Shown here piece by piece: positions 1 to 64,000 of a stretch of 64,000 nt of DNA (positions are counted from its first letter, which is position 1; the number at the start of each line of letters is the position of its first letter). Origin of the DNA: Clostridiales bacterium. GTDB taxonomy: Bacteria; Bacillota; Clostridia; Lachnospirales; Lachnospiraceae. The DNA is taken from the NCBI GenBank assembly GCA_022770525.1, contig JALEHN010000017.1:1-64000 (forward strand), in the 5' to 3' direction. Under the pieces are notes generated by a model, which searched no databases, was not told where the DNA came from, and saw only the letters and a program-made list of their open reading frames with translations. Position numbers and translations under genes: made by a program.

Positions 1-59
1 TTTGAGTTTGAACATCCACAATCATTATTGCAACATTGAGTAGCTGCTAAATCGCTCAT
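1..59 (-). CDS. Cys-rich microprotein, N-terminal part only (runs off the window)
   Basis: Reading the minus strand from an ATG at 59 gives MSDLAATQCCNNDCGCSNS and then leaves the window. An AGGAGG lies eight bases upstream. The dense CC...CGC pattern resembles a class of very small cysteine-rich Firmicute proteins that databases sometimes label 'chorion class high-cysteine protein'; that name says nothing about function. The real length cannot be seen. The start and ribosome site are clear, the family assignment is only recollection. Confidence 0.6.
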   Translation of the reverse strand, partial: MSDLAATQCCNNDCGCSNS

Positions 60-112
60 ATAAGCGCCTCCTGAATAATTTGTTTTGCTTTTGATTTATA
101 CTATGCCTTATG

Positions 113-201
113 GGCTTGTCATGATACTATGTTTGTGAAAGAAAATTCATATGCATCATGATTAAAATGACAGGTTTGTCATTTTACAATGTTTGTGAAA
201 G
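113..201. repeat. 29-nt direct repeat, two copies, in the mnmM leader
   Basis: Bases 113-141 and 173-201 are the same 29-base sequence with four mismatches; both end in ATGTTTGTGAAAG and start 60 bases apart. The second copy ends in the ribosome-binding region of the methyltransferase at 214. Between them AAAATGACA/TGTCATTTT (164-185) can form a hairpin that includes the start of copy two. Either a tandem duplication of a leader or a double operator. Confidence 0.6.
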
Positions 202-213
202 GATAATGAAGAA

Positions 214-780
214 ATGTTATTTGAAAAGAAAATGACGGAAATTGTACATGAGCTTTTTGATGAATTTGTCCATGAAGGTGATACAGTCATCGATGCTACG
301 ATGGGCAACGGCAATGATACGTTAAAGCTTTGTCAGCGGGCAGGTGCTCATGGTAAAGTTTACGGCTTTGACATTCAGGAAGCAGCTTTGGAGCATACGA
401 AAGCGCTGCTCATAAAAAACGGTGTCTATGAAAGAGCGACGCTGATTCTTGATTCCCACGATCAGATTTTTCGGTATGTTACAGAACCGGTGCAGGCCTT
501 CGTATTTAATCTCGGATATTTACCGGAAGGTGATAAGTCGGTGATTACAAAAAAAGATACGACAGCGGATGCGCTAAAGCAGTGTCTTAACCTTCTTAAG
601 CCCCGGGGTCTGGGGATTGTTCTGGCCTATTACGGCCATGAAGGCGGTCTTGAAGAAAAGAATTTTGTCGATAAATTATTAATGGAGCTTCCACCGAAAA
701 AATATGATGTTTTAATGGTGAAAAACCATAATAGAGCGCATACACCGCCGATTTTATATATGATTAAAAAGAAAAAATAA
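214..780 (+). CDS. mnmM: SAM-dependent methyltransferase, MnmM/YtqB family (tRNA wobble-uridine modification)
   Basis: 188 residues, the usual length for the YtqB family formerly called 'putative rRNA methylase' and now known as MnmM, which methylates 5-aminomethyl-2-thiouridine at the tRNA wobble position. The SAM-binding motif I is DATMGNGND (about residues 28-36), followed by an acidic residue in FDIQEAAL that would hold the ribose. FNLGYLPEGDK (about 98-108) is the characteristic NLGYLP-type catalytic-loop motif of this family, and NHNRAHTPPILYMIKK closes the protein as in homologues. The ATG follows AAAGGA. Stand-alone gene; the next gene has its own promoter. Family assignment is confident; the tRNA substrate follows from the family. 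Confidence 0.85.
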   Translation: MLFEKKMTEIVHELFDEFVHEGDTVIDATMGNGNDTLKLCQRAGAHGKVYGFDIQEAALEHTKALLIKNGVYERATLILDSHDQIFRYVTEPVQAFVFNLGYLPEGDKSVITKKDTTADALKQCLNLLKPRGLGIVLAYYGHEGGLEEKNFVDKLLMELPPKKYDVLMVKNHNRAHTPPILYMIKKKK

Positions 781-825
781 TCGTTTGGAGACAATCAGCG
801 TTCGACAAGGTTTTTACTGCCGTTG

Positions 826-834
826 TGTTATAAT
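826..834 (+). promoter_or_regulatory. Extended -10 promoter of the XRE regulator
   Basis: TGTTATAAT is an extended -10 box (TGn plus TATAAT) 31 bases upstream of the ATG at 865; no good -35 is visible. Nearly the same string, TTGTGTTATA followed by AT or CT, occurs in front of the nucleotidyltransferase at 1167-1175. Confidence 0.55.
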
Positions 835-864
835 GTTTTTCAGAATTTGAAGGGAGACAGAACA

Positions 865-1101
865 ATGGCAGAACATACATATAAAATGACGGAACTTGGA
901 TATGCACTTAAAGAATACAGAATAAGAAATAATATCACACAGCTTGAACTGGCGCGAAAGATCGGCGTCAGTGCCAATACAATTCATTTATGGGAGACAC
1001 ATTGCTGTAAACCGGCGATGAGTTCTCTTGTCATATTATCGGATATCCTTGATGAACCGCTTGTGGAAATTATTGTTAAGGCCCGGAAAATGTACAATTA
1101 A
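865..1101 (+). CDS. Small XRE/Cro-C1 helix-turn-helix regulator
   Basis: 78 residues from an ATG preceded by GAAGGGAGACAGA; an in-frame upstream ATG at 823 overlaps the promoter and is not a credible start. A single helix-turn-helix covers about residues 12-66: the segment ITQLELARKIGVSANTIHLWE is a textbook HTH_3 fold. There is no ligand-binding or oligomerisation domain beyond it. It precedes the nucleotidyltransferase by about 120 bases but each has its own extended -10 box. Target unknown. Confidence 0.85.
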   Translation: MAEHTYKMTELGYALKEYRIRNNITQLELARKIGVSANTIHLWETHCCKPAMSSLVILSDILDEPLVEIIVKARKMYN

Positions 1102-1166
1102 ACGAAGATGGATGCAAAAAGCTGACTTTGAAGCGGCAGATGAAGGTCGCAAAACGCATGATTTTG

Positions 1167-1175
1167 TGTTATACT
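1167..1175 (+). promoter_or_regulatory. Extended -10 promoter of the nucleotidyltransferase gene
   Basis: TGTTATACT (extended -10) lies about 46 bases upstream of the ATG at 1221. It resembles the promoter at 826-834, so the two neighbouring genes may be controlled alike. Confidence 0.5.
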
Positions 1176-1220
1176 TTAGGTGCTTTGTTTTGAAAATAAA
1201 AGAAAACGGAGGAGATTCTA

Positions 1221-2144
1221 ATGAATAAAAAACCAGTGCTTGTCATCATGGCTGCGGGTATGGGCAGCAGATACGGCGGCTTAAAACAAATTGACCCTGT
1301 CAATGATGAAGGTGACATTATCATTGATTTTTCTATTTTTGATGCAGTCAGAGCAGGATTTGAAAAAATTGTCTTTGTCATCAAGAAGGAAATAGAGAAA
1401 GAGTTTAAAGAAGTTATCGGCAGCCGTATTGAAAAAAATGTTGAGGTCGAATATGTTTATCAGCAGCTTTATAAGCTGCCGGACGGTTTTAGTGTGCCTG
1501 AGGGACGAATCAAACCATGGGGAACCGGACATGCTGTTCTTTGCTGCAGTGATGTGATTGACGGACCATTCGCGGTCATCAATGCGGATGATTATTACGG
1601 TGTCGAAGCATTTAAGGAGATTTATGATTATTTATCTTCATTCAGTGATGACGAAAAATACCGTTTTGCCATGGTCGGCTATCTTGTAGAAAACACACTG
1701 ACAGATTTCGGATACGTTTCAAGAGGCGTCTGTACCGTTGACAAGGATCAGATGCTTGTTGATATCCATGAGCGGACCCATATTGAAAAAAGAGACGGCG
1801 GCGCGGCATATACAGAAGATGACGGAAAAACATGGCATAAAATCCCTGAAGGAAGCACGGTATCTATGAATATGTGGGGATTTTCAGAAGGATTTATGAA
1901 TGAATTAAAAGAACGGTTTGTACCATTCCTTGAGGAGACTATTGTAAATAATCCTTTAAAAGGTGAATATTTTCTGCCGTTTGTTGTTGATGCTCTTGTG
2001 AAAGAGGGTAAAGCAACTGTAAAAGTATTGAAATCACAGGATCGCTGGTATGGTGTTACATATAAGGAAGATAAGGCTGTGATCACAAAAGCGATCGGTG
2101 ACATGAAAAAGAAAGGAAAATATCCTGAAAAGCTCTGGTCATGA
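1221..2144 (+). CDS. Nucleotidyltransferase family protein (sugar-phosphate nucleotidyltransferase-like)
   Basis: 307 residues. The N-terminus VLVIMAAGMGSRYGGLKQ is a variant of the GxGxRxxPxTK-type nucleotide-binding signature of NTP transferases (GT-A-like fold), with K17 in the position of the pyrophosphorylase lysine. The DD of VINADDYYG (about 114-122) fits the metal-binding aspartates of this fold. There is no left-handed beta-helix domain, so a simple nucleotidyltransferase is expected. Start ATG follows CGGAGGAGATTCTA. No sugar-pathway genes lie next to it, so the substrate cannot be named. A strong hairpin terminator follows. Confidence 0.8.
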   Translation: MNKKPVLVIMAAGMGSRYGGLKQIDPVNDEGDIIIDFSIFDAVRAGFEKIVFVIKKEIEKEFKEVIGSRIEKNVEVEYVYQQLYKLPDGFSVPEGRIKPWGTGHAVLCCSDVIDGPFAVINADDYYGVEAFKEIYDYLSSFSDDEKYRFAMVGYLVENTLTDFGYVSRGVCTVDKDQMLVDIHERTHIEKRDGGAAYTEDDGKTWHKIPEGSTVSMNMWGFSEGFMNELKERFVPFLEETIVNNPLKGEYFLPFVVDALVKEGKATVKVLKSQDRWYGVTYKEDKAVITKAIGDMKKKGKYPEKLWS

Positions 2145-2205
2145 TGATGTCAGAGCGGGATTGCATGATATGGGAAATTGTAATTTCGTGCTTCATACAT
2201 AATGC

Positions 2206-2252
2206 AAAGTGGGCAATGACCTCAAAACAGAGGAATTTGCCCACTTTATTCT
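2206..2252 (+). terminator. Rho-independent terminator after the nucleotidyltransferase
   Basis: AAAGTGGGCAA (2206-2216) pairs perfectly with TTGCCCACTTT (2237-2247), followed by ATTCTTTT. It sits between convergent genes. Confidence 0.75.
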
Positions 2253-2332
2253 TTTATAGAAAGATTTGCCTGTGTTTCTATTATAGGAAGATTTGTTCAT
2301 GTTTCCATTATAGAAAATTCTGTTCATGTTTC
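2252..2332. repeat. Three tandem 27-nt repeats at the 3' end of the subtilisin gene
   Basis: Units 2252-2278, 2279-2305 and 2306-2332 are imperfect copies of a 27-base sequence containing TATAGGAAGATTTGTTCATG. The last unit reaches into the stop codon of the minus-strand peptidase (stop at 2331-2333). Because 27 is a multiple of three, both strands read through as short peptide repeats, but I see no start signal supporting a gene. Confidence 0.85.
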
Positions 2333-3260
2333 AAAAAGATGGTGCTTCCTGACCGGCGTATAAGAGCCGGGAGACATTGATGCGCCCAAGGCCCTGTTTA
2401 TATCTGGAAAAACCAAGGTCATCACAGCTTTTTCCAAGTCTCATTTTGACATCACTGTTGGAAAGACCGGGATACTTTTCAAGGAGCAGTGCCGCTGTCC
2501 CGGATATGATCGGTGTAGCCATGGAGGTACCGCTTCTGTGGGTGTAGGTAAACTGTCCGAAGGATTTACGATTGGAACAGGACATAATGTTTGAACCGGG
2601 TGCGACGATATCCGGCTTTATAACACATGAACGGGTAGGACCTCTGCCCGAATAGTTGCTGATTTTTCTGCCGCCCATGTCCACAAGGCGTGAATCGTCA
2701 GAACATCCGACGGTAATGACTTTTCTGCTGATGCCCGGGGTTGTTACAGACATCGGCTTCGGACCGTTATTTCCCGCTGCAACGACGACTACAAGACCGC
2801 AGTCCCAGGCGGCATCCACACTTTTGACAAGAACTGAGCTTTCACCGGCGCCTTCCGTATCTTCAGCACCGATGGATATATTTAAAACACGGATATTCAG
2901 CCGTTTTCTGTTTTCGATGACCCACGAAATACCTTCTGTAACCGCAGCAATCGTACCGTTTCCCGAAGCATCAAGCACTTTGCCGACAATGAAATGACAC
3001 TGCGGCGCAATGCCTGAAAAGCGTCCGTTTGAAGTAATGCCGCTGCCGCCGGCGATGCCGCATATGTGGGTGCCGTGGCCGTTGTCATCATACGGGCCGG
3101 AAAGCCCCGAGATAAAGTCTTTAAATGCGGCAATGCGGTAAATGGGGTCAGTGAAATCTCTGTGCAGAAAAATACCCGTATCAAGGAATGCAATACCTAT
3201 ACCGCGGCCTGTATACAACGTGTCCGCCGGCATATGGATAAGTTTCTTTGCATTGTTCAT
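2331..3260 (-). CDS. S8 family serine peptidase, leaderless (intracellular subtilisin-like)
   Basis: 309 residues. The catalytic triad is visible: Asp27 in FLDTGI, His62 in GHGTHICG, and Ser246 in SGTSMATP; the oxyanion Asn lies in AAGNNGP. Only about 20 residues precede the first strand, with no signal peptide and no long propeptide, so the enzyme should be cytoplasmic, as in intracellular subtilisins, where a very short N-terminal extension blocks activity. Start ATG follows AAAAAGGATTTTT. It faces the nucleotidyltransferase convergently and icd divergently. Its last codons carry a tandem repeat. Role unknown; intracellular subtilisins are generally stationary-phase or sporulation proteases. 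Confidence 0.88.
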   Translation of the reverse strand: MNNAKKLIHMPADTLYTGRGIGIAFLDTGIFLHRDFTDPIYRIAAFKDFISGLSGPYDDNGHGTHICGIAGGSGITSNGRFSGIAPQCHFIVGKVLDASGNGTIAAVTEGISWVIENRKRLNIRVLNISIGAEDTEGAGESSVLVKSVDAAWDCGLVVVVAAGNNGPKPMSVTTPGISRKVITVGCSDDSRLVDMGGRKISNYSGRGPTRSCVIKPDIVAPGSNIMSCSNRKSFGQFTYTHRSGTSMATPIISGTAALLLEKYPGLSNSDVKMRLGKSCDDLGFSRYKQGLGRINVSRLLYAGQEAPSF

Positions 3261-3305
3261 AAAAATCCTTTTTTATTATTTTATGTTAAAGTCTGTAGAT
3301 GGTAC

Positions 3306-3334
3306 TTGAAAATGAAAATAAAATAGTTTACAAT
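3306..3334 (+). promoter_or_regulatory. Promoter of icd
   Basis: TTGAAA (3306-3311), a 17-base spacer and TACAAT (3329-3334) place the transcription start about 25 bases upstream of the icd ATG. Confidence 0.6.
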
Positions 3335-3365
3335 GGTAAATTATAAAAGCGTAGGAGGAAACAGC

Positions 3366-4574
3366 ATGGATAAGATAAGAATGACAACGCCGCTTGTTGA
3401 GATGGATGGCGATGAAATGACGAGAATTTTGTGGCAGTATATTAAAGATGAATTACTTTTGCCATATATTGATTTGAAAACAGAATATTACGACCTTGGT
3501 CTTGAGCACCGGAATGCAACAGATGATCAGGTGACCATTGATTCCGCAAATGCGACTAAGAAGTATGGCGTTGCTGTTAAATGTGCGACGATTACCCCGA
3601 ATGCAGCCCGTGTAAAGGAATACGACCTTAAGGAAATGTGGAAGAGTCCAAACGGTACGATCCGTGCGATTCTTGACGGTACAGTATTTCGCGCGCCGAT
3701 TATCGTCAAAGGCATCGAACCGTGCGTGAAAAACTGGAAAAAGCCGATTACGATCGCGAGACATGCTTATGGCGATGTCTATAAAAATACAGAAATGAAG
3801 ATCGATGCTCCGGGCAAGGTTGAACTTGTATATACAAAAGAAGACGGTACAGAGACAAGAGCACTTGTGCACAATTTTACAGGTGCAGGTGTTGCACAGG
3901 GACTTCATAATATTTGTTCATCAATCGAGAGCTTTGCCAGAAGCTGCTTTAATTATGCGCTTGATACAAAACAGACATTATGGTTTGCCACAAAGGATAC
4001 GATTTCCAAAAAGTATGATCATACGTTTAAAGATATTTTTCAGGAAATTTATGACGCAGAGTATGCCGGCAGGTTTGAAGAAGCAGGTATTGAGTATTTC
4101 TATACACTGATCGATGATGCCGTGGCCCGCGTGATGAAGTCTGAAGGCGGTTATATATGGGCATGCAAAAACTATGACGGTGATGTTATGAGCGATATGA
4201 TTTCATCGGCATTCGGTTCACTGGCGATGATGACATCCGTTCTTGTTTCTCCGGATGGCTATTTTGAATATGAAGCCGCACATGGTACAGTTCAGAGACA
4301 TTATTACAAACATCTGGCAGGTGAGGAGACATCAACAAACTCAGTTGCTACAATTTTTGCATGGACAGGCGCACTGAGAAAGCGCGGTGAGCTTGATGGC
4401 ATTAAAGAACTTTCAGCATTTGCGGATACTCTTGAAAAAGCAACTTTAAAAACGATTGAAGACGGAAAGATGACGAAAGACCTGGCGCTGATTACAACTC
4501 TTAAGAATGTAACAGTGCTTAACAGCCTTGATTTCATAAAGGCAATCCGTGAAACAATGGAAGCGATGATGTAA
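3366..4574 (+). CDS. icd: NADP-dependent isocitrate dehydrogenase, homodimeric type II
   Basis: 402 residues from the ATG after GTAGGAGGAAACAGC; the open frame extends upstream to 3333 but that overlaps the -10 box. It matches the type II (eukaryote-like) NADP-IDH subfamily by its start [14 protein letters not shown], the substrate-loop KSPNGTIR, the [11 protein letters not shown] segment, and the NADP-binding [10 protein letters not shown]. It oxidises isocitrate to 2-oxoglutarate with NADPH formation, the usual glutamate-precursor route in an incomplete TCA cycle. Aconitase and citrate synthase are not adjacent, so it appears to be a single-gene transcript. Confidence 0.95.
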
Positions 4575-4876
4575 ACAAAAAGTCACAGGCCTTTGGTTAA
4601 AAGTGCTGTCGAAGAATAAGTTTGGAAAATGATTAAAATTTTCCATATATATTGGTAAATATTACATTTTAAAAAAGAAGGTTTTGGTATATACTTTGAC
4701 TATAGGAAACATAGACAATGTTTTCTATAATTACCCAATACCTTCTTTTTACTATTTATAAAGCTTAAATTCTGGCCAGTTGATTCCCACCTCCCCCCTT
4801 CTGCCAACTGGTCCGTTTGTCAAAGCAAAGGAAAACGGTCGGGCCTTATGGCCCGGCCGCAATCTCCCTTTAGGGA
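4575..4876. other. Structured 302-nt intergenic region between icd and the response regulator
   Basis: No gene. It holds four stem-loops: GGAAAAT/ATTTTCC (4624-4644); a two-tier hairpin with outer arms AAAAAGAAGGT (4672-4682) and ACCTTCTTTTT (4740-4750) enclosing an inner 12-base stem (4701-4712 with 4718-4729, one mismatch); CCAGTTG/CAACTGG (4776-4782 with 4805-4811), whose loop carries CACCTCCCCCC; and the GC-rich terminator at 4837-4860. The second element ends in a T-run and may terminate icd. The C-rich loop is discussed as a finding. Confidence 0.6.
4837..4860 (-). terminator. Terminator of the yesMN-type operon
   Basis: On the minus strand GGCCGGGCC, loop ATAA, GGCCCGACC, then GTTTTCCTTTGCTTT. 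It lies 17 bases after the stop of the response-regulator gene. Confidence 0.75.
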
Positions 4877-6460
4877 TTAAATGTGGTGAAGGTACTCTGT
4901 CGGTGAACAGCCTTCTATTTTTTTAAATACTTTACTGAAGTAAAAAGCATCTTCAAATCCCAGATTCCGGGATATTTCGTATATCTTCAGATTGCCTTCC
5001 GAAAGCATTTTCTTAGCAGCATTAACCTTTGAATGATTAATATATTCTGTGAAGCTGTAATCACAGTTCTTTTTGAATATACTGCTCAGGTAATTTGGAC
5101 TCAGTCCGAATGCATCGGCCACTTCATTGAGCGACAGCTTTTTATTAAGATTGTTTTGAATGTATTTTTGAACCTCAAAAACAGTACTCTTTTTATAATC
5201 TCTCTTTTTATTATTGAAAATCCTGCACAGGCCGTCACGTAATGTGTACAGCCAATGAATAACCTGCTCAAAAGTTGTCAGCCGGTAAAGTGACCGATAA
5301 CCGTCCTGCTCATCTGAAAAGATGGCCGGGACGGTTTTTTCTCCGTCGGGCAGCAGAGAGATGGACATAAACAGTATATTGCTTGCAGTGTCTAAAAGAA
5401 GCGCTTGCGGCGGCATTGTTTCATTAAAGAAAGTAACAAGATCATCAAAAGACTGAATCAGCAGATTGTTATTATATTCTTCAAGTGATTTTGTCAGACG
5501 GTCTTTAATGTTTTTCATTTCCGGTGAGTCTAAATTATAATGGACTTCGTTAAGGTCTGGCGTATAAAATATCACAGATGCCCCGGGAACCGCAGTGTAA
5601 ACCAGTCTGTGGGCTTCACGGAAGGAAATGGCGATATTTGTGGCAAGAGGGTATGCCTGCCCGGCCGCAATCCTGAGCTTCAGATTAAAATAGTTGTGGA
5701 TCGTACAGGTGACATTGTCTAAAATATCCCGTATGATGCGCTGATAGTCCGGATATTGTTCGTCATTAAGACAGAAAACAATGACAAAATGCTCCATATC
5801 CAAAGAAATCGTATATGTCATACAATAGCGCATTAAAAGCTGTCTCATCATGGACAATGTACTCTGGCATAAAGTCATCATATTTTTTGGCGGAATATCC
5901 GACGGTGTTTCAATCCGGCAGTAGACGCAGACATAAGCTGCATAATTCATCTCAAGACCAAGAAGTTCTTTCTGGGCTTCATATTGTTCCGGCGTTTCAA
6001 ATAAGTGATAAAGCAGGCGGATAAAAAATTTGTCATAAAACTCCCTGAAATCAATGCTTAGTGCGGGGACAGCGTTCATCGACCTGAGACGGTCAACGGC
6101 TGCTTCCAGTGCTTTTATAAGTATTTCCTGATTGATTTCCATTTTTAATAAATACTCGACAGCTTCATAATGTACGGCTTCTTTGGCATATGAAAAATCT
6201 TCATAGCTGGAAAGAAGTATAAATACAGGCCGGCTGCCATAGCGTTCCTTGCAGATGCGCATTAATTCAATACCGTCAATGACCGGCATTTTAATGTCGG
6301 CAATAACGATATCCGGATGGTACTTTTCAATGCAGGTCAGAGCATCCTGACCGTTATAGGCCGAAGCGGTAACTTCAATATCGTATTCTGACCATTGCAG
6401 CATTGTTTTTAAACCTGTGACAACCAGTGGTTCGTCATCAACGATGATCAGTTTCCACAT
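4877..6460 (-). CDS. Response regulator of the YesN type (REC plus AraC HTH)
   Basis: 527 residues from the ATG at 6460; the ATG at 6469 touches the AAAGGAG site and is too close to use. Residues 1-125 form a receiver domain (IIVDDEP acidic pocket, phosphoacceptor Asp in DIVIADIKMP, conserved Lys in YLLKME). A long linker of about 290 residues is poorly conserved. The last 105 residues carry the two AraC helix-turn-helix motifs (KLSLNEVADAFGLSPNYLSS and IYEISRNLGFEDAFYFSK). It overlaps the upstream kinase gene by 23 bases, so translation is coupled. Such pairs generally control carbohydrate uptake operons, yet no sugar transporter is in this window, so the target lies elsewhere. Confidence 0.93.
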   Translation of the reverse strand: MWKLIIVDDEPLVVTGLKTMLQWSEYDIEVTASAYNGQDALTCIEKYHPDIVIADIKMPVIDGIELMRICKERYGSRPVFILLSSYEDFSYAKEAVHYEAVEYLLKMEINQEILIKALEAAVDRLRSMNAVPALSIDFREFYDKFFIRLLYHLFETPEQYEAQKELLGLEMNYAAYVCVYCRIETPSDIPPKNMMTLCQSTLSMMRQLLMRYCMTYTISLDMEHFVIVFCLNDEQYPDYQRIIRDILDNVTCTIHNYFNLKLRIAAGQAYPLATNIAISFREAHRLVYTAVPGASVIFYTPDLNEVHYNLDSPEMKNIKDRLTKSLEEYNNNLLIQSFDDLVTFFNETMPPQALLLDTASNILFMSISLLPDGEKTVPAIFSDEQDGYRSLYRLTTFEQVIHWLYTLRDGLCRIFNNKKRDYKKSTVFEVQKYIQNNLNKKLSLNEVADAFGLSPNYLSSIFKKNCDYSFTEYINHSKVNAAKKMLSEGNLKIYEISRNLGFEDAFYFSKVFKKIEGCSPTEYLHHI

Positions 6461-8198
6461 AGGAATCATCTCCTTTAGTGTAAGGTAAAGTTACAGTAAC
6501 TTTTGTGAATTTCCCCGGTTCGCTTGTGATGGTCAGTCCATAATCGCGTCCAAAGGCATGCTGAAGTCTTTTGTTGACATTATAAAGTCCCATATGTTTA
6601 ATAAGCCCGTCTGAGGTATGTGTGACATCTTCATGGAGAAGACCCGGTATCTTTTCGGGACAAATTCCGATACCGTCATCGGCAATTTCGATGTAAAAGC
6701 TTGAGTCATCTTTTTTGTCGGCTGTAATCGCGATGGATCCTGTCTTATGTTTTGGTTCAATGCCGTGAAAAATAGCATTTTCCACAAGGGGCTGCAGTGT
6801 AAATTTTACAATATCACAGCTTGTGACAGAAGCATCGGGAATGTTGTAAGTTAATGTAATCGTGCTGCCGTAACGCAGTTTTATAATCGTAAAATAATCA
6901 TTGACAAGTTCAAATTCCTTACTGACCGGGATGTGGATATCCGGAAGCTTTGAGATGTTTTTCATCAGGCGTGCCAGTGCGCCGGTCATCTCGGATATGC
7001 CTTCAGCATTTTGTATCTGTGCCATCCAGCGGATTGAGTTTAATGTATTGTATACAAAATGAGGTGTCATCTGGCTTAATAACATCTGATATTCAAGGTC
7101 GGATTTGGCTTTCTGGTCGGCGACACGCTTGTCCATAAGTTCCGATATATGTTTTGCCATTGAATTAATGCCTCGGCCGATATCACCGAATTCATCATAC
7201 CATTCAATTTCGGGATCTGTATCAAAATGACCGTAAGAAATCGCGATCAGCCGTTTGCGAAGTTTGTATACCGGTACTGCGATCAATCGGTTCAGATAGA
7301 CAGAATAAAGAATTCCGAAAATGATGACCAAAAGTATGACAGCAAGGGAGAGCAGTAAAAAGAACTTTGCCTGCTGAAAAATCTTATAGGATGAGACACT
7401 TTGATAGATTGTCCAGTCAGCGAAATTGACATCCTGCGTTAATATTTCCTGGTCTTCATAGAGTGACAGATGATCGACGATAAGATTGTCTTCATGGACT
7501 CTATAGGTGATATCATTGGCAGAAATAAAAACATGACATTTTTCATCAATTTCATAATTCTCAATATAGTTGGTAATGATATCAAGTGAGATCTCAACAT
7601 ACAAAAATGCATCAGGCGGTGTATTCTGGCCGGCACCGACGGGATAAATCATCGTTATGACTTTTTGGGGATCCTTATATTCAAGCGGCGAGTAATCAAT
7701 GGCTGCGATAAAATCGGATGGTTTTTCGGAAAAATCCGAATAACAGTCGGAGGCTTCAATGTCTGACATGGAAATACGGTAGAAAGGTGTATTACGTCCG
7801 ACAATCTGCATGAAATTATTGGAATCTTCGTAATCACAAAGAACCAGATAATTAATAAATTGATGGGAGGCGCACTCGGCGTATTCTTTATAAAGACTTG
7901 AATATGCTTCACTATACTGGCCGGAGCCTGCAAAATAAGACTTTTCAAAATACTGAATGATGTCTTTGGAAGAAGCACACTCTTTGACCATAAATTCTAT
8001 ATTGATCAGTTCTTTTGAAATATTTTCAGAGAGGAGGGCGAGATTCAGCTCTGTATATTGAAGAAGATTATTGCGCAGAAAATGCCTGAATAAAATAAGG
8101 CAGAACAAAGAAAACAGCATCGTAATCAGAAAAATCACGGCCATCGTAATTCTTGCCAGTCTTTTGCGGATCGAAGAATTCCCCTTAAAATCCTGCAT
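6438..8198 (-). CDS. Membrane sensor histidine kinase of the YesM type
   Basis: 586 residues from an ATG preceded by GGGTGGGG. The longer frame begins at 8246, but that ATG lies inside the -10 box of the promoter at 8243-8271, so it cannot be translated from that transcript. Transmembrane segment 1 is near residues 15-38 and segment 2 near 280-305, flanking an extracytoplasmic sensor domain of about 240 residues. HAMP, then the His_kinase domain with the phosphoacceptor in QMTPHFVYNTLNSI, then an HATPase domain with ADDGIGI. Operates with the overlapping AraC-type regulator. The extracellular signal is unknown. Confidence 0.92.
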   Translation of the reverse strand: MQDFKGNSSIRKRLARITMAVIFLITMLFSLFCLILFRHFLRNNLLQYTELNLALLSENISKELINIEFMVKECASSKDIIQYFEKSYFAGSGQYSEAYSSLYKEYAECASHQFINYLVLCDYEDSNNFMQIVGRNTPFYRISMSDIEASDCYSDFSEKPSDFIAAIDYSPLEYKDPQKVITMIYPVGAGQNTPPDAFLYVEISLDIITNYIENYEIDEKCHVFISANDITYRVHEDNLIVDHLSLYEDQEILTQDVNFADWTIYQSVSSYKIFQQAKFFLLLSLAVILLVIIFGILYSVYLNRLIAVPVYKLRKRLIAISYGHFDTDPEIEWYDEFGDIGRGINSMAKHISELMDKRVADQKAKSDLEYQMLLSQMTPHFVYNTLNSIRWMAQIQNAEGISEMTGALARLMKNISKLPDIHIPVSKEFELVNDYFTIIKLRYGSTITLTYNIPDASVTSCDIVKFTLQPLVENAIFHGIEPKHKTGSIAITADKKDDSSFYIEIADDGIGICPEKIPGLLHEDVTHTSDGLIKHMGLYNVNKRLQHAFGRDYGLTITSEPGKFTKVTVTLPYTKGDDSYVETDHR

Positions 8199-8242
8199 AT
8201 AACCCCACCCTTTGATAAACCCCATCATTTTAGTATGAATTA

Positions 8243-8271
8243 ACATTAAACCTTTTATTGGATAATGTCAA
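8243..8271 (-). promoter_or_regulatory. Promoter of the kinase/regulator operon
   Basis: On the minus strand TTGACA (8271-8266), 17-base spacer, TAATGT (8248-8243). The -10 box contains the ATG at 8246, which decides against that start codon. Confidence 0.7.
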
Positions 8272-8370
8272 GTAATTAGCTGATTATGCAATAAAACAGC
8301 TGCATTTGTGCAAAAACTGTAAAAACTTCGAAACCAATGGAATAACAAACAGTCTTTAAATCAAATAAAC

Positions 8371-8402
8371 GCCACAGGAAAAATGTTTCTTTCCTGTGGC
8401 AT
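8371..8402 (-). terminator. Hairpin between the ABC-F gene and the kinase promoter
   Basis: GCCACAGGAAA (8371-8381) and TTTCCTGTGGC (8390-8400) form a perfect 11-bp stem. On the minus strand the stem is followed by GTTTATTTGATTT, a poor T-run. It lies between two minus-strand genes; with the ABC-F gene downstream it could be a partial terminator or a leader structure. Confidence 0.5.
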
Positions 8403-8491
8403 AGTATTGTTTACCAAAAAACACAGATCACCCTGATGGGGGTATTTGCAAAAAAAAGTCCGCGCCTGTCAAGGTTTTTATACGTTTGATT

Positions 8492-10423
8492 TTATGCGTT
8501 TTCAAGTTCTTCCCACCTGGTCATAAGCTCAAGAAGTTCTTCATCCAAAGCTTCTTTTTCTTTATTAATTTCCATCAGCCTGGATACATTTGTATACACT
8601 TCTTCCAGCGAAAGCAATGTGTCAAGTTCGGCGATCCGCTGTTCAACAGCTTCAATCCGCTGTTCGGTTTTCGCAATATCATTTAAACGCTTTCGTTCCT
8701 GAGCTTTTTGCTGCTTTTGCTGCTGGTAATCAAGTTTGCCCGAAGAAACGGCTGCAGATGTATCATGTGCGGCAGCAGGGTTTTGCTCGATACCGCCGCC
8801 GGAAGACGAAAACAGAGGCTGATCTTTTTTTTCCAGATAATCGTCATAGTTGCCCATATAACTTAAAATGCCGCCGCCGGTCAGTTCCAGTATGCGGGTA
8901 GCCGTCGTATTGATGAAATAACGGTCATGAGAAACATAAAAAACAGTGCCGGTATACTGACGTATCGCATTTTCAAGAATTTCTTTGGATACAATATCCA
9001 GATGGTTGGTCGGCTCATCAAGGATAAGAAAGTTTGCGTCGGACAGCATCAGCTTTGCAAGGGAGACACGCCCGCGCTCACCACCGCTTAATTCTTTGAT
9101 TCTCTTAAAGACATCATCATTTGTAAATAAAAACGATGCCAGTACATTGCGGATTTTTGTCTGATCCAGTGAAGGATAGGCATCGGAAATTTCCTCAAAA
9201 ATGGTTTTGTCGGGATGAAGTACCTGGTGTTCCTGATCATAATAACCGATCATGACTTTGGCGCCCAGACGTATTTTGCCGGTGTCTGCAGGAAGCATAT
9301 GATTAATGATTTTTAAAATCGTTGTCTTACCGGTACCGTTGCTGCCGATCAGTGCGACTTTTTCACCCCGTTTAATATCAATATTGATATCGGCAAAAAG
9401 ATGGTTGTCACCAAAGGATTTGCTGAGGTTTTCCACTTCTAGGACATCGTTTCCGCTCTGGATAAGCGGCTCCAGTGTCAGACGAATGGCTTTTGTGTCG
9501 CTTTCTGGCTGGTCAAGACGTTCCATTTTATCTAAAAGCTTTTCGCGGCTTTCTGCCCGTTTAATGGATTTTTCCCGGTTGAAAGACTTCAGCTTGGCAA
9601 TGACTTCTTCCTGATGCTTTATTTCGCGCTGCTGGTTCATGTAAGCTTTCAGCTGAGCCTGACGCATCGCAGATTTTTTTGCCGCAAATTCGCTGTAATT
9701 GCCCGGAAAAACGATACCTTTGTGATGCTCAATTTCGATGACTTTTGTTACTATTTTATCAAGAAAATAACGGTCATGGGCAACAATGATCACAGCACCC
9801 GGATAGTTTAACAAAAAAGTTTCCAGCCAGGTAATTGAATTCATATCCAGATGGTTCGTCGGCTCGTCAAGAAGAATGATATCAGGTCTGGATAATAGCA
9901 GACGTCCTAAGGCGACCCGTGTCTTTTGACCGCCGGACAAAGTGTTTACCGGTGTTGAAAACTCGTTTTCTTCAAAACCCAGACCTTTAAGGACACCGGT
10001 AATTTCGCTTTTATAGGCGTAACCGTTGGCGTCTTCATACTTTTGAGTCAGACGGGCATAGGAAGCAAGCATTTGTTCCAGTGCGTCGCCCTGTGCGTGC
10101 TTCATATCCGCCTCAAGCTTTTTCATCTGTTCGTAAGTTTCTATAATATCTTTTTTAACCTCCAGCATGGTTTCATAAATCGTATGGGTATCCGAAAGCG
10201 ACTGATGCTGAGCCAGATACCCGATGGATTTGCCTTTGGATAAAATGACTTCGCCCGAATCCGGCTGCATTTCGTTCATGATAATCTTTAAAAGCGTCGA
10301 CTTGCCGGCACCGTTAATGCCGATGATGGCGGCTTTTTCATGATCTTCAATATGAAAGCTTATATGATTTAAAATTTCATCTGTACCAAATGATTTGCAT
10401 ATATTGTGGCATGAGAGTATCAT
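8492..10423 (-). CDS. ABC-F family ATPase (ribosome-associated, duplicated ABC domains)
   Basis: 643 residues from the ATG preceded by AAAGGAG; a frame extends to 10465 without a ribosome site. Two ABC domains: Walker A GINGAGKST and GSNGTGKTT, signatures LSGGQKTR and LSGGERGR, and DEPTNHLD twice. The interdomain linker is charged and helical (about residues 240-310), and the C-terminus is a coiled coil of about 80 residues. There is no membrane domain, which defines ABC-F. Members act on the ribosomal E site in translation or give antibiotic resistance; the sequence alone does not tell housekeeping from resistance, but the setting is housekeeping. Uup/YfmR-like members share the C-terminal coiled coil. 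Confidence 0.93.
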   Translation of the reverse strand: MILSCHNICKSFGTDEILNHISFHIEDHEKAAIIGINGAGKSTLLKIIMNEMQPDSGEVILSKGKSIGYLAQHQSLSDTHTIYETMLEVKKDIIETYEQMKKLEADMKHAQGDALEQMLASYARLTQKYEDANGYAYKSEITGVLKGLGFEENEFSTPVNTLSGGQKTRVALGRLLLSRPDIILLDEPTNHLDMNSITWLETFLLNYPGAVIIVAHDRYFLDKIVTKVIEIEHHKGIVFPGNYSEFAAKKSAMRQAQLKAYMNQQREIKHQEEVIAKLKSFNREKSIKRAESREKLLDKMERLDQPESDTKAIRLTLEPLIQSGNDVLEVENLSKSFGDNHLFADINIDIKRGEKVALIGSNGTGKTTILKIINHMLPADTGKIRLGAKVMIGYYDQEHQVLHPDKTIFEEISDAYPSLDQTKIRNVLASFLFTNDDVFKRIKELSGGERGRVSLAKLMLSDANFLILDEPTNHLDIVSKEILENAIRQYTGTVFYVSHDRYFINTTATRILELTGGGILSYMGNYDDYLEKKDQPLFSSSGGGIEQNPAAAHDTSAAVSSGKLDYQQQKQQKAQERKRLNDIAKTEQRIEAVEQRIAELDTLLSLEEVYTNVSRLMEINKEKEALDEELLELMTRWEELENA

Positions 10424-10486
10424 ATTTAACTGCTCCTTTATCGTATACAGGTTGTTCGAAAACATGGTATATTTTTCATCTGACTT

Positions 10487-10515
10487 ATCATATCATTTAT
10501 TATAGATAAAGTCCA
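10487..10515 (-). promoter_or_regulatory. Promoter of the ABC-F gene
   Basis: On the minus strand TGGACT, 17-base spacer, TATGAT, about 64 bases upstream of the chosen ATG. Confidence 0.5.
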
Positions 10516-10614
10516 GCAAAACACTGTGATGGTTTAAAACAGGCGGGGCAGCGGCACAGGTATGTTTTTTTATTAACATTTCTTATAACAAATACGCATA
10601 ACTGGCTTTTAAAA

Positions 10615-10641
10615 ATGTACTAATATGACAAAAAAGTACAT
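10615..10641. promoter_or_regulatory. Inverted repeat upstream of the rex promoter
   Basis: ATGTACT (10615-10621) and AGTACAT (10635-10641) are perfect 7-base arms 13 bases apart, about 50 bases upstream of the rex -35. Not a Rex-type TTGTTAA site. Possible operator for either rex or the divergent ABC-F gene. Confidence 0.4.
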
Positions 10642-10691
10642 ACAAAACTGTAAAAATTTACTGTAATTGTCAGAAAGCAGTTAAAGAAAGT

Positions 10692-10720
10692 TTGACATTT
10701 TTTGTGAGTTTTTATATAAT
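10692..10720 (+). promoter_or_regulatory. Consensus promoter of rex
   Basis: TTGACA (10692-10697), exactly 17 bases, TATAAT (10715-10720): both hexamers are perfect, so rex should be strongly and constitutively transcribed unless repressed. I see no clear Rex operator over it. Confidence 0.85.
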
Positions 10721-10757
10721 ATACCTAGTAGAGCCATACGATAAAGGAGTGTTTATT

Positions 10758-11420
10758 GTGAGTGAAAGAGAAATTTCATCTGCGGTAATACGGAGATTGC
10801 CAAGGTATTATAGATATTTGGGAGAATTACTGGAAAATGATGTGGTGCGTATTTCTTCAAAGGAACTCAGCATCCGTATGAAGGTGACAGCGTCACAGAT
10901 CCGTCAGGATTTGAATAATTTCGGAGGTTTCGGACAGCAGGGATACGGGTATAATGTTGAATATCTGCATGAAGAAATCGGAAAAATTCTGGGGCTTGAT
11001 ACGACTCAGAATATGATCATTATCGGTGCGGGAAATCTGGGACAGGCACTGGCCAATTACGATTTTGCGCGCATAGGATTTCGGGTGATCGGTATTTTTG
11101 ATATTAATCCAAGACTTGAAGGGCTCTCTGTGCGCGGGGTAGAAATCCGTATGCTTGATGAGCTTGAGGAATTTATCAAAAACAATGATGTCCAGGTTGT
11201 TACACTGACGGTTCCTAAAAAGCAGGCCAGAAGTATAGGTAAGCAGTTAGAGGAATGGGGTATCCGTGCAATATGGAATTTTGCGCCGACAGACCTCCAT
11301 CTTTCGGATGAAGTATGCGTAAAAAATGTTCATCTTGATGAAAGTCTGATGACTCTGTCCTATAATTTCAGAAACAGGGGCAATGAAAAACTCAGCTATA
11401 AATCCTATATGGAGAATTAA
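10758..11420 (+). CDS. rex: Redox-sensing transcriptional repressor Rex
   Basis: 220 residues from a GTG preceded by AAAGGAG (eight bases). The open frame starts at 10692, but this overlaps the -35 box. N-terminal winged helix about residues 1-80 (VIRRLPRYYRYL, SKELSIRMKVTASQIRQDL), then a Rossmann domain with IIGAGNLGQAL (about 86-96) that senses the NADH/NAD+ ratio, and a C-terminal swap helix. Rex represses fermentation and alcohol dehydrogenase genes in anaerobes when NADH is low. A terminator follows, so it is monocistronic. Confidence 0.95.
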   Translation: MSEREISSAVIRRLPRYYRYLGELLENDVVRISSKELSIRMKVTASQIRQDLNNFGGFGQQGYGYNVEYLHEEIGKILGLDTTQNMIIIGAGNLGQALANYDFARIGFRVIGIFDINPRLEGLSVRGVEIRMLDELEEFIKNNDVQVVTLTVPKKQARSIGKQLEEWGIRAIWNFAPTDLHLSDEVCVKNVHLDESLMTLSYNFRNRGNEKLSYKSYMEN

Positions 11421-11426
11421 TGTATG

Positions 11427-11461
11427 CGAGAGTTCCGGTTGAGGAACTCTCGATTCTTTTT
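11427..11461 (+). terminator. Terminator of rex
   Basis: CGAGAGTTCC (11427-11436), loop GGTTGA, GGAACTCTCG (11443-11452), then ATTCTTTTT. Confidence 0.85.
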
Positions 11462-11522
11462 AAATCAGCGAATCAGGGAAAAAGACAGCCGGAACTATGT
11501 AAACGAGAGAGGATGAACGAAA

Positions 11523-13019
11523 ATGAAATTTCTTTTGGATCATAAAGAAATGAAGGCCGTAGACATGTATTCCATAAATACGGTCGGTATACCGTCACTT
11601 GTACTGATGGAAAGGGCAGCCCTGAAAGTGGCTGAGCACCTTTTAAGGGTAATCACCAAAAAAGATAAAATTCTTGCTGTTTCCGGCAGCGGGAATAATG
11701 GTGCCGATGCTGTGGCGGCAGCAAGGATTCTTTTTAATATGGGATATCAGACGGAGGTGTATTTAGCGGTGCCGTCAGACAGAATATCGGATGAATTAAA
11801 GGTTCAGTTAAATGTAGCTAAAAATTTGAATATCCCGGTTTATATTCGGGAAAAACCGGATTTATCGGATTATGACTGGCTGATCGACGGTGTTTTTGGC
11901 ATCGGTCTGTCAAGAAATGTGGAAGGCTTTTATGCTGAAGTGATTGATGATATGAACAGGGCAGATGCCAAAATATGTGCGGTCGATATACCGTCAGGCA
12001 TTTTTGCGGATAACGGTCAGATTCTCGGGTGTGCTGTGAAGGCAGACATGACAGTGACTTTCGGATTTGATAAAATCGGCATGGTGCTGTATCCGGGCGC
12101 ATTATATGCAGGTGAATTATTTGTTGAGGATATCGGTTTTGCAAAGGACGTAGAGGCGCAGGTTAAGCCAAAAGTGATGGCCATGACCGGTGATGATCTA
12201 AAAAAAGTGCTTCCAAAGCGTATGCCGTGGTCAAATAAGGGGACTTACGGAAGGCTCCTTGTGATTGCCGGCAAGAAGAATATGTGCGGCGCCTCATGCC
12301 TTTGTGCAAAGGCGGCATATAAAATGGGAACAGGTCTTGTGAAAATTGCGGCACCGGAACAAAATCGTCAGATTATTCAGACACTGCTGCCTGAGGCAGT
12401 GCTTGAAACCTATGACAGTGAGACGTTAAGCCGTCAGTGGATTATAAAACAGCTTACATGGGCTGATGCTGTTGTCATCGGACCGGGGCTTGGTACAGGG
12501 CCGGAGACGGAGCTGTTTTTGCAGTGTGTGCTTGAACAGACAAAGCCGGCTGTGATTGATGCCGATGGTTTAAATGTGCTGGCAAAACACACCGACTGGC
12601 TAAAGTGGCGTCAGTGCCCGGTAATCGTAACGCCTCACCTTGGTGAAATGTCAAGGCTGATCCAGACACCTGTGGAGGATATATCCCGGCATTTGATCGA
12701 AGTGTGCGAGGACTTTGCAAAACGCTATGATGTGATATGCGTTCTTAAAGATGCCCGTTCGGTCATTTCTGACGGTAAGGGGCATACATGCATCAATCTG
12801 TCCGGAAATAACGGCATGAGTACCGGCGGCAGCGGTGATGTGCTGGCAGGCATCATCGGGGGACTGATCTGCGGGCATGAAGACCTGCCCCTCTGGTTTA
12901 TGGCGGCAGGCGGTGCATATATTCACGGTCTATGCGGCGATGAAGCGAAAAAAGTTCAAGGTGTCTATGGACTTTTAGCGTCAGATATTATACAATACAT
13001 GTCAAGTGTAGTAAAATGA
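11523..13019 (+). CDS. nnr: Bifunctional NAD(P)H-hydrate epimerase / ADP-dependent dehydratase
   Basis: 498 residues. Residues 1-215 are a YjeF_N epimerase domain (SGSGNNGADAVAAARIL phosphate-binding loop, DIPSGI); residues 225-498 are the ribokinase-like dehydratase domain (GTYGRLLVIAG, VIGPGLGTG, and the nucleotide-site GNNGMSTGGSGDVLAG). Together they repair hydrated NADH and NADPH. Starts with ATG after AGAGGATGAACGAAA. First gene of a run leading into alr; the gap to alr is 38 bases and holds a perfect palindrome. Confidence 0.95.
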   Translation: MKFLLDHKEMKAVDMYSINTVGIPSLVLMERAALKVAEHLLRVITKKDKILAVSGSGNNGADAVAAARILFNMGYQTEVYLAVPSDRISDELKVQLNVAKNLNIPVYIREKPDLSDYDWLIDGVFGIGLSRNVEGFYAEVIDDMNRADAKICAVDIPSGIFADNGQILGCAVKADMTVTFGFDKIGMVLYPGALYAGELFVEDIGFAKDVEAQVKPKVMAMTGDDLKKVLPKRMPWSNKGTYGRLLVIAGKKNMCGASCLCAKAAYKMGTGLVKIAAPEQNRQIIQTLLPEAVLETYDSETLSRQWIIKQLTWADAVVIGPGLGTGPETELFLQCVLEQTKPAVIDADGLNVLAKHTDWLKWRQCPVIVTPHLGEMSRLIQTPVEDISRHLIEVCEDFAKRYDVICVLKDARSVISDGKGHTCINLSGNNGMSTGGSGDVLAGIIGGLICGHEDLPLWFMAAGGAYIHGLCGDEAKKVQGVYGLLASDIIQYMSSVVK

Positions 13020-13022
13020 TCA

Positions 13023-13039
13023 TTTGAATTAAATTCAAA
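13023..13039 (+). promoter_or_regulatory. Perfect 17-nt palindrome between nnr and alr
   Basis: TTTGAATT, central A, AATTCAAA is perfectly self-complementary. It begins four bases after the nnr stop and ends two bases before the alr Shine-Dalgarno. It may be an operator, or an RNA hairpin controlling alr translation. Confidence 0.5.
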
Positions 13040-13057
13040 AGTAAGGAAGTAATAACA

Positions 13058-14227
13058 TTGAGTACTTTTAGATATTATGCTGATATTGATTTTGATGCTT
13101 TGGCTCATAATGTCAGTGAAATACGCCGGCGTATCGGTGAGCGGACAAAACTGTGCAGTGTGATTAAAGCCAACGCTTACGGTCACGGTGCGGTGGAATT
13201 TGCCCAGTTTCTTGAAAACGGATATACAGACTGGTTTGCGGTATCAAGTGTTGACGAGGGTCTTGAGCTTAGAAATGCCGGTATAAAGAAACCTGTGCTT
13301 GTACTGGGGACAACCTTTGAATGTCAGTATAAAGAAGCCATAAAAAATGATATTACGCTGACCGTTTATACTTATGACAGCGCAAAGAGGCTCAGTGAAG
13401 CAGCGGTTTTGTGCAATAAAACAGCCAACGTCCATATTAAGCTGGATACAGGTATGGGAAGAATCGGTTTTTCTGTATGCGAAGCATCGGCAGATACCAT
13501 CGCTGCCATTGCGGGGCTTAAAAAAATTTATGTTGAAGGGTTATTTACACATTTTGCATGCGCAGACATGGAAGACAGAGAGACAACAAATCGCCAGATT
13601 AAGAAATATAAAAAAATGGTGGATATGCTTTTAGACAGAGGTATTGATATTCCGTTAAAGCACTGCGCCAACAGTGCAGGTATTATGGAATACAGTGAAG
13701 TCCATATGGATATGGTCAGGGCGGGTATTATTCTTTACGGTTTATATCCTTCAGATGAAATCAGCCATGAAACCATTGATTTAAAACCGGTAATGTCATT
13801 AAAGAGCCATATTGCATATATTAAAACTATACCGGCCGGTACCGCCGTCAGTTACGGCGGCACTTATGTGACAGATAAAGAAACTGTGCTCGCTACGATT
13901 CCTGTGGGATATGCGGATGGTTATTTCAGAAGTCTGTCAAATAAAGGAAGTGTTTTGATTCATGGACAATATGCGCCGATTTGCGGACGTGTCTGCATGG
14001 ATCAGTTTATGGTTGATATCACTGATATACCGGAGGTTCATGAAGGTGATTCGGTGGTCATCATGGGCAGAGACGGCGATCAGATGCTGTCTGCCGAAGA
14101 AATTTCGTCACTGGCAGGTTCATTTAATTATGAGCTGGTCTGTGAGGTCAGCCGCCGTGTTCCGCGTGTTTATTATGAACATGGCCGCAGGATAAAAGAA
14201 GTTCATTATTTGTCCGGTGTAAGGTAA
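13058..14227 (+). CDS. alr: Alanine racemase, TTG start
   Basis: 389 residues, PLP-dependent (fold type III). The PLP lysine is K37 in SVIKANAYGHG and the second catalytic base is the tyrosine of AVSYGGTY (about 267). GYADGYFR and RVCMDQFMVDIT are further family motifs. The start is TTG, preceded by GTAAGGAAGT; no ATG fits. Supplies D-alanine for peptidoglycan. It follows nnr and precedes mazF, an arrangement known from Bacillus and Clostridia, except that the antitoxin gene usual there is missing. Confidence 0.95.
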   Translation: MSTFRYYADIDFDALAHNVSEIRRRIGERTKLCSVIKANAYGHGAVEFAQFLENGYTDWFAVSSVDEGLELRNAGIKKPVLVLGTTFECQYKEAIKNDITLTVYTYDSAKRLSEAAVLCNKTANVHIKLDTGMGRIGFSVCEASADTIAAIAGLKKIYVEGLFTHFACADMEDRETTNRQIKKYKKMVDMLLDRGIDIPLKHCANSAGIMEYSEVHMDMVRAGIILYGLYPSDEISHETIDLKPVMSLKSHIAYIKTIPAGTAVSYGGTYVTDKETVLATIPVGYADGYFRSLSNKGSVLIHGQYAPICGRVCMDQFMVDITDIPEVHEGDSVVIMGRDGDQMLSAEEISSLAGSFNYELVCEVSRRVPRVYYEHGRRIKEVHYLSGVR

Positions 14228-14303
14228 ACGGGCAGGCACTTTTTGAATACACTTTTGATTAATGGGAATAATGATTGAAAAGGTAATCAGGAGTGTGAAA
14301 GTT

Positions 14304-14651
14304 GTGGTTATTAAACGCGGTGATATTTATTATGCAGATTTAAGACCGGTTGTCGGTTCCGAACAGGGCGGTGTGCGGCCGGTGCTGATTATACAAAATG
14401 ATACAGGAAACAGGCACAGCCCTACAGTCATCTGCGCAGCGATTACGTCAAAGATGAATAAAGCAAAGCTGCCGACCCATGTGGAGCTTGATGCCAGTCA
14501 GTATGAACTTGTGAAAGACTCTGTCATTTTGCTTGAGCAGGTTCGGACAATAGATAAAAAAAGATTAAAAGAAAAAGTATGCCATCTGGATTGTGAGATA
14601 TTAAAAAAAGTAGATGAAGCACTGTTAATCAGTCTGGAACTGGATACATAA
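14304..14651 (+). CDS. mazF: MazF/EndoA-type mRNA interferase without adjacent antitoxin
   Basis: 115 residues from a GTG after AGGAG (ten bases); the frame upstream to 14262 lacks a ribosome site. [29 protein letters not shown] is best described as: RGDIYYADL at residues 4-12, then the catalytic Arg of GGVRPV, then the Thr/Ser of CAAITSK, all as in the Bacillus EndoA subfamily. It cleaves mRNA at short specific sequences. In Bacillus the antitoxin ndoAI sits between alr and this gene; here the 76-base gap encodes nothing. Either the antitoxin is elsewhere or the toxin is controlled otherwise. Confidence 0.92.
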
Positions 14652-14667
14652 AAAGGAGTACGATATA

Positions 14668-15561
14668 ATGGAAGATGTTCATCCCAATTATTCAGGCAGG
14701 GGATTTTTTAAGAGACTTTCCAGTGGATTTGCCCGATTAGTCGGAGTTTCCAATGATTCGGAAAAGGTCGAGGAAGAGATTAAGCAAATGGTATCTGAAG
14801 GCCACGAGCGCGGTGTGCTCGAGGCTGACGAGGCAAAAATGATCAATAATATTTTTGAATTCAGTGATAAAGAGGCCTCGGATATTATGACGCACAGGCA
14901 TCATGTTGTGGGCCTGTGTGCCGATTTAAGTGTTGTTGAAGCAGCAAAGCGGATCATTTCCGAAAGTTATTCAAGATTTCCGGTATATGAAGAAGATATT
15001 GATAATATTGTCGGTATTCTCCATGTTAAGGATATTATGAAAGCGTTGGTGGAACATGATGATGATGTGAAGCTTTCTCAGATTATGCGTCCGCCGTATT
15101 TTGTTCCTGAAACTCAGAACATTGACAATCTTTTCAAAGAGATGCAGCAGAAAAAAATGCATATGGCCATTGTTGTTGACGAATACGGACAGACGGCCGG
15201 TGTTGTGGCGATGGAAGATATTCTTGAGGAAATTGTCGGCAATATTTTTGATGAGTATGATCTTGAAGAAAGTTTTATTGTAAAAAAAGGTCAGGATACA
15301 TATATGCTGAAGGGATATGCGCCGCTTGAAGAAGTTGAGGAGACACTGGGCATAGATTTTTGCGAAGAAGACTTTGATACGATCAACGGACTTTTAATTG
15401 CAAGACTGGAACATATTCCTGCGGAGGATGAAAAGGTCAGCATTGATATCGCAGGCTACAGATTTTCTGTTTTATCTGTGAAAAATAATATGATCAGTGA
15501 AATCAGAGCCCAAAAGCTTGATGATCGTGATGATTCGGGTCTTGAAAGTGACAAAGATTAA
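14668..15561 (+). CDS. CBS-pair / CorC_HlyC domain protein without membrane domain
   Basis: 297 residues. An N-terminal linker leads into two CBS domains (about 75-200; DIMTHRHHVVGL and IMRPPYFVPET), with VDEYGQTAGVVAMEDILEEIVG as the hallmark region, and a C-terminal CorC_HlyC domain (about 210-290). The DUF21/CNNM membrane domain found in hemolysin-C-like magnesium transporters is absent, so it resembles soluble CorC. CBS pairs bind adenine nucleotides. Starts 17 bases after mazF behind AAAAGGAG, so it is in the same operon. Likely role in divalent metal homeostasis; not proven. Confidence 0.85.
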   Translation: MEDVHPNYSGRGFFKRLSSGFARLVGVSNDSEKVEEEIKQMVSEGHERGVLEADEAKMINNIFEFSDKEASDIMTHRHHVVGLCADLSVVEAAKRIISESYSRFPVYEEDIDNIVGILHVKDIMKALVEHDDDVKLSQIMRPPYFVPETQNIDNLFKEMQQKKMHMAIVVDEYGQTAGVVAMEDILEEIVGNIFDEYDLEESFIVKKGQDTYMLKGYAPLEEVEETLGIDFCEEDFDTINGLLIARLEHIPAEDEKVSIDIAGYRFSVLSVKNNMISEIRAQKLDDRDDSGLESDKD

Positions 15562-15623
15562 TGTTAAAATAAAAAAGTTAGTGAAAAAACGAGATAAATA
15601 CAACATAGAAAAGGAGTGTTATT

Positions 15624-16352
15624 ATGTCAGGGCATTCAAAGTTCGCCAACATAAAGCATAAAAAAGAAAAAAACGACGCAGCAAAAGGTAAGATTTTTAC
15701 AATTATAGGCAAGGAAATTGCTGTAGCTGTAAAGGAAGGCGGCGCAAATCCGGATAACAACAGTAAACTCCGTGATGTTATCGCAAAAGCAAAGGCAAAC
15801 AATATGCCAAACGACACAATCGAACGTGGTATTAAAAAGGCAGCCGGAGATGCATCTGCTGTCAATTATGAGACAGTTACATACGAAGGCTATGGTCCGA
15901 GCGGTATCGCTATTATCGTTGAAACTTTGACAGATAACCGCAACAGAACAGCGGCCAATGTCAGAAGTGCATTTACGAAGGGCGGCGGTTCTGTCGGCGC
16001 TATGGGCTGTGTATCCTATATGTTTGACAAAAAAGGCCTGATTATTGTAGATAAAGAAGAGTATGAAGGCGATGCTGATGAATTAATGATGACAGCGCTT
16101 GATCTTGGTGCGGAAGATTTTTCCGATGAAGAAGACAGCTATGAGATCACAACAGATCCTGATGATTTCTCAGCAGTCAGAGAAGGATTCGAAGCAGCAG
16201 GTATTCCGATGGCTTCCGCTGAAGTGACAATGATACCTCAGACATGGACAAAGCTGACAAGCGAAGAAGATATTAAGAAGCTGAACAGAACACTGGATAT
16301 GCTCGATGAAGATGATGATGTTCAGTCTGTTTACCACAACTGGGATGAATGA
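15624..16352 (+). CDS. YebC/PmpR family protein
   Basis: 242 residues, the normal length. Begins [14 protein letters not shown], the invariant YebC N-terminus, followed by acidic domains 2 and 3. The family was described as DNA-binding regulators (PmpR) and is also linked to translation (TACO1 homologue). ATG follows AAAAGGAG. 62 bases after the CBS gene; a very strong hairpin terminator follows. Confidence 0.93.
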
Positions 16353-16398
16353 TATCACAGACGGCTGATTTTAAAAGTATTTTGCTCCACCGGGCAAT

Positions 16399-16470
16399 AA
16401 AAGATGCAAGGGCGCTTTCTTTATAGGAAGCGCCCTTGCATCTTTTATGGGAAACGCCCTTATATGTTTT
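16399..16470. terminator. 22-bp bidirectional hairpin terminator after yebC, with a partial duplicate
   Basis: Bases 16399-16420 pair with 16425-16446 (22 bp, one G-T, loop TTAT). The right arm plus tail (16425-16448) is then repeated imperfectly at 16449-16470 (GGGAAACGCCCTTATATG then T-run). It lies between convergent genes. Confidence 0.85.
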
Positions 16471-17343
16471 TTAGTGTATAGTGATTGTGTAGCTTTTGTT
16501 GTATGTACAGCCGGGGTCAAGGGAGATGATGCCCGGTTTTGTGGAAATATCGCCGTCAAAACCGCAGTTGTCGCAGCGGCCATCCCATGGCTCGAGACAA
16601 ACAAACGGTGCGTTTTTAGCCGACCAGATGCCAAAATAAGGAAAATCCCCGCATGTTACAGAGACATATGGTGTTCCATCCGGAAAAGCAATGCCTGCCC
16701 ATGTAATCTGATGATCAAAAATCAGGGCATCTTTTGCAAATCTTGATTCACCGATTGATAAGCGTCCGTCTTTTGTTTCAAGGATATAGGAAGTGTCCGG
16801 ACATGCCGTGCCATGCTGCGGATCAAGCAAAATATAGGCTGGATTGTCCGTATGGAACAAAAGCTGATAATCTTTTTGCTCGGTACCTTCTTCGGCAGGG
16901 ACGTTGAAAGCCGGATGGGCACCGATGGTGTAGTACATAGTCTCAGTTCCTGTATTTGTAACTCTCCACTGAATCTGAATATGATTTTTGGACAGTGTCT
17001 GGGTGATTTCCAGTATAAACGGGAACGGATAGACATTTAATGTGGATGTATCTGAACAAAGCCGGTGCGTGATGCTGAAATTATCGGAACAGATACATTC
17101 AAAAGTCATGTCACGGGCAAAACCATGCTGCTTGGTCGGGTATGTGCTGCCGTTATAAAGGTACCTGTTTTGCCATGTCTTTCCGACATTCGGAAACAGA
17201 ATCGGAGCATGGCGTTTCCAGTAAGCCGGATCAGCCTGCCAGAGAACCTCACGATCATTTTTTTTGTCATAGATACTGGATAATTCAGCGCCGGTGTCTG
17301 AAATCTCGATTTTTAGCCGGTCGTTTTCGATGATATGCTTCAT
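16471..17343 (-). CDS. Aldose 1-epimerase family protein (LacX-like mutarotase)
   Basis: 290 residues of the galactose-mutarotase-like beta-sandwich. Motifs: ILFPNVGK (about 50-57), KQHGFARD with the substrate His (about 72-79), GAHPAFNVP (about 142-150) and the Glu of CLEPWDGR. The LacX-like subfamily rather than GalM by the HGFARD and GAHPAF forms. Start ATG follows AAAGGAGG. No sugar operon is adjacent. It would interconvert anomers of a hexose or hexose phosphate. Confidence 0.88.
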   Translation of the reverse strand: MKHIIENDRLKIEISDTGAELSSIYDKKNDREVLWQADPAYWKRHAPILFPNVGKTWQNRYLYNGSTYPTKQHGFARDMTFECICSDNFSITHRLCSDTSTLNVYPFPFILEITQTLSKNHIQIQWRVTNTGTETMYYTIGAHPAFNVPAEEGTEQKDYQLLFHTDNPAYILLDPQHGTACPDTSYILETKDGRLSIGESRFAKDALIFDHQITWAGIAFPDGTPYVSVTCGDFPYFGIWSAKNAPFVCLEPWDGRCDNCGFDGDISTKPGIISLDPGCTYNKSYTITIH

Positions 17344-17465
17344 TAAAAAAGCCTCCTTTGAAATCGCAAATAATCATAAATATCATATCATATTTCCGTT
17401 AAAATGTCAGAGCATTTTTGCATAAAACTGCCATTTGCTATCATATATTGAACAAGGTTTGGTGT

Positions 17466-18065
17466 ATGTCTCAAAGTAAAGGCGGTGGCAGAATGCAGCG
17501 GGATGGGAACAGAAAATATCAATGGTTTTTAATATTTTGTACGGGACTTGCCGTTGGCGCGGTGATTGCGTGTTTTTGGACAGATATGGAAACGGCACAG
17601 AATTCTTCGATTATTTCATATCTTAAAATGATGAATGATACAAAAACACAGGGGATGGGAACATTTATTTTTGTGTGTATAAGACGGCTTATGACAGCTG
17701 CGGCTTTGGCGGGAATGATTTATATGTTTCACACGCCTGTCGGTTTTTATATTTTGACCTTACTGCTCGGCAGCGCATTCGGTTATCTGATGGCTGTTCT
17801 TGCCATGGTATACAGTTTAAAAAGCTGTCTTGCTATGATTGTTCTTATGATGCCGCAATATTTGTTTTACATTCCTGTTTATATTATTTACTTAAAGTTG
17901 GCTGATGCCAAAGCGGCATCCTCACATAAAAGTACATTCAATAATGGAGGACATAAAATACTGGCAATTATCGGAAGTGCTGTATTTATACTGGTTTTGA
18001 CAGGAAGTCTTATGGAAAGTTATGTCAATCCATTATTTGTTAAAAAAATTGTAAAAATTTTTTGA
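17466..18065 (+). CDS. spoIIM: SpoIIM-like integral membrane protein
   Basis: 199 residues from the ATG at 17466; an ATG at 17493 is an equally good alternative. At least four membrane segments (WFLIFCTGLAVGAVIACF, AAALAGMIYMF, YILTLLLGSAFGYLMAVLAMVY, ILAIIGSAVFILVLTGSL). The central LLGSAFGYLMAVLA with PQYLFYIPVYI and the C-terminal ESYVNPLFVKKI match stage II sporulation protein M, part of the engulfment DMP peptidoglycan machine. The gene is followed by xerD, the neighbour of spoIIM in Bacillus as well, which supports the call. The sequence is divergent. Confidence 0.8.
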   Translation: MSQSKGGGRMQRDGNRKYQWFLIFCTGLAVGAVIACFWTDMETAQNSSIISYLKMMNDTKTQGMGTFIFVCIRRLMTAAALAGMIYMFHTPVGFYILTLLLGSAFGYLMAVLAMVYSLKSCLAMIVLMMPQYLFYIPVYIIYLKLADAKAASSHKSTFNNGGHKILAIIGSAVFILVLTGSLMESYVNPLFVKKIVKIF

Positions 18066-18238
18066 TATTTTTTCACAATATATTGTAGAGGTCAAAAAGC
18101 ATGTTTCATGATATTGTGTTTCCTTGTGAAAACCCTGACTTTTTGAGGATTTATGCAATTTTTTTTGTTTGATTTTCTGTTAAATATTGATTATAATACA
18201 TAGTGTAGTGTTGAAAGGTACCAATGAGGGAGATAGTT

Positions 18239-19123
18239 ATGAACGGTTACATCAATGAATTTGTAGATTATTTGATGAATGTTAAAAAATCTTCAAAAAA
18301 TACAGTTTTGTCATATAAGCGGGATTTGCAGAAGTTCGCCCATTACGCAGAGGATATGGGTGTGATTGATGTAGCCAAAATGAACTATACAGTCTTAAAC
18401 GCGTATATTCTTATGATGGAAAGCAAAAGCTTTGCGCCGTCAACAATTTCAAGGAATATTGCGACATTGAAAGCTTTTTTCGGTTATCTTTATAAAAAAA
18501 GAGTGATTGACAGTGATCCTGCGGAGCTTTTAAAAGCACCGAAAATTGAGAAAAAGGTTCCTGAGATACTGTCAATTGATGAAGTCACATTGCTGTTGGC
18601 TCAGCCTTGCGGTGACAGCAACAAAGAAATCCGTGATAAAGCGATGCTGGAACTTTTATATGCAACGGGAATGCGTGTCAGTGAACTGATATCACTGAAG
18701 CTTTCGGATATCAATTTATCTGCAGGTTATGTCTGCTGCCGCGACGGGTCAAAGGAGCGGGTCATTCCCTTTGGCAGTGTGGCTAAACAGGCACTTAAAG
18801 CTTATCTGGCAGGGCCAAGGGATACAATGGTCGGTGAAACCTATGAGGATTATCTTTTTACAAACTGCAACGGCCAGCCGATGAGCCGGCAGGGATTTTG
18901 GAAAATACTGAAATCCTATGCAAAAAAAGCAGGTGTCGAAGCAGATATCACACCTCATACATTAAGGCATTCTTTTGCTGCGCATATGGTGGAAAACGGT
19001 GCGGATCTTCGTTCGATTCAGGAAATGCTCGGGCATTCCGATGTATCGACGACACAGATTTATACAAAAGTAAGTAATCATCGTATCCGTGAGGTTTATG
19101 CTAAGGCTCATCCGAGAGCGTGA
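18239..19123 (+). CDS. xerD: Tyrosine recombinase XerD
   Basis: 294 residues from the ATG after GAGGGAGATAGTT; an upstream ATG at 18224 has no ribosome site. N-terminal SAM-like core-binding domain (1-90) and catalytic domain with the first Arg in ATGMRVSEL, HTLRHSFAAHM (His and second Arg), LGHSDVSTTQIYT (His and catalytic Tyr). The XerD form resolves chromosome dimers at dif with XerC and FtsK. The context (spoIIM upstream, no integrative element, core genes around) favours chromosomal XerD over an integrase. Upstream 173 bases have no gene. Confidence 0.92.
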   Translation: MNGYINEFVDYLMNVKKSSKNTVLSYKRDLQKFAHYAEDMGVIDVAKMNYTVLNAYILMMESKSFAPSTISRNIATLKAFFGYLYKKRVIDSDPAELLKAPKIEKKVPEILSIDEVTLLLAQPCGDSNKEIRDKAMLELLYATGMRVSELISLKLSDINLSAGYVCCRDGSKERVIPFGSVAKQALKAYLAGPRDTMVGETYEDYLFTNCNGQPMSRQGFWKILKSYAKKAGVEADITPHTLRHSFAAHMVENGADLRSIQEMLGHSDVSTTQIYTKVSNHRIREVYAKAHPRA

Positions 19124-19205
19124 CTCACAAAACATAAAGAGGAATAGGGTGTTCCTGACAGTTTAGCATATTGGAGAAGATCGTAACGCACAAAATATAA
19201 AAAGG
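19119..19205. repeat. 24-nt direct repeat spanning the xerD stop codon
   Basis: Bases 19119-19142 (containing the TGA of xerD) and 19182-19205 share 20 of 24 positions, core CACAAAA-ATAAA-AGG, 63 bases apart. Confidence 0.5.
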
Positions 19206-19280
19206 TACGCTGTCTGATATTTTCATAAAGCCGGTTTAAATCTGACTTTATGTAAAATACCGGACAGCGTACCTCTTTTT
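19204..19280 (+). terminator. Long interrupted hairpin after xerD
   Basis: GGTACGCTGTC (19204-19214) pairs with GACAGCGTACC (19263-19273), with an inner CATAAAG/CTTTATG stem, then CTCTTTTT. Confidence 0.8.
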
Positions 19281-19312
19281 GTATGTTTGTATGATATAAG
19301 AAATTGAGATTG

Positions 19313-19417
19313 CTATATCGCAATTTACTATATTGCATTTTCCTATATCGCAATTTCCTATATCGCAATTTCCTATATCACAATTTCTTATATCATAATT
19401 TTCTATATCACAAAAAA
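19313..19417. repeat. Seven tandem 15-nt repeats beside the aroF stop
   Basis: Consensus CTATATCGCAATTTC, seven units in a row, ending 15 bases from the minus-strand DAHP synthase stop codon. In frame in both strands they would read as pentapeptide repeats, but I see no ribosome site or start to support a gene. Confidence 0.9.
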
Positions 19418-19432
19418 TTTACGGCGAAAGTA

Positions 19433-20467
19433 TCAGCAGCGTTCTGCAATTTCGTAGAGCAGTGCTTTGGAATCTTCCCAGCCAAGACACGGGTCGGTAA
19501 TGGATTTACCGTAAATGTGATTGGCACATCCGATTTTCTGATTGCCTTCTTCGATATAACTTTCAATCATGACACCTTTAACAAGGTTTTTGATGTCATT
19601 TGAATGGGTACGGCTGTGCAGCACTTCTTTGACAATACGGGTCTGTTCTTTAAACTGTTTGCCTGAATTTGAATGGTTGGCATCGACAATACATGCCGGG
19701 TTTTCAAGATTCCTTTCTTTATACATATCAAAAAGGCGGATTAAATCTTCATAATGATAGTTCGGTATGGCCTGACCGTGTTTATTGACAGCACCGCGGA
19801 GAATCGTGTGGGCATATGGGTTACCGCTTGTTGTGGCATCCCATCCGCGATATAAGAAATTATGTCCTTGCTGCGCGGCTACAACGGAGTTCAGCATGAC
19901 AGAGAAGTCACCGCTTGTTGGATTCTTCATACCGACAGGGACATCAATACCGCTGGATACGAGCCGGTGCTGCTGATTTTCAACAGAACGGGCACCGATG
20001 GCAACGTAAGATAATACATCCGAAAGATAACGGTAATTTTCAGGATAAAGCATCTCGTCCGCAATCGGAAGTCCGAACTGCTCCAGCGCAAGCATATGCA
20101 GATGGCGGATCGCAATCAGTCCGGCAAGAAGATTCGGCTCTTTTTCGGGATCCGGCTGATGCACCATACCTTTATAGCCTTCACCGGTTGTTCTCGGTTT
20201 GTTTGTGTAAATCCGGGGTACGATAATCACCTTATCTTTGATATCTTCCTGTACTGGAACAAGGCGGCTGATGTAGTCGCAGACAGCATCTTCATTGTCC
20301 GCGGAGCAGGGACCGATGATGACAATGAACTTGTCACTTTTTCCGATGATGACATCGGTAAGTTCTTTATCTTTTTGCTTTTTATGTTCAGCTAATTTTG
20401 CTGACATCGGATATTGTCTTTTGATTTCCAGTGGTGTTGGCAGCTTTTTCGTCAATTCAAAACTCAT
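19433..20467 (-). CDS. aroF: 3-deoxy-7-phosphoheptulonate (DAHP) synthase, class I AroG type
   Basis: 344 residues, typical for the AroF/G/H type. Motifs: VIIGPCSADNEDAV (PEP site), RIYTNKPRTTGEGYKG, IGARSVENQQHR, GMKNPTSGD and CIVDANHSNSGK. Condenses PEP with erythrose 4-phosphate to start aromatic biosynthesis. Start ATG follows AAGGAGATAGACT. Monocistronic. Feedback specificity (Phe, Tyr or Trp) cannot be read from the sequence by eye; a promoter-overlapping palindrome suggests transcriptional repression. Confidence 0.95.
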   Translation of the reverse strand: MSFELTKKLPTPLEIKRQYPMSAKLAEHKKQKDKELTDVIIGKSDKFIVIIGPCSADNEDAVCDYISRLVPVQEDIKDKVIIVPRIYTNKPRTTGEGYKGMVHQPDPEKEPNLLAGLIAIRHLHMLALEQFGLPIADEMLYPENYRYLSDVLSYVAIGARSVENQQHRLVSSGIDVPVGMKNPTSGDFSVMLNSVVAAQQGHNFLYRGWDATTSGNPYAHTILRGAVNKHGQAIPNYHYEDLIRLFDMYKERNLENPACIVDANHSNSGKQFKEQTRIVKEVLHSRTHSNDIKNLVKGVMIESYIEEGNQKIGCANHIYGKSITDPCLGWEDSKALLYEIAERC

Positions 20468-20510
20468 AGTCTATCTCCTTAAGTCAAGTATTTTATGATG
20501 TTATCTTAGT

Positions 20511-20538
20511 AAAGTGTAAAATAATTATAGTACACTTT
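20511..20538 (-). promoter_or_regulatory. Operator-like palindrome on the aroF promoter
   Basis: AAAGTGTA (20511-20518) and TACACTTT (20531-20538) are perfect 8-base arms around a 12-base AT-rich centre that contains the -10 box. A repressor here would block RNA polymerase. Confidence 0.7.
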
Positions 20539-20552
20539 AAGTGGCATGTCAA
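20524..20552 (-). promoter_or_regulatory. Consensus promoter of aroF
   Basis: On the minus strand TTGACA (20552-20547), 17 bases, TATAAT (20529-20524); start of transcription about 50 bases before the ATG. Confidence 0.85.
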
Positions 20553-20698
20553 AGGCGTTTTCATATATTAAAAACAAAAAGTGAAGATGGGGGCTGTTAA
20601 TGAAAGCGGATAAATGTTAAAATATAAACGTAGTGCGAAATCATATATTCTCGTTTTGACTAAGGAGAATGTTTAAGTCATTGGAGGCAGTGAATCAC

Positions 20699-22438
20699 AT
20701 GAGAAAGACGAAGATTATTTGTACAATCGGTCCCGCTTCGGAAAATGAATCAGTGATGCGGGAACTGATACTTGAAGGGATGAACGTTGCACGTTTTAAT
20801 TTTTCCCACGGCGATTATGATGAACATCTGGCAAAGCTTAATACTTTAAAAAAACTGCGCAGCGAGCTTGATCTTCCGGTAGCGGCATTACTGGATACAA
20901 AAGGACCGGAGATACGCCTTGGTACATTTAAAGATAAAAAAGTCGAACTGAAAAAAGGTCAGACTTTTACACTTTCCACAAGGGAAGTTGAGGGCAGCGC
21001 ACAGATTGTTTCGATTACTTATAAAAACCTGATTAAAGATATTAAAGAGGGAGACAGAATTCTTCTTGATGACGGCCTGATTGAGCTTGTGGCCGAGCAT
21101 CTGACGGATACAGATATCATCTGCAAGGTGATGAACAGCGGCTTCGTGTCGGATAAAAAAGGTGTCAACGTACCGGGTGTGCATCTTTCGATGCCGTATA
21201 TCAGTAAAAAAGACAGGGAAGACATCTTATTCGGCATTAAAAACGGATATGACTTTATTGCGGCTTCCTTCGCAAGAAGCGCATCGGATATTCTGGAGAT
21301 CAGAAAGATTTTACAGGAAGAAAACTGTAAAACGATCAATATTATCGCAAAAATAGAAAATATGGAAGGTGTCGAAAATATTGATGAAATCATCCGTGTT
21401 TCCGATGGCATTATGATTGCCAGAGGTGATATGGGTGTTGAAATTCCTCTTGAAGAAGTACCGGTGATTCAGAAAGAGATTATTAAAAAAGTCTGTGATG
21501 CCGGAAAACAGGTCATCACGGCAACACAGATGCTGGATTCCATGATGAAAAATCCGAGACCGACAAGAGCAGAGGCTACAGATGTTGCCAATGCGATTTA
21601 TGACGGCACAAGCGCGATCATGCTTTCAGGTGAGACTGCGGCAGGTCTTTACCCGGTAGAATCCTTAAAGACGATGGTAAGAATTGCGACGCGGACAGAA
21701 AATGACATTAATTATCTGCTGCGTTTCCGTTCAAGATCAACAGAACATAAGCCGGATGTTACAAATGCCATTTCCCATGCGACATGTACAACAGCGATGG
21801 ACTTAAACGCATCGGCGATCATTACGGTTACAAAATCGGGAACGACTGCCCGGATGATATCAAAGTACAGACCGTCATGTCCGATTATCGGCGGAAGTAC
21901 TGAAGATCATGTATGCCGTCAGCTGAATCTGTCATGGGGTGTTATACCTGTGAAAATTCAGGAGGAAAAAAATACCGATGATTTGTTTGAACATGCGGTT
22001 GATATGGCTATGCGCTGCGGTATTGTCAACCAGGGTGATCTCACTGTCATTACTGCCGGCGTTCCTCTTGGCATATCGGGAACGACAAACCTTATTAAGG
22101 TTCATGTTGCGGGACATATTCTCATAAAGGGTGTGGGTGTTTCGGGCGGCAGTGCCAGCGGAAGCCTTTGTGTATGCAAGGATGCACAGGATTTAAGGAC
22201 GTATTTTAAACGGGGTGATATTGTCGTTGCGCCAAAGACTACCAATGAAATGATGCCTCAGCTTAAGGAAGCGGCGGGAATTATTGTTGAAGAGGAAGGT
22301 TTTGGTGCACATGCGGCAATCGTAGGTTTAAGTCTTGATCTTCCTGTCATTCTTGGCGCAAAATATGCGACAAAAATATTAAAATCAGGCGCTTATGTGA
22401 CAATAGATGCCAAAAAAGGGATTGTGTGCAGCAATTAA
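20699..22438 (+). CDS. pyk: Pyruvate kinase with C-terminal PEP-utiliser-like domain
   Basis: 579 residues from the ATG after GGAGGCAGTGAATCAC; the ATG at 20669 directly abuts its AAGGAG. The catalytic barrel begins MRKTKIICTIGPAS and contains the family signature IIAKIENMEGVENIDEI, and ITATQMLDSM followed by PTRAEATDVANA. About 100 extra residues at the C-terminus (from about 485) resemble the phosphohistidine swivel domain of PEP synthase, with the region GAHAAIVG in place of the usual T-S-H-A; this extension is common in Bacillus and Clostridia. Converts PEP plus ADP to pyruvate and ATP. Confidence 0.95.
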   Translation: MRKTKIICTIGPASENESVMRELILEGMNVARFNFSHGDYDEHLAKLNTLKKLRSELDLPVAALLDTKGPEIRLGTFKDKKVELKKGQTFTLSTREVEGSAQIVSITYKNLIKDIKEGDRILLDDGLIELVAEHLTDTDIICKVMNSGFVSDKKGVNVPGVHLSMPYISKKDREDILFGIKNGYDFIAASFARSASDILEIRKILQEENCKTINIIAKIENMEGVENIDEIIRVSDGIMIARGDMGVEIPLEEVPVIQKEIIKKVCDAGKQVITATQMLDSMMKNPRPTRAEATDVANAIYDGTSAIMLSGETAAGLYPVESLKTMVRIATRTENDINYLLRFRSRSTEHKPDVTNAISHATCTTAMDLNASAIITVTKSGTTARMISKYRPSCPIIGGSTEDHVCRQLNLSWGVIPVKIQEEKNTDDLFEHAVDMAMRCGIVNQGDLTVITAGVPLGISGTTNLIKVHVAGHILIKGVGVSGGSASGSLCVCKDAQDLRTYFKRGDIVVAPKTTNEMMPQLKEAAGIIVEEEGFGAHAAIVGLSLDLPVILGAKYATKILKSGAYVTIDAKKGIVCSN

Positions 22439-22589
22439 ATTATGGATTTTGCTCTAAAATCATTAAAAAAAAATAAAATAATTATGAACTGTGGCTATGT
22501 ATTTATTTTTCCTCCGGTGATATGATAGTACCGGAAAACCGTTATGCGGGAAATGATAAAAACGGTACATTGATAGGAGGATGAACGAA

Positions 22590-23948
22590 ATGACGATGGC
22601 ACAAATTTTAGCAGTTATTATTTTCGTCGCTATGTTTATACTGATTGTGCTGGACAAAATTGAACGACAGTACATTACACTGGCATGCGGACTGTTAACC
22701 CTGATCGTTGTTTTTGGTGTTGCCATGCACAGTAAAGCAGCGATTATTGAAACACTTAACATTAAAAGTATTTTTACTTTAGGATTCTGGTATTCGGCAG
22801 GTGAATCAGGAGAATCATCAACCGGTATCAACTGGTCGACGATTATTTTTATCGCCGGTATGATGATTATGGTTGAAGGTATGGCGAAAGCCGGATTTTT
22901 CAGATGGCTCTGTATGAAGCTGGCAAAGCTTGTACACTACAAGCCGATACCGCTTTTTATCACATTTATGATCATGTCGGCAGTGCTTGCGATGTTTATT
23001 GACAGCATTACAGTCATTTTGTTTTTGGCAGCGGTGACTGTGGAACTTGCAAAACTGTTAAAATTTGATCCGATACCGATGATATTGTCGGAGATTTTCT
23101 GTGCAAATCTGGGCGGCTCTGCGACAATGTGCGGTGACCCGCCAAATATTATTATCGGTACGTCACTTGGTTATTCCTTTGCGGATTTCCTGACAAATAC
23201 AGGTGCCATGGCCGGCATCAGCCTTGTTCTTATTATTATTTATTTTTATGTTGTATTTCGTAAGGAACTGGTTCAGGAAGAACATGCGGCTGCCCAGCCT
23301 GCATCAATGCCTGATCCGAAAAGCGCGATTACAAATATGAAGGATTTTATCGTCAGCTGTATCATTTTTGCCTGTGCGATCGTACTGCTTGTGACACACG
23401 CACAGACCGGCCTTACAGTTGCTTTTATCGGTTTATTTATTTCAGTGATCACTTTGATTGCTTTTGCAAAATATGCCCTTGAATTGCTTGGAAAGGTCGA
23501 TTATAAGACGCTCCTGTTTTTCGTCGGACTGTTTATGGTTGTCGGCGGTCTGGAGCAGACGGGTATTTTGGAAGTTATTGCCGGTTTTATCGGCAAAGTC
23601 AGCGGCGGCAATCTGAAGCTGATGGTTGCGATTATCATCTGGGTATCAGCCATTGCCAGTGCATTTGTTGATAATATTCCGTTTGCCGCGACAATGATTC
23701 CTGTTGTAAAGAGTCTTGCGGCAACTCAGGGTGTTGATCTGGAAACACTTGCCTGGGCATTATCGATGGGGACAGATATCGGCGGCAGTGCAACACCGAT
23801 CGGTGCGTCAGCCAATGTTGTCGGTACATCAGTGGCAGCCAAGAATGGTTATCTGATCGGATGGGGCAAATATTGCAAAGCAGCAGCACCGGCAACAGTG
23901 ATTGTGATCCTTGTGTCTATGGTATTTATATTTGCGCGTTATTGCTGA
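22590..23948 (+). CDS. ArsB/NhaD-type SLC13 superfamily permease
   Basis: 452 residues from the ATG eight bases after AGGAGG; the ATG at 22581 overlaps that site. About eleven hydrophobic segments. Two inverted family motifs are visible: SATMCGDPPNIIIGTSLG (about 177-194) and DIGGSATPIGASANVVG near residue 410, the pair of re-entrant-loop signatures of the ion transporter superfamily, and FVDNIPFAATMIP. NhaD-like or arsenite/citrate-type substrates are possible; the substrate cannot be chosen from sequence. Lies between pyk and the cytidylate-kinase-like gene (24 bases to the latter). Confidence 0.87.
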   Translation: MTMAQILAVIIFVAMFILIVLDKIERQYITLACGLLTLIVVFGVAMHSKAAIIETLNIKSIFTLGFWYSAGESGESSTGINWSTIIFIAGMMIMVEGMAKAGFFRWLCMKLAKLVHYKPIPLFITFMIMSAVLAMFIDSITVILFLAAVTVELAKLLKFDPIPMILSEIFCANLGGSATMCGDPPNIIIGTSLGYSFADFLTNTGAMAGISLVLIIIYFYVVFRKELVQEEHAAAQPASMPDPKSAITNMKDFIVSCIIFACAIVLLVTHAQTGLTVAFIGLFISVITLIAFAKYALELLGKVDYKTLLFFVGLFMVVGGLEQTGILEVIAGFIGKVSGGNLKLMVAIIIWVSAIASAFVDNIPFAATMIPVVKSLAATQGVDLETLAWALSMGTDIGGSATPIGASANVVGTSVAAKNGYLIGWGKYCKAAAPATVIVILVSMVFIFARYC

Positions 23949-23972
23949 TAATTTGAGAGAAGGGTGACATTT

Positions 23973-24569
23973 ATGGAAAAACAGATTATTATTGCAGTCA
24001 GCCGTGAATTTGGAAGCGGCGGACATGCGGTCGCAGAAAAAATCGCGGAGGATCTCGGACTGGCTTTCTATGACAGAAAGATGCTTGATGAGATTGCCAA
24101 AGAAAAGAATATAAAGATTGAGTATCTGGAAAAGTATGATGAAAAACCGAGAAAGATTATTCTTTCCCGAAGGGTGGGTAACTATTCCAACTCCATTGAA
24201 GAAATTCTTGCCGAGATGCAGTTTGAATACATAGCTAAAAAGGCGGACAGCGGTGAATCATTTGTGATTGTAGGCCGTTGTGCCGAAACTGTTCTTAAAG
24301 ACAGAGAAGGCCTGATTTCTATATTTATCCTTGGTGACAGAGAAGATAAAATTAAACGTGTTCAGGAACGCACAGGTCTTGACCGTGAGCAGACGATTGC
24401 CAAGATGAAACGCCATGACTTTAACAGAAAACATTATCACAACAGGCATTCGGATAAAAAGTGGGGCGATTCCAGAAACTATGATCTTTGCGTCAACAGC
24501 AGCAAGCTGGGGCTTGACAAAACCGTCGAAGTGATCGAAGCATTTATTAAAGCAAGAATCAGCGAATAA
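23973..24569 (+). CDS. Cytidylate-kinase-like family protein
   Basis: 198 residues from the ATG six bases after AAGGGTG; the apparent GTG start at 23964 lies within that site. The P-loop is replaced by SREFGSGGHAVAEKIAEDLG, the form seen in the cytidylate kinase-like (AAA_26) family, and a LID-like arginine-rich segment is present. A nucleoside phosphate kinase fold is likely; the true substrate is unknown because this family often lacks CMP-specific residues. Probably cotranscribed with the upstream permease. Confidence 0.85.
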   Translation: MEKQIIIAVSREFGSGGHAVAEKIAEDLGLAFYDRKMLDEIAKEKNIKIEYLEKYDEKPRKIILSRRVGNYSNSIEEILAEMQFEYIAKKADSGESFVIVGRCAETVLKDREGLISIFILGDREDKIKRVQERTGLDREQTIAKMKRHDFNRKHYHNRHSDKKWGDSRNYDLCVNSSKLGLDKTVEVIEAFIKARISE

Positions 24570-24579
24570 ACATATGACA

Positions 24580-24710
24580 GGGTACAGTAACACTACTGTA
24601 CCCTTTTTAAGTGCGCCCGGCGGGCGCACGTTTTAATGGAAAACGGCGTTTTCTATACGATGAAATCCTCCGGGTACAGGAAAATCGGTTGACTTTCCTG
24701 TACTATTTTT
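24580..24710 (+). terminator. Three consecutive hairpin terminators
   Basis: GGGTACAGTA/TACTGTACCC then TTTTT (24580-24608); GTGCGCCC/GGGCGCAC then GTTTT (24611-24634); GTACAGGAAA/TTTCCTGTAC then TATTTTTT (24674-24710). The first and third share the GTACAG motif. This insulates the carboxypeptidase gene. Confidence 0.8.
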
Positions 24711-24759
24711 TATCTTTTATTATTAGAATGTAAATATATGCTTCAAAAGGGGTTTTTCC

Positions 24760-25950
24760 ATGATAGGTCGTTTGAAAAAGACAGTATGTCTGGTCTTTGT
24801 CTTTTTGATGGTGTTTAGAAATACGGTGTTTGCGCAGGATGATGGAGGCAGCGAAAAACAGGGTGATGATCTGAATTTACAGTCACCGTGCGCGCTTTTG
24901 ATGGAGGCTTCCACCGGTCAGATTATTTATGAAAAAAATGCGGATGAACAGCGGACACCGGCCAGTGTGACAAAGGTGATGACACTGCTTTTGATTTTTG
25001 AAGCCGTACATTCGGGGAAAATCAATATGAAAGATATGGTGACAACAAGTGCTCATGCAAAATCCATGGGCGGTTCTCAGGTGTTTCTGGAGGAGGGCGA
25101 ACAGCAGACGGTAGAGACATTGATTAAATGTATCGTTATAGCATCAGGCAATGACGCGGCTGTGACAATGGCAGAGTACATCGGCGGTACGGAAGACGGA
25201 TTTGTAGCGATGATGAATAAGAGAGCGTCAGAGCTTGGCATGACCCATACCCATTTTGTTGACTGCTGCGGGCTTACGGAGTCTAAAGAGCACTATACTT
25301 CGGCTAAAGATATTGCCATCATGACAAGAGAGCTGATCCAAAACTATCCTGAAATTTTTAATTATTCAAAAATATGGATGGAAGATATCACACATGTGAC
25401 AAATAAAGGATCAAGTCAGTTTACGCTGACAAATACAAATAAGCTACTGAGGCAGTTTGAAGGATGTACGGGATTAAAAACCGGAAGTACATCAATTGCA
25501 AAATATTGCTTAAGCGCTACAGCATCAAAAAACGGAATTGATATGATTGCAGTAATACTTGCGGCACCGGATTCAAAGACTAGATTTGCGGAGGCGGCAT
25601 CGCTTTTAAACTATGGCTATTCAAGGTGCAGTCTGTACGTGGATGAAATGCCGGAGAGCCTGCTTCCTGTAGAAGTTTTAAAAGGTGTGGAAACGCAAAT
25701 ACAGCCGATATATGAAAAGACATTTACTTATTTAAGTACAACCGGTGAAGATTTTTCACAAATTACAAAGGAAATAACAATGGATTCGAAAATTGAGGCA
25801 CCTTTTGAGAAAGGCACAAAAATAGGTATTGTCAGGTATAAGCTTGGAGATAAGGACATCGGCTCTGTAAATATTGTTGCATCGGCATCAGCGGCCCGTG
25901 CGGGTTTTGGTGACTGCATCGGAAAAGTTATGAGGATAGTTTTTGACTAA
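24760..25950 (+). CDS. dacF: D-alanyl-D-alanine carboxypeptidase, peptidase S11 (DacF-like)
   Basis: 396 residues. Signal peptide: positively charged start MIGRLKK then a hydrophobic core ending near FAQ (about residue 25). Active-site motifs: S69-V-T-K72, S129-G-N131 and KTG near residue 240. A C-terminal beta-rich domain (PBP5_C) follows from about 280 and there may be an amphipathic anchor. Trims the terminal D-Ala of peptidoglycan stem peptides. In Bacillus DacF and DacB act in spore cortex formation; the assignment as DacF rather than DacA is by resemblance and context only. Confidence 0.88.
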   Translation: MIGRLKKTVCLVFVFLMVFRNTVFAQDDGGSEKQGDDLNLQSPCALLMEASTGQIIYEKNADEQRTPASVTKVMTLLLIFEAVHSGKINMKDMVTTSAHAKSMGGSQVFLEEGEQQTVETLIKCIVIASGNDAAVTMAEYIGGTEDGFVAMMNKRASELGMTHTHFVDCCGLTESKEHYTSAKDIAIMTRELIQNYPEIFNYSKIWMEDITHVTNKGSSQFTLTNTNKLLRQFEGCTGLKTGSTSIAKYCLSATASKNGIDMIAVILAAPDSKTRFAEAASLLNYGYSRCSLYVDEMPESLLPVEVLKGVETQIQPIYEKTFTYLSTTGEDFSQITKEITMDSKIEAPFEKGTKIGIVRYKLGDKDIGSVNIVASASAARAGFGDCIGKVMRIVFD

Positions 25951-25971
25951 AATACGGATATGTGCTATGAT
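25943..25971 (+). promoter_or_regulatory. Promoter of scpAB, overlapping the end of dacF
   Basis: TTGACT (25943-25948), 17 bases, TATGAT (25966-25971). The -35 hexamer contains the last codon and stop of dacF. It implies a leader of about 160 bases before scpA. Confidence 0.7.
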
Positions 25972-25982
25972 TATCCACATAA

Positions 25983-26137
25983 AATGCCGTTGTCGGCATG
26001 AAATAATGAAGCATTGTAAAAGATATGCTTGAGAGATGACTGTCGGATTGATCCGGCAGTTCAGGAAATAATAAAGTACTGTTAAAGATATGCTGCCGCT
26101 GCGGCGTCAGTGTACGTTTGGAAAGTGAAGAAATAAT
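25983..26137 (+). repeat. Repetitive, stem-loop-rich leader of scpA
   Basis: Three units, each a short GC-rich hairpin followed by GAAATAAT. Hairpins: ATGCCG/CGGCAT (25984-25999), CTGTCGGAT/TCCGGCAG near 26040-26060, and CCGC/GCGG near 26094-26104. The sequences 26000-26031 and 26064-26095 match at about 25 of 32 bases (core AAAGATATGCT). The third GAAATAAT runs into the scpA start codon. Confidence 0.65.
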
Positions 26138-26893
26138 ATGGCTATACCTGTAAAACTTCAGGTGTTTGAAGGTCCGCTGGATCTTCTTTTGCACCTGATT
26201 GAAGTTAATAAAATTGATATTTATGATATACCGATTTCCCTTGTTACGGATCAGTATCTTGATTATATTCAAAGTCTTCAGGATCAGGATATGGAAGTGA
26301 TGAGTGAATTCCTTGTGATGGCCGCGACGCTTTTGAGGATTAAGTCAAAGATGCTTCTGCCGCCGGAGAAAGAGGAGACGGATGAAGAAGATGAAGGCGA
26401 CCCGAGAGCAGAGCTTGTTGAACGTCTTTTGGAATATAAGATGTACAAATATGCTGCCAATGAGTTAAAAGACAGACAGCTTGATGCTTCAAAATCACTG
26501 TTTAAGGGGATGACGCTTCCTGAGGATCTTGTTTATGAGGAACCTCCGGTTGATCTTGATGCCCTTGTGGGTGATATGGATATAAAGAAGCTGCATCAGA
26601 TATTTAAAATGGTCATGAAGCGACAGAACGACAAGCTGGACCCGATACGAAGCAAGTATGGAAAAATTGTCCAGGAGGAGATTAATCTTGCGGATAAGAT
26701 GTCGGAAATCGAACAGCTGGGACGCCGCCTTGGACAGTTAAGTTTTCGTGAGATTTTATACAGGCAGCCGACAAAGCTAAATGCGGTCATGACATTTCTC
26801 GCGATTCTTGAGCTGACAAAGAGCGGCAAAATTAAAGTGCATCAGCAGGAGCTGTTTGATGATATTGAAATAGATTATGTTGGTCAGGCGTAA
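26138..26893 (+). CDS. scpA: Segregation and condensation protein ScpA (kleisin)
   Basis: 251 residues. N-terminal FEGPLDLLLHLIEVNKIDIYDIPI is the invariant ScpA start (positions about 7-30), then the acidic linker EEDEGDPRAELVERLLEYK and a C-terminal winged helix. Bridges the SMC heads in the bacterial condensin. Followed 17 bases later by scpB. Confidence 0.95.
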   Translation: MAIPVKLQVFEGPLDLLLHLIEVNKIDIYDIPISLVTDQYLDYIQSLQDQDMEVMSEFLVMAATLLRIKSKMLLPPEKEETDEEDEGDPRAELVERLLEYKMYKYAANELKDRQLDASKSLFKGMTLPEDLVYEEPPVDLDALVGDMDIKKLHQIFKMVMKRQNDKLDPIRSKYGKIVQEEINLADKMSEIEQLGRRLGQLSFREILYRQPTKLNAVMTFLAILELTKSGKIKVHQQELFDDIEIDYVGQA

Positions 26894-26910
26894 GGTGTTG
26901 GGAGGATACA

Positions 26911-27486
26911 ATGAACATTAAAAACGCAGAAGCGATTATCGAAGCGATTTTATTTACAATGGGCCGGTCGGTCACGGCCAGTGAGCTGGCAGCTGTCCTG
27001 GAACAGGATGAGGAAACAACGAAAAAACTTGTGCATCATACAATGGATAAATTTGAAAATGAAGGACGGGGCGTTCAGATTATTGAGCTTGATGATGCAT
27101 TTCAGATGTGTACCAGACCTGAAACTTATGAATATATTATTCGGCTGACCCATCAGCCGAAAAAGCATGTACTGACTGATGTCATGCTTGAAACACTGTC
27201 AATTATTGCTTATAAGCAGCCGGTGACAAGGGCGGTCATCGAACAGATACGCGGTGTCAGTTCCGACCATGCCATTAACCGTCTTATTGAATATGGCCTT
27301 GTGTGCGAAGCCGGGCGGCTTGACGCGCCGGGAAGACCGATTTTATTTGGTACGACAGAGGAATTTTTAAGAACTTTCGGATTAAAATCACAGGAAGACC
27401 TGCCGATGATCGATCCGGTCAAAGTTGCGGAATTTAAAACGGAGGCTGAAGAGGAAGCAGACAGGGATATCAGCGTTGATGTGTGA
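26911..27486 (+). CDS. scpB: Segregation and condensation protein ScpB
   Basis: 191 residues, two winged-helix domains. Family motifs: AIIEAILFTMG near the start, LSIIAYKQPVTRAVIEQIRG (about 90-109), and GRPILFGTTEEFLRTFGL near residue 145. Dimer that binds ScpA. ATG after GGGAGGATACA. In many clostridia gerW and the DUF2953 gene come next; here those lie 17 kb away. Confidence 0.95.
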   Translation: MNIKNAEAIIEAILFTMGRSVTASELAAVLEQDEETTKKLVHHTMDKFENEGRGVQIIELDDAFQMCTRPETYEYIIRLTHQPKKHVLTDVMLETLSIIAYKQPVTRAVIEQIRGVSSDHAINRLIEYGLVCEAGRLDAPGRPILFGTTEEFLRTFGLKSQEDLPMIDPVKVAEFKTEAEEEADRDISVDV

Positions 27487-27619
27487 TCATACATAAAACC
27501 GGTTTTCAAAGGTTTGGCTGATATTTTCTGAAAAGTTTATAATCGTTCATAATTTGTTAATATACATTCGGAAAAAAAGCGAGTAAAATGGACATAGAAT
27601 AAAAAAGGAGCGAGTACTT

Positions 27620-28015
27620 ATGAGAGACAGATTAGCGCGGTTTATGTCCGGAAGATATGGTGTGGACAGCTTAGGCAGGGCAGTGATGATTGCGGGCATG
27701 ATTTTTCTTGTGCTGAATATTTTCTTTCCGAAAATGCCTTTTTATCTGCTGGCACTGATTTGCCTGGTTTATGCTTATTTCAGGATGCTTTCCAGAAATA
27801 TTTCCAGACGATATCAGGAAAACCAGTGGTTTGAAAGCAGATTTGGCGGTATTAAGCGATGGTTCGCAAAACAGAAAGGTTACATGAGTTTACGCAAAAA
27901 CTACAGAATATTTGTATGTCCTTCCTGTCATCAGAAAGTTAAAGTGCCAAAGGGCAAAGGAAAAATCAGTATCCATTGTCCGAAATGTCATACCGATTTT
28001 ATTAAACGAAGTTAA
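27620..28015 (+). CDS. Membrane protein with C-terminal zinc ribbon, function unknown
   Basis: 131 residues. One or two transmembrane segments (about 25-60: AVMIAGMIFLVLNIFF and YLLALICLVYAYF), a basic region (SRNISRRYQENQW), then a zinc ribbon with two CPxC knuckles (VCPSCHQ about 99-104; HCPKCHTDF about 120-128). I know of no defined function. ATG after AAAAAAGGAGCGAG. Confidence 0.8.
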   Translation: MRDRLARFMSGRYGVDSLGRAVMIAGMIFLVLNIFFPKMPFYLLALICLVYAYFRMLSRNISRRYQENQWFESRFGGIKRWFAKQKGYMSLRKNYRIFVCPSCHQKVKVPKGKGKISIHCPKCHTDFIKRS

Positions 28016-28098
28016 AAAGAGGTGTATCAGAAACAGTATCGTATTTCTGATACACCTCTTTATCATATAGAGGAAAATGTTCTGAACTTCCTCTATAT
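28016..28098. terminator. Two adjacent hairpins between convergent genes
   Basis: An 18-bp perfect stem (28016-28033 with 28044-28061; T-run on both strands) and an 11-bp stem (28065-28075 with 28088-28098). They serve the zinc-ribbon gene (+) and xpt (-). Confidence 0.85.
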
Positions 28099-28119
28099 CA
28101 ATACATCTGTGCAAATTGT

Positions 28120-28695
28120 TTATTCACGGACGAATTCGATCAGATCTTTTCCAAGCTTTGCAACTCTTGCCTGTGAATAGACTTCATAGCCGGCATCGAG
28201 AATACGCTGGCGGCCTTTCTGAAAAGATTTTTCGATAAGTATGCCGATACCTGCAATCTTTGCGCCGGCCATCAAAGCAAGACGAATCGCGCCCATGGCT
28301 GCTTCGCCATTGGCAAGGAAGTCATCAATAATCAGTACGGTATCTTTATCATCAACATAGTCTTTAGACAATGTCAGTTCATAACTTGTCCCTTTTGTAA
28401 AGGAGGTGATGTTCGTCTGAAGAATATGGTCTTTCAGGATTTTGGAAGTCTGTTTCTTCAAAATGATCATCGGAACACCAAGTTCATATGCTGTAAATAC
28501 GGCAGGTGCGATACCTGAGCTTTCGATGGTTAATACTTTGGTGATATGGACATCTTTATAGTGACTCGCAAAATCACGGCCTATTTCCCTCATAAGAAAG
28601 GGATCAACCTGATGATTAACAAAGCTGTCGACTTTTAAAACTGATTCACTTAATGCTAATCCTTCGGACAAGATTTTATCTTCTAATAATTTCAC
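28120..28695 (-). CDS. xpt: Xanthine phosphoribosyltransferase
   Basis: 191 residues from a GTG preceded by GAGGTG. The PRPP-binding signature is [18 protein letters not shown] (about 120-137) and the N-terminal LLEDKIL start and [11 protein letters not shown] are typical of Xpt. Salvages xanthine to XMP. The upstream 180 bases do not contain the conserved TTTCTACC core of a purine riboswitch, which often precedes this gene in Firmicutes, so control is different here. Confidence 0.93.
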
Positions 28696-28791
28696 GCTTA
28701 TTCACCTCATAATATTATTCACATTTTCTTGACATTATAACATAACTATATGTCGAATAAAAGAGAAAAAAAGTATTTTTATGAGGTTTTA

Positions 28792-28810
28792 TTTGTGAAT
28801 CGTTCACAAA
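28792..28810. promoter_or_regulatory. Perfect palindrome between xpt and the OmpR-type regulator
   Basis: TTTGTGAA, TCG, TTCACAAA: 8-base arms with a 3-base centre. It resembles Rex or Crp/Fnr sites, but spacing is one base short of both consensus forms. It is 66 bases upstream of the regulator start and about 97 bases from the xpt start. Confidence 0.6.
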
Positions 28811-28875
28811 CAGTACATATTTTTTTAGTATACTATAAATATGTGTGTAAACATGATGAACTTGAGGTGATTGAA

Positions 28876-29553
28876 ATGGAAAATCTGAAAATACTTGTAG
28901 TCGATGATGAGAGCCGTATGCGTAAGCTTGTGAAGGATTTCCTCAGCAAAAAAGGATATGAGGTTCTTGAGGCGGGGGATGGCGAGGAAGCCATTGACGT
29001 TTTTGTGTCTAATAAAGATATTGCGCTGCTGATTCTGGATGTGATGATGCCGAAGATGGATGGCTGGCAGGTGTGCAGAGAAATCAGAAAGCTGTCTCAG
29101 GTGCCGATTATTATGCTGACTGCAAAAAGTGATGAAAAGGATGAACTGCTTGGATTTGAGCTCGGTGTTGACGAGTATATTACAAAACCATTCAGCCCGA
29201 AGATTCTTGTTGCCCGTGTAGAAGCTATTTTAAGAAGAAGTATGGCCATCGGTCCCGATGATGTGATCGAAGTGGGCGGCATTACGATTAATAAAGGCGC
29301 ACATGAAGTCAAGATCGACGGTGAACCGGTGGAACTTAGTTTTAAAGAGTTTGAACTTCTGACTTATTTTGTGACGAATCAGGGGGTTGCTTTATCGAGA
29401 GAGCGGATTTTGAACAATGTATGGAACTATGATTATTTCGGCGACGCAAGGACCATTGACACCCATGTTAAAAAGCTGAGAAGCAAGTTAAAGGGTAAAG
29501 GCGATTATATTAAGACAATCTGGGGCATGGGATACAAGTTTGAGCCATCATAG
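28876..29553 (+). CDS. OmpR/PhoB-type response regulator
   Basis: 225 residues from the ATG after GAGGTGATTGAA; the longer frame to 28750 crosses the operator and AT-rich promoter. Receiver domain (VVDDESRM, phosphoacceptor Asp in LLILDVMMPKMDG, Lys in EYITKPFSP) and a C-terminal winged helix (YFGDARTIDTHVKKLRSKL). Overlaps by a few bases or abuts the kinase gene at 29570 (gap 16). Target unknown. Confidence 0.93.
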   Translation: MENLKILVVDDESRMRKLVKDFLSKKGYEVLEAGDGEEAIDVFVSNKDIALLILDVMMPKMDGWQVCREIRKLSQVPIIMLTAKSDEKDELLGFELGVDEYITKPFSPKILVARVEAILRRSMAIGPDDVIEVGGITINKGAHEVKIDGEPVELSFKEFELLTYFVTNQGVALSRERILNNVWNYDYFGDARTIDTHVKKLRSKLKGKGDYIKTIWGMGYKFEPS

Positions 29554-29569
29554 AAAACAGGTGATTACG

Positions 29570-31174
29570 ATGAGAAAGTCTTTGCGCTTAAAAATGGCAG
29601 GCGTTCTGACGCTTTTTGTTTTAAGTATCATCACTGTCACGATTCTGGCCAGCAATGTTTTCCTTGGCGATTACTACCTTTATGGAAAGCAGCAGTCACT
29701 GGAACAGACGTACCGTGAGATCAACCGGATTTATTCCGGGCTTTTCGGCATATCCAAAGCCTTCGGGGATAATAACAGTTTCTGGAATTTTGATGATAGT
29801 GTGACAGAAGGACTTACCGATGAAGTCAGTGACAGATTTGAGCAGATCGCTGAAAACAGAGCCATGTCTATTCTGATTTTCAGAAAGACCGAAGATATTA
29901 TATATGATTTAAAAACCAATACAACCTACAGATATCAGCCGATTATTTATTCTTCCATCGGTATGGATACGAAGGATAAGATAGAAAATAATAATATGTA
30001 CAATGACTTTGTGGATTCAAGTTCGCAGATGAAGGTCATTAAACAGGAAGCCCAGTATGTCATTCAGAAAATATATGTATCAAGACTTGGATCAAATTAC
30101 CTGTATTTGTCGGCGGTACTGGATAACGGCGATTGTCTGCTGCTTCGTTCATCCTATGACAGCATGGAAGAGAGTGTGAATATTTCCATGCGTTTTATAT
30201 GTTATGTATCGCTGATGATGCTTGTAATCGGCATATTCGTTATGTTTATGGTCACACAGCGGGTGACTCAGCCGATAACCCAGCTCTCACAGATCGCAAA
30301 GAAGATTGCCGAGCTGAAGTTTGATACAAAGTATGAGGTGCGGACAAACGATGAAATCGGCGAACTGGGAAACAGTATCAATTATTTGTCTGAGAGCCTG
30401 GAAAAGACCCTTGGTGAACTGAAGTCCGCCAATAGCCAGCTGAGAAAGGACCTTGAGATCCGCAATAAAAATGATGAGATGCGCAAGGAATTTCTGTCCA
30501 ATGTTTCCCATGAGTTAAAAACGCCGATCGCGCTGATTCAGGGCTACGCGGAAGGGCTGATGGAAAACATTAATGATGACGAGGAGAGCCGTCAGTTTTA
30601 TTGTGAAGTTATTGTCGATGAAGCAAATAAAATGAACAATCTTGTTAAAAAGCTTCTTGATCTGAATCAGCTGGAATTTGGCAATAATACAGTCAATATG
30701 GAGCATTTTAATCTGATCGACGTGATTCAAAACTATCTGAACAGTGCGGAAATTCTTTTTAAACAGAAAAATGTCCGCGTCGAAACGGATATGCCCGGGG
30801 AAGTCTATGTCTGGGCCGATGTTTATATGGTTGAGGAAGTGTTTAATAATTATTTGTCCAATGCCCTGAATCATGTCAGCAAAGAAAATGTGATCAGGAT
30901 CAAAGTTGAAGAAAAAGGAAAGACCGTTCGTGTCAGTGTCTATAATTCAGGCGAGAGGATCCCTGAGTCGGACATCGGTCATATATGGGACAAGTTTTAC
31001 AAAGTTGATAAGGCAAGAACGCGGGAATACGGCGGCAGCGGCGTCGGACTGTCCATTGTCAGGGCTTCCATGGATCTGCTGGGACAAAAATACGGTGTCG
31101 AAAATCTTGAGGACGGTGTGATGTTTTACTTTGAACTTGAAGGCAACAATAACCGTCCGGAAAACAAAACATGA
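29570..31174 (+). CDS. Sensor histidine kinase (HAMP, HisKA, HATPase)
   Basis: 534 residues from the ATG after AGGTGATTACG. Membrane segments near residues 8-30 and 225-245 flank an extracytoplasmic domain of about 190 residues. HAMP (VTQPITQLSQIAKKIAEL), phosphoacceptor His in SNVSHELKTPIALIQGYAEG, N-box FNNYLSNALNH, and G-boxes GSGVGLSIV. Partner of the adjacent OmpR-type regulator. Signal unknown. Confidence 0.93.
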   Translation: MRKSLRLKMAGVLTLFVLSIITVTILASNVFLGDYYLYGKQQSLEQTYREINRIYSGLFGISKAFGDNNSFWNFDDSVTEGLTDEVSDRFEQIAENRAMSILIFRKTEDIIYDLKTNTTYRYQPIIYSSIGMDTKDKIENNNMYNDFVDSSSQMKVIKQEAQYVIQKIYVSRLGSNYLYLSAVLDNGDCLLLRSSYDSMEESVNISMRFICYVSLMMLVIGIFVMFMVTQRVTQPITQLSQIAKKIAELKFDTKYEVRTNDEIGELGNSINYLSESLEKTLGELKSANSQLRKDLEIRNKNDEMRKEFLSNVSHELKTPIALIQGYAEGLMENINDDEESRQFYCEVIVDEANKMNNLVKKLLDLNQLEFGNNTVNMEHFNLIDVIQNYLNSAEILFKQKNVRVETDMPGEVYVWADVYMVEEVFNNYLSNALNHVSKENVIRIKVEEKGKTVRVSVYNSGERIPESDIGHIWDKFYKVDKARTREYGGSGVGLSIVRASMDLLGQKYGVENLEDGVMFYFELEGNNNRPENKT

Positions 31175-31236
31175 GATTTGCCGCAAAATGTAAATTAGTG
31201 TATCATTCCGGCAGTTTTTATGGTAATATATTCTTT

Positions 31237-31263
31237 GGCTTAACGGATCATTGATCCTTAGCC
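31237..31263 (+). promoter_or_regulatory. Leader hairpin upstream of the SufC-like gene
   Basis: GGCTTAACGGATCA pairs with TGATCCTTAGCC with two single-base bulges; the core GGATCA-T-TGATCC is perfectly palindromic. It ends about 12 bases upstream of the GGAGG. Operator or RNA structure. Confidence 0.5.
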
Positions 31264-31289
31264 TACTAATTTTACTGTGGAGGTATCTT

Positions 31290-32012
31290 ATGCTTGAACT
31301 GCAGAATGTATCCTTTGATGTGAAAGAAAATCAGGAACAAAAGGGAATTTTAAAAAATATAAGTTTAAAAATTGATGACCGGTTTGTTGCAATTACCGGA
31401 CCAAACGGCGGCGGAAAGTCGACACTGGCAAAAATCATCGCGGGTATTGAAAAGCCGACATCGGGAAGAATTATTTTTGACGGTCGGGATATTACGGATA
31501 TGAGTATTACAGACAGAGCCAATATGGGCATCAGTTTCGCGTTTCAGCAGCCTGTACGCTTTAAAGGTATTACTGTCAAGGATCTGATAAATCTGGCGGC
31601 AGGAAAGCAAATCAGTACGGCCTGTGCCTGTGAATATTTATCAGAAGTAGGTCTTTGCGCCAAGGATTATATCGGACGTGAAGTCAATGCAAGCCTGTCC
31701 GGCGGCGAATTAAAGCGCATAGAAATTGCGATGATTATTGCCAGAGGTACAAAGCTTTCTGTCTTTGACGAGCCTGAGGCCGGCATTGATCTCTGGAGCT
31801 TTAACAATCTGATTCATGTCTTTGAAAAGCTACATGAACAGGTACAGGGTTCAATTATCATCATATCCCATCAGGAGCGTATATTAAATATTGCAGATAA
31901 GATCATTGTCATTGCCGGCGGCGAGGTCAGAGATTACGGACCGAAGGAAGATATTCTTCCGGGTCTTCTTGGCGGCATGGACAACTGTAAATTCTATAAA
32001 GGGGAACATTAA
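31290..32012 (+). CDS. SufC-like ABC ATPase of a minimal Fe-S assembly system
   Basis: 240 residues from the ATG after GGAGGTATCTT. Walker A GPNGGGKST, signature LSGGELKR, Walker B LSVFDEPEAGID. The EPEAGID Walker region and the immediately following SufB-like gene mark it as the scaffold ATPase rather than a transporter. It corresponds to the two-gene SufBC-like arrangement described in anaerobes and archaea as SMS (SmsC). Translation overlap is tight (1 base gap). Confidence 0.85.
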   Translation: MLELQNVSFDVKENQEQKGILKNISLKIDDRFVAITGPNGGGKSTLAKIIAGIEKPTSGRIIFDGRDITDMSITDRANMGISFAFQQPVRFKGITVKDLINLAAGKQISTACACEYLSEVGLCAKDYIGREVNASLSGGELKRIEIAMIIARGTKLSVFDEPEAGIDLWSFNNLIHVFEKLHEQVQGSIIIISHQERILNIADKIIVIAGGEVRDYGPKEDILPGLLGGMDNCKFYKGEH

Positions 32013-32013
32013 T

Positions 32014-32931
32014 ATGGATGCAATACAGATGAATTTACTTGAACAGATTTCCGGCCTTCATGATGTGCCGGAAGGCGCTTACAATATCCGTGCCAACGGT
32101 GTCAGCGCGGCCAGAAATACGACAGCGCACATTGATATCGTATCAAAAGAAGATGTATCCGGTATTGATATTATGATTAAGCCGGGGACGAAAAATGAAA
32201 GTGTGCATATTCCTGTAGTTTTAAGCCAGGCGGGACTTAAAGAGATGGTGTATAATGATTTTTACGTTGGTGATGACTGTGATGTGACCATTGTTGCGGG
32301 ATGCGGTATTCATAACAGCGGCAGTGCGGATTCACAGCATGACGGCATCCATCGCTTTTTCGTCGGTAAGAATTCCAGAGTTAAGTATGTGGAAAAGCAT
32401 TACGGCGCGGGCGAGGGTACAGGTGAGCGCATCATGAATCCGACAACAGAAGTTGAGCTTTCAGAAGGCTCATATATGGAAATGGAAACAGTGCAGATTA
32501 AAGGCGTGGATTCAACCGTTCGTGTTACGAAAGCCAAATTAAAGGATAAGGCAACCCTTGTTGTTAAAGAAAAGATTATGACCCACGGCAGCCAGTATGC
32601 GGAAACAAATTTTGTTGTGGATCTTGACGGTGCCGATGCCAGCACAAATGTCGTATCCAGATCTGTGGCAAAGGATCATTCAAAGCAGATGTTTCGGTCA
32701 AGAATCAACGGAAACAATGCCTGTGCCGGTCACACGGAATGTGACGCGATTATTATGGATCAGGCCAGTGTCAGTGCTATCCCGGAACTTACGGCCAATC
32801 ATATTGACGCAAGTCTGATTCATGAAGCCGCCATCGGAAAAATTGCCGGTGAACAGCTGATCAAGCTGATGACCCTTGGGCTTACCGAAGCGGAGGCTGA
32901 AGCGCAGATCGTCAACGGATTTTTAAAGTAA
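32014..32931 (+). CDS. SufB/SufD-like Fe-S scaffold protein, short form
   Basis: 305 residues from the ATG after GGGGAACATTAAT. Contains the SufBD beta-helix core (DVTIVAGCGIHNSG, SSQHDGIH-like region, and RSRINGNNACAGHTECDAIIMD about residues 228-249, with HIDASLIHEAAIGKI near 270). The large N-terminal domain of canonical SufB (about 470 residues) is missing. No SufS or SufU follows, so sulfur must be supplied by a gene elsewhere or by sulfide. Confidence 0.85.
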   Translation: MDAIQMNLLEQISGLHDVPEGAYNIRANGVSAARNTTAHIDIVSKEDVSGIDIMIKPGTKNESVHIPVVLSQAGLKEMVYNDFYVGDDCDVTIVAGCGIHNSGSADSQHDGIHRFFVGKNSRVKYVEKHYGAGEGTGERIMNPTTEVELSEGSYMEMETVQIKGVDSTVRVTKAKLKDKATLVVKEKIMTHGSQYAETNFVVDLDGADASTNVVSRSVAKDHSKQMFRSRINGNNACAGHTECDAIIMDQASVSAIPELTANHIDASLIHEAAIGKIAGEQLIKLMTLGLTEAEAEAQIVNGFLK

Positions 32932-32998
32932 TGATAATAAAATACTGAATTGTGGCAGTGAAAATTCAAAGAATTTCCTGTGTCATAAAGAGTGAAAT

Positions 32999-33036
32999 AA
33001 GCCGCCGTTTTTCGAAAGTGAAAAATCGGCGGCTTT
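32999..33036. terminator. Terminator between SufB-like and DUF6465 genes
   Basis: AAGCCGCCGTTTTTC (32999-33013) with GAAAAATCGGCGGCTT (33020-33035), one bulge; convergent genes, so bidirectional. Confidence 0.75.
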
Positions 33037-33060
33037 AGTAGTACAGATATGTAAAACAAA

Positions 33061-33258
33061 TTAAAATTCGATTTTGCCGGATACGGTATCGTTGATTACA
33101 TAATATGCTGCATTTTCTTCAGGTTTAACATAGATGTTCAATGTTTTAATATCTTTGATTTTGTTGCCTTCTGCTGACCAGATTTCCTTTGCCTTGGCAA
33201 CAAGTGCTTTTTCTTCAATCTGTTTGCCGGCAAATTCTACATAGAATGATGTTTTCAT
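33061..33258 (-). CDS. DUF6465 family small protein
   Basis: 65 residues, [17 protein letters not shown]... with [20 protein letters not shown]. It resembles a small family of Lachnospiraceae proteins (DUF6465) whose function is not known. Start ATG after AAGGAGGAACT. Small alpha-beta protein with no membrane segment. Confidence 0.8.
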
Positions 33259-33576
33259 AGTTCCTCCTTACAAATTGAAACAATCATTTTTTAACAGAAC
33301 ATATCATATTACAAAAAGATTTTTTTTGCAACACAAAGTTAAAACAGAGGCTTTAAACCGCGATTTTTGGTGGGAAATATAGCTAAAGGAATGATGGAAT
33401 TCTCTGGATATTACCGGATTTGATGATAAAAATGAATGTTTGATGTTTAAACCATTAGAAAAGATGTAGAAAAAGAAATAAATTATATGATTAAAAATGC
33501 TTGATGTGTAGAAAAAATCGGTGTATGCTTATATACATTAAAGACTTTGACCATACGATGGCAGAAAGGAAAACAT
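33259..33576. other. 318-nt intergenic region, no gene
   Basis: AT-rich; contains the DUF6465 leader, poly-A/T runs, and the hisH promoter. A 24-codon open stretch (33410-33475) has no start or ribosome site and is probably not coding. Confidence 0.6.
33501..33529 (+). promoter_or_regulatory. Promoter candidate of hisH
   Basis: TTGATG, 17 bases, TATGCT, about 50 bases before the hisH ATG. Confidence 0.45.
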
Positions 33577-34182
33577 ATGATAGCGATTATTGATTATGAT
33601 GCAGGAAATTTAAAAAGTGTGGAAAAAGCACTGAGTTACATCGGTGAAGAAGGAAAAATCACAAGGGACAGAGATGAAATACTGGCGGCGGATAAAGTTA
33701 TTTTACCGGGTGTCGGTGCCTTTGGTGATGCTATGGGAAAACTCAGAGATTTTGGACTTGACAAAACAATTTATGACGTCGTTGATAAAAAAACACCGTT
33801 TCTTGGGATATGTCTTGGCCTTCAGCTGATGTTTGAGAGCAGTGAGGAAAGCGAAGGTGTTGCGGGACTGGGACTGCTGCCGGGAAAGATTGTACGCATC
33901 CCTGATGCCGAAGGTTTGAAAATTCCCCATATGGGATGGAATTCCATAGAGATTAAGCCTGAAAGCAGGTTATTTAATGGTATAGCTTCGGGTGCCTATG
34001 TTTATTTTGTGCATTCGTATTATCTGCAGGCAAAGAATATGGAAGATGTCGCCGCTGTGACTGACTATTCTGTACGGATTCATGCGGCTGTGGAGCATGA
34101 TAATATTTTTGCATGTCAGTTCCATCCGGAAAAAAGCAGTGATACCGGTTTACACATTTTGAAAAATTTTGCGGCGTTATAG
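33577..34182 (+). CDS. hisH: Imidazole glycerol phosphate synthase glutaminase subunit
   Basis: 201 residues from the ATG after AAAGGAAAACAT. Class I glutaminase: nucleophile C79 in GICLGLQLMF, His/Glu pair in QFHPEKS near the end. Produces ammonia for HisF. Followed by hisF after 9 bases. Other histidine genes are absent from the window. Confidence 0.95.
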   Translation: MIAIIDYDAGNLKSVEKALSYIGEEGKITRDRDEILAADKVILPGVGAFGDAMGKLRDFGLDKTIYDVVDKKTPFLGICLGLQLMFESSEESEGVAGLGLLPGKIVRIPDAEGLKIPHMGWNSIEIKPESRLFNGIASGAYVYFVHSYYLQAKNMEDVAAVTDYSVRIHAAVEHDNIFACQFHPEKSSDTGLHILKNFAAL

Positions 34183-34191
34183 GAGGCTCTT

Positions 34192-34956
34192 ATGTTTACG
34201 AAAAGAATTATCCCGTGTCTTGATGTTAATAACGGGCGTGTAGTTAAAGGTGTGAATTTTGTTGATTTAAGAGATGCCGGCGACCCTGTGGAAATTGCGG
34301 CGGCTTATGATCAAAGCGGGGCGGATGAACTTGTGTTTCTTGACATTACCGCATCAAGTGACGCAAGAAATACAGTTGTCGATCTTGTAAGGAAAGTGGC
34401 TGAAAAAGTGTTTATTCCGTTTACAGTGGGCGGCGGTATCAGAACCGTTGATGATTTTAAAGCGGTATTAAGAGAAGGCGCCGATAAGGTTTCGGTAAAC
34501 AGCGCGGCAATCGACAGGCCGGAGCTTGTTGCTGAGGCGGCAGAGAAGTTTGGCAGCCAGTGTGTTGTCGTTGCCATTGACGCTAAACGGCGGCCGGATG
34601 GCGGCTGGAATATTTTTAAGCATGGCGGACGTATAGATACAGGTATTGATGCCGTTGAGTGGGCAATAAAAATGAACAGACTCGGTGCCGGAGAAATATT
34701 ACTGACAAGCATGGATTGTGACGGAACGAAGGCCGGTTATGATATAGAACTGACAAAAACCATTGCCGATGCGGTCAGTATTCCTGTCATCGCGTCAGGC
34801 GGCGCCGGTGTCAAAGAGCATTTTTATGACGCGCTGACTGCAGGCGGTGCCGATGCCGTGCTTGCAGCGTCGTTATTTCACTATAAAGAGCTTGAAATCA
34901 GGGATTTAAAAGCATATTTGCAGGACAGAAGTGTCAGCGTCCGTATGTCCCTTTAA
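34192..34956 (+). CDS. hisF: Imidazole glycerol phosphate synthase cyclase subunit
   Basis: 254 residues, (beta/alpha)8 barrel. [19 protein letters not shown] with catalytic Asp11 and Asp in [12 protein letters not shown], phosphate-binding GGGIR and ASGGAG. ATG after AGGAGGCTCTT. Makes IGP and AICAR from PRFAR with HisH. Confidence 0.96.
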
Positions 34957-35052
34957 ATCATGATCGTATGTTATGAAGCCGGTGACAGCGTGTGAAACGC
35001 TTACAGATCCGGACTTGAAAAATGTTTATATGCTTACGAAGGAGGAAGTATC

Positions 35053-35727
35053 ATGCCGCCGATTTCAAATGACTGGCTTTTACCGCTGTCTGCGGAGTTT
35101 AAAAAGCCGTATTATGCAAAACTGCATAAGACGGTGCTTGAGGAATACAGAACGAGACAGATTTTTCCTGATCCCGATGATATATTTAATGCATTTCATT
35201 TTACCCCGTTAAAAGAGGTCAAAGTTGTCATTCTCGGACAGGATCCTTATCATAATGACGGACAGGCTCACGGGCTTTGCTTTTCGGTAAAGCCTGATGT
35301 GGAAATACCGCCGTCACTGGTTAATATTTATCAGGAACTGCATGACGATCTTGGCTGTTACATACCGAATAACGGATACCTTGAAAAGTGGGCAAGGCAG
35401 GGTGTTATGCTTTTAAATACCGTGCTGACGGTCCGTGCGCATCAGGCCAATTCCCACAGAGGTATCGGATGGGAAGAATTTACTGATGCCGCCATAAGAA
35501 TTTTAAACGAACAGGACCGACCGATTGTGTTTATTTTGTGGGGCAGACCGGCACAGGCTAAGAAAGCGATGTTAAACAATCCGAAGCATCTGATTCTGGA
35601 AGCGCCGCATCCGAGCCCGCTTTCAGCCTACAGAGGCTTTTTCGGCAGCAGGCCGTTTAGTAAGACCAATGCATTCCTTGAAAGCCATGGTCTGACACCG
35701 ATCGACTGGCAGATTGAAAATATATAA
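35053..35727 (+). CDS. ung: Uracil-DNA glycosylase, family 1
   Basis: 224 residues. Catalytic water-activating loop GQDPYHNDGQAHGLCFS and the leucine intercalation loop HPSPLSAYRGFFG are clear. ATG after GAAGGAGGAAGTATC. 96 bases downstream of hisF. Removes uracil from DNA. Confidence 0.95.
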   Translation: MPPISNDWLLPLSAEFKKPYYAKLHKTVLEEYRTRQIFPDPDDIFNAFHFTPLKEVKVVILGQDPYHNDGQAHGLCFSVKPDVEIPPSLVNIYQELHDDLGCYIPNNGYLEKWARQGVMLLNTVLTVRAHQANSHRGIGWEEFTDAAIRILNEQDRPIVFILWGRPAQAKKAMLNNPKHLILEAPHPSPLSAYRGFFGSRPFSKTNAFLESHGLTPIDWQIENI

Positions 35728-35760
35728 TACACATCATATAAAGACAGGAAAAGATGGATC

Positions 35761-36594
35761 ATGAAAAAGATTAAAATGGTCGGACTTGATCTTGACGGTA
35801 CGACGTTTAATGAACAAAAGAAAATTTCTGCGGTCAACAGACAGGCCATCGCAGAGGCTATTTGTCAGGGCGTTGTCGTCCTTCCGGCAACCGGAAGACC
35901 GCTGATCGGACTTCCAAAGGAAATGACGGATATTCCGGGGGTTATTTATGCGGTGACAAGCAATGGCGGCGCAGTCTATGATCTGCGCACAAAAGAAACA
36001 ATCTATACAGCATGCATTCCAAATAAAAAAGCGATTGCAGTTGCAAAAATGCTGATGGGTCTGGGAGAACTGCCGGAGGTATATACGGACGGTGTTTGCT
36101 ATGTCAATGCCAAAGGTTATGACATCGTACAGACTTATGATATACCGGAGGCCTTAAAGGAATATATTAAAGTATCAAGAATTAAGGTCGATGATCTGAT
36201 CGGATTTCTTGAGGAAACCGGCAAGGATGTTCATAAGATGCATGTGCTTTTTGACTTGAAAAAGCAGGGGGCAAGAGCAGCGGCGTTTGAGGCGATGAAA
36301 CAGTTTGAGGGATTAAATGTTTCATCGGCAATGCCTTACAATATGGAAATCAATTCAGATAAAGCGGATAAAGGCAGCGCGCTGATCGGTCTTGGCCAGA
36401 TGCTTGGTATTGAACGAGATGAAATTATGGCCATCGGCGATGCGAAAAATGACCTGCCGATGCTTACTAAAGCCGGTTTTTCCGTAGCCATGGGCAATGC
36501 CGATGATGATGTGAAAAAGTATGCCGATGCAGTCACACTGACCAATGAAGAGGACGGTGTGGCCTGGGCACTGAGAAAATGGGTGCTTGAATAA
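35761..36594 (+). CDS. Cof-type HAD-IIB phosphatase
   Basis: 277 residues. HAD motif I GLDLDGTTF (Asp nucleophile at about residue 9), motif II TSNGG, motif III Lys and IV IGDAKNDLPML, with a large IIB cap. Sugar or nucleotide phosphate substrates are typical of this family; specificity cannot be read. It starts 34 bases after ung. Confidence 0.9.
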   Translation: MKKIKMVGLDLDGTTFNEQKKISAVNRQAIAEAICQGVVVLPATGRPLIGLPKEMTDIPGVIYAVTSNGGAVYDLRTKETIYTACIPNKKAIAVAKMLMGLGELPEVYTDGVCYVNAKGYDIVQTYDIPEALKEYIKVSRIKVDDLIGFLEETGKDVHKMHVLFDLKKQGARAAAFEAMKQFEGLNVSSAMPYNMEINSDKADKGSALIGLGQMLGIERDEIMAIGDAKNDLPMLTKAGFSVAMGNADDDVKKYADAVTLTNEEDGVAWALRKWVLE

Positions 36595-36607
36595 TGATAA
36601 AATAGAG

Positions 36608-36641
36608 GAGACTGTGATTCAAATGAATCACAGTCTCTTTT
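36608..36641. terminator. Terminator between the HAD gene and the 1410-residue gene
   Basis: GAGACTGTGATTC (36608-36620), loop AAAT, GAATCACAGTCTC (36625-36637), then TTTT; useful in both directions. Confidence 0.85.
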
Positions 36642-36648
36642 CGTAATT

Positions 36649-39600
36649 TTATTTATTCAGGTTTTTATTTGCCGTTGCAAGCATCAGTTTGATACGGTTG
36701 ACCTGGTTAACTTCGCTGGCACCCGGGTCATAGTCGATAGCGACGATATTTGCTTTCGGATACTGGCGGCGCAGCTCCTTGATAACACCTTTGCCGACGA
36801 TATGGTTCGGAAGGCAGCCAAACGGCTGTGTACATACAATGTTTGGCGCGCCCTGATGAATCAGTTCAATCATTTCACCGGTCAAAAACCATCCTTCGCC
36901 GGTCTGGTTGCCGAGGGATACGATCGGTTCCGCATATTTGGCAAGTTCCTGGATTTTTGCCTGTTCAGTAAAGTGCTTACTTTGAGCCAGCTCCTTACGG
37001 GCAGTATTTCTGATCACTTCCAGAGCCTTGATACCCATATTGCTGATGACAGCAGCTTTTTTTGTCTTACCAAGCTTTTCATGCTTAAAGTTCGTGTTAT
37101 AGAAACAGTACAGGAAGAAGTCTAAAAGGTCTGGCATGACAGCTTCGGCACCTTCGGATTCCAGAAGGTTGACAAGGTAGTTATTGGCTGAAGGCGAGAA
37201 CTTTACAAGGATTTCGCCGACAATACCGACGCGTGGTTTTTTCATATCTTCATGGATCGGCAGTTCATCAAATTCTCTGATGATATCCCTGACATTTTGT
37301 TTGAAGCTGCGCTTATTCTGTCCTGTCAGTGATTCAATACATATTTTTTCCCATTTTTTATGAAGAGCATTGGCTGAACCCGGTTCCACTTCATATGGAC
37401 GCATACGGTAAAGGACACGCATAAATACGTCACCGTATACAATGGCTTCCATAGCTGCTGTAAGGAGCGGCAGCGTGAACTTAAAGCCCGGATTTTTCTC
37501 AATACCCTGGGCGCTTAAGGCGATGACAGGGATTTGCGGCATGCCGGCGTTTCCGAGGGCACGGCGGATAAAGCCGACATAGTTTGTGGCACGGCAGCCG
37601 CCGCCGGTCTGAGACATAGCCACAGCAACTTTATTTAAATCGTATTTGCCTGAAAGCAGCGCCTTCATAATCTGTCCAACAACACAGATGGACGGATAGC
37701 AGGCATCATTGTTCACATACTTTAATCCGATATCAATGGCTTCTTTATCGCAGTCCGGCAAGAGCTCAACAAGAAGGCCGTTATGGCGCAGTGCCGGTGC
37801 AAGCATATCAAAGTGCAGCGGTGTCATGTTTGGCACTAATATGGTATAATCTTTGCGCATTTCTTCGGTGAACAGCACACGATTGTGGGCGCTTGATACC
37901 ATATGTCCCGTGATATGCTTCTGGTCGCGCATTCTGATGGCAGCAATCATAGAACGGATACGGATTCTTGCGGCACCGAGGTTGCTGACCTCATCAATCT
38001 TTAAACATGTATAAAGACGGCCGGAACCTGTCATAATATCTTTGACCTGATCTGTCGTAACAGCATCAAGACCGCATCCGAAAGAGTTTAACTGAATCAG
38101 TTCAAGGTCGTTGTCAGCTTTGACGACCTGTGCGGCACGGTAAAGTCTTGAGTGATACATCCACTGGTCAGAAACAATCAACGGACGCTCAACTTTGGCA
38201 AGATGAGCCACACTGTCTTCGGTGAGGACAGCCAGACCGTAGGAAGTAATCAATTCAGGAATACCGTGGTTAATTTCACCGTCAATGTGATATGGCCGGC
38301 CTGCGAGAACGATGCCTTTCATATGATGTTCTTTAATAAAGGCCAGTGTTTCCTCACCTTTCTTTTCCATATCTTCATGGGCTTTGGCAAGCTCCATCCA
38401 GGCTTTGCTGCATGCTTGGACAATTTCCTTTTTAGGAATATTAAAGGCGGCGCCGATTTCTTCGTTGAGACGTTTTGTAATATGGTCAATGCTGTCCATA
38501 GATAAAAACGGGTTCATAAAATGAATATTCTGGTCTTTGATTTCTTCCACATTATTTTTAATATTTTCGGAATAGGATGTCACAATCGGACAATTGTAAT
38601 GATTGTTGGCATCCGGTGTTTCATTTCTTTCATAAGGAATGGACGGATAGAAGATAAAGTCCACACCCTGTTTAATGAGCCACATAATGTGACCGTGTAC
38701 GAGCTTGGCAGGATAACAAACCGATTCACTCGGAATGGATTCAATGCCAAGTGAATATATTTTTGATGATGAAGCCGGTGAGAGGACAACCTTAAACCCA
38801 AGTTCTGTAAAGAATGTAAACCAGAACGGATAGTTCTCGTACATATTCAGAACTCTCGGTATACCGACGGTGCCTCGAAAGGCCAGGTCATCGGTCAGCG
38901 GTTCATAATCAAGCATACGTTTTAATTTGTAGGCGAAAAGGTTCGGGACATCGTCTTTTCTTTTGGCTTTGCCAAGGCCGATCTCACAGCGGTTTCCGGT
39001 GATAAACTGACGGCCGCCTGAGAAACGGTTAATGGTTAAGTGACAGTTGTTTGTACAGCCCTTGCACCGTGTCATGCTTGTGGTGTACTTAAGGTTCACA
39101 ATCTGATCCAGTGTGAGCATGGTAGATTCCGTGCCGTCGTAGCGCTCTCTCGCAATCAGTGCCGCACCGAAGGCACCCATGATACCGGCGATATCCGGCC
39201 GCACAGCTTCACATTCGGAAATTTTTTCAAAGCTTCGAAGCACAGCGTCATTGTAGAATGTTCCGCCCTGTACAACGATCTTTTTGCCAAGATCCTTAGG
39301 GTCTGTCAATTTGATAACCTTTAAAAGGGCATTTTTTATAACAGAGTAAGCAAGACCGGCGGAAATATCGCCGACTGTGGCGCCTTCTTTCTGGGCCTGT
39401 TTAACGTTGGAGTTCATAAATACGGTACATCTTGAACCAAGGTCGATCGGTTCAGGTGCAAATAAAGCAACTTTGGCAAAATCTTCGATTTTATAGTTCA
39501 GTGATTTGGCAAAGGTTTCGATAAATGAACCGCAGCCTGAAGAACATGCTTCATTGAGCTGTACGCTGTCAACGGAGTTATTATGTATTTTGATGCATTT

Positions 39601-40881
39601 CATATCCTGTCCGCCGATATCAAGGACACAGTCAACTTCCGGTTCGAAGAAAGCAGCGGCATAATAGTGGGCAACCGTTTCAACTTCGCCCTCATCAAGC
39701 ATCAGCGCAGCTTTAATCAGAGCCTCGCCGTAACCTGTGGAGCAGGAATTGACAATGCGGGCGCTGTCCGGCAGAATTTCCGTAATTTCTTTGATCGCAC
39801 GGATGGTTGTATTTAACGGACTGCCGTTATTGCTGCTGTAAAATGAATAGAGCAGTGTGCCGTCTTCACCCACAACAGCGACTTTTGTCGTCGTGGAACC
39901 GGCATCAATGCCGAGGTAGCAGTTGCCTTCGTAGTCGGATAGCGGCGCTTTGGCAACAGTATGTTTATTGTGTCGGGCAAGGAATTCATCATATTCTGCC
40001 TGATCTTTAAACAGCGGCTCCATACGCTTTGATTCAGCCTCGATCGTAATATCCTGTGATAAAGTGTCGATCAGCTGACGAATATTCATCTTATTGTCTT
40101 CTTTGTAATTCAGTGCGGCACCGATCGCTGCAAACAGATGAGAATTTTCCGGCGCGATAATGGCATCACCGGTTAAGTTCAAAGTTCTGATAAAGCAGTT
40201 TTTAAGCTCCGAAAGGAAGTGGAGAGGACCTCCGAGAAATGCAACGTTGCCACGGATCGGTTTGCCGCATGCAAGTCCGCTGATGGTCTGGTTCACAACC
40301 GCCTGAAAAATGGAAACAGACAAGTCTTCCTTTGTGGCGCCTTCATTGATTAACGGCTGGATGTCCGATTTGGCGAATACACCGCATCTGGCAGCAATCG
40401 GATAAACAGCTTTGTAGTTTTTTGCATATTCATTGAGACCTGCGGCATCTGTCTGGAGCAGTGAAGCCATCTGGTCAATAAATGAACCTGTACCGCCGGC
40501 ACAGATGCCGTTCATACGCTGCTCGATGCTGCCGCCGGTGAAATAAATGATTTTCGCATCTTCACCGCCAAGTTCGATGGCCACATCTGTGTGCGGCGCA
40601 TAAAGCTCAAGGGCTGAAGATACAGAAATAACTTCCTGGACGAAAGGAACGCCCAGAACTTTGGAAATGGACATACCGCCGGAACCTGTGATCATCGGGT
40701 GAATTTCAATGTCACCAAGCTGTACCTGTGCCTTCTTTACAAGACCAAGAAGTGTCTCACGGATGTTGGCGAAATGTCTTTCGTAATCGGAAAATAAGAC
40801 ATTTTTATCGGCATCAAGTACTGCAACTTTGACTGTCGTTGAACCGATATCAATGCCAAGGGTATATAAATGATTTATCAT
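36649..40881 (-). CDS. Giant fused 2-hydroxyacyl-CoA dehydratase activase / DUF2229 / HgdB-like protein
   Basis: 1410 residues. Two ASKHA ATPase domains of the BadF/BcrD/HgdC type: residues 1-265 ([10 protein letters not shown]; Fe-S Cys in [10 protein letters not shown]) and about 320-585 ([20 protein letters not shown]). Then a DUF2229-like region from about 620 (RCKGCTNNC, cysteine-rich) and a C-terminal HgdB/double-cubane-type domain ([10 protein letters not shown] near 1085). Small homologues use ATP to drive low-potential electron transfer to a [4Fe-4S] partner. The fused long form is typical of Clostridia and is linked to double-cubane cluster proteins. Substrate unknown. Start ATG at 40881 has its Shine-Dalgarno 25 bases away, across a hairpin. 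Confidence 0.88.
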
Positions 40882-40889
40882 ATGTTTTA

Positions 40890-40911
40890 AGACCCGGTGG
40901 GTCTATCCTCC
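40890..40911 (-). promoter_or_regulatory. Hairpin between Shine-Dalgarno and start codon of the 1410-residue gene
   Basis: On the minus strand GGAGGA (40911-40906) is followed by AGACCC-ACC-GGGTCT (40904-40890) and then the ATG at 40881. Linear spacing GGAGG to ATG is 25 bases; folding the hairpin leaves about 10. Confidence 0.6.
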
Positions 40912-41001
40912 ATTCTGTATGGTGTTTTGAACAGCGGCCGAAGAAATAATCTTTCGTATGCCCCTGTATACCTTAGGGTTACAAAAAGGCAGTCCGCTGC
41001 G

Positions 41002-41021
41002 TGATTATTATACGATAATCA
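41002..41021 (-). promoter_or_regulatory. Palindrome overlapping the promoter of the 1410-residue gene
   Basis: TGATTAT (41002-41008), TATACG, ATAATCA (41015-41021): perfect 7-base arms centred on the -10 box. The arms resemble Fur/PerR half-sites but the 6-base centre differs from the 7-1-7 form. Confidence 0.6.
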
Positions 41022-41035
41022 TTTTAAAAAAACAA
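41007..41035 (-). promoter_or_regulatory. Promoter of the 1410-residue gene
   Basis: On the minus strand TTGTTT (41035-41030), 17 bases, TATAAT (41012-41007). The implied leader is about 120 bases. Confidence 0.7.
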
Positions 41036-41232
41036 CAGCTACTGAAAAAATATAACGAATAAAAATATAAAAAATCAATAAAATCCTTTTTAAATAGGAA
41101 GATTTGGGTCTGATATTAAAGTAAATGATATGAATGGATGACCGTATTTTGCTGTAAAACGCAAATACGGTGTAATGAACGCATAAGAGGACCTATGCAT
41201 ATATTGAAATGAAAGAAAATTTCGGAGGCTAT
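41036..41232. other. AT-rich region upstream of the LysM gene
   Basis: No gene. It holds a hairpin ACCGTATTTTGC/GCAAATACGGT (41141-41152 with 41161-41171, one bulge) in the leader of the LysM gene. Nothing else recognisable. Confidence 0.5.
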
Positions 41233-41628
41233 ATGAATTATTATAGTGACGGAGTATATGCGGTGGAGGGCGTACAGTGTCAGGGAATCGTTCATACGGT
41301 GCGCCCGCAGGATACGCTGTATAAAATCAGCCGTCTTTATGGTGTAACCGTGGAACAGCTGATGGACAGTAATGAAGATATCAATGTTTATAATCTTCAG
41401 ATAGGGGCAAAACTCTGTGTACCGGTATCGGAACAGCCAAAACCGGATCAGGGTGTGGCGTACAGGGTGCGTCCCGGCGATAATCTGAATAATATACTGA
41501 GACGCTTCGGCATTACGTTTGAAACATTTGAGAAGTATAATCAGCAGCTGATGCCGATTCCTTTAAAGCCGCGCTCAACCATTTTTCTTCCGCCGGATAA
41601 AGCGGGGACGGATACTTCTGCCGGATAA
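41233..41628 (+). CDS. Small protein with two LysM domains
   Basis: 131 residues from the ATG after CGGAGG; the upstream ATG at 41209 has no good site. LysM 1: VHTVRPQDTLYKISRLYGVTVEQLMDSN (here about residues 21-48), LysM 2: YRVRPGDNLNNILRRFGITFETFEKYN (about 75-101). No signal peptide, so if it acts on peptidoglycan it must be in the forespore/spore or exported otherwise; LysM proteins of this size often belong to spore coats. The last codons belong to a 28-base tandem repeat. Confidence 0.85.
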   Translation: MNYYSDGVYAVEGVQCQGIVHTVRPQDTLYKISRLYGVTVEQLMDSNEDINVYNLQIGAKLCVPVSEQPKPDQGVAYRVRPGDNLNNILRRFGITFETFEKYNQQLMPIPLKPRSTIFLPPDKAGTDTSAG

Positions 41629-41697
41629 AGCAGGTACAGATACTTCCGCCAGATAAGGCAGGTATAGAACTTCCGCCGGATAAAGCGGATGCAGATA
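41587..41697. repeat. Four tandem 28-nt repeats over the LysM stop codon
   Basis: Units 41587-41614, 41615-41642, 41643-41669 (27 bases) and 41670-41697; consensus CTTCCGCCGGATAAAGCAGG plus eight more bases. The unit is not a multiple of three, so each copy shifts the frame, and the stop TAA falls in unit 2 (41626-41628). Confidence 0.9.
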
Positions 41698-41791
41698 TTG
41701 ACAAGATTTCGCAGGGTGCTTATAATTAAAAGATAGTTATAATTCGGGGGTCTTGTATTCAAAGACTCCCGGGAAGGATGAGGTGAAATTT

Positions 41792-42679
41792 GTGGGAAAC
41801 TTTATAGATAAACTGGAACGTAAATTCGGGAGATATGCCATCAGAAATCTGATGTATTATGTCAGTGCGTTTTATGTGATCGGCTATGTTTTTTATATGA
41901 TTAATCCGATGATTTATTATCAGTACTTATCACTGAATGTCAATGCGATACTGCACGGACAAATCTGGCGCCTGATCACATTCATGATGTTCCCGTCCAA
42001 TACAAACATCATCTTTTTGGTGATTTCTTTGTATTTTTATATTTTCCTCGGAAACACACTGGAAAATATATGGGGGGCCTTTAAGTTCAATTTATATTAC
42101 TTTACTGGTGTTGTGGGGACGATTCTGGCAGCGTTTATCGTATACTTTGTAACCGGTGATGTGATGCTTTTGAGTACCGAATATTTGAATATGTCCATAT
42201 TCCTTGCTTTTGCGGTCAATGTTCCGGATATGCAGGTGCTGTTTATGTTCCTTATACCGCTCAAAGTGAAGTGGCTGGCTTATTTTGACGGTGCCATGCT
42301 TTTGATTGAGCTTGTCAGTGCGTTATTTAGAGGAAATTATGGTACATGTATCGCCATTGTTGTGGCACTTTTAAACTTTATCATATTTTTCTTTGGCATC
42401 ATGAGACGTCAGTATTCGCCGAAACAGTTTATCCGGCGTCAGAAGTTTAAACATGCCGCAAATCAGGGCTATCGCGGATATGCCGGAAAAGGCCCGGCTT
42501 ACAGCGGACCTGCCGGCAATGCGGGCGGCAGGACAAAAACGATTACAAGGCACCAATGTGCGGTATGCGGGCGCACGGAACTTGACGGAGATCATCTGGA
42601 ATTCAGATTTTGTTCAAAATGTAACGGGAATTATGAATATTGTCAGGATCACTTATTTACACATACACATGTTAAGTAA
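41792..42679 (+). CDS. Rhomboid-like membrane protein with C-terminal zinc-ribbon-like tail
   Basis: 295 residues from a GTG six bases after GATGAGGTG (the frame opens at a TTG at 41753). Six hydrophobic segments, with GQIWRLITFMMFP in loop 1 as in rhomboids, but the catalytic GxSG and the C-terminal His are not visible (NMSIFLAFA instead), so a pseudo-rhomboid is likely. The tail has CAVCGRTE...FCSKCNGNYEYCQDH, four cysteines plus His, likely binding zinc. It starts a run of five closely spaced genes ending with gerW. Confidence 0.75.
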   Translation: MGNFIDKLERKFGRYAIRNLMYYVSAFYVIGYVFYMINPMIYYQYLSLNVNAILHGQIWRLITFMMFPSNTNIIFLVISLYFYIFLGNTLENIWGAFKFNLYYFTGVVGTILAAFIVYFVTGDVMLLSTEYLNMSIFLAFAVNVPDMQVLFMFLIPLKVKWLAYFDGAMLLIELVSALFRGNYGTCIAIVVALLNFIIFFFGIMRRQYSPKQFIRRQKFKHAANQGYRGYAGKGPAYSGPAGNAGGRTKTITRHQCAVCGRTELDGDHLEFRFCSKCNGNYEYCQDHLFTHTHVK

Positions 42680-42706
42680 ACAAACAGATAAGGGGAGCAA
42701 TGACCG

Positions 42707-44107
42707 ATGGATTTAAACAAGGTGATTAAAGAACTGAAAAGAGGATATAATATTGAAAAGAATTTGTCAGTTTATGGCAATGCTCTGGCAAAATCTTACT
42801 GCAATCAGGCAATGTATATGCTGGCCATGAATCTCGTGTCAAATTACGACCTGATTGAGGAAAATGACTGCCATGACGCTGAAAATGTGAGAAAGATGTT
42901 TGATGAAGTTGTTCATGTTATTGAAAACGTCGTCGTTGACGGAGATTTTTCAGCTCTCGGCACCAATATCAGCAAAGTGACGGCAATCCGTGATGAGATT
43001 ATTAAAAAAACGGATGCGATTGATGAATACACTTATGTACTTCAGGTTTATGAGCATTTGTTAAATCGTGCCGAATACAGATTTAAAGATATGCCTGAGA
43101 CGGAAGATATTCAGGAATTTAAAGATCAGGTCATGATTTATATTTCGGGCAGCAATCAGCCGGAGCTGATTAATGAGCGAATCAAAAGTGTTATGGGCGA
43201 GCTGCCGGTAAGACTTACGATGACCAAGTTTCTGGATATGATCAATACCGGCAGCCAGTGCTATAAGGGTGTCAGAAATGATATTGCCGAAGAATTTTTT
43301 GAACATCTGAATGCCTGCGCGCGTCCGATATCTCCTAAACGGCTTGATAAGGACTGTGATGTATTATATAAAGTCTGTGAGAAGATGTTAAGTCTTGATA
43401 TTGAAAATCTGACAGAATCAGAATATAAAGAGGCTGCCGATGAGCTGATTGAGGCAGGCAAATATATTGCGGACAATCTGACAGCTTACCTGCGTCTGAT
43501 TGAGATTGTGAACGATCTGCTGATTGTGATGATGACAGTGCCGTATGTGATGCATTTTAGTGATGATATGAAAAAAGCGGTCGCAGTTATTAAAGAGCAG
43601 ATCAGCGCTGAAAGAAAAGGAACATTTTTGAGACCTGATGAGGATATTGTCGGACTTTTAAGCTATCTGACAGACCGCCAGCCTGTGTACCAGGGAGAGC
43701 ATATGATGCTTGAAGATGCATTATATGTGATTTTAAATGACCATAAGAAAGATATCGATGCCTTGATGTTTGGTGATTTATATCACGTTCTGCATACATG
43801 TCTGCAGCTTTCATCGGTCAGTGTGCTTACAAAACTTAAGGACGAAGAAGCCTATTTTACAGTGGATCAGATATGGCTGAATCAAATGACAGCAAAAACA
43901 GACAGGCATTTTGAGGAAGTACTGGCACCGATGACGCGGCCGTTTAAGCGCGCGGTGATTGCGCTGACATTTTCCTGTATGCCGGTGATTTTTGACAGAC
44001 TTGATGATATGGGCGAATACATCGTCAGAAGTATTGAAGGCTGCAGAGATCTTAGTGAGCGTGCGGCAAGTATAGATATTATTAAAAATATGATGGCGCA
44101 GAGTTAA
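42707..44107 (+). CDS. Uncharacterised helical cytoplasmic protein
   Basis: 466 residues with no membrane segment or signal; predicted almost entirely helical with charged residues. I do not recognise a family. It starts 27 bases after the rhomboid-like gene and ends 12 bases before the next gene, so it is in an operon with gerW downstream. Slight CHxH or metal motifs are not seen. Confidence 0.8.
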   Translation: MDLNKVIKELKRGYNIEKNLSVYGNALAKSYCNQAMYMLAMNLVSNYDLIEENDCHDAENVRKMFDEVVHVIENVVVDGDFSALGTNISKVTAIRDEIIKKTDAIDEYTYVLQVYEHLLNRAEYRFKDMPETEDIQEFKDQVMIYISGSNQPELINERIKSVMGELPVRLTMTKFLDMINTGSQCYKGVRNDIAEEFFEHLNACARPISPKRLDKDCDVLYKVCEKMLSLDIENLTESEYKEAADELIEAGKYIADNLTAYLRLIEIVNDLLIVMMTVPYVMHFSDDMKKAVAVIKEQISAERKGTFLRPDEDIVGLLSYLTDRQPVYQGEHMMLEDALYVILNDHKKDIDALMFGDLYHVLHTCLQLSSVSVLTKLKDEEAYFTVDQIWLNQMTAKTDRHFEEVLAPMTRPFKRAVIALTFSCMPVIFDRLDDMGEYIVRSIEGCRDLSERAASIDIIKNMMAQS

Positions 44108-44119
44108 CGGGGGAATTTG

Positions 44120-44443
44120 ATGAAGAAAGGTATACGCTGGTACAGTCATCTGTACCTTGCACCGTCAGTGCAAAAGCTGGAGCGTACAATCCGTTATGAA
44201 ATGAAATACAGAAGGGTGCCGCTGGGGTATTATTTTATCACACTGCCGGAATGTGAATCTGACATGTTTGATATATGGAGCAGTGAACAGTTAAAAATGC
44301 CGTGGATGCGAAACCGTCAGGTCGACATTATCGGCGCTGCCGGCTCCCTTGGTGAGGCGAAAACACTTGCGGGCACGATTATATGCGAGATGTATAAAGC
44401 CACAGGAGGATTTGATGTCCGGTCATACTTGGGTTATGAGTAA
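44120..44443 (+). CDS. Conserved small protein, function unknown
   Basis: 107 residues from the ATG after CGGGGGAATTTG. Begins MKKGIRWYSHLYLAPSV and has a FDVRSYLGYE end. I associate this pattern with small Lachnospiraceae proteins of unknown role. No transmembrane segment. In an operon between the 466-residue protein and DUF2953. Confidence 0.75.
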   Translation: MKKGIRWYSHLYLAPSVQKLERTIRYEMKYRRVPLGYYFITLPECESDMFDIWSSEQLKMPWMRNRQVDIIGAAGSLGEAKTLAGTIICEMYKATGGFDVRSYLGYE

Positions 44444-44455
44444 GGAGTAGCGAGG

Positions 44456-45481
44456 ATGTTACATATCGTTTTGCTGATTTTAAAAATCATAGGAATTATT
44501 CTGGCTTGTATCATCGGACTTCTCCTGCTTTTGATACTGCTTGTATTGTTTGTTTCAGTACGGTATAAAGGTGAGGGTTCCTATGATCAGAAACCGCTTT
44601 ATACGGTCAAGGTCGGCTGGATTCCGGGCGTTGTTTCCTTAACGGTGACAAATATCAGCGGTAAAAACCGTATGCGGCTTAGAGTTTTTGGAATTCCTTT
44701 GATTGATACATCAAGGAAAAAGAAAGAAGATCAGAAGAAAAAAGAGCATAGCGCAGAAAAAAGTGACCATACTACAGAATATAGTGCATCAGAAATCAAA
44801 GGGCCGGTTCAGGAAAATGTAAATGACGATAAACGTCATCAAACGAATCAGGATGACCGAAAAAAAACGGAACCTGAGGATAAGTGCGAAAGTAAAAAAA
44901 CGGAACCTGAAGATAAGCGCGAAAGCAAAAAACCGGAATCGGAAGATAAGCTCGAAAGCAAAAAAACGGAATCGGAGGATAGGCGCAGGAATAAAAAACC
45001 AAAAAAGAAACGTCCGGGACTAAAGGAAAGATTTGTTACGGTAAAGAAGAAAGTCACCGGTTTTAAAGAAACGGTCAGAAAAAAGCTTGAAAAAATATCC
45101 GAATCGTTTAAGGATTTGAGTGATAAAAAAGAAAAAGTCGGTGAAATTTTCTTTTCAGATCAGGGAAGAAGCACGATACTTAAGATGAAGATTTTGCTTT
45201 TTAAGCTTTTAAGACATATCATGCCTAAAAAGCTTTCGGGAAGTGTGTACTTTGGTACCGGAGACCCTTATACAACGGCACGTATCCTTTGCATCCTCGG
45301 TGCGCTGTATCCGGTCTACAGTCCGGAATTTGAAGTTACGCCGGATTTTAATGAAAAGGTGATTGAAGGTCATATTTATATCAGAGGAAGAATAAGATTA
45401 ATCGTCATTTTATGGATAGCTATAAAGGTTAAGTTTGATAAAGGTTTGAACCATATGATTAAAGCTGTTAAAAACCTGTAG
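44456..45481 (+). CDS. DUF2953 membrane protein (YtfI-like)
   Basis: 341 residues. N-terminal hydrophobic anchor (about 4-35), a central basic/acidic low-complexity segment with four copies of a 12-residue E-(P/S)-E-D-K-x-E-S-K-K-(T/P) unit, and a C-terminal DUF2953 region (GSVYFGTGDPYTTARILCIL, TPDFNEKVIEGHIYIRGRI). In Bacillus ytfI precedes ytfJ/gerW, as here. Role in the spore membrane or germination is inferred from this pairing. Confidence 0.85.
   Translation: MLHIVLLILKIIGIILACIIGLLLLLILLVLFVSVRYKGEGSYDQKPLYTVKVGWIPGVVSLTVTNISGKNRMRLRVFGIPLIDTSRKKKEDQKKKEHSAEKSDHTTEYSASEIKGPVQENVNDDKRHQTNQDDRKKTEPEDKCESKKTEPEDKRESKKPESEDKLESKKTESEDRRRNKKPKKKRPGLKERFVTVKKKVTGFKETVRKKLEKISESFKDLSDKKEKVGEIFFSDQGRSTILKMKILLFKLLRHIMPKKLSGSVYFGTGDPYTTARILCILGALYPVYSPEFEVTPDFNEKVIEGHIYIRGRIRLIVILWIAIKVKFDKGLNHMIKAVKNL
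44870..45001 (+). repeat. Tandem 36-nt repeats inside the DUF2953 gene
   Basis: Four in-frame repeats of 36 bases with period E-(P/S)-E-D-K, changing mainly at one or two positions. Coding frame is kept. Confidence 0.75.
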
Positions 45482-45548
45482 CGTTATGTCAGATGATAAA
45501 TGAGCGGTGCATAGCCGGCACAGGCGTGTACAGAAATGGAGGAATAAT

Positions 45549-45962
45549 ATGTCAGAAAATAAGTTGGGGACAACAGTGGAGTCATTATTTGGCGGTATGG
45601 ATAAGTTTATGTCATCAAAAACCGTTGTCGGTGAAGTTGTGCACATTCAGGATAAGATTATCGTTCCTTTTATCGATGTATCTTTTGGTGTAGGTGCCGG
45701 TGCATGGGATAAATCAGGGAAAAACAGTGCGGCCGGTGCACTGGGCGGCAAAATGACACCTTCATCGGTGCTTGTCATATCAGAAAACGGCATGAAGATG
45801 CTTCCTGTGAATCCGTCTCAGGATATTGTTTCTAAAATTATTGATTTTGTACCGGAAGTGATTGATAAATTTACAAAGTCCGGAGATAAGAAAAAAGACA
45901 GTGATGTCGAAGAAGCTATTAAAGATATCAAAGATGCAGAAGAAAAAAGTGTCACTGAGTAG
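45549..45962 (+). CDS. gerW: GerW/YtfJ family sporulation protein
   Basis: 137 residues from the ATG after GGAGGAATAAT; the frame upstream is not used. VGEVVHIQDKIIVPFIDVSFGVGAGA is the family's conserved half (about 23-48), then GGKMTPSSVLVI and NGMKML, and a charged C-terminal tail. In Bacillus GerW helps receptor-dependent spore germination. Fits with SASP and SpoIIM in the window. Confidence 0.93.
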   Translation: MSENKLGTTVESLFGGMDKFMSSKTVVGEVVHIQDKIIVPFIDVSFGVGAGAWDKSGKNSAAGALGGKMTPSSVLVISENGMKMLPVNPSQDIVSKIIDFVPEVIDKFTKSGDKKKDSDVEEAIKDIKDAEEKSVTE

Positions 45963-46114
45963 TGACGGTTCGTCATACTTTCAGCCGGAAATCCCCCGTT
46001 TTATGTATGCAGAGCTGCAGGCGGGGGCAATCAATGGCAGTTTTGACAGGTGACATCATCAGTTGACCGATTGATGCATATAATGAATATAAAGATACAT
46101 TGCGGAGATATGCC
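45963..46114. other. Gap after gerW with a C/G-rich hairpin
   Basis: CCCCCG (45992-45997) and CGGGGG (46020-46025) can pair around a 22-base loop. No T-run. No other feature seen. Confidence 0.4.
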
Positions 46115-46258
46115 GTGAAACGGTTATGCGGGTACACCCTATTTTGGATTTCGGTCGGTATGATTCTGATGTTTTTTATGCGTTATAGTCTTTTTAGTTT
46201 ATGCGTTATTGTATTTTGTCTTGTACTCGGTTATAATTTATTTAATTGTAAAAAATAA
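46115..46258 (+). CDS. 47-residue membrane protein
   Basis: GTG start after GGAG (seven bases), 47 residues ending LFNCKK. Two hydrophobic segments (TLFWISVGMILMFFM and SLCVIVFCLVLGYNLF). Similar tiny proteins with WxxxGM and LLGYNLFC patterns are frequent in Lachnospiraceae. Function unknown. The next gene starts 108 bases later. Confidence 0.65.
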   Translation: MKRLCGYTLFWISVGMILMFFMRYSLFSLCVIVFCLVLGYNLFNCKK

Positions 46259-46366
46259 ATGATCTATGCAGGTAAAGGTATCTGCGGTTGTTTTAATTTT
46301 GATAAAACACAGAGATGACAGCGGTTAAGCTGTATGTGGCAGGATTATGAAAAGGGGATAAAGAAT

Positions 46367-47956
46367 ATGAATATCAAAGAATTTGAAGTTGTAAAAAAGA
46401 AGCCTTATGATCTGACCCTTGTTTTTGAATTGTTTGAAGGCTCAAATCTTGATAAAAGAGCACAAAAGGTCATTGAACAAAATGATGATCTTTTTGCTGA
46501 ATCCAAAATGGATAACGAAGTATTCAGATATAATATATCAAATAAAATGTCTTTGCGGAAATATCTGACACTGGGCATGGATAAAGAAACAATGGTTTAT
46601 ATTGTCCGCCGTATTCTTGAGGTTGAACGCTTCTTTAATGCAAACGGATTGAACAAGGATTATTTATTATATGATTCGGATCTGATTCTTGTAGACAAGG
46701 ACAGTGAGGTGCTCACTTTTGTGCCGATGCCGGCCAGTGATCACGGCCTGACAGTAAAGCCATTAAGAGCATTTGTCAAAGAAGTTGTTGCCAACGCGAT
46801 TTATGATGAAGAGGAAAATCTTGATTATGTTGGCCGGCTTCTTACATATGTAAATTCTCACAAAGAGATATTTCCAAATGATCTTGAAGCTGTACTTGGC
46901 GGTATCGAGGCAGCTGCATCAGCGCCGTCAGTCAAAAGAGAAAGCGGTCCGATGATTCCTGTGGTCGAAGAACCTGCTGCTGTCGATGATATGACACGGA
47001 TTTACAAATCAGAAGATGTCAAAGAGGAAAATATCAGTGCAGGTATGGCTGCGGCATCTGCAGGTATCGGCGCTGCAACGGCTTCAAAAGAAATGTTTGC
47101 TGAACCTGAAAAAGTGCCTGTACCGGAACCGGTGATGCCTCAGATTATTTTGGACGAACCGCAAGTGTCCGAACCCGTAAAAAACGAGCCTGCATCTTTT
47201 GAGATACCTGAAATTATCATACCTGATCAGAATCAGAGAACTTCAGAGCCGATTATCATGCCGGAAGCACCGAATATGTATGGGGAGGCAGGAGCGCCTG
47301 AAATGCCGAAGATGTCAGAGCCTGTCATTGTGCCGGAAGTACCGGACATGTATGGGCAAGTCAGAGAACCTGAAATGCCAAAGATGGCAGAGCCTGTAAT
47401 CATGCCGGAAACACCGAATATGTATGCAGAGGTAAGAAGACCGGAAACGCCGAACATGTACGAAGAAGTACAAAGAGCGGAAGCACCAAACATGTATCAG
47501 GAGACAAGAATGCCGGAAATGCCGAAGGCATCAGAGATGCAAAAAGAGGACAATATTAAATTGTCCGTAGAGCCGCAGCCGCAGCCGGGGATGGTGAGAG
47601 AAACTCCGGAAAGCCATGTTAAATCAGACAATCAGCAGGGTATTCCTGTGAAGAAGTATCCATATCTTGTGCGCACAAAAACACAGGAAATTATTACTAT
47701 TGATAAAGATGAATTTAAAATCGGCAAAATACCGGGCATGGCAGACTATCTGCTCAGTGATAATCCGGCTGTCAGCCGTATGCATGCCATCATTCATAAT
47801 GTGGACGGTGCTTATTATATTTGTGATAATTACTCGACCAACGGAACATTCCTTAACGGTGACAGACTGGAACCGGGAAAAAACTATTTGTTGTTAAATA
47901 GTGTAAAAATTTCTATTGCAAACGATGAATTTACATATCTTTTGAATCAGAAATAA
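46367..47956 (+). CDS. DUF6382-FHA domain protein with repetitive Pro/Met-rich linker
   Basis: 529 residues from the ATG after AAGGGGATAAAGAAT. N-terminal globular domain of about 180 residues (DUF6382 by resemblance), a disordered proline-rich linker, and a C-terminal FHA domain (about 425-529) with IGKIPGMADYLLSDNPAVSRMHA and YSTNGTFLNG, i.e. the Ser/Arg/His and Asn of the phosphothreonine pocket. The linker has repeats of PEMPKM and PNMY. Suggests phosphothreonine signalling, but no Ser/Thr kinase is in the window. Confidence 0.85.
   Translation: MNIKEFEVVKKKPYDLTLVFELFEGSNLDKRAQKVIEQNDDLFAESKMDNEVFRYNISNKMSLRKYLTLGMDKETMVYIVRRILEVERFFNANGLNKDYLLYDSDLILVDKDSEVLTFVPMPASDHGLTVKPLRAFVKEVVANAIYDEEENLDYVGRLLTYVNSHKEIFPNDLEAVLGGIEAAASAPSVKRESGPMIPVVEEPAAVDDMTRIYKSEDVKEENISAGMAAASAGIGAATASKEMFAEPEKVPVPEPVMPQIILDEPQVSEPVKNEPASFEIPEIIIPDQNQRTSEPIIMPEAPNMYGEAGAPEMPKMSEPVIVPEVPDMYGQVREPEMPKMAEPVIMPETPNMYAEVRRPETPNMYEEVQRAEAPNMYQETRMPEMPKASEMQKEDNIKLSVEPQPQPGMVRETPESHVKSDNQQGIPVKKYPYLVRTKTQEIITIDKDEFKIGKIPGMADYLLSDNPAVSRMHAIIHNVDGAYYICDNYSTNGTFLNGDRLEPGKNYLLLNSVKISIANDEFTYLLNQK
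47240..47530 (+). repeat. Degenerate tandem repeats in the FHA linker
   Basis: In-frame units built from the peptides PxxPNMY, PEMPKM and EPVIMPE, about nine variants; they differ at few bases, consistent with repeat expansion. Confidence 0.65.
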
Positions 47957-47992
47957 TTTAAAAAAAGCGTCAGCAGATGCACATAGATGCGC

Positions 47993-48045
47993 AAAAAGGG
48001 TAATCTCCTCAGAGATTGAGGAGATTGCCCTTTTTTTCTTTTGAG
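47993..48045 (+). terminator. Terminator after the FHA gene
   Basis: A 19-bp perfect stem (47993-48011 with 48017-48035), loop GAGAT, then T-run and CTTTT. Confidence 0.9.
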
Positions 48046-48065
48046 ATTTTTTGAATAATGTTTTC

Positions 48066-48077
48066 ATAATAACGGAA
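48066..48077 (+). promoter_or_regulatory. 12-nt motif shared with the permease promoter, copy 1
   Basis: ATAATAACGGAA, also at 49739-49750. Here it could cover a CATAAT -10 box (48065-48070; TTGAGA -35, 18 bases apart) and the transcription start, upstream of the TauE/SafE gene. Confidence 0.5.
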
Positions 48078-48140
48078 GACCTGGCAGTTTTATGCTACTG
48101 TTAAAGTATTAGATTAAAACTACAGTCAGGAGGAAGAAAA

Positions 48141-48929
48141 ATGTTATCTGTATTATTGTTTTTTGTATGTCTTTTAGCATCAAGTATAGGCGCAGTTGTA
48201 GGCGCGGGCGGCGGAGTGATTATTAAACCGGTGCTGGATATGCTTGGTGTTCTTCCGGTGTCTACCGTCAGCTTTTGTGCAGGATGTACGGTGCTTGGTA
48301 TGTCACTTTGCTCACTGGTCAGAAATCGGCATGATGGAGTGAAGCTTCAGATTAAAACAAGCACAGCTCTGGCGATAGGCGCTGTAGGTGGTGGACTTCT
48401 CGGCAAGTGGCTTTTTGAACTTGTAAGAAACGGCTTTGGGGATGAACGGATGCTTGGCGCTATTCAGGCGATATGCCTGACGCTGATTACGTTCGGTGTA
48501 TTTCTTTACATATGTAATAAAAATAAATTGCCATCCATGCATGTGAATAATCTTTTAGCGGCTGTCGTGATCGGCGTTTTTTTAGGTGTGATTTCTTCTT
48601 TTCTTGGCATTGGCGGAGGTACAAGCAATGTTGCTGTATTATTCTTTTTCTTTTCCATGGATGCCAAAGAAGCGGCAAAAAATTCATTATATATTATTAT
48701 TTTTTCACAGATATCAAGTATATTTACAGCAATAGTAACAGGATCGGTACCTTCGTTTGAGGTACTTCATTTAATTTCTATGATTTTTGGCGGTATTGGC
48801 GGCGCTTTGACAGGGGCAGCTATATCTAAAAAAATTGATAACAGGGGTGTTGAAAAAATATTAAAGATTTTACTGCTTGCACTGGTAGCGCTGGACTTTT
48901 ATAATGTTATAAAATACATATTCATATAG
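48141..48929 (+). CDS. TauE/SafE family sulfite/sulfonate exporter-like membrane protein
   Basis: 262 residues. Seven to eight hydrophobic segments, with the repeat motif GAGGGVIIKPVL (about 21-32) and its second copy GIGGGTSNVAVL (about 157-168). Family members export sulfite or organosulfur anions, others are of unknown specificity. ATG after CAGGAGGAAGAAAA. Precedes the Crp-type regulator (27 bases), thus first gene of the sulfatase cassette. Confidence 0.88.
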   Translation: MLSVLLFFVCLLASSIGAVVGAGGGVIIKPVLDMLGVLPVSTVSFCAGCTVLGMSLCSLVRNRHDGVKLQIKTSTALAIGAVGGGLLGKWLFELVRNGFGDERMLGAIQAICLTLITFGVFLYICNKNKLPSMHVNNLLAAVVIGVFLGVISSFLGIGGGTSNVAVLFFFFSMDAKEAAKNSLYIIIFSQISSIFTAIVTGSVPSFEVLHLISMIFGGIGGALTGAAISKKIDNRGVEKILKILLLALVALDFYNVIKYIFI

Positions 48930-48956
48930 TGAATATATAATATGGGGAGGTATAAC

Positions 48957-49637
48957 ATGTTAACAGCGGAGGCTTTAAAAAAGGTACCATTATGCAGCAG
49001 TATGCCAATGGATGAGCTTAAAAAACTTGGTGTGGTATTATCTGAATATTCTTTTATAAAAACAATGGAGCCGAATGAACGTCTGATGGAGATCGGAAAA
49101 CGTACAGAATATTTGTATTTACTTGAAAGCGGGATGATAAGAACCGTGAATTATTCGTCGGCCGGTGAAGAAATATTTTTTTACTATTTTCAGGAGAGAA
49201 CATTTATCGGCGTTGTCAATATTATATGCAGAGTAAAAAATTATTCAGATTACATAACAATGAAAAAAAGCCGGCTTTATTGTATACCTGTAGAAAATTT
49301 TTATAAAGCGCTGGATGAGATTCCGTCATTTACTAAAGCTGTGCTTGAGGAGGTCAGTAAAAAGTCACTGGATCTTGTTCAGCTTGTTGTAGTTTCACGG
49401 CGTAAAAAAACAAGAGACCGTATTTGTTCATATCTATATTTAAATTATATGAAAACCGGTGAGAAAATGTACAGTACACCTCTGACAATCGAAATGCTTG
49501 CAAAGACACTGAATCTGACACGGTCGGCGCTCAGTAAGGAGCTGCATCAGATGGAAGATGAAGGACTTATTACTGTTTTGAAAAATAAGATTCAGATTAT
49601 CAATCCCGAAAAACTGGAAGACAGTTTGTTCTTTTGA
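48957..49637 (+). CDS. Crp/Fnr family transcriptional regulator
   Basis: 226 residues from the ATG after GGGGAGGTATAAC. Effector-binding cNMP-like beta-barrel (about 20-125), long helix, and C-terminal HTH of the Crp type (TPLTIEMLAKTLNLTRSALSKELHQMEDEG, residues about 175-205). No N-terminal cysteine cluster, so not Fnr-type Fe-S sensing. Ligand unknown. Cotranscribed with the exporter gene; regulates the permease/sulfatase genes by position (inference). Confidence 0.9.
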   Translation: MLTAEALKKVPLCSSMPMDELKKLGVVLSEYSFIKTMEPNERLMEIGKRTEYLYLLESGMIRTVNYSSAGEEIFFYYFQERTFIGVVNIICRVKNYSDYITMKKSRLYCIPVENFYKALDEIPSFTKAVLEEVSKKSLDLVQLVVVSRRKKTRDRICSYLYLNYMKTGEKMYSTPLTIEMLAKTLNLTRSALSKELHQMEDEGLITVLKNKIQIINPEKLEDSLFF

Positions 49638-49832
49638 AAAATACTGGTTTTAGCTTTTTATGCTTATCTTTTTAGTTAATATCATAAAAAAATATGCAAA
49701 GATATGAAAAAAGCTAAAAAAATGTACAAAATGTGTTTATAATAACGGAAAAGTCACAGAATCAATGATATATTTTTAATATCATATTTCTGCAGAATTT
49801 GTAAAATGTAAATGTAATCAGGAGGAGTTATT
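49638..49832 (+). promoter_or_regulatory. Permease promoter region
   Basis: TTTTAGCTTTTT (49648-49659) and AAAAAGCTAAAA (49707-49718) form a long AT-rich inverted repeat. A TATAAT at 49738-49743 has no -35 consensus, which suggests an activator. ATAATAACGGAA (49739-49750) equals the motif at 48066-48077. ATG at 49833 follows AGGAGGAG. Confidence 0.55.
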
Positions 49833-51245
49833 ATGAACGAAAAAGCTGTTCAAGTTGCGGATGAAAAACTGTCAAAGAAACAAAAAATAGGGTGGTTAGT
49901 TGCGATTGCTGTACCGGTAATTCTTCTTCTTATACCATGCACAGAAGCGTACACGCTGCAGATTAAGGAATTCTTTGCAATACTTTCATTTGTAATGATT
50001 ATGTTCGCTTTTGAACTGTTTTCAAACAACATGATACCGTCAATAATATTGAGCATGTTGTTTCTGATTTTGAATCTGGGAACGCCGGCACAGATATTTT
50101 CAGGATGGGCAAATAATATTCCATGGGCAATGATTGGTTCTTTAATCCTTGTAGGTGTTATGAACGGAACAAATCTGCTTAAACGAATGTCCTATGGACT
50201 TATCATGAAAACCAACACAAAAGTCACGACAATTTTAATCATATTTAATGTTATTGGTTTGGCTATGTCTACTGTACTTGCGGTAAATATTGGTTTCCCG
50301 CTTGCAGTACTATCACTTGGTCTTTGTCAGGCATTAAATATTGAGCCCAATTCAGATACAGCCGCTAAAATCGTTATTAATTCTTATTTTTCCATGACTG
50401 TTGGCGGAACTGCTTTTTTAGGTGCATTGACTTTAATGGGAATTGAAGTGATCGGTACTTCTATTGAAGGGTTTAATGTTACATACGTACAGTACTTTAT
50501 TCATAACTGGCCATTTCTTATTTATGGTTTTGTGTTGATGCTCGTTGTGAATAAAATGTTCAAAAATGATCAGACAATTCCTGATAAGAGTGTTCTGAAA
50601 GAAGAACATGCAAAGCTTGGTAAAATGGATTTTAAAGAAAAGAAATTGATTCTTCTTTTAGCTGTATTATTTGTTTGTATGCTTTTAAACGGTGTGCTGA
50701 AAATCCAGATTGGTTTTATGATTTTAATTGCTGCGGTTGTTTGTTTCCTTCCATTTGTCAAACTGGGTACAAATAAGGCTTTGTCTGAAATTAAGTGGCC
50801 GCTTGCTGTGTTTATGACAGCATGTATTGGTATAGGCGTAATCGCAGCCAATGTGGGTGCAGGTCAGTTTGTTGCGGATATGTTTATGCCGTTGTTTGGA
50901 AAACTGGGGCAGATTGGTTCTTTGATACTTACATATATCATTGGTGTTTTGATGAATTTTGTGCTGACACCGTTGGCAGCTCAGTCAACGATGCTTATTC
51001 CGCTTTCACAGGTAGGAGCAAATCTTGGAATTTCGCCAAATATTATTTTATATGTATTCCAGAATGGTGTTAATCAGGCATTGCTTCCATATGAAATCGC
51101 ATTCGCATTATTCTATTTCAGCCTTGGTTATATGAAGCTTAAACAGTTTGCAAAAGCAGGACTGATTATGCTTGTGACGAATTTTATCTGGATTTTTGTT
51201 GTAATGATTCCTTATTGGAAACTGATTGGAATTTTCGGAATGTAG
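49833..51245 (+). CDS. SLC13/DASS-like anion permease
   Basis: 470 residues with about eleven membrane segments. A hydrophobic N-terminus then paired helical repeats; NIGFPLAVLSLG and VLTPLAAQSTMLIPLSQ (about 380) are like the substrate-binding re-entrant parts of DASS carriers. Substrates of this family are sulfate, dicarboxylates and other anions. Its position directly before a sulfatase (24 bases) implies import of an anionic, perhaps sulfated, molecule. Family assignment is less certain than the membrane topology. Confidence 0.8.
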   Translation: MNEKAVQVADEKLSKKQKIGWLVAIAVPVILLLIPCTEAYTLQIKEFFAILSFVMIMFAFELFSNNMIPSIILSMLFLILNLGTPAQIFSGWANNIPWAMIGSLILVGVMNGTNLLKRMSYGLIMKTNTKVTTILIIFNVIGLAMSTVLAVNIGFPLAVLSLGLCQALNIEPNSDTAAKIVINSYFSMTVGGTAFLGALTLMGIEVIGTSIEGFNVTYVQYFIHNWPFLIYGFVLMLVVNKMFKNDQTIPDKSVLKEEHAKLGKMDFKEKKLILLLAVLFVCMLLNGVLKIQIGFMILIAAVVCFLPFVKLGTNKALSEIKWPLAVFMTACIGIGVIAANVGAGQFVADMFMPLFGKLGQIGSLILTYIIGVLMNFVLTPLAAQSTMLIPLSQVGANLGISPNIILYVFQNGVNQALLPYEIAFALFYFSLGYMKLKQFAKAGLIMLVTNFIWIFVVMIPYWKLIGIFGM

Positions 51246-51269
51246 TGTTAAGAAAGCTGGTGCAAAATA

Positions 51270-52769
51270 ATGAATAAAAAACCAAACATCATTTTAATGT
51301 TTATTGATGATCTGGGAATCGGTGATGTATCATGCTATAATGAAAATTCACAGATTCATACAGCAAATATTGACAGACTGGCACAGGAGGGTATCATGTT
51401 TAGAGATGCCCATGCCACCAGTGCTTTATGTACACCTTCAAGATACGGGCTTCTGACAGGCCGTTATAACTGGCGTTCATGTTTAAAAAAGCTGGTTTAT
51501 GTAAAATCTGAGGACAACATGATTGAAGAGGGCCGAATGACGCTGGCTTCAATGCTTAAGAATGAAGGCTATCAGACAGCGTGTATCGGAAAATGGCATC
51601 TTGGTATGCAGTGGGTACATACCGGTGACGGACCATATGACGTGGATTATTCAAAACCATACAAAATGGGACCGAATGAATTCGGATTTGATTATTTCTT
51701 TGGGTTAATGGCTTCACTTAGCCAGCCGCCATATGTTTATCTTGAAAATGATCATGCGACAGCTATACCGGATACGGTCAGCGGCGTAAAACCGGATATG
51801 CTGTTTAATTGTGCATATAATCAGACATGGCTGCCGGGACCGACAGTCAGTGGCTTTAATGTCCGTAATGTTGTTCCGACATGCCAGAAAAAAGTACTTG
51901 AACAAATTGATAAATTTACGGAAAAAGATGCGCCTTTCTTCCTTTATTACCCTACACCGGCAGTTCATGTACCGCTGCTTCCGAGTGAGGAATTTGAAGG
52001 AAAATCCGGTCTTGGTCCATATGGTGATTTTGTTCTCCAGACCGATGCGATGGTTGGAGAGATTATGGAAAAACTGGAAGAAAAAGGTATTTCGGACAAT
52101 ACAATGTTTATTTTTGCCAGTGACAACGGTTGCGGTGCCAATGTCGATTATCCGAAACTGATCTCGCAGGGTCACAATCCAAGTTACATTTATCGTGGAT
52201 GTAAAGGAGATATCTGGGAAGGCGGTCACCGTATTCCATATATTGTTAAATATCCGGGGGTTATACCGGAAGGTATCGTATCTGATCAGATGGTATCCCT
52301 TTCGGATATCATGGCAACATGGGGCGAATGCTTTGATATGGAAATTCCTGATAATGCAGGTGAAGATTCCATTTCCCATTACTGTCTGTGGAAGGGCGAA
52401 GATAAGCAGGTGAGAGAAGATATAGTCATGTCCTCCCTTAATGGCTCTCTTTCCCTGCGGGAAGGCCCTTGGAAACTGGAACTTTGCCCGGGTTCCGGCG
52501 GACCTACCGATGCAATGAATAAAACTGATTTGCGCGCATTGCCGAGATTCCAGCTCTACAATATGATCGGAGATGTTGGAGAACGTTATAATCTGTATGA
52601 GAAACAGCCTGAAATTGCTGAGCGACTGCGCACGAAACTGATTAAGTATATCGAAGACGGACGTTCGACCCCTGGTGCAAAGCAGCAAAATTATAATGGT
52701 GAAAACTGTTGGGAAGAAATTGACTGGTGGGTAAATAATAAAGAAGTCCGTATTGATACGAAACTTTAA
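51270..52769 (+). CDS. Cytoplasmic Cys-type sulfatase (arylsulfatase family)
   Basis: 499 residues. The sulfatase signature C54-T-P-S-R58 followed by YGLLTGR requires conversion of Cys54 to formylglycine; metal site residues D13, D14 in FIDDLG and FASDNGCG (about 285). No signal peptide, so it works inside the cell, unusual for host-glycan sulfatases. The Cys-type in anaerobes is matured by an anSME radical SAM enzyme, which is not in this window. Cotranscribed with the permease and the UroD-type gene (14 bases). Confidence 0.92.
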   Translation: MNKKPNIILMFIDDLGIGDVSCYNENSQIHTANIDRLAQEGIMFRDAHATSALCTPSRYGLLTGRYNWRSCLKKLVYVKSEDNMIEEGRMTLASMLKNEGYQTACIGKWHLGMQWVHTGDGPYDVDYSKPYKMGPNEFGFDYFFGLMASLSQPPYVYLENDHATAIPDTVSGVKPDMLFNCAYNQTWLPGPTVSGFNVRNVVPTCQKKVLEQIDKFTEKDAPFFLYYPTPAVHVPLLPSEEFEGKSGLGPYGDFVLQTDAMVGEIMEKLEEKGISDNTMFIFASDNGCGANVDYPKLISQGHNPSYIYRGCKGDIWEGGHRIPYIVKYPGVIPEGIVSDQMVSLSDIMATWGECFDMEIPDNAGEDSISHYCLWKGEDKQVREDIVMSSLNGSLSLREGPWKLELCPGSGGPTDAMNKTDLRALPRFQLYNMIGDVGERYNLYEKQPEIAERLRTKLIKYIEDGRSTPGAKQQNYNGENCWEEIDWWVNNKEVRIDTKL

Positions 52770-52783
52770 TCAGGAGGCAGGTT

Positions 52784-53749
52784 ATGATTAGTGAACGTGA
52801 AAATGCGCTTCGTATTTATTCCGGTAAGGAATCACCCGAATATATTCCGACTTCAATGAGCTGCTATAAAACAGTAATGCCTTCCTGCATGTATGAAAGG
52901 CCTGCAGGTTTTAAGGACGGGTATGACTGGTTTGGTGTTTATTGGGCCTGGGATGAAAAAACAAAAGGATATACGGCAGATCCGAGAAAGGCATATGTCG
53001 TTCCGGATATTGCACATTGGAAGGATACAGTAAAATTTCCTGACCTGGGAAGCATTGACTGGGATGCTGCAGCTAAAAAAGATCTTGAAGGCTTTGACAA
53101 AAACAGCAAACTTTTAAGAATTTTTCTTGAAAGCGGACCTTTTGAACGCCTGCACAGCCTGACAGGCTTTGAAGAAGCTTTTATAAGCATGTATGAAGAA
53201 CCGGAGGCGTTTCATGAATTAATGGAGGCAATTACGGATTTTCGTGTTGAAGAAATCAGGCATATAGGTAAAGCTTATCATCCGGATGTTATATTAAATA
53301 TGGATGATCTGGCCAGCGCGACAGCACCTTTTTTCTCATTGGAAATGTATAGAGAATTTATAAAACCTTATGAAAAGAGAATTGCTGACGCGATTCATGA
53401 AAACGGTGCTTATTTCCTTTACCACAGCTGCGGAAGAATGCAGTGCTTCATCGATGATCTGCTGGAGATTGGTGTCGATGCATTTAATGCATTGACACCG
53501 TGTAACGACCAGGAGGAGATTATGAAAAAATATGGTTCACGGATAGTTGTTGATGGCGGTATGGACAGTATTTTAATCAGTACCGAAGGCGTATCAGAGG
53601 AGGAACTCCGATGTGAAATGCGAAGAGCCTGTGATATCTTCGGACCATATCAACGATTTATTGTCCATCCGGCGGCATTAATTCCAAGAAACAGAGAAAT
53701 TCTTCTGGATGAAGCCGAAAATTACGGTCACCAGTTTTACTGTACATAA
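52784..53749 (+). CDS. Uroporphyrinogen decarboxylase family protein, methyltransferase-like
   Basis: 321 residues with the UroD (TIM-barrel) fold. YHSCGRM (about 205) gives a likely zinc-binding Cys as in corrinoid-dependent methyltransferases of the MtaA/CmuA family. The active-site residues of true UroD are not evident and no heme genes are near. Hypothesis: transfers a methyl group to or from a corrinoid. No corrinoid-binding protein is in this operon. Starts after CAGGAGGCAGGTT; a strong terminator follows, so it closes the cassette. Confidence 0.82.
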   Translation: MISERENALRIYSGKESPEYIPTSMSCYKTVMPSCMYERPAGFKDGYDWFGVYWAWDEKTKGYTADPRKAYVVPDIAHWKDTVKFPDLGSIDWDAAAKKDLEGFDKNSKLLRIFLESGPFERLHSLTGFEEAFISMYEEPEAFHELMEAITDFRVEEIRHIGKAYHPDVILNMDDLASATAPFFSLEMYREFIKPYEKRIADAIHENGAYFLYHSCGRMQCFIDDLLEIGVDAFNALTPCNDQEEIMKKYGSRIVVDGGMDSILISTEGVSEEELRCEMRRACDIFGPYQRFIVHPAALIPRNREILLDEAENYGHQFYCT

Positions 53750-53760
53750 TAAAAAAGTCA

Positions 53761-53794
53761 GCAAAAAAAGAATCCTTCGGGATTCTTTTTTTGC
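53761..53794. terminator. Strong bidirectional terminator after the UroD gene
   Basis: GCAAAAAAAGAATCC (53761-53775), loop TTCG, GGATTCTTTTTTTGC (53780-53794). Confidence 0.9.
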
Positions 53795-53880
53795 TGTCCT
53801 GTAAAATAAAAGTAATTATTCAGAGCAACCTCCAAAATGCTTCGCATTCCGTCGATGAGGCGTATTCGCCAAACAAAAAA
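53795..53880 (-). other. Structured segment downstream of rpmB
   Basis: On the minus strand it begins with GGCG-AATA-CGCC, then AATGC-GAA-GCATT, then GGAGGTTGC, and ends at the terminator 53761-53794. It lies between two terminators. Possible small RNA or a repeated intergenic element; no ORF. Confidence 0.4.
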
Positions 53881-53903
53881 AGAACCGACATAACGTCGGT
53901 TCT
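53881..53903 (-). terminator. Terminator of rpmB
   Basis: On the minus strand AGAACCGAC, loop GTTAT, GTCGGTTCT and then TTTTTTTG. Confidence 0.9.
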
Positions 53904-53920
53904 GTGTGTTTAACGGTTAA

Positions 53921-54106
53921 TTAAGCTCTTTCTACTAAGCCTGAACGTAAACATGATGTACAAACATACATTTTCTTAGGTGTGCCGTTTACATTTACTT
54001 TAACGCGTTTGATATTAGATTTCCACATTTTGTTGCTTCTTCTATGTGAATGAGAAACTTTAATTCCGAAGTGAGCTCCTTTTTCACAGATTGCACATTT
54101 TGCCAT
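53921..54106 (-). CDS. rpmB: 50S ribosomal protein L28
   Basis: 61 residues, MAKCAICEKGAHFG with two CxxC motifs (C4/C7 and CTSC at 49-52), i.e. the zinc-binding form; SHSHRRSNKMWKSNIKRV is the RNA-binding family core. ATG after AAGGAGGTGCTTTAA. Divergent from asp23. Confidence 0.96.
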   Translation of the reverse strand: MAKCAICEKGAHFGIKVSHSHRRSNKMWKSNIKRVKVNVNGTPKKMYVCTSCLRSGLVERA

Positions 54107-54161
54107 TTAAAGCACCTCCTTGAGTATACATACTTAAACCCTACAGGCTTACAACGACTCT

Positions 54162-54190
54162 ATTCTAACAGAAGACGGAGAAAAATGCAA
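54162..54190 (-). promoter_or_regulatory. Promoter of rpmB
   Basis: On the minus strand TTGCAT (54190-54185), 17 bases, extended TGTTAGAAT (-10 at 54167-54162). Confidence 0.65.
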
Positions 54191-54370
54191 GAGTGGATTT
54201 GAATATATTTAAAAAAAATTTCTTTTAATTTGAACTAAAACAGAGTATAATAAAATCGATACACTATGTAAGCGGAGAAATCCGTTTGACATCTGGAGAG
54301 TGTTCAATGTCGACAGCGGATAAAGTTTGGGTGCTTATCCGGGAATTATAAACATGCGGAGGTATAATAT

Positions 54371-54727
54371 ATGAAGGGTCAGTTTGTTACAGATGCCGGT
54401 AATGTAAATATTAATTTGGACGTCATTGCCAGATATGCAGGTATGTGTGCCGTTGAGTGTTTTGGCATTGTCGGTATGGCTGCTGTAAGTATGAGAGACG
54501 GCCTGGCAAGGCTGCTTAAAAAGGAAAGTCTTTCAAAAGGAATTGATGTAAGCGTAAAAGACGGAGAACTTTGCTTTGATTTTCATGTCATCGTATCTTA
54601 TGGTGTCAGCATTGCCACTGTTGCGGAAAATCTGATGCAGAATGTTAAATATAAGATTGAACAGTTTACAGGTATGAAAGTAGGCGCAGTCAACGTATAT
54701 GTTGAAGGTGTACGTGTTATTGATTAA
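54371..54727 (+). CDS. Asp23/Gls24 family protein
   Basis: 118 residues. Small alpha-beta Asp23 fold with VSVKDGELCFDFHVIVSYG and VGAVNVYVEGVRV near the end, typical of the YloU/Asp23 type that precedes fakA and recG in Firmicutes. ATG after GCGGAGGTATAATAT. 24 bases to the next gene. Confidence 0.93.
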   Translation: MKGQFVTDAGNVNINLDVIARYAGMCAVECFGIVGMAAVSMRDGLARLLKKESLSKGIDVSVKDGELCFDFHVIVSYGVSIATVAENLMQNVKYKIEQFTGMKVGAVNVYVEGVRVID

Positions 54728-54751
54728 TTTACATTTAAGGAGGAACTGGCT

Positions 54752-56440
54752 GTGGCTATGAATACAATAGATGCAGTGATGCTGCAAAAGATGTTTTTAG
54801 CGGGAGCAAAGAGAATAGAAGCCAAAAAAGAATGGATCAATGAACTGAATGTATTTCCGGTGCCGGATGGCGATACCGGAACAAATATGTCGATGACGAT
54901 TATGGCAGCGGCAAGGGAAGTTGAGCAGATTGAAGAACCGACGATGGAAAAGCTTTCAAGAGCTATTTCCATGGGTGCGCTGCGCGGTGCCAGAGGTAAT
55001 TCAGGTGTTATTCTTTCTCAGTTGTTCAGAGGTTTCACAAAGGAGATTAAAGAGACCAAAGAGCTTGACCTGACAATTCTTGCGGCGGCACTGGCAAGAG
55101 CAACAGAGACTGCATACAAAGCGGTTATGAAGCCAAAAGAAGGCACGATACTTACTGTGGCCAAAGGCATTTCACAGAAAGCTGCGGAGGCTGCCCTTGA
55201 ATTTGATGATATGCAGGAAGCTATGGCTGTGGTGATTGACTACGGCGATGAGGTACTTAAACAGACGCCGGAGATGCTTCCGGTACTTAAGCAGGCAGGT
55301 GTTGTGGATTCCGGCGGACAGGGACTTATGGAAGTATTAAAGGGTGCCTATGACTGCTTTATCGGAAAAGAAGATGTGGTCATCGATGTACCGAAAACAG
55401 GCCGTGTAAGTCAGGATCTGGTGTCTGATGATATTGATACAGCGGATATTAAGTTCGGCTATTGTACAGAATTTATTGTGATGCTGGAAAAACCATATAC
55501 AGAAGAAACGGAACGGGAATTTAAAGCTTATCTTGAGTCTATCGGTGATTCCATCGTCTGTGTCAACGATGAAGATATAGTTAAAGTTCATGTCCATACA
55601 AATGATCCGGGTCTTGCGATTCAGAAAGGTCTGTCCTATGGCTCACTGACCAGCATGAAAATTGACAACATGCGGGAAGAACATCAGGAAAAGGTGATTA
55701 AAGATGCTGCCAAAGCAGCAGCAAAACAGGCTGAGGAAGACAGAGCGAAGGCTGAAGCGGTAAAAGCGGCTGAGCCTAGAAAAGAAGCCGGCTTTATTGC
55801 AGTTTCAATCGGCGAAGGCATGAACGAGATCTTTAAAGGTCTTGGTGTTGATTATATTATTGAAGGCGGTCAGACGATGAATCCGAGTACGGAGGATATG
55901 TTAAAGGCCGTAGATGCTGTCAATGCGGATACAGTCTATATTCTTCCGAATAATAAAAATATCATTCTTGCGGCAGAACAGGCGAAGTATCTGGTGGAAG
56001 ATAAGGAAGTGGCTGTTATTCCGTCAAAGACGATTCCTCAGGGTATCGCAGCTTTGATCAACTATGTTGTCGGTGAATCTGCAGAGGAAAATCTGGAACA
56101 TATAAAAGAGGAAATGGCTGCGGTTAAATCCGGTCAGCTGACTTATGCGGTACGTGATACACAGATTGACGATAAAGTCATTAAAGAAGGCGATATCATG
56201 GGTATCGGCGATCAGGGCATTATGGCTGTGGGACAGGATATTGAAGCAACAGCACTGGCGCTTGTGGATGCGATGGTTGATGAGGATTCAGAACTGATCA
56301 GTATTTATTACGGCGCTGATACAAGCGAAGAGGAAGCCGGACAGCTGGCAGATAAGATTCAGGAAAAGTATGAGGACTGTGACGTTGAACTTCAGTTTGG
56401 CGGACAGCCGATTTACTACTATGTGATGTCTGTGGAATAG
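54752..56440 (+). CDS. fakA: Fatty acid kinase FakA/YloV, GTG start
   Basis: 562 residues from a GTG eight bases after AAGGAGG. DhaL/DAK2 ATP-binding domain at the N-terminus (NVFPVPDGDTGTNMSMT, Mg-binding aspartates near 36-38; GARGNSGVILSQ), a linker, and a C-terminal FakA domain (DUF1949-like). Phosphorylates fatty acids bound to a FakB protein, which is not in the window. In the asp23-fakA-recG order. Confidence 0.92.
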   Translation: MAMNTIDAVMLQKMFLAGAKRIEAKKEWINELNVFPVPDGDTGTNMSMTIMAAAREVEQIEEPTMEKLSRAISMGALRGARGNSGVILSQLFRGFTKEIKETKELDLTILAAALARATETAYKAVMKPKEGTILTVAKGISQKAAEAALEFDDMQEAMAVVIDYGDEVLKQTPEMLPVLKQAGVVDSGGQGLMEVLKGAYDCFIGKEDVVIDVPKTGRVSQDLVSDDIDTADIKFGYCTEFIVMLEKPYTEETEREFKAYLESIGDSIVCVNDEDIVKVHVHTNDPGLAIQKGLSYGSLTSMKIDNMREEHQEKVIKDAAKAAAKQAEEDRAKAEAVKAAEPRKEAGFIAVSIGEGMNEIFKGLGVDYIIEGGQTMNPSTEDMLKAVDAVNADTVYILPNNKNIILAAEQAKYLVEDKEVAVIPSKTIPQGIAALINYVVGESAEENLEHIKEEMAAVKSGQLTYAVRDTQIDDKVIKEGDIMGIGDQGIMAVGQDIEATALALVDAMVDEDSELISIYYGADTSEEEAGQLADKIQEKYEDCDVELQFGGQPIYYYVMSVE

Positions 56441-56497
56441 TTGGGCGTTTTAGAATTTGATCGATTTAAGATATATGGCAGAAACGGAGCACAGACT

Positions 56498-58543
56498 ATG
56501 AATTTGAATGATCCGATCAGTGTTCTTAAAGGTGTCGGTGAAAAGACAGAAAAGCATTTGAATAAGCTTGGGATATTTACAGTCGGCCATTTACTGGAAC
56601 ACTATCCGAGAAATTATGATGTTTATAGTGAACCTGTGAAAATACAGCAGCTTGTTGAAGGAAAAACGGCTGCTGTAGCTGTAAAAATTACAAAGAAGCC
56701 GGACGTGGTGACACTGCGCCGGCTTCAAGTTGTTACTCTGGATATTGCAGACGGAACGGGGGCACTTACATTAAAATGGTATAATATGCCTTTTTTGAGA
56801 AATACACTTCAGATTGGCGAATCTTATGTATTCAGGGGAAAGGTTGTTAAAAAGGGCAGCAGGATATCCATGGAACAGCCTGAGGTTCTGGATCTGAAAT
56901 CGTACAATGAAAAGTTGGAATTCATGCAGCCGATTTATCCGCTGACCGAGGGCGTCACCAATCATTTGCTGATTAAACTGATTAAAATGGTGCTGTCGGA
57001 CCGAGATTTAAGAAGTGAATTTCTTGATGAAGATATCCGGCGCAGATACAGGCTGGCGGAATATAATTACAGTATAGAGCAGATCCATTTTCCTGATAAT
57101 AAGGAAAGCATGATGAAAGCAAGGCAGCGGCTTGTGTTTAATGAATTTTACCTGTTTGCGCTGGCTATCCAGTCAATGAAGGAAAGTCACGAAGCGGCGG
57201 ATAATCAATATCCGATCACAGAATTTAAAGTATGTGACGATTTTATTCACAGGCTTCCATATCCGCTGACAGGGGCACAGGTAAAAACGTGGTGCGAAAT
57301 CCGTCGGGATTTGAGCGGGTCAAAAGTAATGAACCGTCTCATTCAGGGTGATGTCGGTTCAGGAAAGACAGTTATTGCACAGCTGGCACTTCTGGCAGCG
57401 GCCGATGCCGGGTATCAGGGATGTCTGATGGCGCCGACAGAAGTACTGGCAAGGCAGCATTATGAGTCTTTTGTGCGGGATTTTGAACCGATGGGAATTA
57501 AAGTGGTGATACTCACCGGTTCTATGACAGCAAAGGAGAAACGGCTTGCCTGTGAAAAAATCATGAATCATGAGGCTGATATTATTATTGGTACCCATGC
57601 ACTGATTCAGGAAAATGTAAAGTATGACAGGCTGGCACTGGTCATTACCGATGAACAACACCGGTTCGGTGTCAGACAGCGGGAGTTTTTATCAGGCAAA
57701 GGTGAGGCACCCCATGTGCTTGTGATGAGTGCCACACCGATCCCGAGGACGCTGGCCATTATTTTATATGGTGATCTGGATATCTCCGTGATTGATGAGC
57801 TTCCGGCAAAGCGTCTGCCGATTAAAAACTGCGCGGTGAATACATCTTACCGGCCAAAAGCCTATCAATTTATTGAAAATCAGGTACGCATGGGACATCA
57901 GGCTTATATCATCTGTCCGATGGTTGAAGAAAGTGAAAACATGGATGGTGAAAATGTCCTTGATTATACAGAAAAGATCAGAAAAGTTCTGCCAAAGAAC
58001 ATCTGTGTTGAATATCTTCACGGTCAGCAAAAGCCGAAAGAAAAGAATGAAATTATGGAACGCTTTGCTAAGGGAGAAATTCAGGTTCTCGTTTCCACGA
58101 CAGTCGTCGAGGTCGGCGTCAATGTACCAAATGCCACAGTGATGATGATTGAAGATGCCCAGAGGTTCGGTCTGGCCCAGCTTCATCAGCTGAGAGGCAG
58201 AGTCGGCCGGGGACAGTGGCAGTCCTACTGTATTTTTATAAATACATCGGACAGTCAGACGGCAGGTGACAGGCTTGATGTACTTGTCAAGTCAAATGAC
58301 GGATTTTTTATTGCCGGTGAGGATCTTAAAATGCGGGGACCGGGTGATCTCTTCGGTTTAAAACAAAGCGGCCTTATGGAGTTTAAAATCGGCGATTTGT
58401 ATAACGACATGCCTGTTTTAAAGGCGGCAGGTGATGCGGCTAAGGAAATTTCAGCAAATGATCCAGGGCTTTTGAATCACCCGGCATTAAAGGAAAAGCT
58501 GGACGAATATATGAAGCATACGCTGGATACGCTCGTATTATAA
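56498..58543 (+). CDS. recG: ATP-dependent DNA helicase RecG
   Basis: 681 residues from the ATG after ACGGAGCACAGACT; the frame extends upstream but lacks a ribosome site. Wedge OB-fold (about 60-160), Walker A GDVGSGKTV (about 283), DEQH box ITDEQHRFG, helicase C motifs LHGQQKP and QLRGRVGRGQWQS. Branch-migrates replication forks. Its last codons are part of a 29-base tandem repeat. Confidence 0.95.
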   Translation: MNLNDPISVLKGVGEKTEKHLNKLGIFTVGHLLEHYPRNYDVYSEPVKIQQLVEGKTAAVAVKITKKPDVVTLRRLQVVTLDIADGTGALTLKWYNMPFLRNTLQIGESYVFRGKVVKKGSRISMEQPEVLDLKSYNEKLEFMQPIYPLTEGVTNHLLIKLIKMVLSDRDLRSEFLDEDIRRRYRLAEYNYSIEQIHFPDNKESMMKARQRLVFNEFYLFALAIQSMKESHEAADNQYPITEFKVCDDFIHRLPYPLTGAQVKTWCEIRRDLSGSKVMNRLIQGDVGSGKTVIAQLALLAAADAGYQGCLMAPTEVLARQHYESFVRDFEPMGIKVVILTGSMTAKEKRLACEKIMNHEADIIIGTHALIQENVKYDRLALVITDEQHRFGVRQREFLSGKGEAPHVLVMSATPIPRTLAIILYGDLDISVIDELPAKRLPIKNCAVNTSYRPKAYQFIENQVRMGHQAYIICPMVEESENMDGENVLDYTEKIRKVLPKNICVEYLHGQQKPKEKNEIMERFAKGEIQVLVSTTVVEVGVNVPNATVMMIEDAQRFGLAQLHQLRGRVGRGQWQSYCIFINTSDSQTAGDRLDVLVKSNDGFFIAGEDLKMRGPGDLFGLKQSGLMEFKIGDLYNDMPVLKAAGDAAKEISANDPGLLNHPALKEKLDEYMKHTLDTLVL

Positions 58544-58601
58544 TATATACGCCGGATATTCTCGTATTATAATATATACGCCGGATATCTTCGTATGATA
58601 A
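58518..58601. repeat. Tandem 29-nt repeats over the recG stop codon
   Basis: Units 58518-58546, 58547-58575 and 58576-58601 (26 bases), consensus ATACGCCGGATA-CTCGTATTATAATAT. The first unit carries the last eight recG codons and stop. Confidence 0.9.
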
Positions 58602-58820
58602 ACGTGTCGGGAGCATCTGTACCTGTAATTACCTGTGCTTAATAAAAGACGACATTTTTAAACAATTTTTTTCCAGTGTTTTTTTTAGAGAGCGGGTCAT
58701 AATATGAATACAGTCGGTGAGTATTTTTGATACAGCCGGCCGTTACCGGCGATATATCCGGAAAGCATATTAAACACGCAAAAAAGTGCGTACAGCACAA
58801 AAACACAGGAGGTTGTCATT
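58602..58820. other. 219-nt region upstream of the SASP gene
   Basis: No gene. Contains GCCGG/CCGGC (about 58736-58751) and two CATNNTA-like -10 boxes (58692-58698 region and 58767-58773), suggestive of sigma-G but without a matching -35. Confidence 0.35.
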
Positions 58821-59033
58821 ATGAGTCAGAACAGTTCATCAAGACCGGAAGTACCTGAAGCAAGAACAGCACTGGAAAAGTTTAAGTATGAAGTCGCACA
58901 GGAGCTTGGCGTACCTTTAAAACAGGGGTACAACGGTGACCTGACTTCACGTGAAAATGGTTCTGTCGGCGGTGAAATGGTCAGACGTATGATCAAACGC
59001 CAGGAGGAACAGATGTCGGGACAGGCACAGTAA
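58821..59033 (+). CDS. Alpha/beta-type small acid-soluble spore protein
   Basis: 70 residues. Contains EARTALEKFKYEVAQELGV with the likely germination protease site in this stretch, and the DNA-binding core GGEMVRRMIKRQEEQM. ATG after CAGGAGGTTGTCATT. Binds and protects DNA in dormant spores; shows that the organism makes spores. A hairpin (59071-59103) follows. Confidence 0.95.
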   Translation: MSQNSSSRPEVPEARTALEKFKYEVAQELGVPLKQGYNGDLTSRENGSVGGEMVRRMIKRQEEQMSGQAQ

Positions 59034-59070
59034 GGGCAAAGGCAATATAGATATCTGAAGCAAACAGCGG

Positions 59071-59103
59071 TCCGGGGACATTGCTTAGGCAGTGCCCCCG
59101 GAT
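59071..59103 (+). terminator. Hairpin after the SASP gene
   Basis: TCCGGGGACATTGC and GCAGTGCCCCCGGA form an interrupted GC-rich stem; no long T-run. Terminator or RNA-stabilising end. Confidence 0.55.
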
Positions 59104-59229
59104 TACTGTTAAAACTTCGGGTCGCTGTTAAAAGTTTGTGAAAATAATGATTTTTTGTTGACAAATGACTAAAGTCGACTAAAATAAATACTGACAGTTT
59201 TATTTAATAAAGGATGATTTATTCGATTT

Positions 59230-59790
59230 ATGAGAGTTATTGCGGGAACGGCACGAAGGCTGCCTTTAAAGACAATTGAAGGATTGGAGACAAGACCTAC
59301 GACGGACAGGATTAAGGAGACTTTATTTAATATGCTTGGTTTTGACCTGGCAGATGCGTTGTTTGTAGATCTGTTTTCGGGAAGCGGTGCGATCGGCATC
59401 GAAGCGCTGAGCAGGGGCGCAAAGAAAGCGTGGTTTGTTGAGAGAAATCCAAAGGCCTGTGCCTGCATCAGTGAAAATCTGAAAACGACAAAGCTTGAAG
59501 AAAAAGCATGTGTGATGATGACCGATGCGGTATCCGCAGTGATACAGTTGTCCGGGATGAAAAAGCCGGTAGATTTTATTTTTATGGATCCGCCGTACAG
59601 ACATGATCTTGAAAAGGATGTGCTTGTTGCTTTGAAGGATTCCCCTCTGGTCGATACATACACAACAATTATTGTGGAGGCAGACCTTACGACAGATTTT
59701 TCATATGCTGAAAGCCTGGGCTTTAGCATAAAAAAGGAAAAAAGATACAAAACGAATAAACATGTATTTTTAATAAAAAGCGAAAGTTGA
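59230..59790 (+). CDS. rsmD: 16S rRNA (guanine(966)-N2)-methyltransferase
   Basis: 186 residues. [13 protein letters not shown] start, [33 protein letters not shown] (SAM motif I) and the catalytic FMDPPY are diagnostic. Overlaps the next frame but coaD's ATG follows at 59799. Modifies G966 of 16S rRNA. Confidence 0.95.
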
Positions 59791-59798
59791 GAGAGAAT

Positions 59799-60287
59799 AT
59801 GAAAACTGCGATTTATCCGGGAAGCTTTGACCCGGTAACATTAGGACACATAGATATTATACGCAGGGCTGCAAAGATGACAGACAGGCTGATCATCGGT
59901 GTATTGAAGAATAGTTCAAAAACCCCGTTGTTTTCTATTGAAGAACGTGTTAATATGTTAAAAGAAGCATGTAAAGATTTGTCGAATGTTGAAGTACGGC
60001 ATTTTGACGGGTTGCTGGTGGATTTTGCTAAAGCATGCAATGCCAGTGTGATTATCAGGGGCTTGAGAGCGGTTACTGATTTTGAGTATGAATTACAGTG
60101 GGCACAGTCTAATCAGGCGATTAATCCGAAAATCGATACGGTGTTTCTTGTTACAAATGTCCAGTATTCTTATCTGAGTTCCAGCGTCGTACGGGAGTAT
60201 GCATCCCATGGCGGGGACGTGACATCATTTGTGCCGGATTTTGTTGTTAAGCAACTCAGAGAAAAATTTGCATATAAGGAGAAGTAA
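59799..60287 (+). CDS. coaD: Phosphopantetheine adenylyltransferase
   Basis: 162 residues from the ATG after GAGAGAGAAT (an in-frame TTG at 59787 is less likely). [17 protein letters not shown] is the nucleotidyltransferase start, with the His-type motif TLGH and [11 protein letters not shown]. Makes dephospho-CoA. rsmD-coaD is a common pair. Confidence 0.95.
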
Positions 60288-60289
60288 GC

Positions 60290-61009
60290 ATGAGAGAAGC
60301 AAGTACAAGCAAGATTGAACAGTTGATTGATGAAATCGAAGAATTTATTGAGAGCTGTAAACCACAGCCTTTTTCACAGTCCAAGGTTATTGTACCAAAA
60401 GATGAATTATATGAATTATTGACAGAACTGAGACTGAAAACACCTGAGGAAATCAAGCGTTATCAGAAGATTATTTCAAACAGAGAAAAAATCATCGGTG
60501 ATGCGCAGGCACAGGCTGAAAAGATGGTTGAGGAAACAAATGTTTATGTGAATCAGCTTGTTGAAGAACATCAGATTATGGTTAAAGCCTATGAACGTGC
60601 GGAAGAAGTGATCAATTCAGCAAATGCCCAGGCAGAACAGACAGTGAATGCAGCCAATGAAGATGCGGAAAATATCCGCCGCAGCGCGCTGGAGTATACA
60701 GCTGAGATTATTGATAATCTTCAGAGCGTAATCGGAAGAACACTTGATGTTGCCAGAACAAATTATGACGGTATATTAAACGGTCTATCCTATAACCTTG
60801 ATGTTCTGACAAGCAACAGAGAAGCGCTGCAGCAGCAGCTGGCAGCACCTGTTGAAATTCCTGAGTATGAACCGAGACAGAGCAGCATTCCTGCACCTTC
60901 CGTTGATGAAATACCTGCTCAGCAGCTGCAGGCAGAAGTACCGGCTGACACAGCAGAAGATGACGATGTAGATTTTGATGATGTTGACGATTACGATGAT
61001 ATCGACTGA
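60290..61009 (+). CDS. Coiled-coil protein, function unknown (DivIVA/ATPase-b-like)
   Basis: 239 residues from the ATG after AAGGAGAAGTAAGC. Predicted helical coiled coil at about 65-180 (repeats of AQAQAEKM, AERAEEV, ANAQAEQTVNAANEDAENI) and an acidic, disordered tail (DDDVDFDDVDD). Such proteins are often auto-annotated as ATP synthase subunit-like. It starts 2 bases after coaD, so it is in the same operon. The role may be cell-envelope or division related (guess). Confidence 0.8.
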   Translation: MREASTSKIEQLIDEIEEFIESCKPQPFSQSKVIVPKDELYELLTELRLKTPEEIKRYQKIISNREKIIGDAQAQAEKMVEETNVYVNQLVEEHQIMVKAYERAEEVINSANAQAEQTVNAANEDAENIRRSALEYTAEIIDNLQSVIGRTLDVARTNYDGILNGLSYNLDVLTSNREALQQQLAAPVEIPEYEPRQSSIPAPSVDEIPAQQLQAEVPADTAEDDDVDFDDVDDYDDID

Positions 61010-61027
61010 TCTGTCATTTTAAAACGC

Positions 61028-61066
61028 AGCCATAGTCCTTTAGTCAGGGACTATGGCTTTTTGTTA
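61028..61066 (+). terminator. Terminator of the rsmD-coaD operon
   Basis: AGCCATAGTCC (61028-61038), GGACTATGGCT (61048-61058), then TTTTTG. Confidence 0.85.
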
Positions 61067-61071
61067 CGAAA

Positions 61072-61140
61072 GAAAGTCTGACGACATTTTTTTGCAGCGA
61101 AAATCTGATGGCATTTTCTGCGAAAAATGCGGTCGGCTGC
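61072..61140. repeat. Degenerate tandem repeat upstream of the M16 peptidase
   Basis: GAAAGTCTGACGACATTTT (61072 on), GAAAATCTGATGGCATTTT (61099 on), then a GAAAAATGC-GGTCGGCTGC third copy, about 23-27 bases each. Confidence 0.6.
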
Positions 61141-61201
61141 ATATGAGTATTTTACATGTTATACGGTTATACTATACTTTGAGAGGATGTGACATGTGGG
61201 A

Positions 61202-64000
61202 ATGAATAAAGAAGTATTTGAACATTTACCGGAAGCCTATGAGTTAAAACAGTGCGGCTATGTGGAGGAAATCCACGGACAGGCGGCTCTGATATCCCAT
61301 AAAAAGACAAAAGCCCGCCTTTTACTTGTGTCCAATGATGATACAAACAAGGTGTTTAATATCGGGTTTCGTACCCCTGTGAATAATGATACGGGTGTAC
61401 CTCATATTATTGAACATACAGTGCTGTGCGGTTCAAAAAAGTATCCTTCCAAGGATCCGTTTGTGGAGCTTGTCAAAGGATCGTTAAACACATTTTTAAA
61501 TGCGATGACATATCCTGATAAGACGATGTATCCGGTTGCAAGCTATAATGATAAAGATTTTATGAATCTGATGCAGGTTTATCTGGATGCGGTATTTTAT
61601 CCGAATATTTATAAAAATCCAATGATTTTTCAGCAGGAAGGCTGGCATTATGAGCTGAATGATGCAGACGATGAGCTGACGATCAACGGTGTTGTATACA
61701 ATGAAATGAAAGGAGCTTTTTCATCACCGGAGCAGGTTTTATTCAGAGAAATTCCTGCCACGCTGTATCCGGACACAACCTATGCATGTGAATCCGGCGG
61801 CGATCCTGAGGCGATTTGGAAGCTGACTTACGAAGATTATCTGGATTTTCACAGAACCTATTATCATCCGTCAAACAGCTATATTTATCTGTATGGTAAT
61901 TTTGACGTCCGGCAGTGTCTTGAATTTATAGATAAAGAATATTTATCGGATTTTGATTTTAAGGAAATTCATTCTGAAATCAAAAAACAGCCTGCATTTG
62001 ATGAAATGCGTACATTCCATAAAAAATATTCAGTGGCCACAGGTGAGCCGACCGACGGGAAGGCATATTTTGCCTATAATGCGGTTGTGGGCGACAGCCT
62101 TGATCCGAAGCTTTATGTGGCATTTCAGATTCTTGAATATGTGCTGATGAGCGCGCCGGGCGCAGTACTTAAAAAGGCGCTTTTGGATGCCAATATCGGC
62201 AAAGATGTTTTTGGCAGCTATGAAAACGGCATCCTGCAGCCGTATATTTCTATTATTGCCAAGGATGCCGATATCAGCAGGGAAGAAGACTTTATGCGCG
62301 TTATCCGGACAACCCTTGAAAACCTTGTGAAAAACGGCATTAACAGAAGGTCTCTTGAGGGGGCTTTAAATTATTTTGAATTTAAGTTCAGAGAAGCGGA
62401 TTTCGGAAGATATCCAAAGGGACTGATGTACGGCCTGCAGCTTTACGACAGCTGGCTTTATGACGAGAATCAGCCGCTCATTCATCTTAAGGCCTATGAG
62501 ACTTTTGATGCTCTCAGGAAGGCGATGGATACTGGTTATTTTGAAACATTGATCGATCAGTATCTTCTGAATAATCATCATGCGTCACTGCTTGTTTTAG
62601 AGCCGGAACAGGGGCTGTCCATGAAAAAAGATGAAGCTCTGGCAAAGCAGCTTGCATTATATAAAGAAAGCCTTTCGGCAGACGAAGTCAATACACTTGT
62701 TGAGCAGACACATGCACTGAGAGCTTTCCAGGAGGCACCGTCAACACCGGAAGAACTGGAAGCTATTCCGATGATCGAAATCTCGGATATTGAAAGAAAA
62801 GCGATGCCTGTCAATAATCATCAGGTCCGTGTGGAAAATCTCCATGTACTGCGTCATGATGTGGAGACAAACGGTATTAATTATTTTAAGGTATTGTTTC
62901 ATGCAGACGGCATGACGAATGAACTGCTTCCGTATGCGGGACTGCTTTCTAATGTCCTTGGCAATATGGATACAAAGAAGCATTCATATACGGAGTTGAC
63001 CGATGAAATCAATATGTATACCGGCGGTATTACGACGGATCTGACGGTATTTAATGTTTATGAAAACACGACGGCATATAAGCCTGTTTTTGTGGCTGAG
63101 GGCAAGGCTTTATTTGAAAAATCCGATATTCTTGTGGAGCTGATGGAGGAGATTTTATTTGAAACCGATTTTTCAGATGAAAAGCGTCTGAAAGAAATCA
63201 TTGATCAGCTAAGCTCAAGACTTTCAATGTATGTTTTAAATAACGGTCATGCAGCAGCGGCACTGTCGGCCACTGCATATTATAATGAAGCCGCTTATTT
63301 TAAAGATATGACAGGCAGTATCGGATTTTACGGTTTCATCCGTGACATTCAGGAACATTTCGATGAGCGTAAAGCTGATATGATACAAAAGCTTGATGAA
63401 GTGCGGACACTGATTTTCAGAAAGGAAAATGTACTGTTTGATCTGACCTCAAACGAAGAAGGCTTCGGTCATTTGAAAGAAGGCATTTTATCTTTTGAAA
63501 AATATTTCTGTACGAAGCCGGTGAAAAAAGGTCACCTTGATTTTAAGCCGCAGCCAAAAAATGAAGGCCTGATTACATCAGGAATGGTTCAGTTTGATGC
63601 CGCAGCCGGCAATTTTATGGAAAAAGGTTTTAAATACCACGGGGCACTGCATATTTTAAAAGTCATCATGAATTATGATTATCTCTGGAACAATATCCGT
63701 GTGAAGGGCGGTGCTTATGGCTGCATGGCCAATTTCACATCGTCAGGCAATGCTTATTTTGTCACATACAGAGACCCGAATTTGAAAGAGAGTTATGATG
63801 TATTTGAAGGCGCGGCAGAATATATCCGTCATTTTGACTGCAGCAGCCGTGATATGACAAAGTATATTATCGGAGCGGTCAGCAACATTGACACACCGCT
63901 GACACCGGCCGCTGAGGGCGCCCGTTCCCTTGGTATATTTATGACTGAATCGACTTTCGAAGATATACAGGAAAAGAGAAATCAGCTGCTTGATGCCACC
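61202..64000 (+). CDS. M16C (insulinase-type) metallopeptidase, N-terminal part (runs off the window)
   Basis: 933 in-frame codons with no stop up to the window end. The inverted zinc-binding motif H68-I-I-E71-H72 lies in PHIIEHTVLCGS, with the distal Glu in the segment NGVVYNEMKG near residue 160. M16C enzymes (presequence-protease-like) are about 970 residues and degrade peptides in a closed chamber. The C-terminus is not seen. Start ATG follows a GTGGGA; the ribosome site is weak. Confidence 0.92.
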   Translation, partial: MNKEVFEHLPEAYELKQCGYVEEIHGQAALISHKKTKARLLLVSNDDTNKVFNIGFRTPVNNDTGVPHIIEHTVLCGSKKYPSKDPFVELVKGSLNTFLNAMTYPDKTMYPVASYNDKDFMNLMQVYLDAVFYPNIYKNPMIFQQEGWHYELNDADDELTINGVVYNEMKGAFSSPEQVLFREIPATLYPDTTYACESGGDPEAIWKLTYEDYLDFHRTYYHPSNSYIYLYGNFDVRQCLEFIDKEYLSDFDFKEIHSEIKKQPAFDEMRTFHKKYSVATGEPTDGKAYFAYNAVVGDSLDPKLYVAFQILEYVLMSAPGAVLKKALLDANIGKDVFGSYENGILQPYISIIAKDADISREEDFMRVIRTTLENLVKNGINRRSLEGALNYFEFKFREADFGRYPKGLMYGLQLYDSWLYDENQPLIHLKAYETFDALRKAMDTGYFETLIDQYLLNNHHASLLVLEPEQGLSMKKDEALAKQLALYKESLSADEVNTLVEQTHALRAFQEAPSTPEELEAIPMIEISDIERKAMPVNNHQVRVENLHVLRHDVETNGINYFKVLFHADGMTNELLPYAGLLSNVLGNMDTKKHSYTELTDEINMYTGGITTDLTVFNVYENTTAYKPVFVAEGKALFEKSDILVELMEEILFETDFSDEKRLKEIIDQLSSRLSMYVLNNGHAAAALSATAYYNEAAYFKDMTGSIGFYGFIRDIQEHFDERKADMIQKLDEVRTLIFRKENVLFDLTSNEEGFGHLKEGILSFEKYFCTKPVKKGHLDFKPQPKNEGLITSGMVQFDAAAGNFMEKGFKYHGALHILKVIMNYDYLWNNIRVKGGAYGCMANFTSSGNAYFVTYRDPNLKESYDVFEGAAEYIRHFDCSSRDMTKYIIGAVSNIDTPLTPAAEGARSLGIFMTESTFEDIQEKRNQLLDAT

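Follow-up and report, generated by a model that had tools for sequence, protein, structure and literature searches.

Five neighbouring genes of a gut-type anaerobe of the Lachnospiraceae are best explained, taken as a whole, as a regulon for the induced import of a small sulfated organic anion, its desulfation, sulfate export and corrinoid-dependent O-demethylation, a reading that we regard as about evenly balanced between right and wrong. The genes lie in a 64,000-nt stretch of DNA, which is referred to below as the window. Their grouping, the promoter element that they have in common and the capacity of the genome for sulfatase maturation and corrinoid chemistry are supported by computational analysis. 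Each type of component is known; for the combination of sulfatase and UroD-type protein, with its substrate, we found no description in the open-access full-text literature.

Organization of the gene set

Reading of the ORFs and Pfam matches, each above its cut-off, place five genes one after another on the plus strand, i.e. those for a TauE/SafE-family exporter (TauE), a Crp/Fnr-family regulator (Crp), a DASS/SLC13-type permease (DASS), a sulfatase and a URO-D-family protein (UroD) (Table 1). The first-pass annotation had described them as running in one direction with gaps of 27, 195, 24 and 14 nt. The genes, their order and the last three gaps stand; the first gap is 12 nt, and a start of the Crp gene at the second ATG (48957) would restore the 27 nt. 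The terminator placed at the end of the set was recovered as a 17-pair hairpin. A second hairpin (47993-48035) lies between the set and the upstream FHA gene, and hairpins thus border the gene set at both ends. An Rfam scan of the whole 64,000-nt window gave no match. Elsewhere in the window, a 1410-aa ORF on the minus strand (36649-40881) carries BcrAD_BadFG and DUF2229 domains and is a protein of the CoA-dehydratase-activator type.

Table 1. Features of the gene set (positions within the window)
Feature	Position	Strand	Evidence
Putative Crp-type operator before TauE-Crp	48060..48075	+	GTTTTCATAATAACGG; differs at one position from the shared 16-mer; 66 nt 5' of the TauE start
Exporter of the TauE/SafE family, putatively for sulfate (or sulfite)	48141..48929	+	PF01925, 102.7 bits (cut-off 32.6)
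Regulator of the Crp/Fnr family; would activate the set in response to a ligand	48942..49637	+	HTH_Crp_2, 46.6 bits; cNMP_binding above cut-off
Putative Crp-type operator before the DASS gene	49733..49748	+	GTGTTTATAATAACGG; exact match to the shared 16-mer
-10-like hexamer TATATT, 20 nt 3' of the DASS operator	49769..49774	+	Aligned over seven sites, p = 0.0006 against shuffled flanks
Divergent DASS/SLC13-type permease, putative sulfated-anion importer	49833..51245	+	PF00939 (Na_sulph_symp), 82.4 bits (cut-off 27); PF03600, 45.4 bits
Predicted cytoplasmic formylglycine sulfatase of the Cys type; S1_15-like but lacking the galacto Asp-Arg pair	51270..52769	+	PF00884, 173.4 bits (cut-off 25)
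URO-D-family protein, putative corrinoid-dependent O-demethylase (methyltransferase I)	52784..53749	+	PF01208, 73.4 bits; HxCG and DD kept
Terminator-like hairpin, 3' end of the set	53759..53796	+	17-pair stem

Conservation and gene neighbourhoods

When about 85,000 species genomes were scanned for the sulfatase, three close relatives were found, at the loci L034 (89% identity), L032 (86%) and L033 (76%). L034, also from Lachnospiraceae, contains the whole set in the order Crp-DASS-sulfatase-UroD-TauE (58, 73, 89, 70 and 64% identity, respectively), followed by a maturase gene. It is flanked by a LanC-domain lantibiotic-synthetase-like gene on one side and by tig-clpP-clpX-lon, named by eye, on the other. 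As these flanks are unlike those of the window, the cassette appears to have moved, or to have been kept, as a unit. The occurrence of the same five genes at this different site, together with the common promoter element described below, means that the five-gene grouping is not due to chance.

The remaining two loci differ. L032 carries genes for Crp, a VOC/glyoxalase protein, a 264-aa protein, a different DASS (35% identity) and the sulfatase, with no UroD, and L033 has the sulfatase and a maturase only. Since UroD is missing from both, it is, as far as gene content tells, not obligatory for the sulfatase. In L032, the VOC-family and 264-aa proteins (L032:886-2107) stand in UroD's place; the latter has no Pfam or NCBIfam match.

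The threshold of the sulfatase search is passed in just 7 of the 250 family genomes (six of these at 49-51% identity) and in 14 others among 392 genomes of the order (44-51%). A UroD of the window clade was found at none of the 17 loci with sulfatases at ~46-51% identity. The sulfatase-UroD pairing on which the first-pass reading relied is weakened by this: it is seen in L034, with the whole set, and not in L032, L033 or these 17 loci. What does recur is a TauE-family gene and a maturase gene beside the sulfatase, as in L034: the three are side by side in L110, L111 and L180 of other Clostridia. They differ from the window in their transporters, which are of the CUT1 or TctC type or not seen nearby, and in lacking a UroD of the window clade. 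CUT1-type sugar transporters are near related sulfatases in L107, L109 and L110, and an alpha-L-fucosidase gene in L106. L180 (3953-10104) combines a 51% identical sulfatase with a TctC-type carboxylate receptor, a metallo-beta-lactamase-fold protein, a radical SAM maturase-like protein and a TauE-family protein. A recurring core of sulfatase, maturase, TauE and some means of uptake is therefore accompanied by a further enzyme that varies, being UroD in the window and other proteins elsewhere.

These distributions bear on the possibility that the UroD gene is a passenger, which shares a promoter and a terminator with the sulfatase gene and acts on a different, co-induced compound. Its absence from L032, L033 and all 17 other sulfatase loci would be expected of a passenger, as would the lack of a related sulfatase within 8 kb of any of the 53 sampled clade UroD genes elsewhere; however, UroD directly follows the sulfatase gene in two genomes whose flanks differ, seemingly as part of one transcription unit, and we consider a passenger role rather improbable. 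In the explanation that we prefer, a desulfation and demethylation regulon, both enzymes may act on one molecule.

Proteins of 430 aa encoded beside the L107 and L108 sulfatases were considered as UroD relatives and rejected (profile comparison probability 2-3%). Another neighbour in L108 matches PF01208 with 34.6 bits. This URO-D protein and an NMT1-type ABC transporter are encoded 5' of a 48% identical sulfatase (L108:2487-10934), forming an independent, looser sulfatase/UroD neighbourhood.

Regulator and shared promoter element

A palindrome-like, 16-bp element, GTGTTYATAATRACRG, precedes seven transcription units at three loci, of which two are in the window (TauE-Crp, DASS), three in L034 (Crp, DASS, TauE) and two in L032 (VOC gene, DASS). 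The DASS operator is the sole exact match in the window genome, and two of its three sites at ≤1 mismatch are those of the cassette, a rarity that is partly circular, as the 16-mer was derived from those very sites. Downstream of the third site (C88) the genes are unrelated to the set, and the maturase contig (C83) has no site at ≤2 mismatches. In our judgement the strength of this evidence is the recurrence of the element across loci whose neighbouring genes are just 35-73% identical.

The best -10-like hexamer is located 19-21 nt 3' of the 16-mer at 7/7 sites (p = 0.0006 against shuffled flanks), that of the window TauE being weak (3/6). An operator near -41.5 is the placement typical of a class II Crp activator. 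The spacing observed here would fit such a geometry, which suggests that the genes probably belong to one regulon, and the set probably comprises two transcription units, TauE-Crp and DASS-sulfatase-UroD, under a single regulator.

The window Crp has homologues in L034 (58% identity) and L032 (47%). The arrangement resembles that of CprK-type Crp/Fnr regulators, in that the Crp/Fnr gene adjoins genes probably controlled via a palindrome, but the window Crp is not close to CprK in sequence (no CprK among its PDB matches) and the operator differs. CprK nevertheless provides a precedent for the sensing of aromatic ligands by a Crp/Fnr regulator (PMC2610375).

The sulfatase and its maturation

At first pass the sulfatase had been described as Cys-type and devoid of a signal peptide, and both points were confirmed: it has a CTPSR motif with Cys54 and starts with MNKKPNII. 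As there is no leader, the enzyme is predicted to be cytoplasmic; most homologous ORFs of PVC/Bacteroidetes start ~20-30 residues earlier. The maturation enzyme on which the initial reading depended is also encoded. A single true anaerobic sulfatase maturase (G000:C83; TIGR03942, 394.8 bits, cut-off 349.45) was found in the window genome, a 3.2-Mb draft with a completeness of 91%.

The best PDB match of the sulfatase by sequence is an S1_15 enzyme (E 1.1e-82), and the eight best fold matches of its model (pLDDT 82.8) are all S1_15 (best E 2.3e-43). By sequence and by fold alike, these matches are 6-sulfo-Gal/GalNAc sulfatases. In one of them, BT3333, D173 and R174 bind the axial O4 of the galacto configuration (PMC6994673). 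The Asp-Arg pair is kept in 5/5 aligned S1_15 chains and is replaced by Ser-Gln (SLSQPPY) in the window sulfatase, its close orthologues also having SQ. A role as galactose-6-sulfate sulfatase was set aside, because this pair is missing. The window enzyme thus shares the fold and catalytic core of the S1_15 carbohydrate sulfatases BT1624 and BT3333 (PDB 7oze, 6s20), but it is leaderless and probably cytoplasmic, just 31-33% identical to these structures, and has Ser-Gln for Asp-Arg. Judged from the alignments, it is S1_15-like by resemblance, yet lacks the residues by which S1_15 enzymes select their substrate.

This is also where a different substrate has to be weighed, namely a small sulfated, perhaps O-methylated, carbohydrate (e.g. 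derived from algal or mucin glycans), which would be desulfated by an altered S1_15 sugar sulfatase and relieved of a sugar O-methyl group by UroD. The eight fold matches agree with this, as do the sugar transporters and the fucosidase gene beside the ~46-51% identical relatives (L106, L107, L109, L110). On the other hand, the residues that read the galacto O4 are changed, and the set contains no glycosidase, kinase or sugar transporter, its transporter being of the DASS type. Moreover, the L032 sulfatase is paired with the VOC-family and 264-aa proteins and the L180 relative with a TctC-type receptor. We regard a sugar substrate of this kind as unlikely.

Apart from the window set, a large group of S1_15-like sulfatases of PVC/Bacteroidetes (L035-L088) shows, for the most part, N-M or D-M at the position of the S1_15 D-R, and their annotation as 6-sulfo-galactose sulfatases may for this reason be wrong.

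The UroD protein and its clade

Members of the UroD clade occur in 39/397 family genomes (E ≤ 1e-40), often several per genome, and the window genome has 11 URO-D places. All of the 19 clade members aligned have D174, D175, H214 and G217, and nearly all have C216. H214 and C216 (H-x-C) of the MtaA-type zinc site are therefore kept, and the third (terminal) Cys is absent from the clade. Within the UroD superfamily, S-methyltransferases have a His-Cys-Cys site, and O-methyltransferases replace one or both Cys (PMC10418091). Given the absent third zinc Cys, the window UroD is predicted not to be an MtaA-type thiol methyltransferase, and an O-demethylase fits better; the classic MtaA/CmuA role was set aside on the same ground. 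The first-pass view of an MtaA/CmuA-type transfer of methyl groups to corrinoids consequently loses the MtaA-type identity and retains the corrinoid-dependent behaviour of the clade discussed below.

A PDB search with the single UroD sequence gave no match, and the UroD profile had MtaA (4ay7) as its best hit (E 8.5e-10). Structure prediction, proposed at first pass to look for corrinoid and zinc sites, yielded a mediocre model (pLDDT 63.5), whose best fold match is again 4ay7 (E 9e-7). MtaA/MtbA methylcobamide:CoM methyltransferases are accordingly the closest solved structures by profile and fold, with H-x-C in common, but the window UroD lacks the third zinc Cys and scores far under the family cut-offs (TIGR01463, 58.7 bits, cut-off 235.4). 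With the corrinoid O-demethylases/dehalogenases of the superfamily (OdmB, VdmB, MtvB, MtoB, CdmB) it shares the URO-D fold, a putative corrinoid partner and a metal site that is not His-Cys-Cys. It differs in not being encoded beside a corrinoid protein or a second methyltransferase and in belonging to a separate, expanded Lachnospiraceae clade; CdmB gives just a 16.7-bit profile match.

As the URO-D fold also hosts a decarboxylase and the third zinc Cys is missing, UroD might instead convert the desulfated product as a decarboxylase or as some other TIM-barrel enzyme. Uroporphyrinogen decarboxylase structures do match the mediocre model too. However, nearly all clade members retain HxCG, a motif that MtaA also has and the aligned decarboxylase chains lack, and the clade co-occurs with stand-alone corrinoid proteins and adjoins their genes in four genomes (see below), which makes a function other than methyl transfer quite improbable.

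The corrinoid link

Corrinoid proteins, presupposed by the first-pass reading, are encoded in the window genome, where PF02607 matches at seven places, one of them in an 865-aa ORF of MetH size. A stand-alone corrinoid protein (an ORF under 400 aa, MetH-sized ORFs excluded, with one 425-aa ORF scored as absent) is present in 33/33 genomes with the UroD clade and in 6/33 without it (Fisher p = 9e-13; the negative genomes among these 66 were hand-picked and the statistic ignores phylogeny). Homologues of one particular corrinoid protein of the window genome, G000:C42 (~50% identity or more), occur in 32/33 UroD-clade genomes and in 5/33 of the others. About 2.8 kb from the C42 gene the window genome encodes a RACo-type protein, i.e. 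a putative reactivase.

There is no corrinoid gene inside the window set, and among 53 sampled clade UroD genes just one has a corrinoid gene within 6 kb, which implies that most clade UroDs must act in trans. This count had been taken as an argument against a corrinoid role, a conclusion reversed by the genome-level comparison and by adjacency in G036, G075 and G159. In these three genomes and in G067 a clade UroD adjoins a corrinoid gene whose product is 51-83% identical to the C42 protein (83% in G067). The UroD clade thus appears to behave as corrinoid-dependent methyltransferases would, and these data support UroD as an O-demethylase that would use a corrinoid protein in trans.

Regulators of the PucR or LysR type and MFS or other transporters, named by eye, recur near clade UroD genes; a regulator and a transporter are found near many of them, as in the window. 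A separate region of the window genome, L112 (G000:C37:62000-78000), packs two corrinoid proteins and three places with UroD matches into ~6 kb. This grouping of UroD and corrinoid genes is like the type 1 mlp clusters, which were proposed to serve S/Se-methyl salvage (PMC10418091).

Proposed pathway and its substrate

The permease is divergent, scoring 74.5 bits against TIGR00785 (NCBIfam dass; cut-off 198.6). Its 73% identical homologue is found in L034 only, no relative exceeds 33% identity in the 397 family genomes, and none of known substrate was found. The SNT substrate/sodium motifs were not seen at the positions where they were expected.

From these gene assignments we infer a substrate-induced catabolic regulon that would work as follows. 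The Crp-type protein would sense the inducer and activate the TauE-Crp and DASS-sulfatase-UroD promoters via the candidate operators, and the DASS-type permease would import a small sulfated organic anion. The anaerobic maturase of the genome would convert Cys54 of the sulfatase to formylglycine, and the sulfate ester, judging from family and motif, would be hydrolysed inside the cell, the freed sulfate probably being exported by the TauE-type protein. UroD would take an O-methyl group from the substrate itself or from a companion compound and transfer it to the C42 corrinoid protein encoded elsewhere, which the RACo-type protein would keep reduced.

As a first guess, not a firm one, the substrate may be a sulfated methoxy-aromatic, e.g. 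a methoxyphenol or phenolic-acid sulfate, and a sulfated sugar is the second, equally loosely held. The former is suggested by UroD clade relatives that cluster with phloretin-hydrolase-family enzymes. UroD relatives at 39 and 43% identity (L176, L177) are in clusters with a DAPG-hydrolase-family gene, phloretin hydrolase being a member of the DAPG hydrolase superfamily (PMC11868195), which favours methoxylated aromatics as substrates of the clade. More tentatively still, the set may belong to an anaerobic route that acts on a single small molecule, both sulfated and methoxylated (e.g. a methoxyphenol sulfate of the host or gut), and couples its desulfation inside the cell to its O-demethylation via a corrinoid. 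The large orphan UroD clade of Lachnospiraceae would then supply plug-in demethylases, served in trans by a common corrinoid protein.

UroD-family genes without an assigned role can be numerous in Lachnospiraceae, and the link to a shared corrinoid protein, together with the pairing with a sulfatase, a permease and a regulator, offers a concrete handle on these orphans. Because the cassette points to an inducible pathway with a likely operator and partners, its substrate should be findable by induction and assay. If this is a sulfated methoxy compound, desulfation and demethylation would be added to the processing of conjugated phenolics or drugs by gut anaerobes.

The clusters L176:1-19501 and L177:1-12000, both of Lachnospiraceae, encode a clade UroD, a DAPG/phloretin-hydrolase-family protein, Fe-hydrogenase-like and FAD fumarate-reductase-like proteins (in L177 the Fe-hydrogenase-like and fumarate-reductase-like assignments were confirmed by Pfam), MFS transporters and a PucR-type regulator, and look like an undescribed polyphenol-type pathway.
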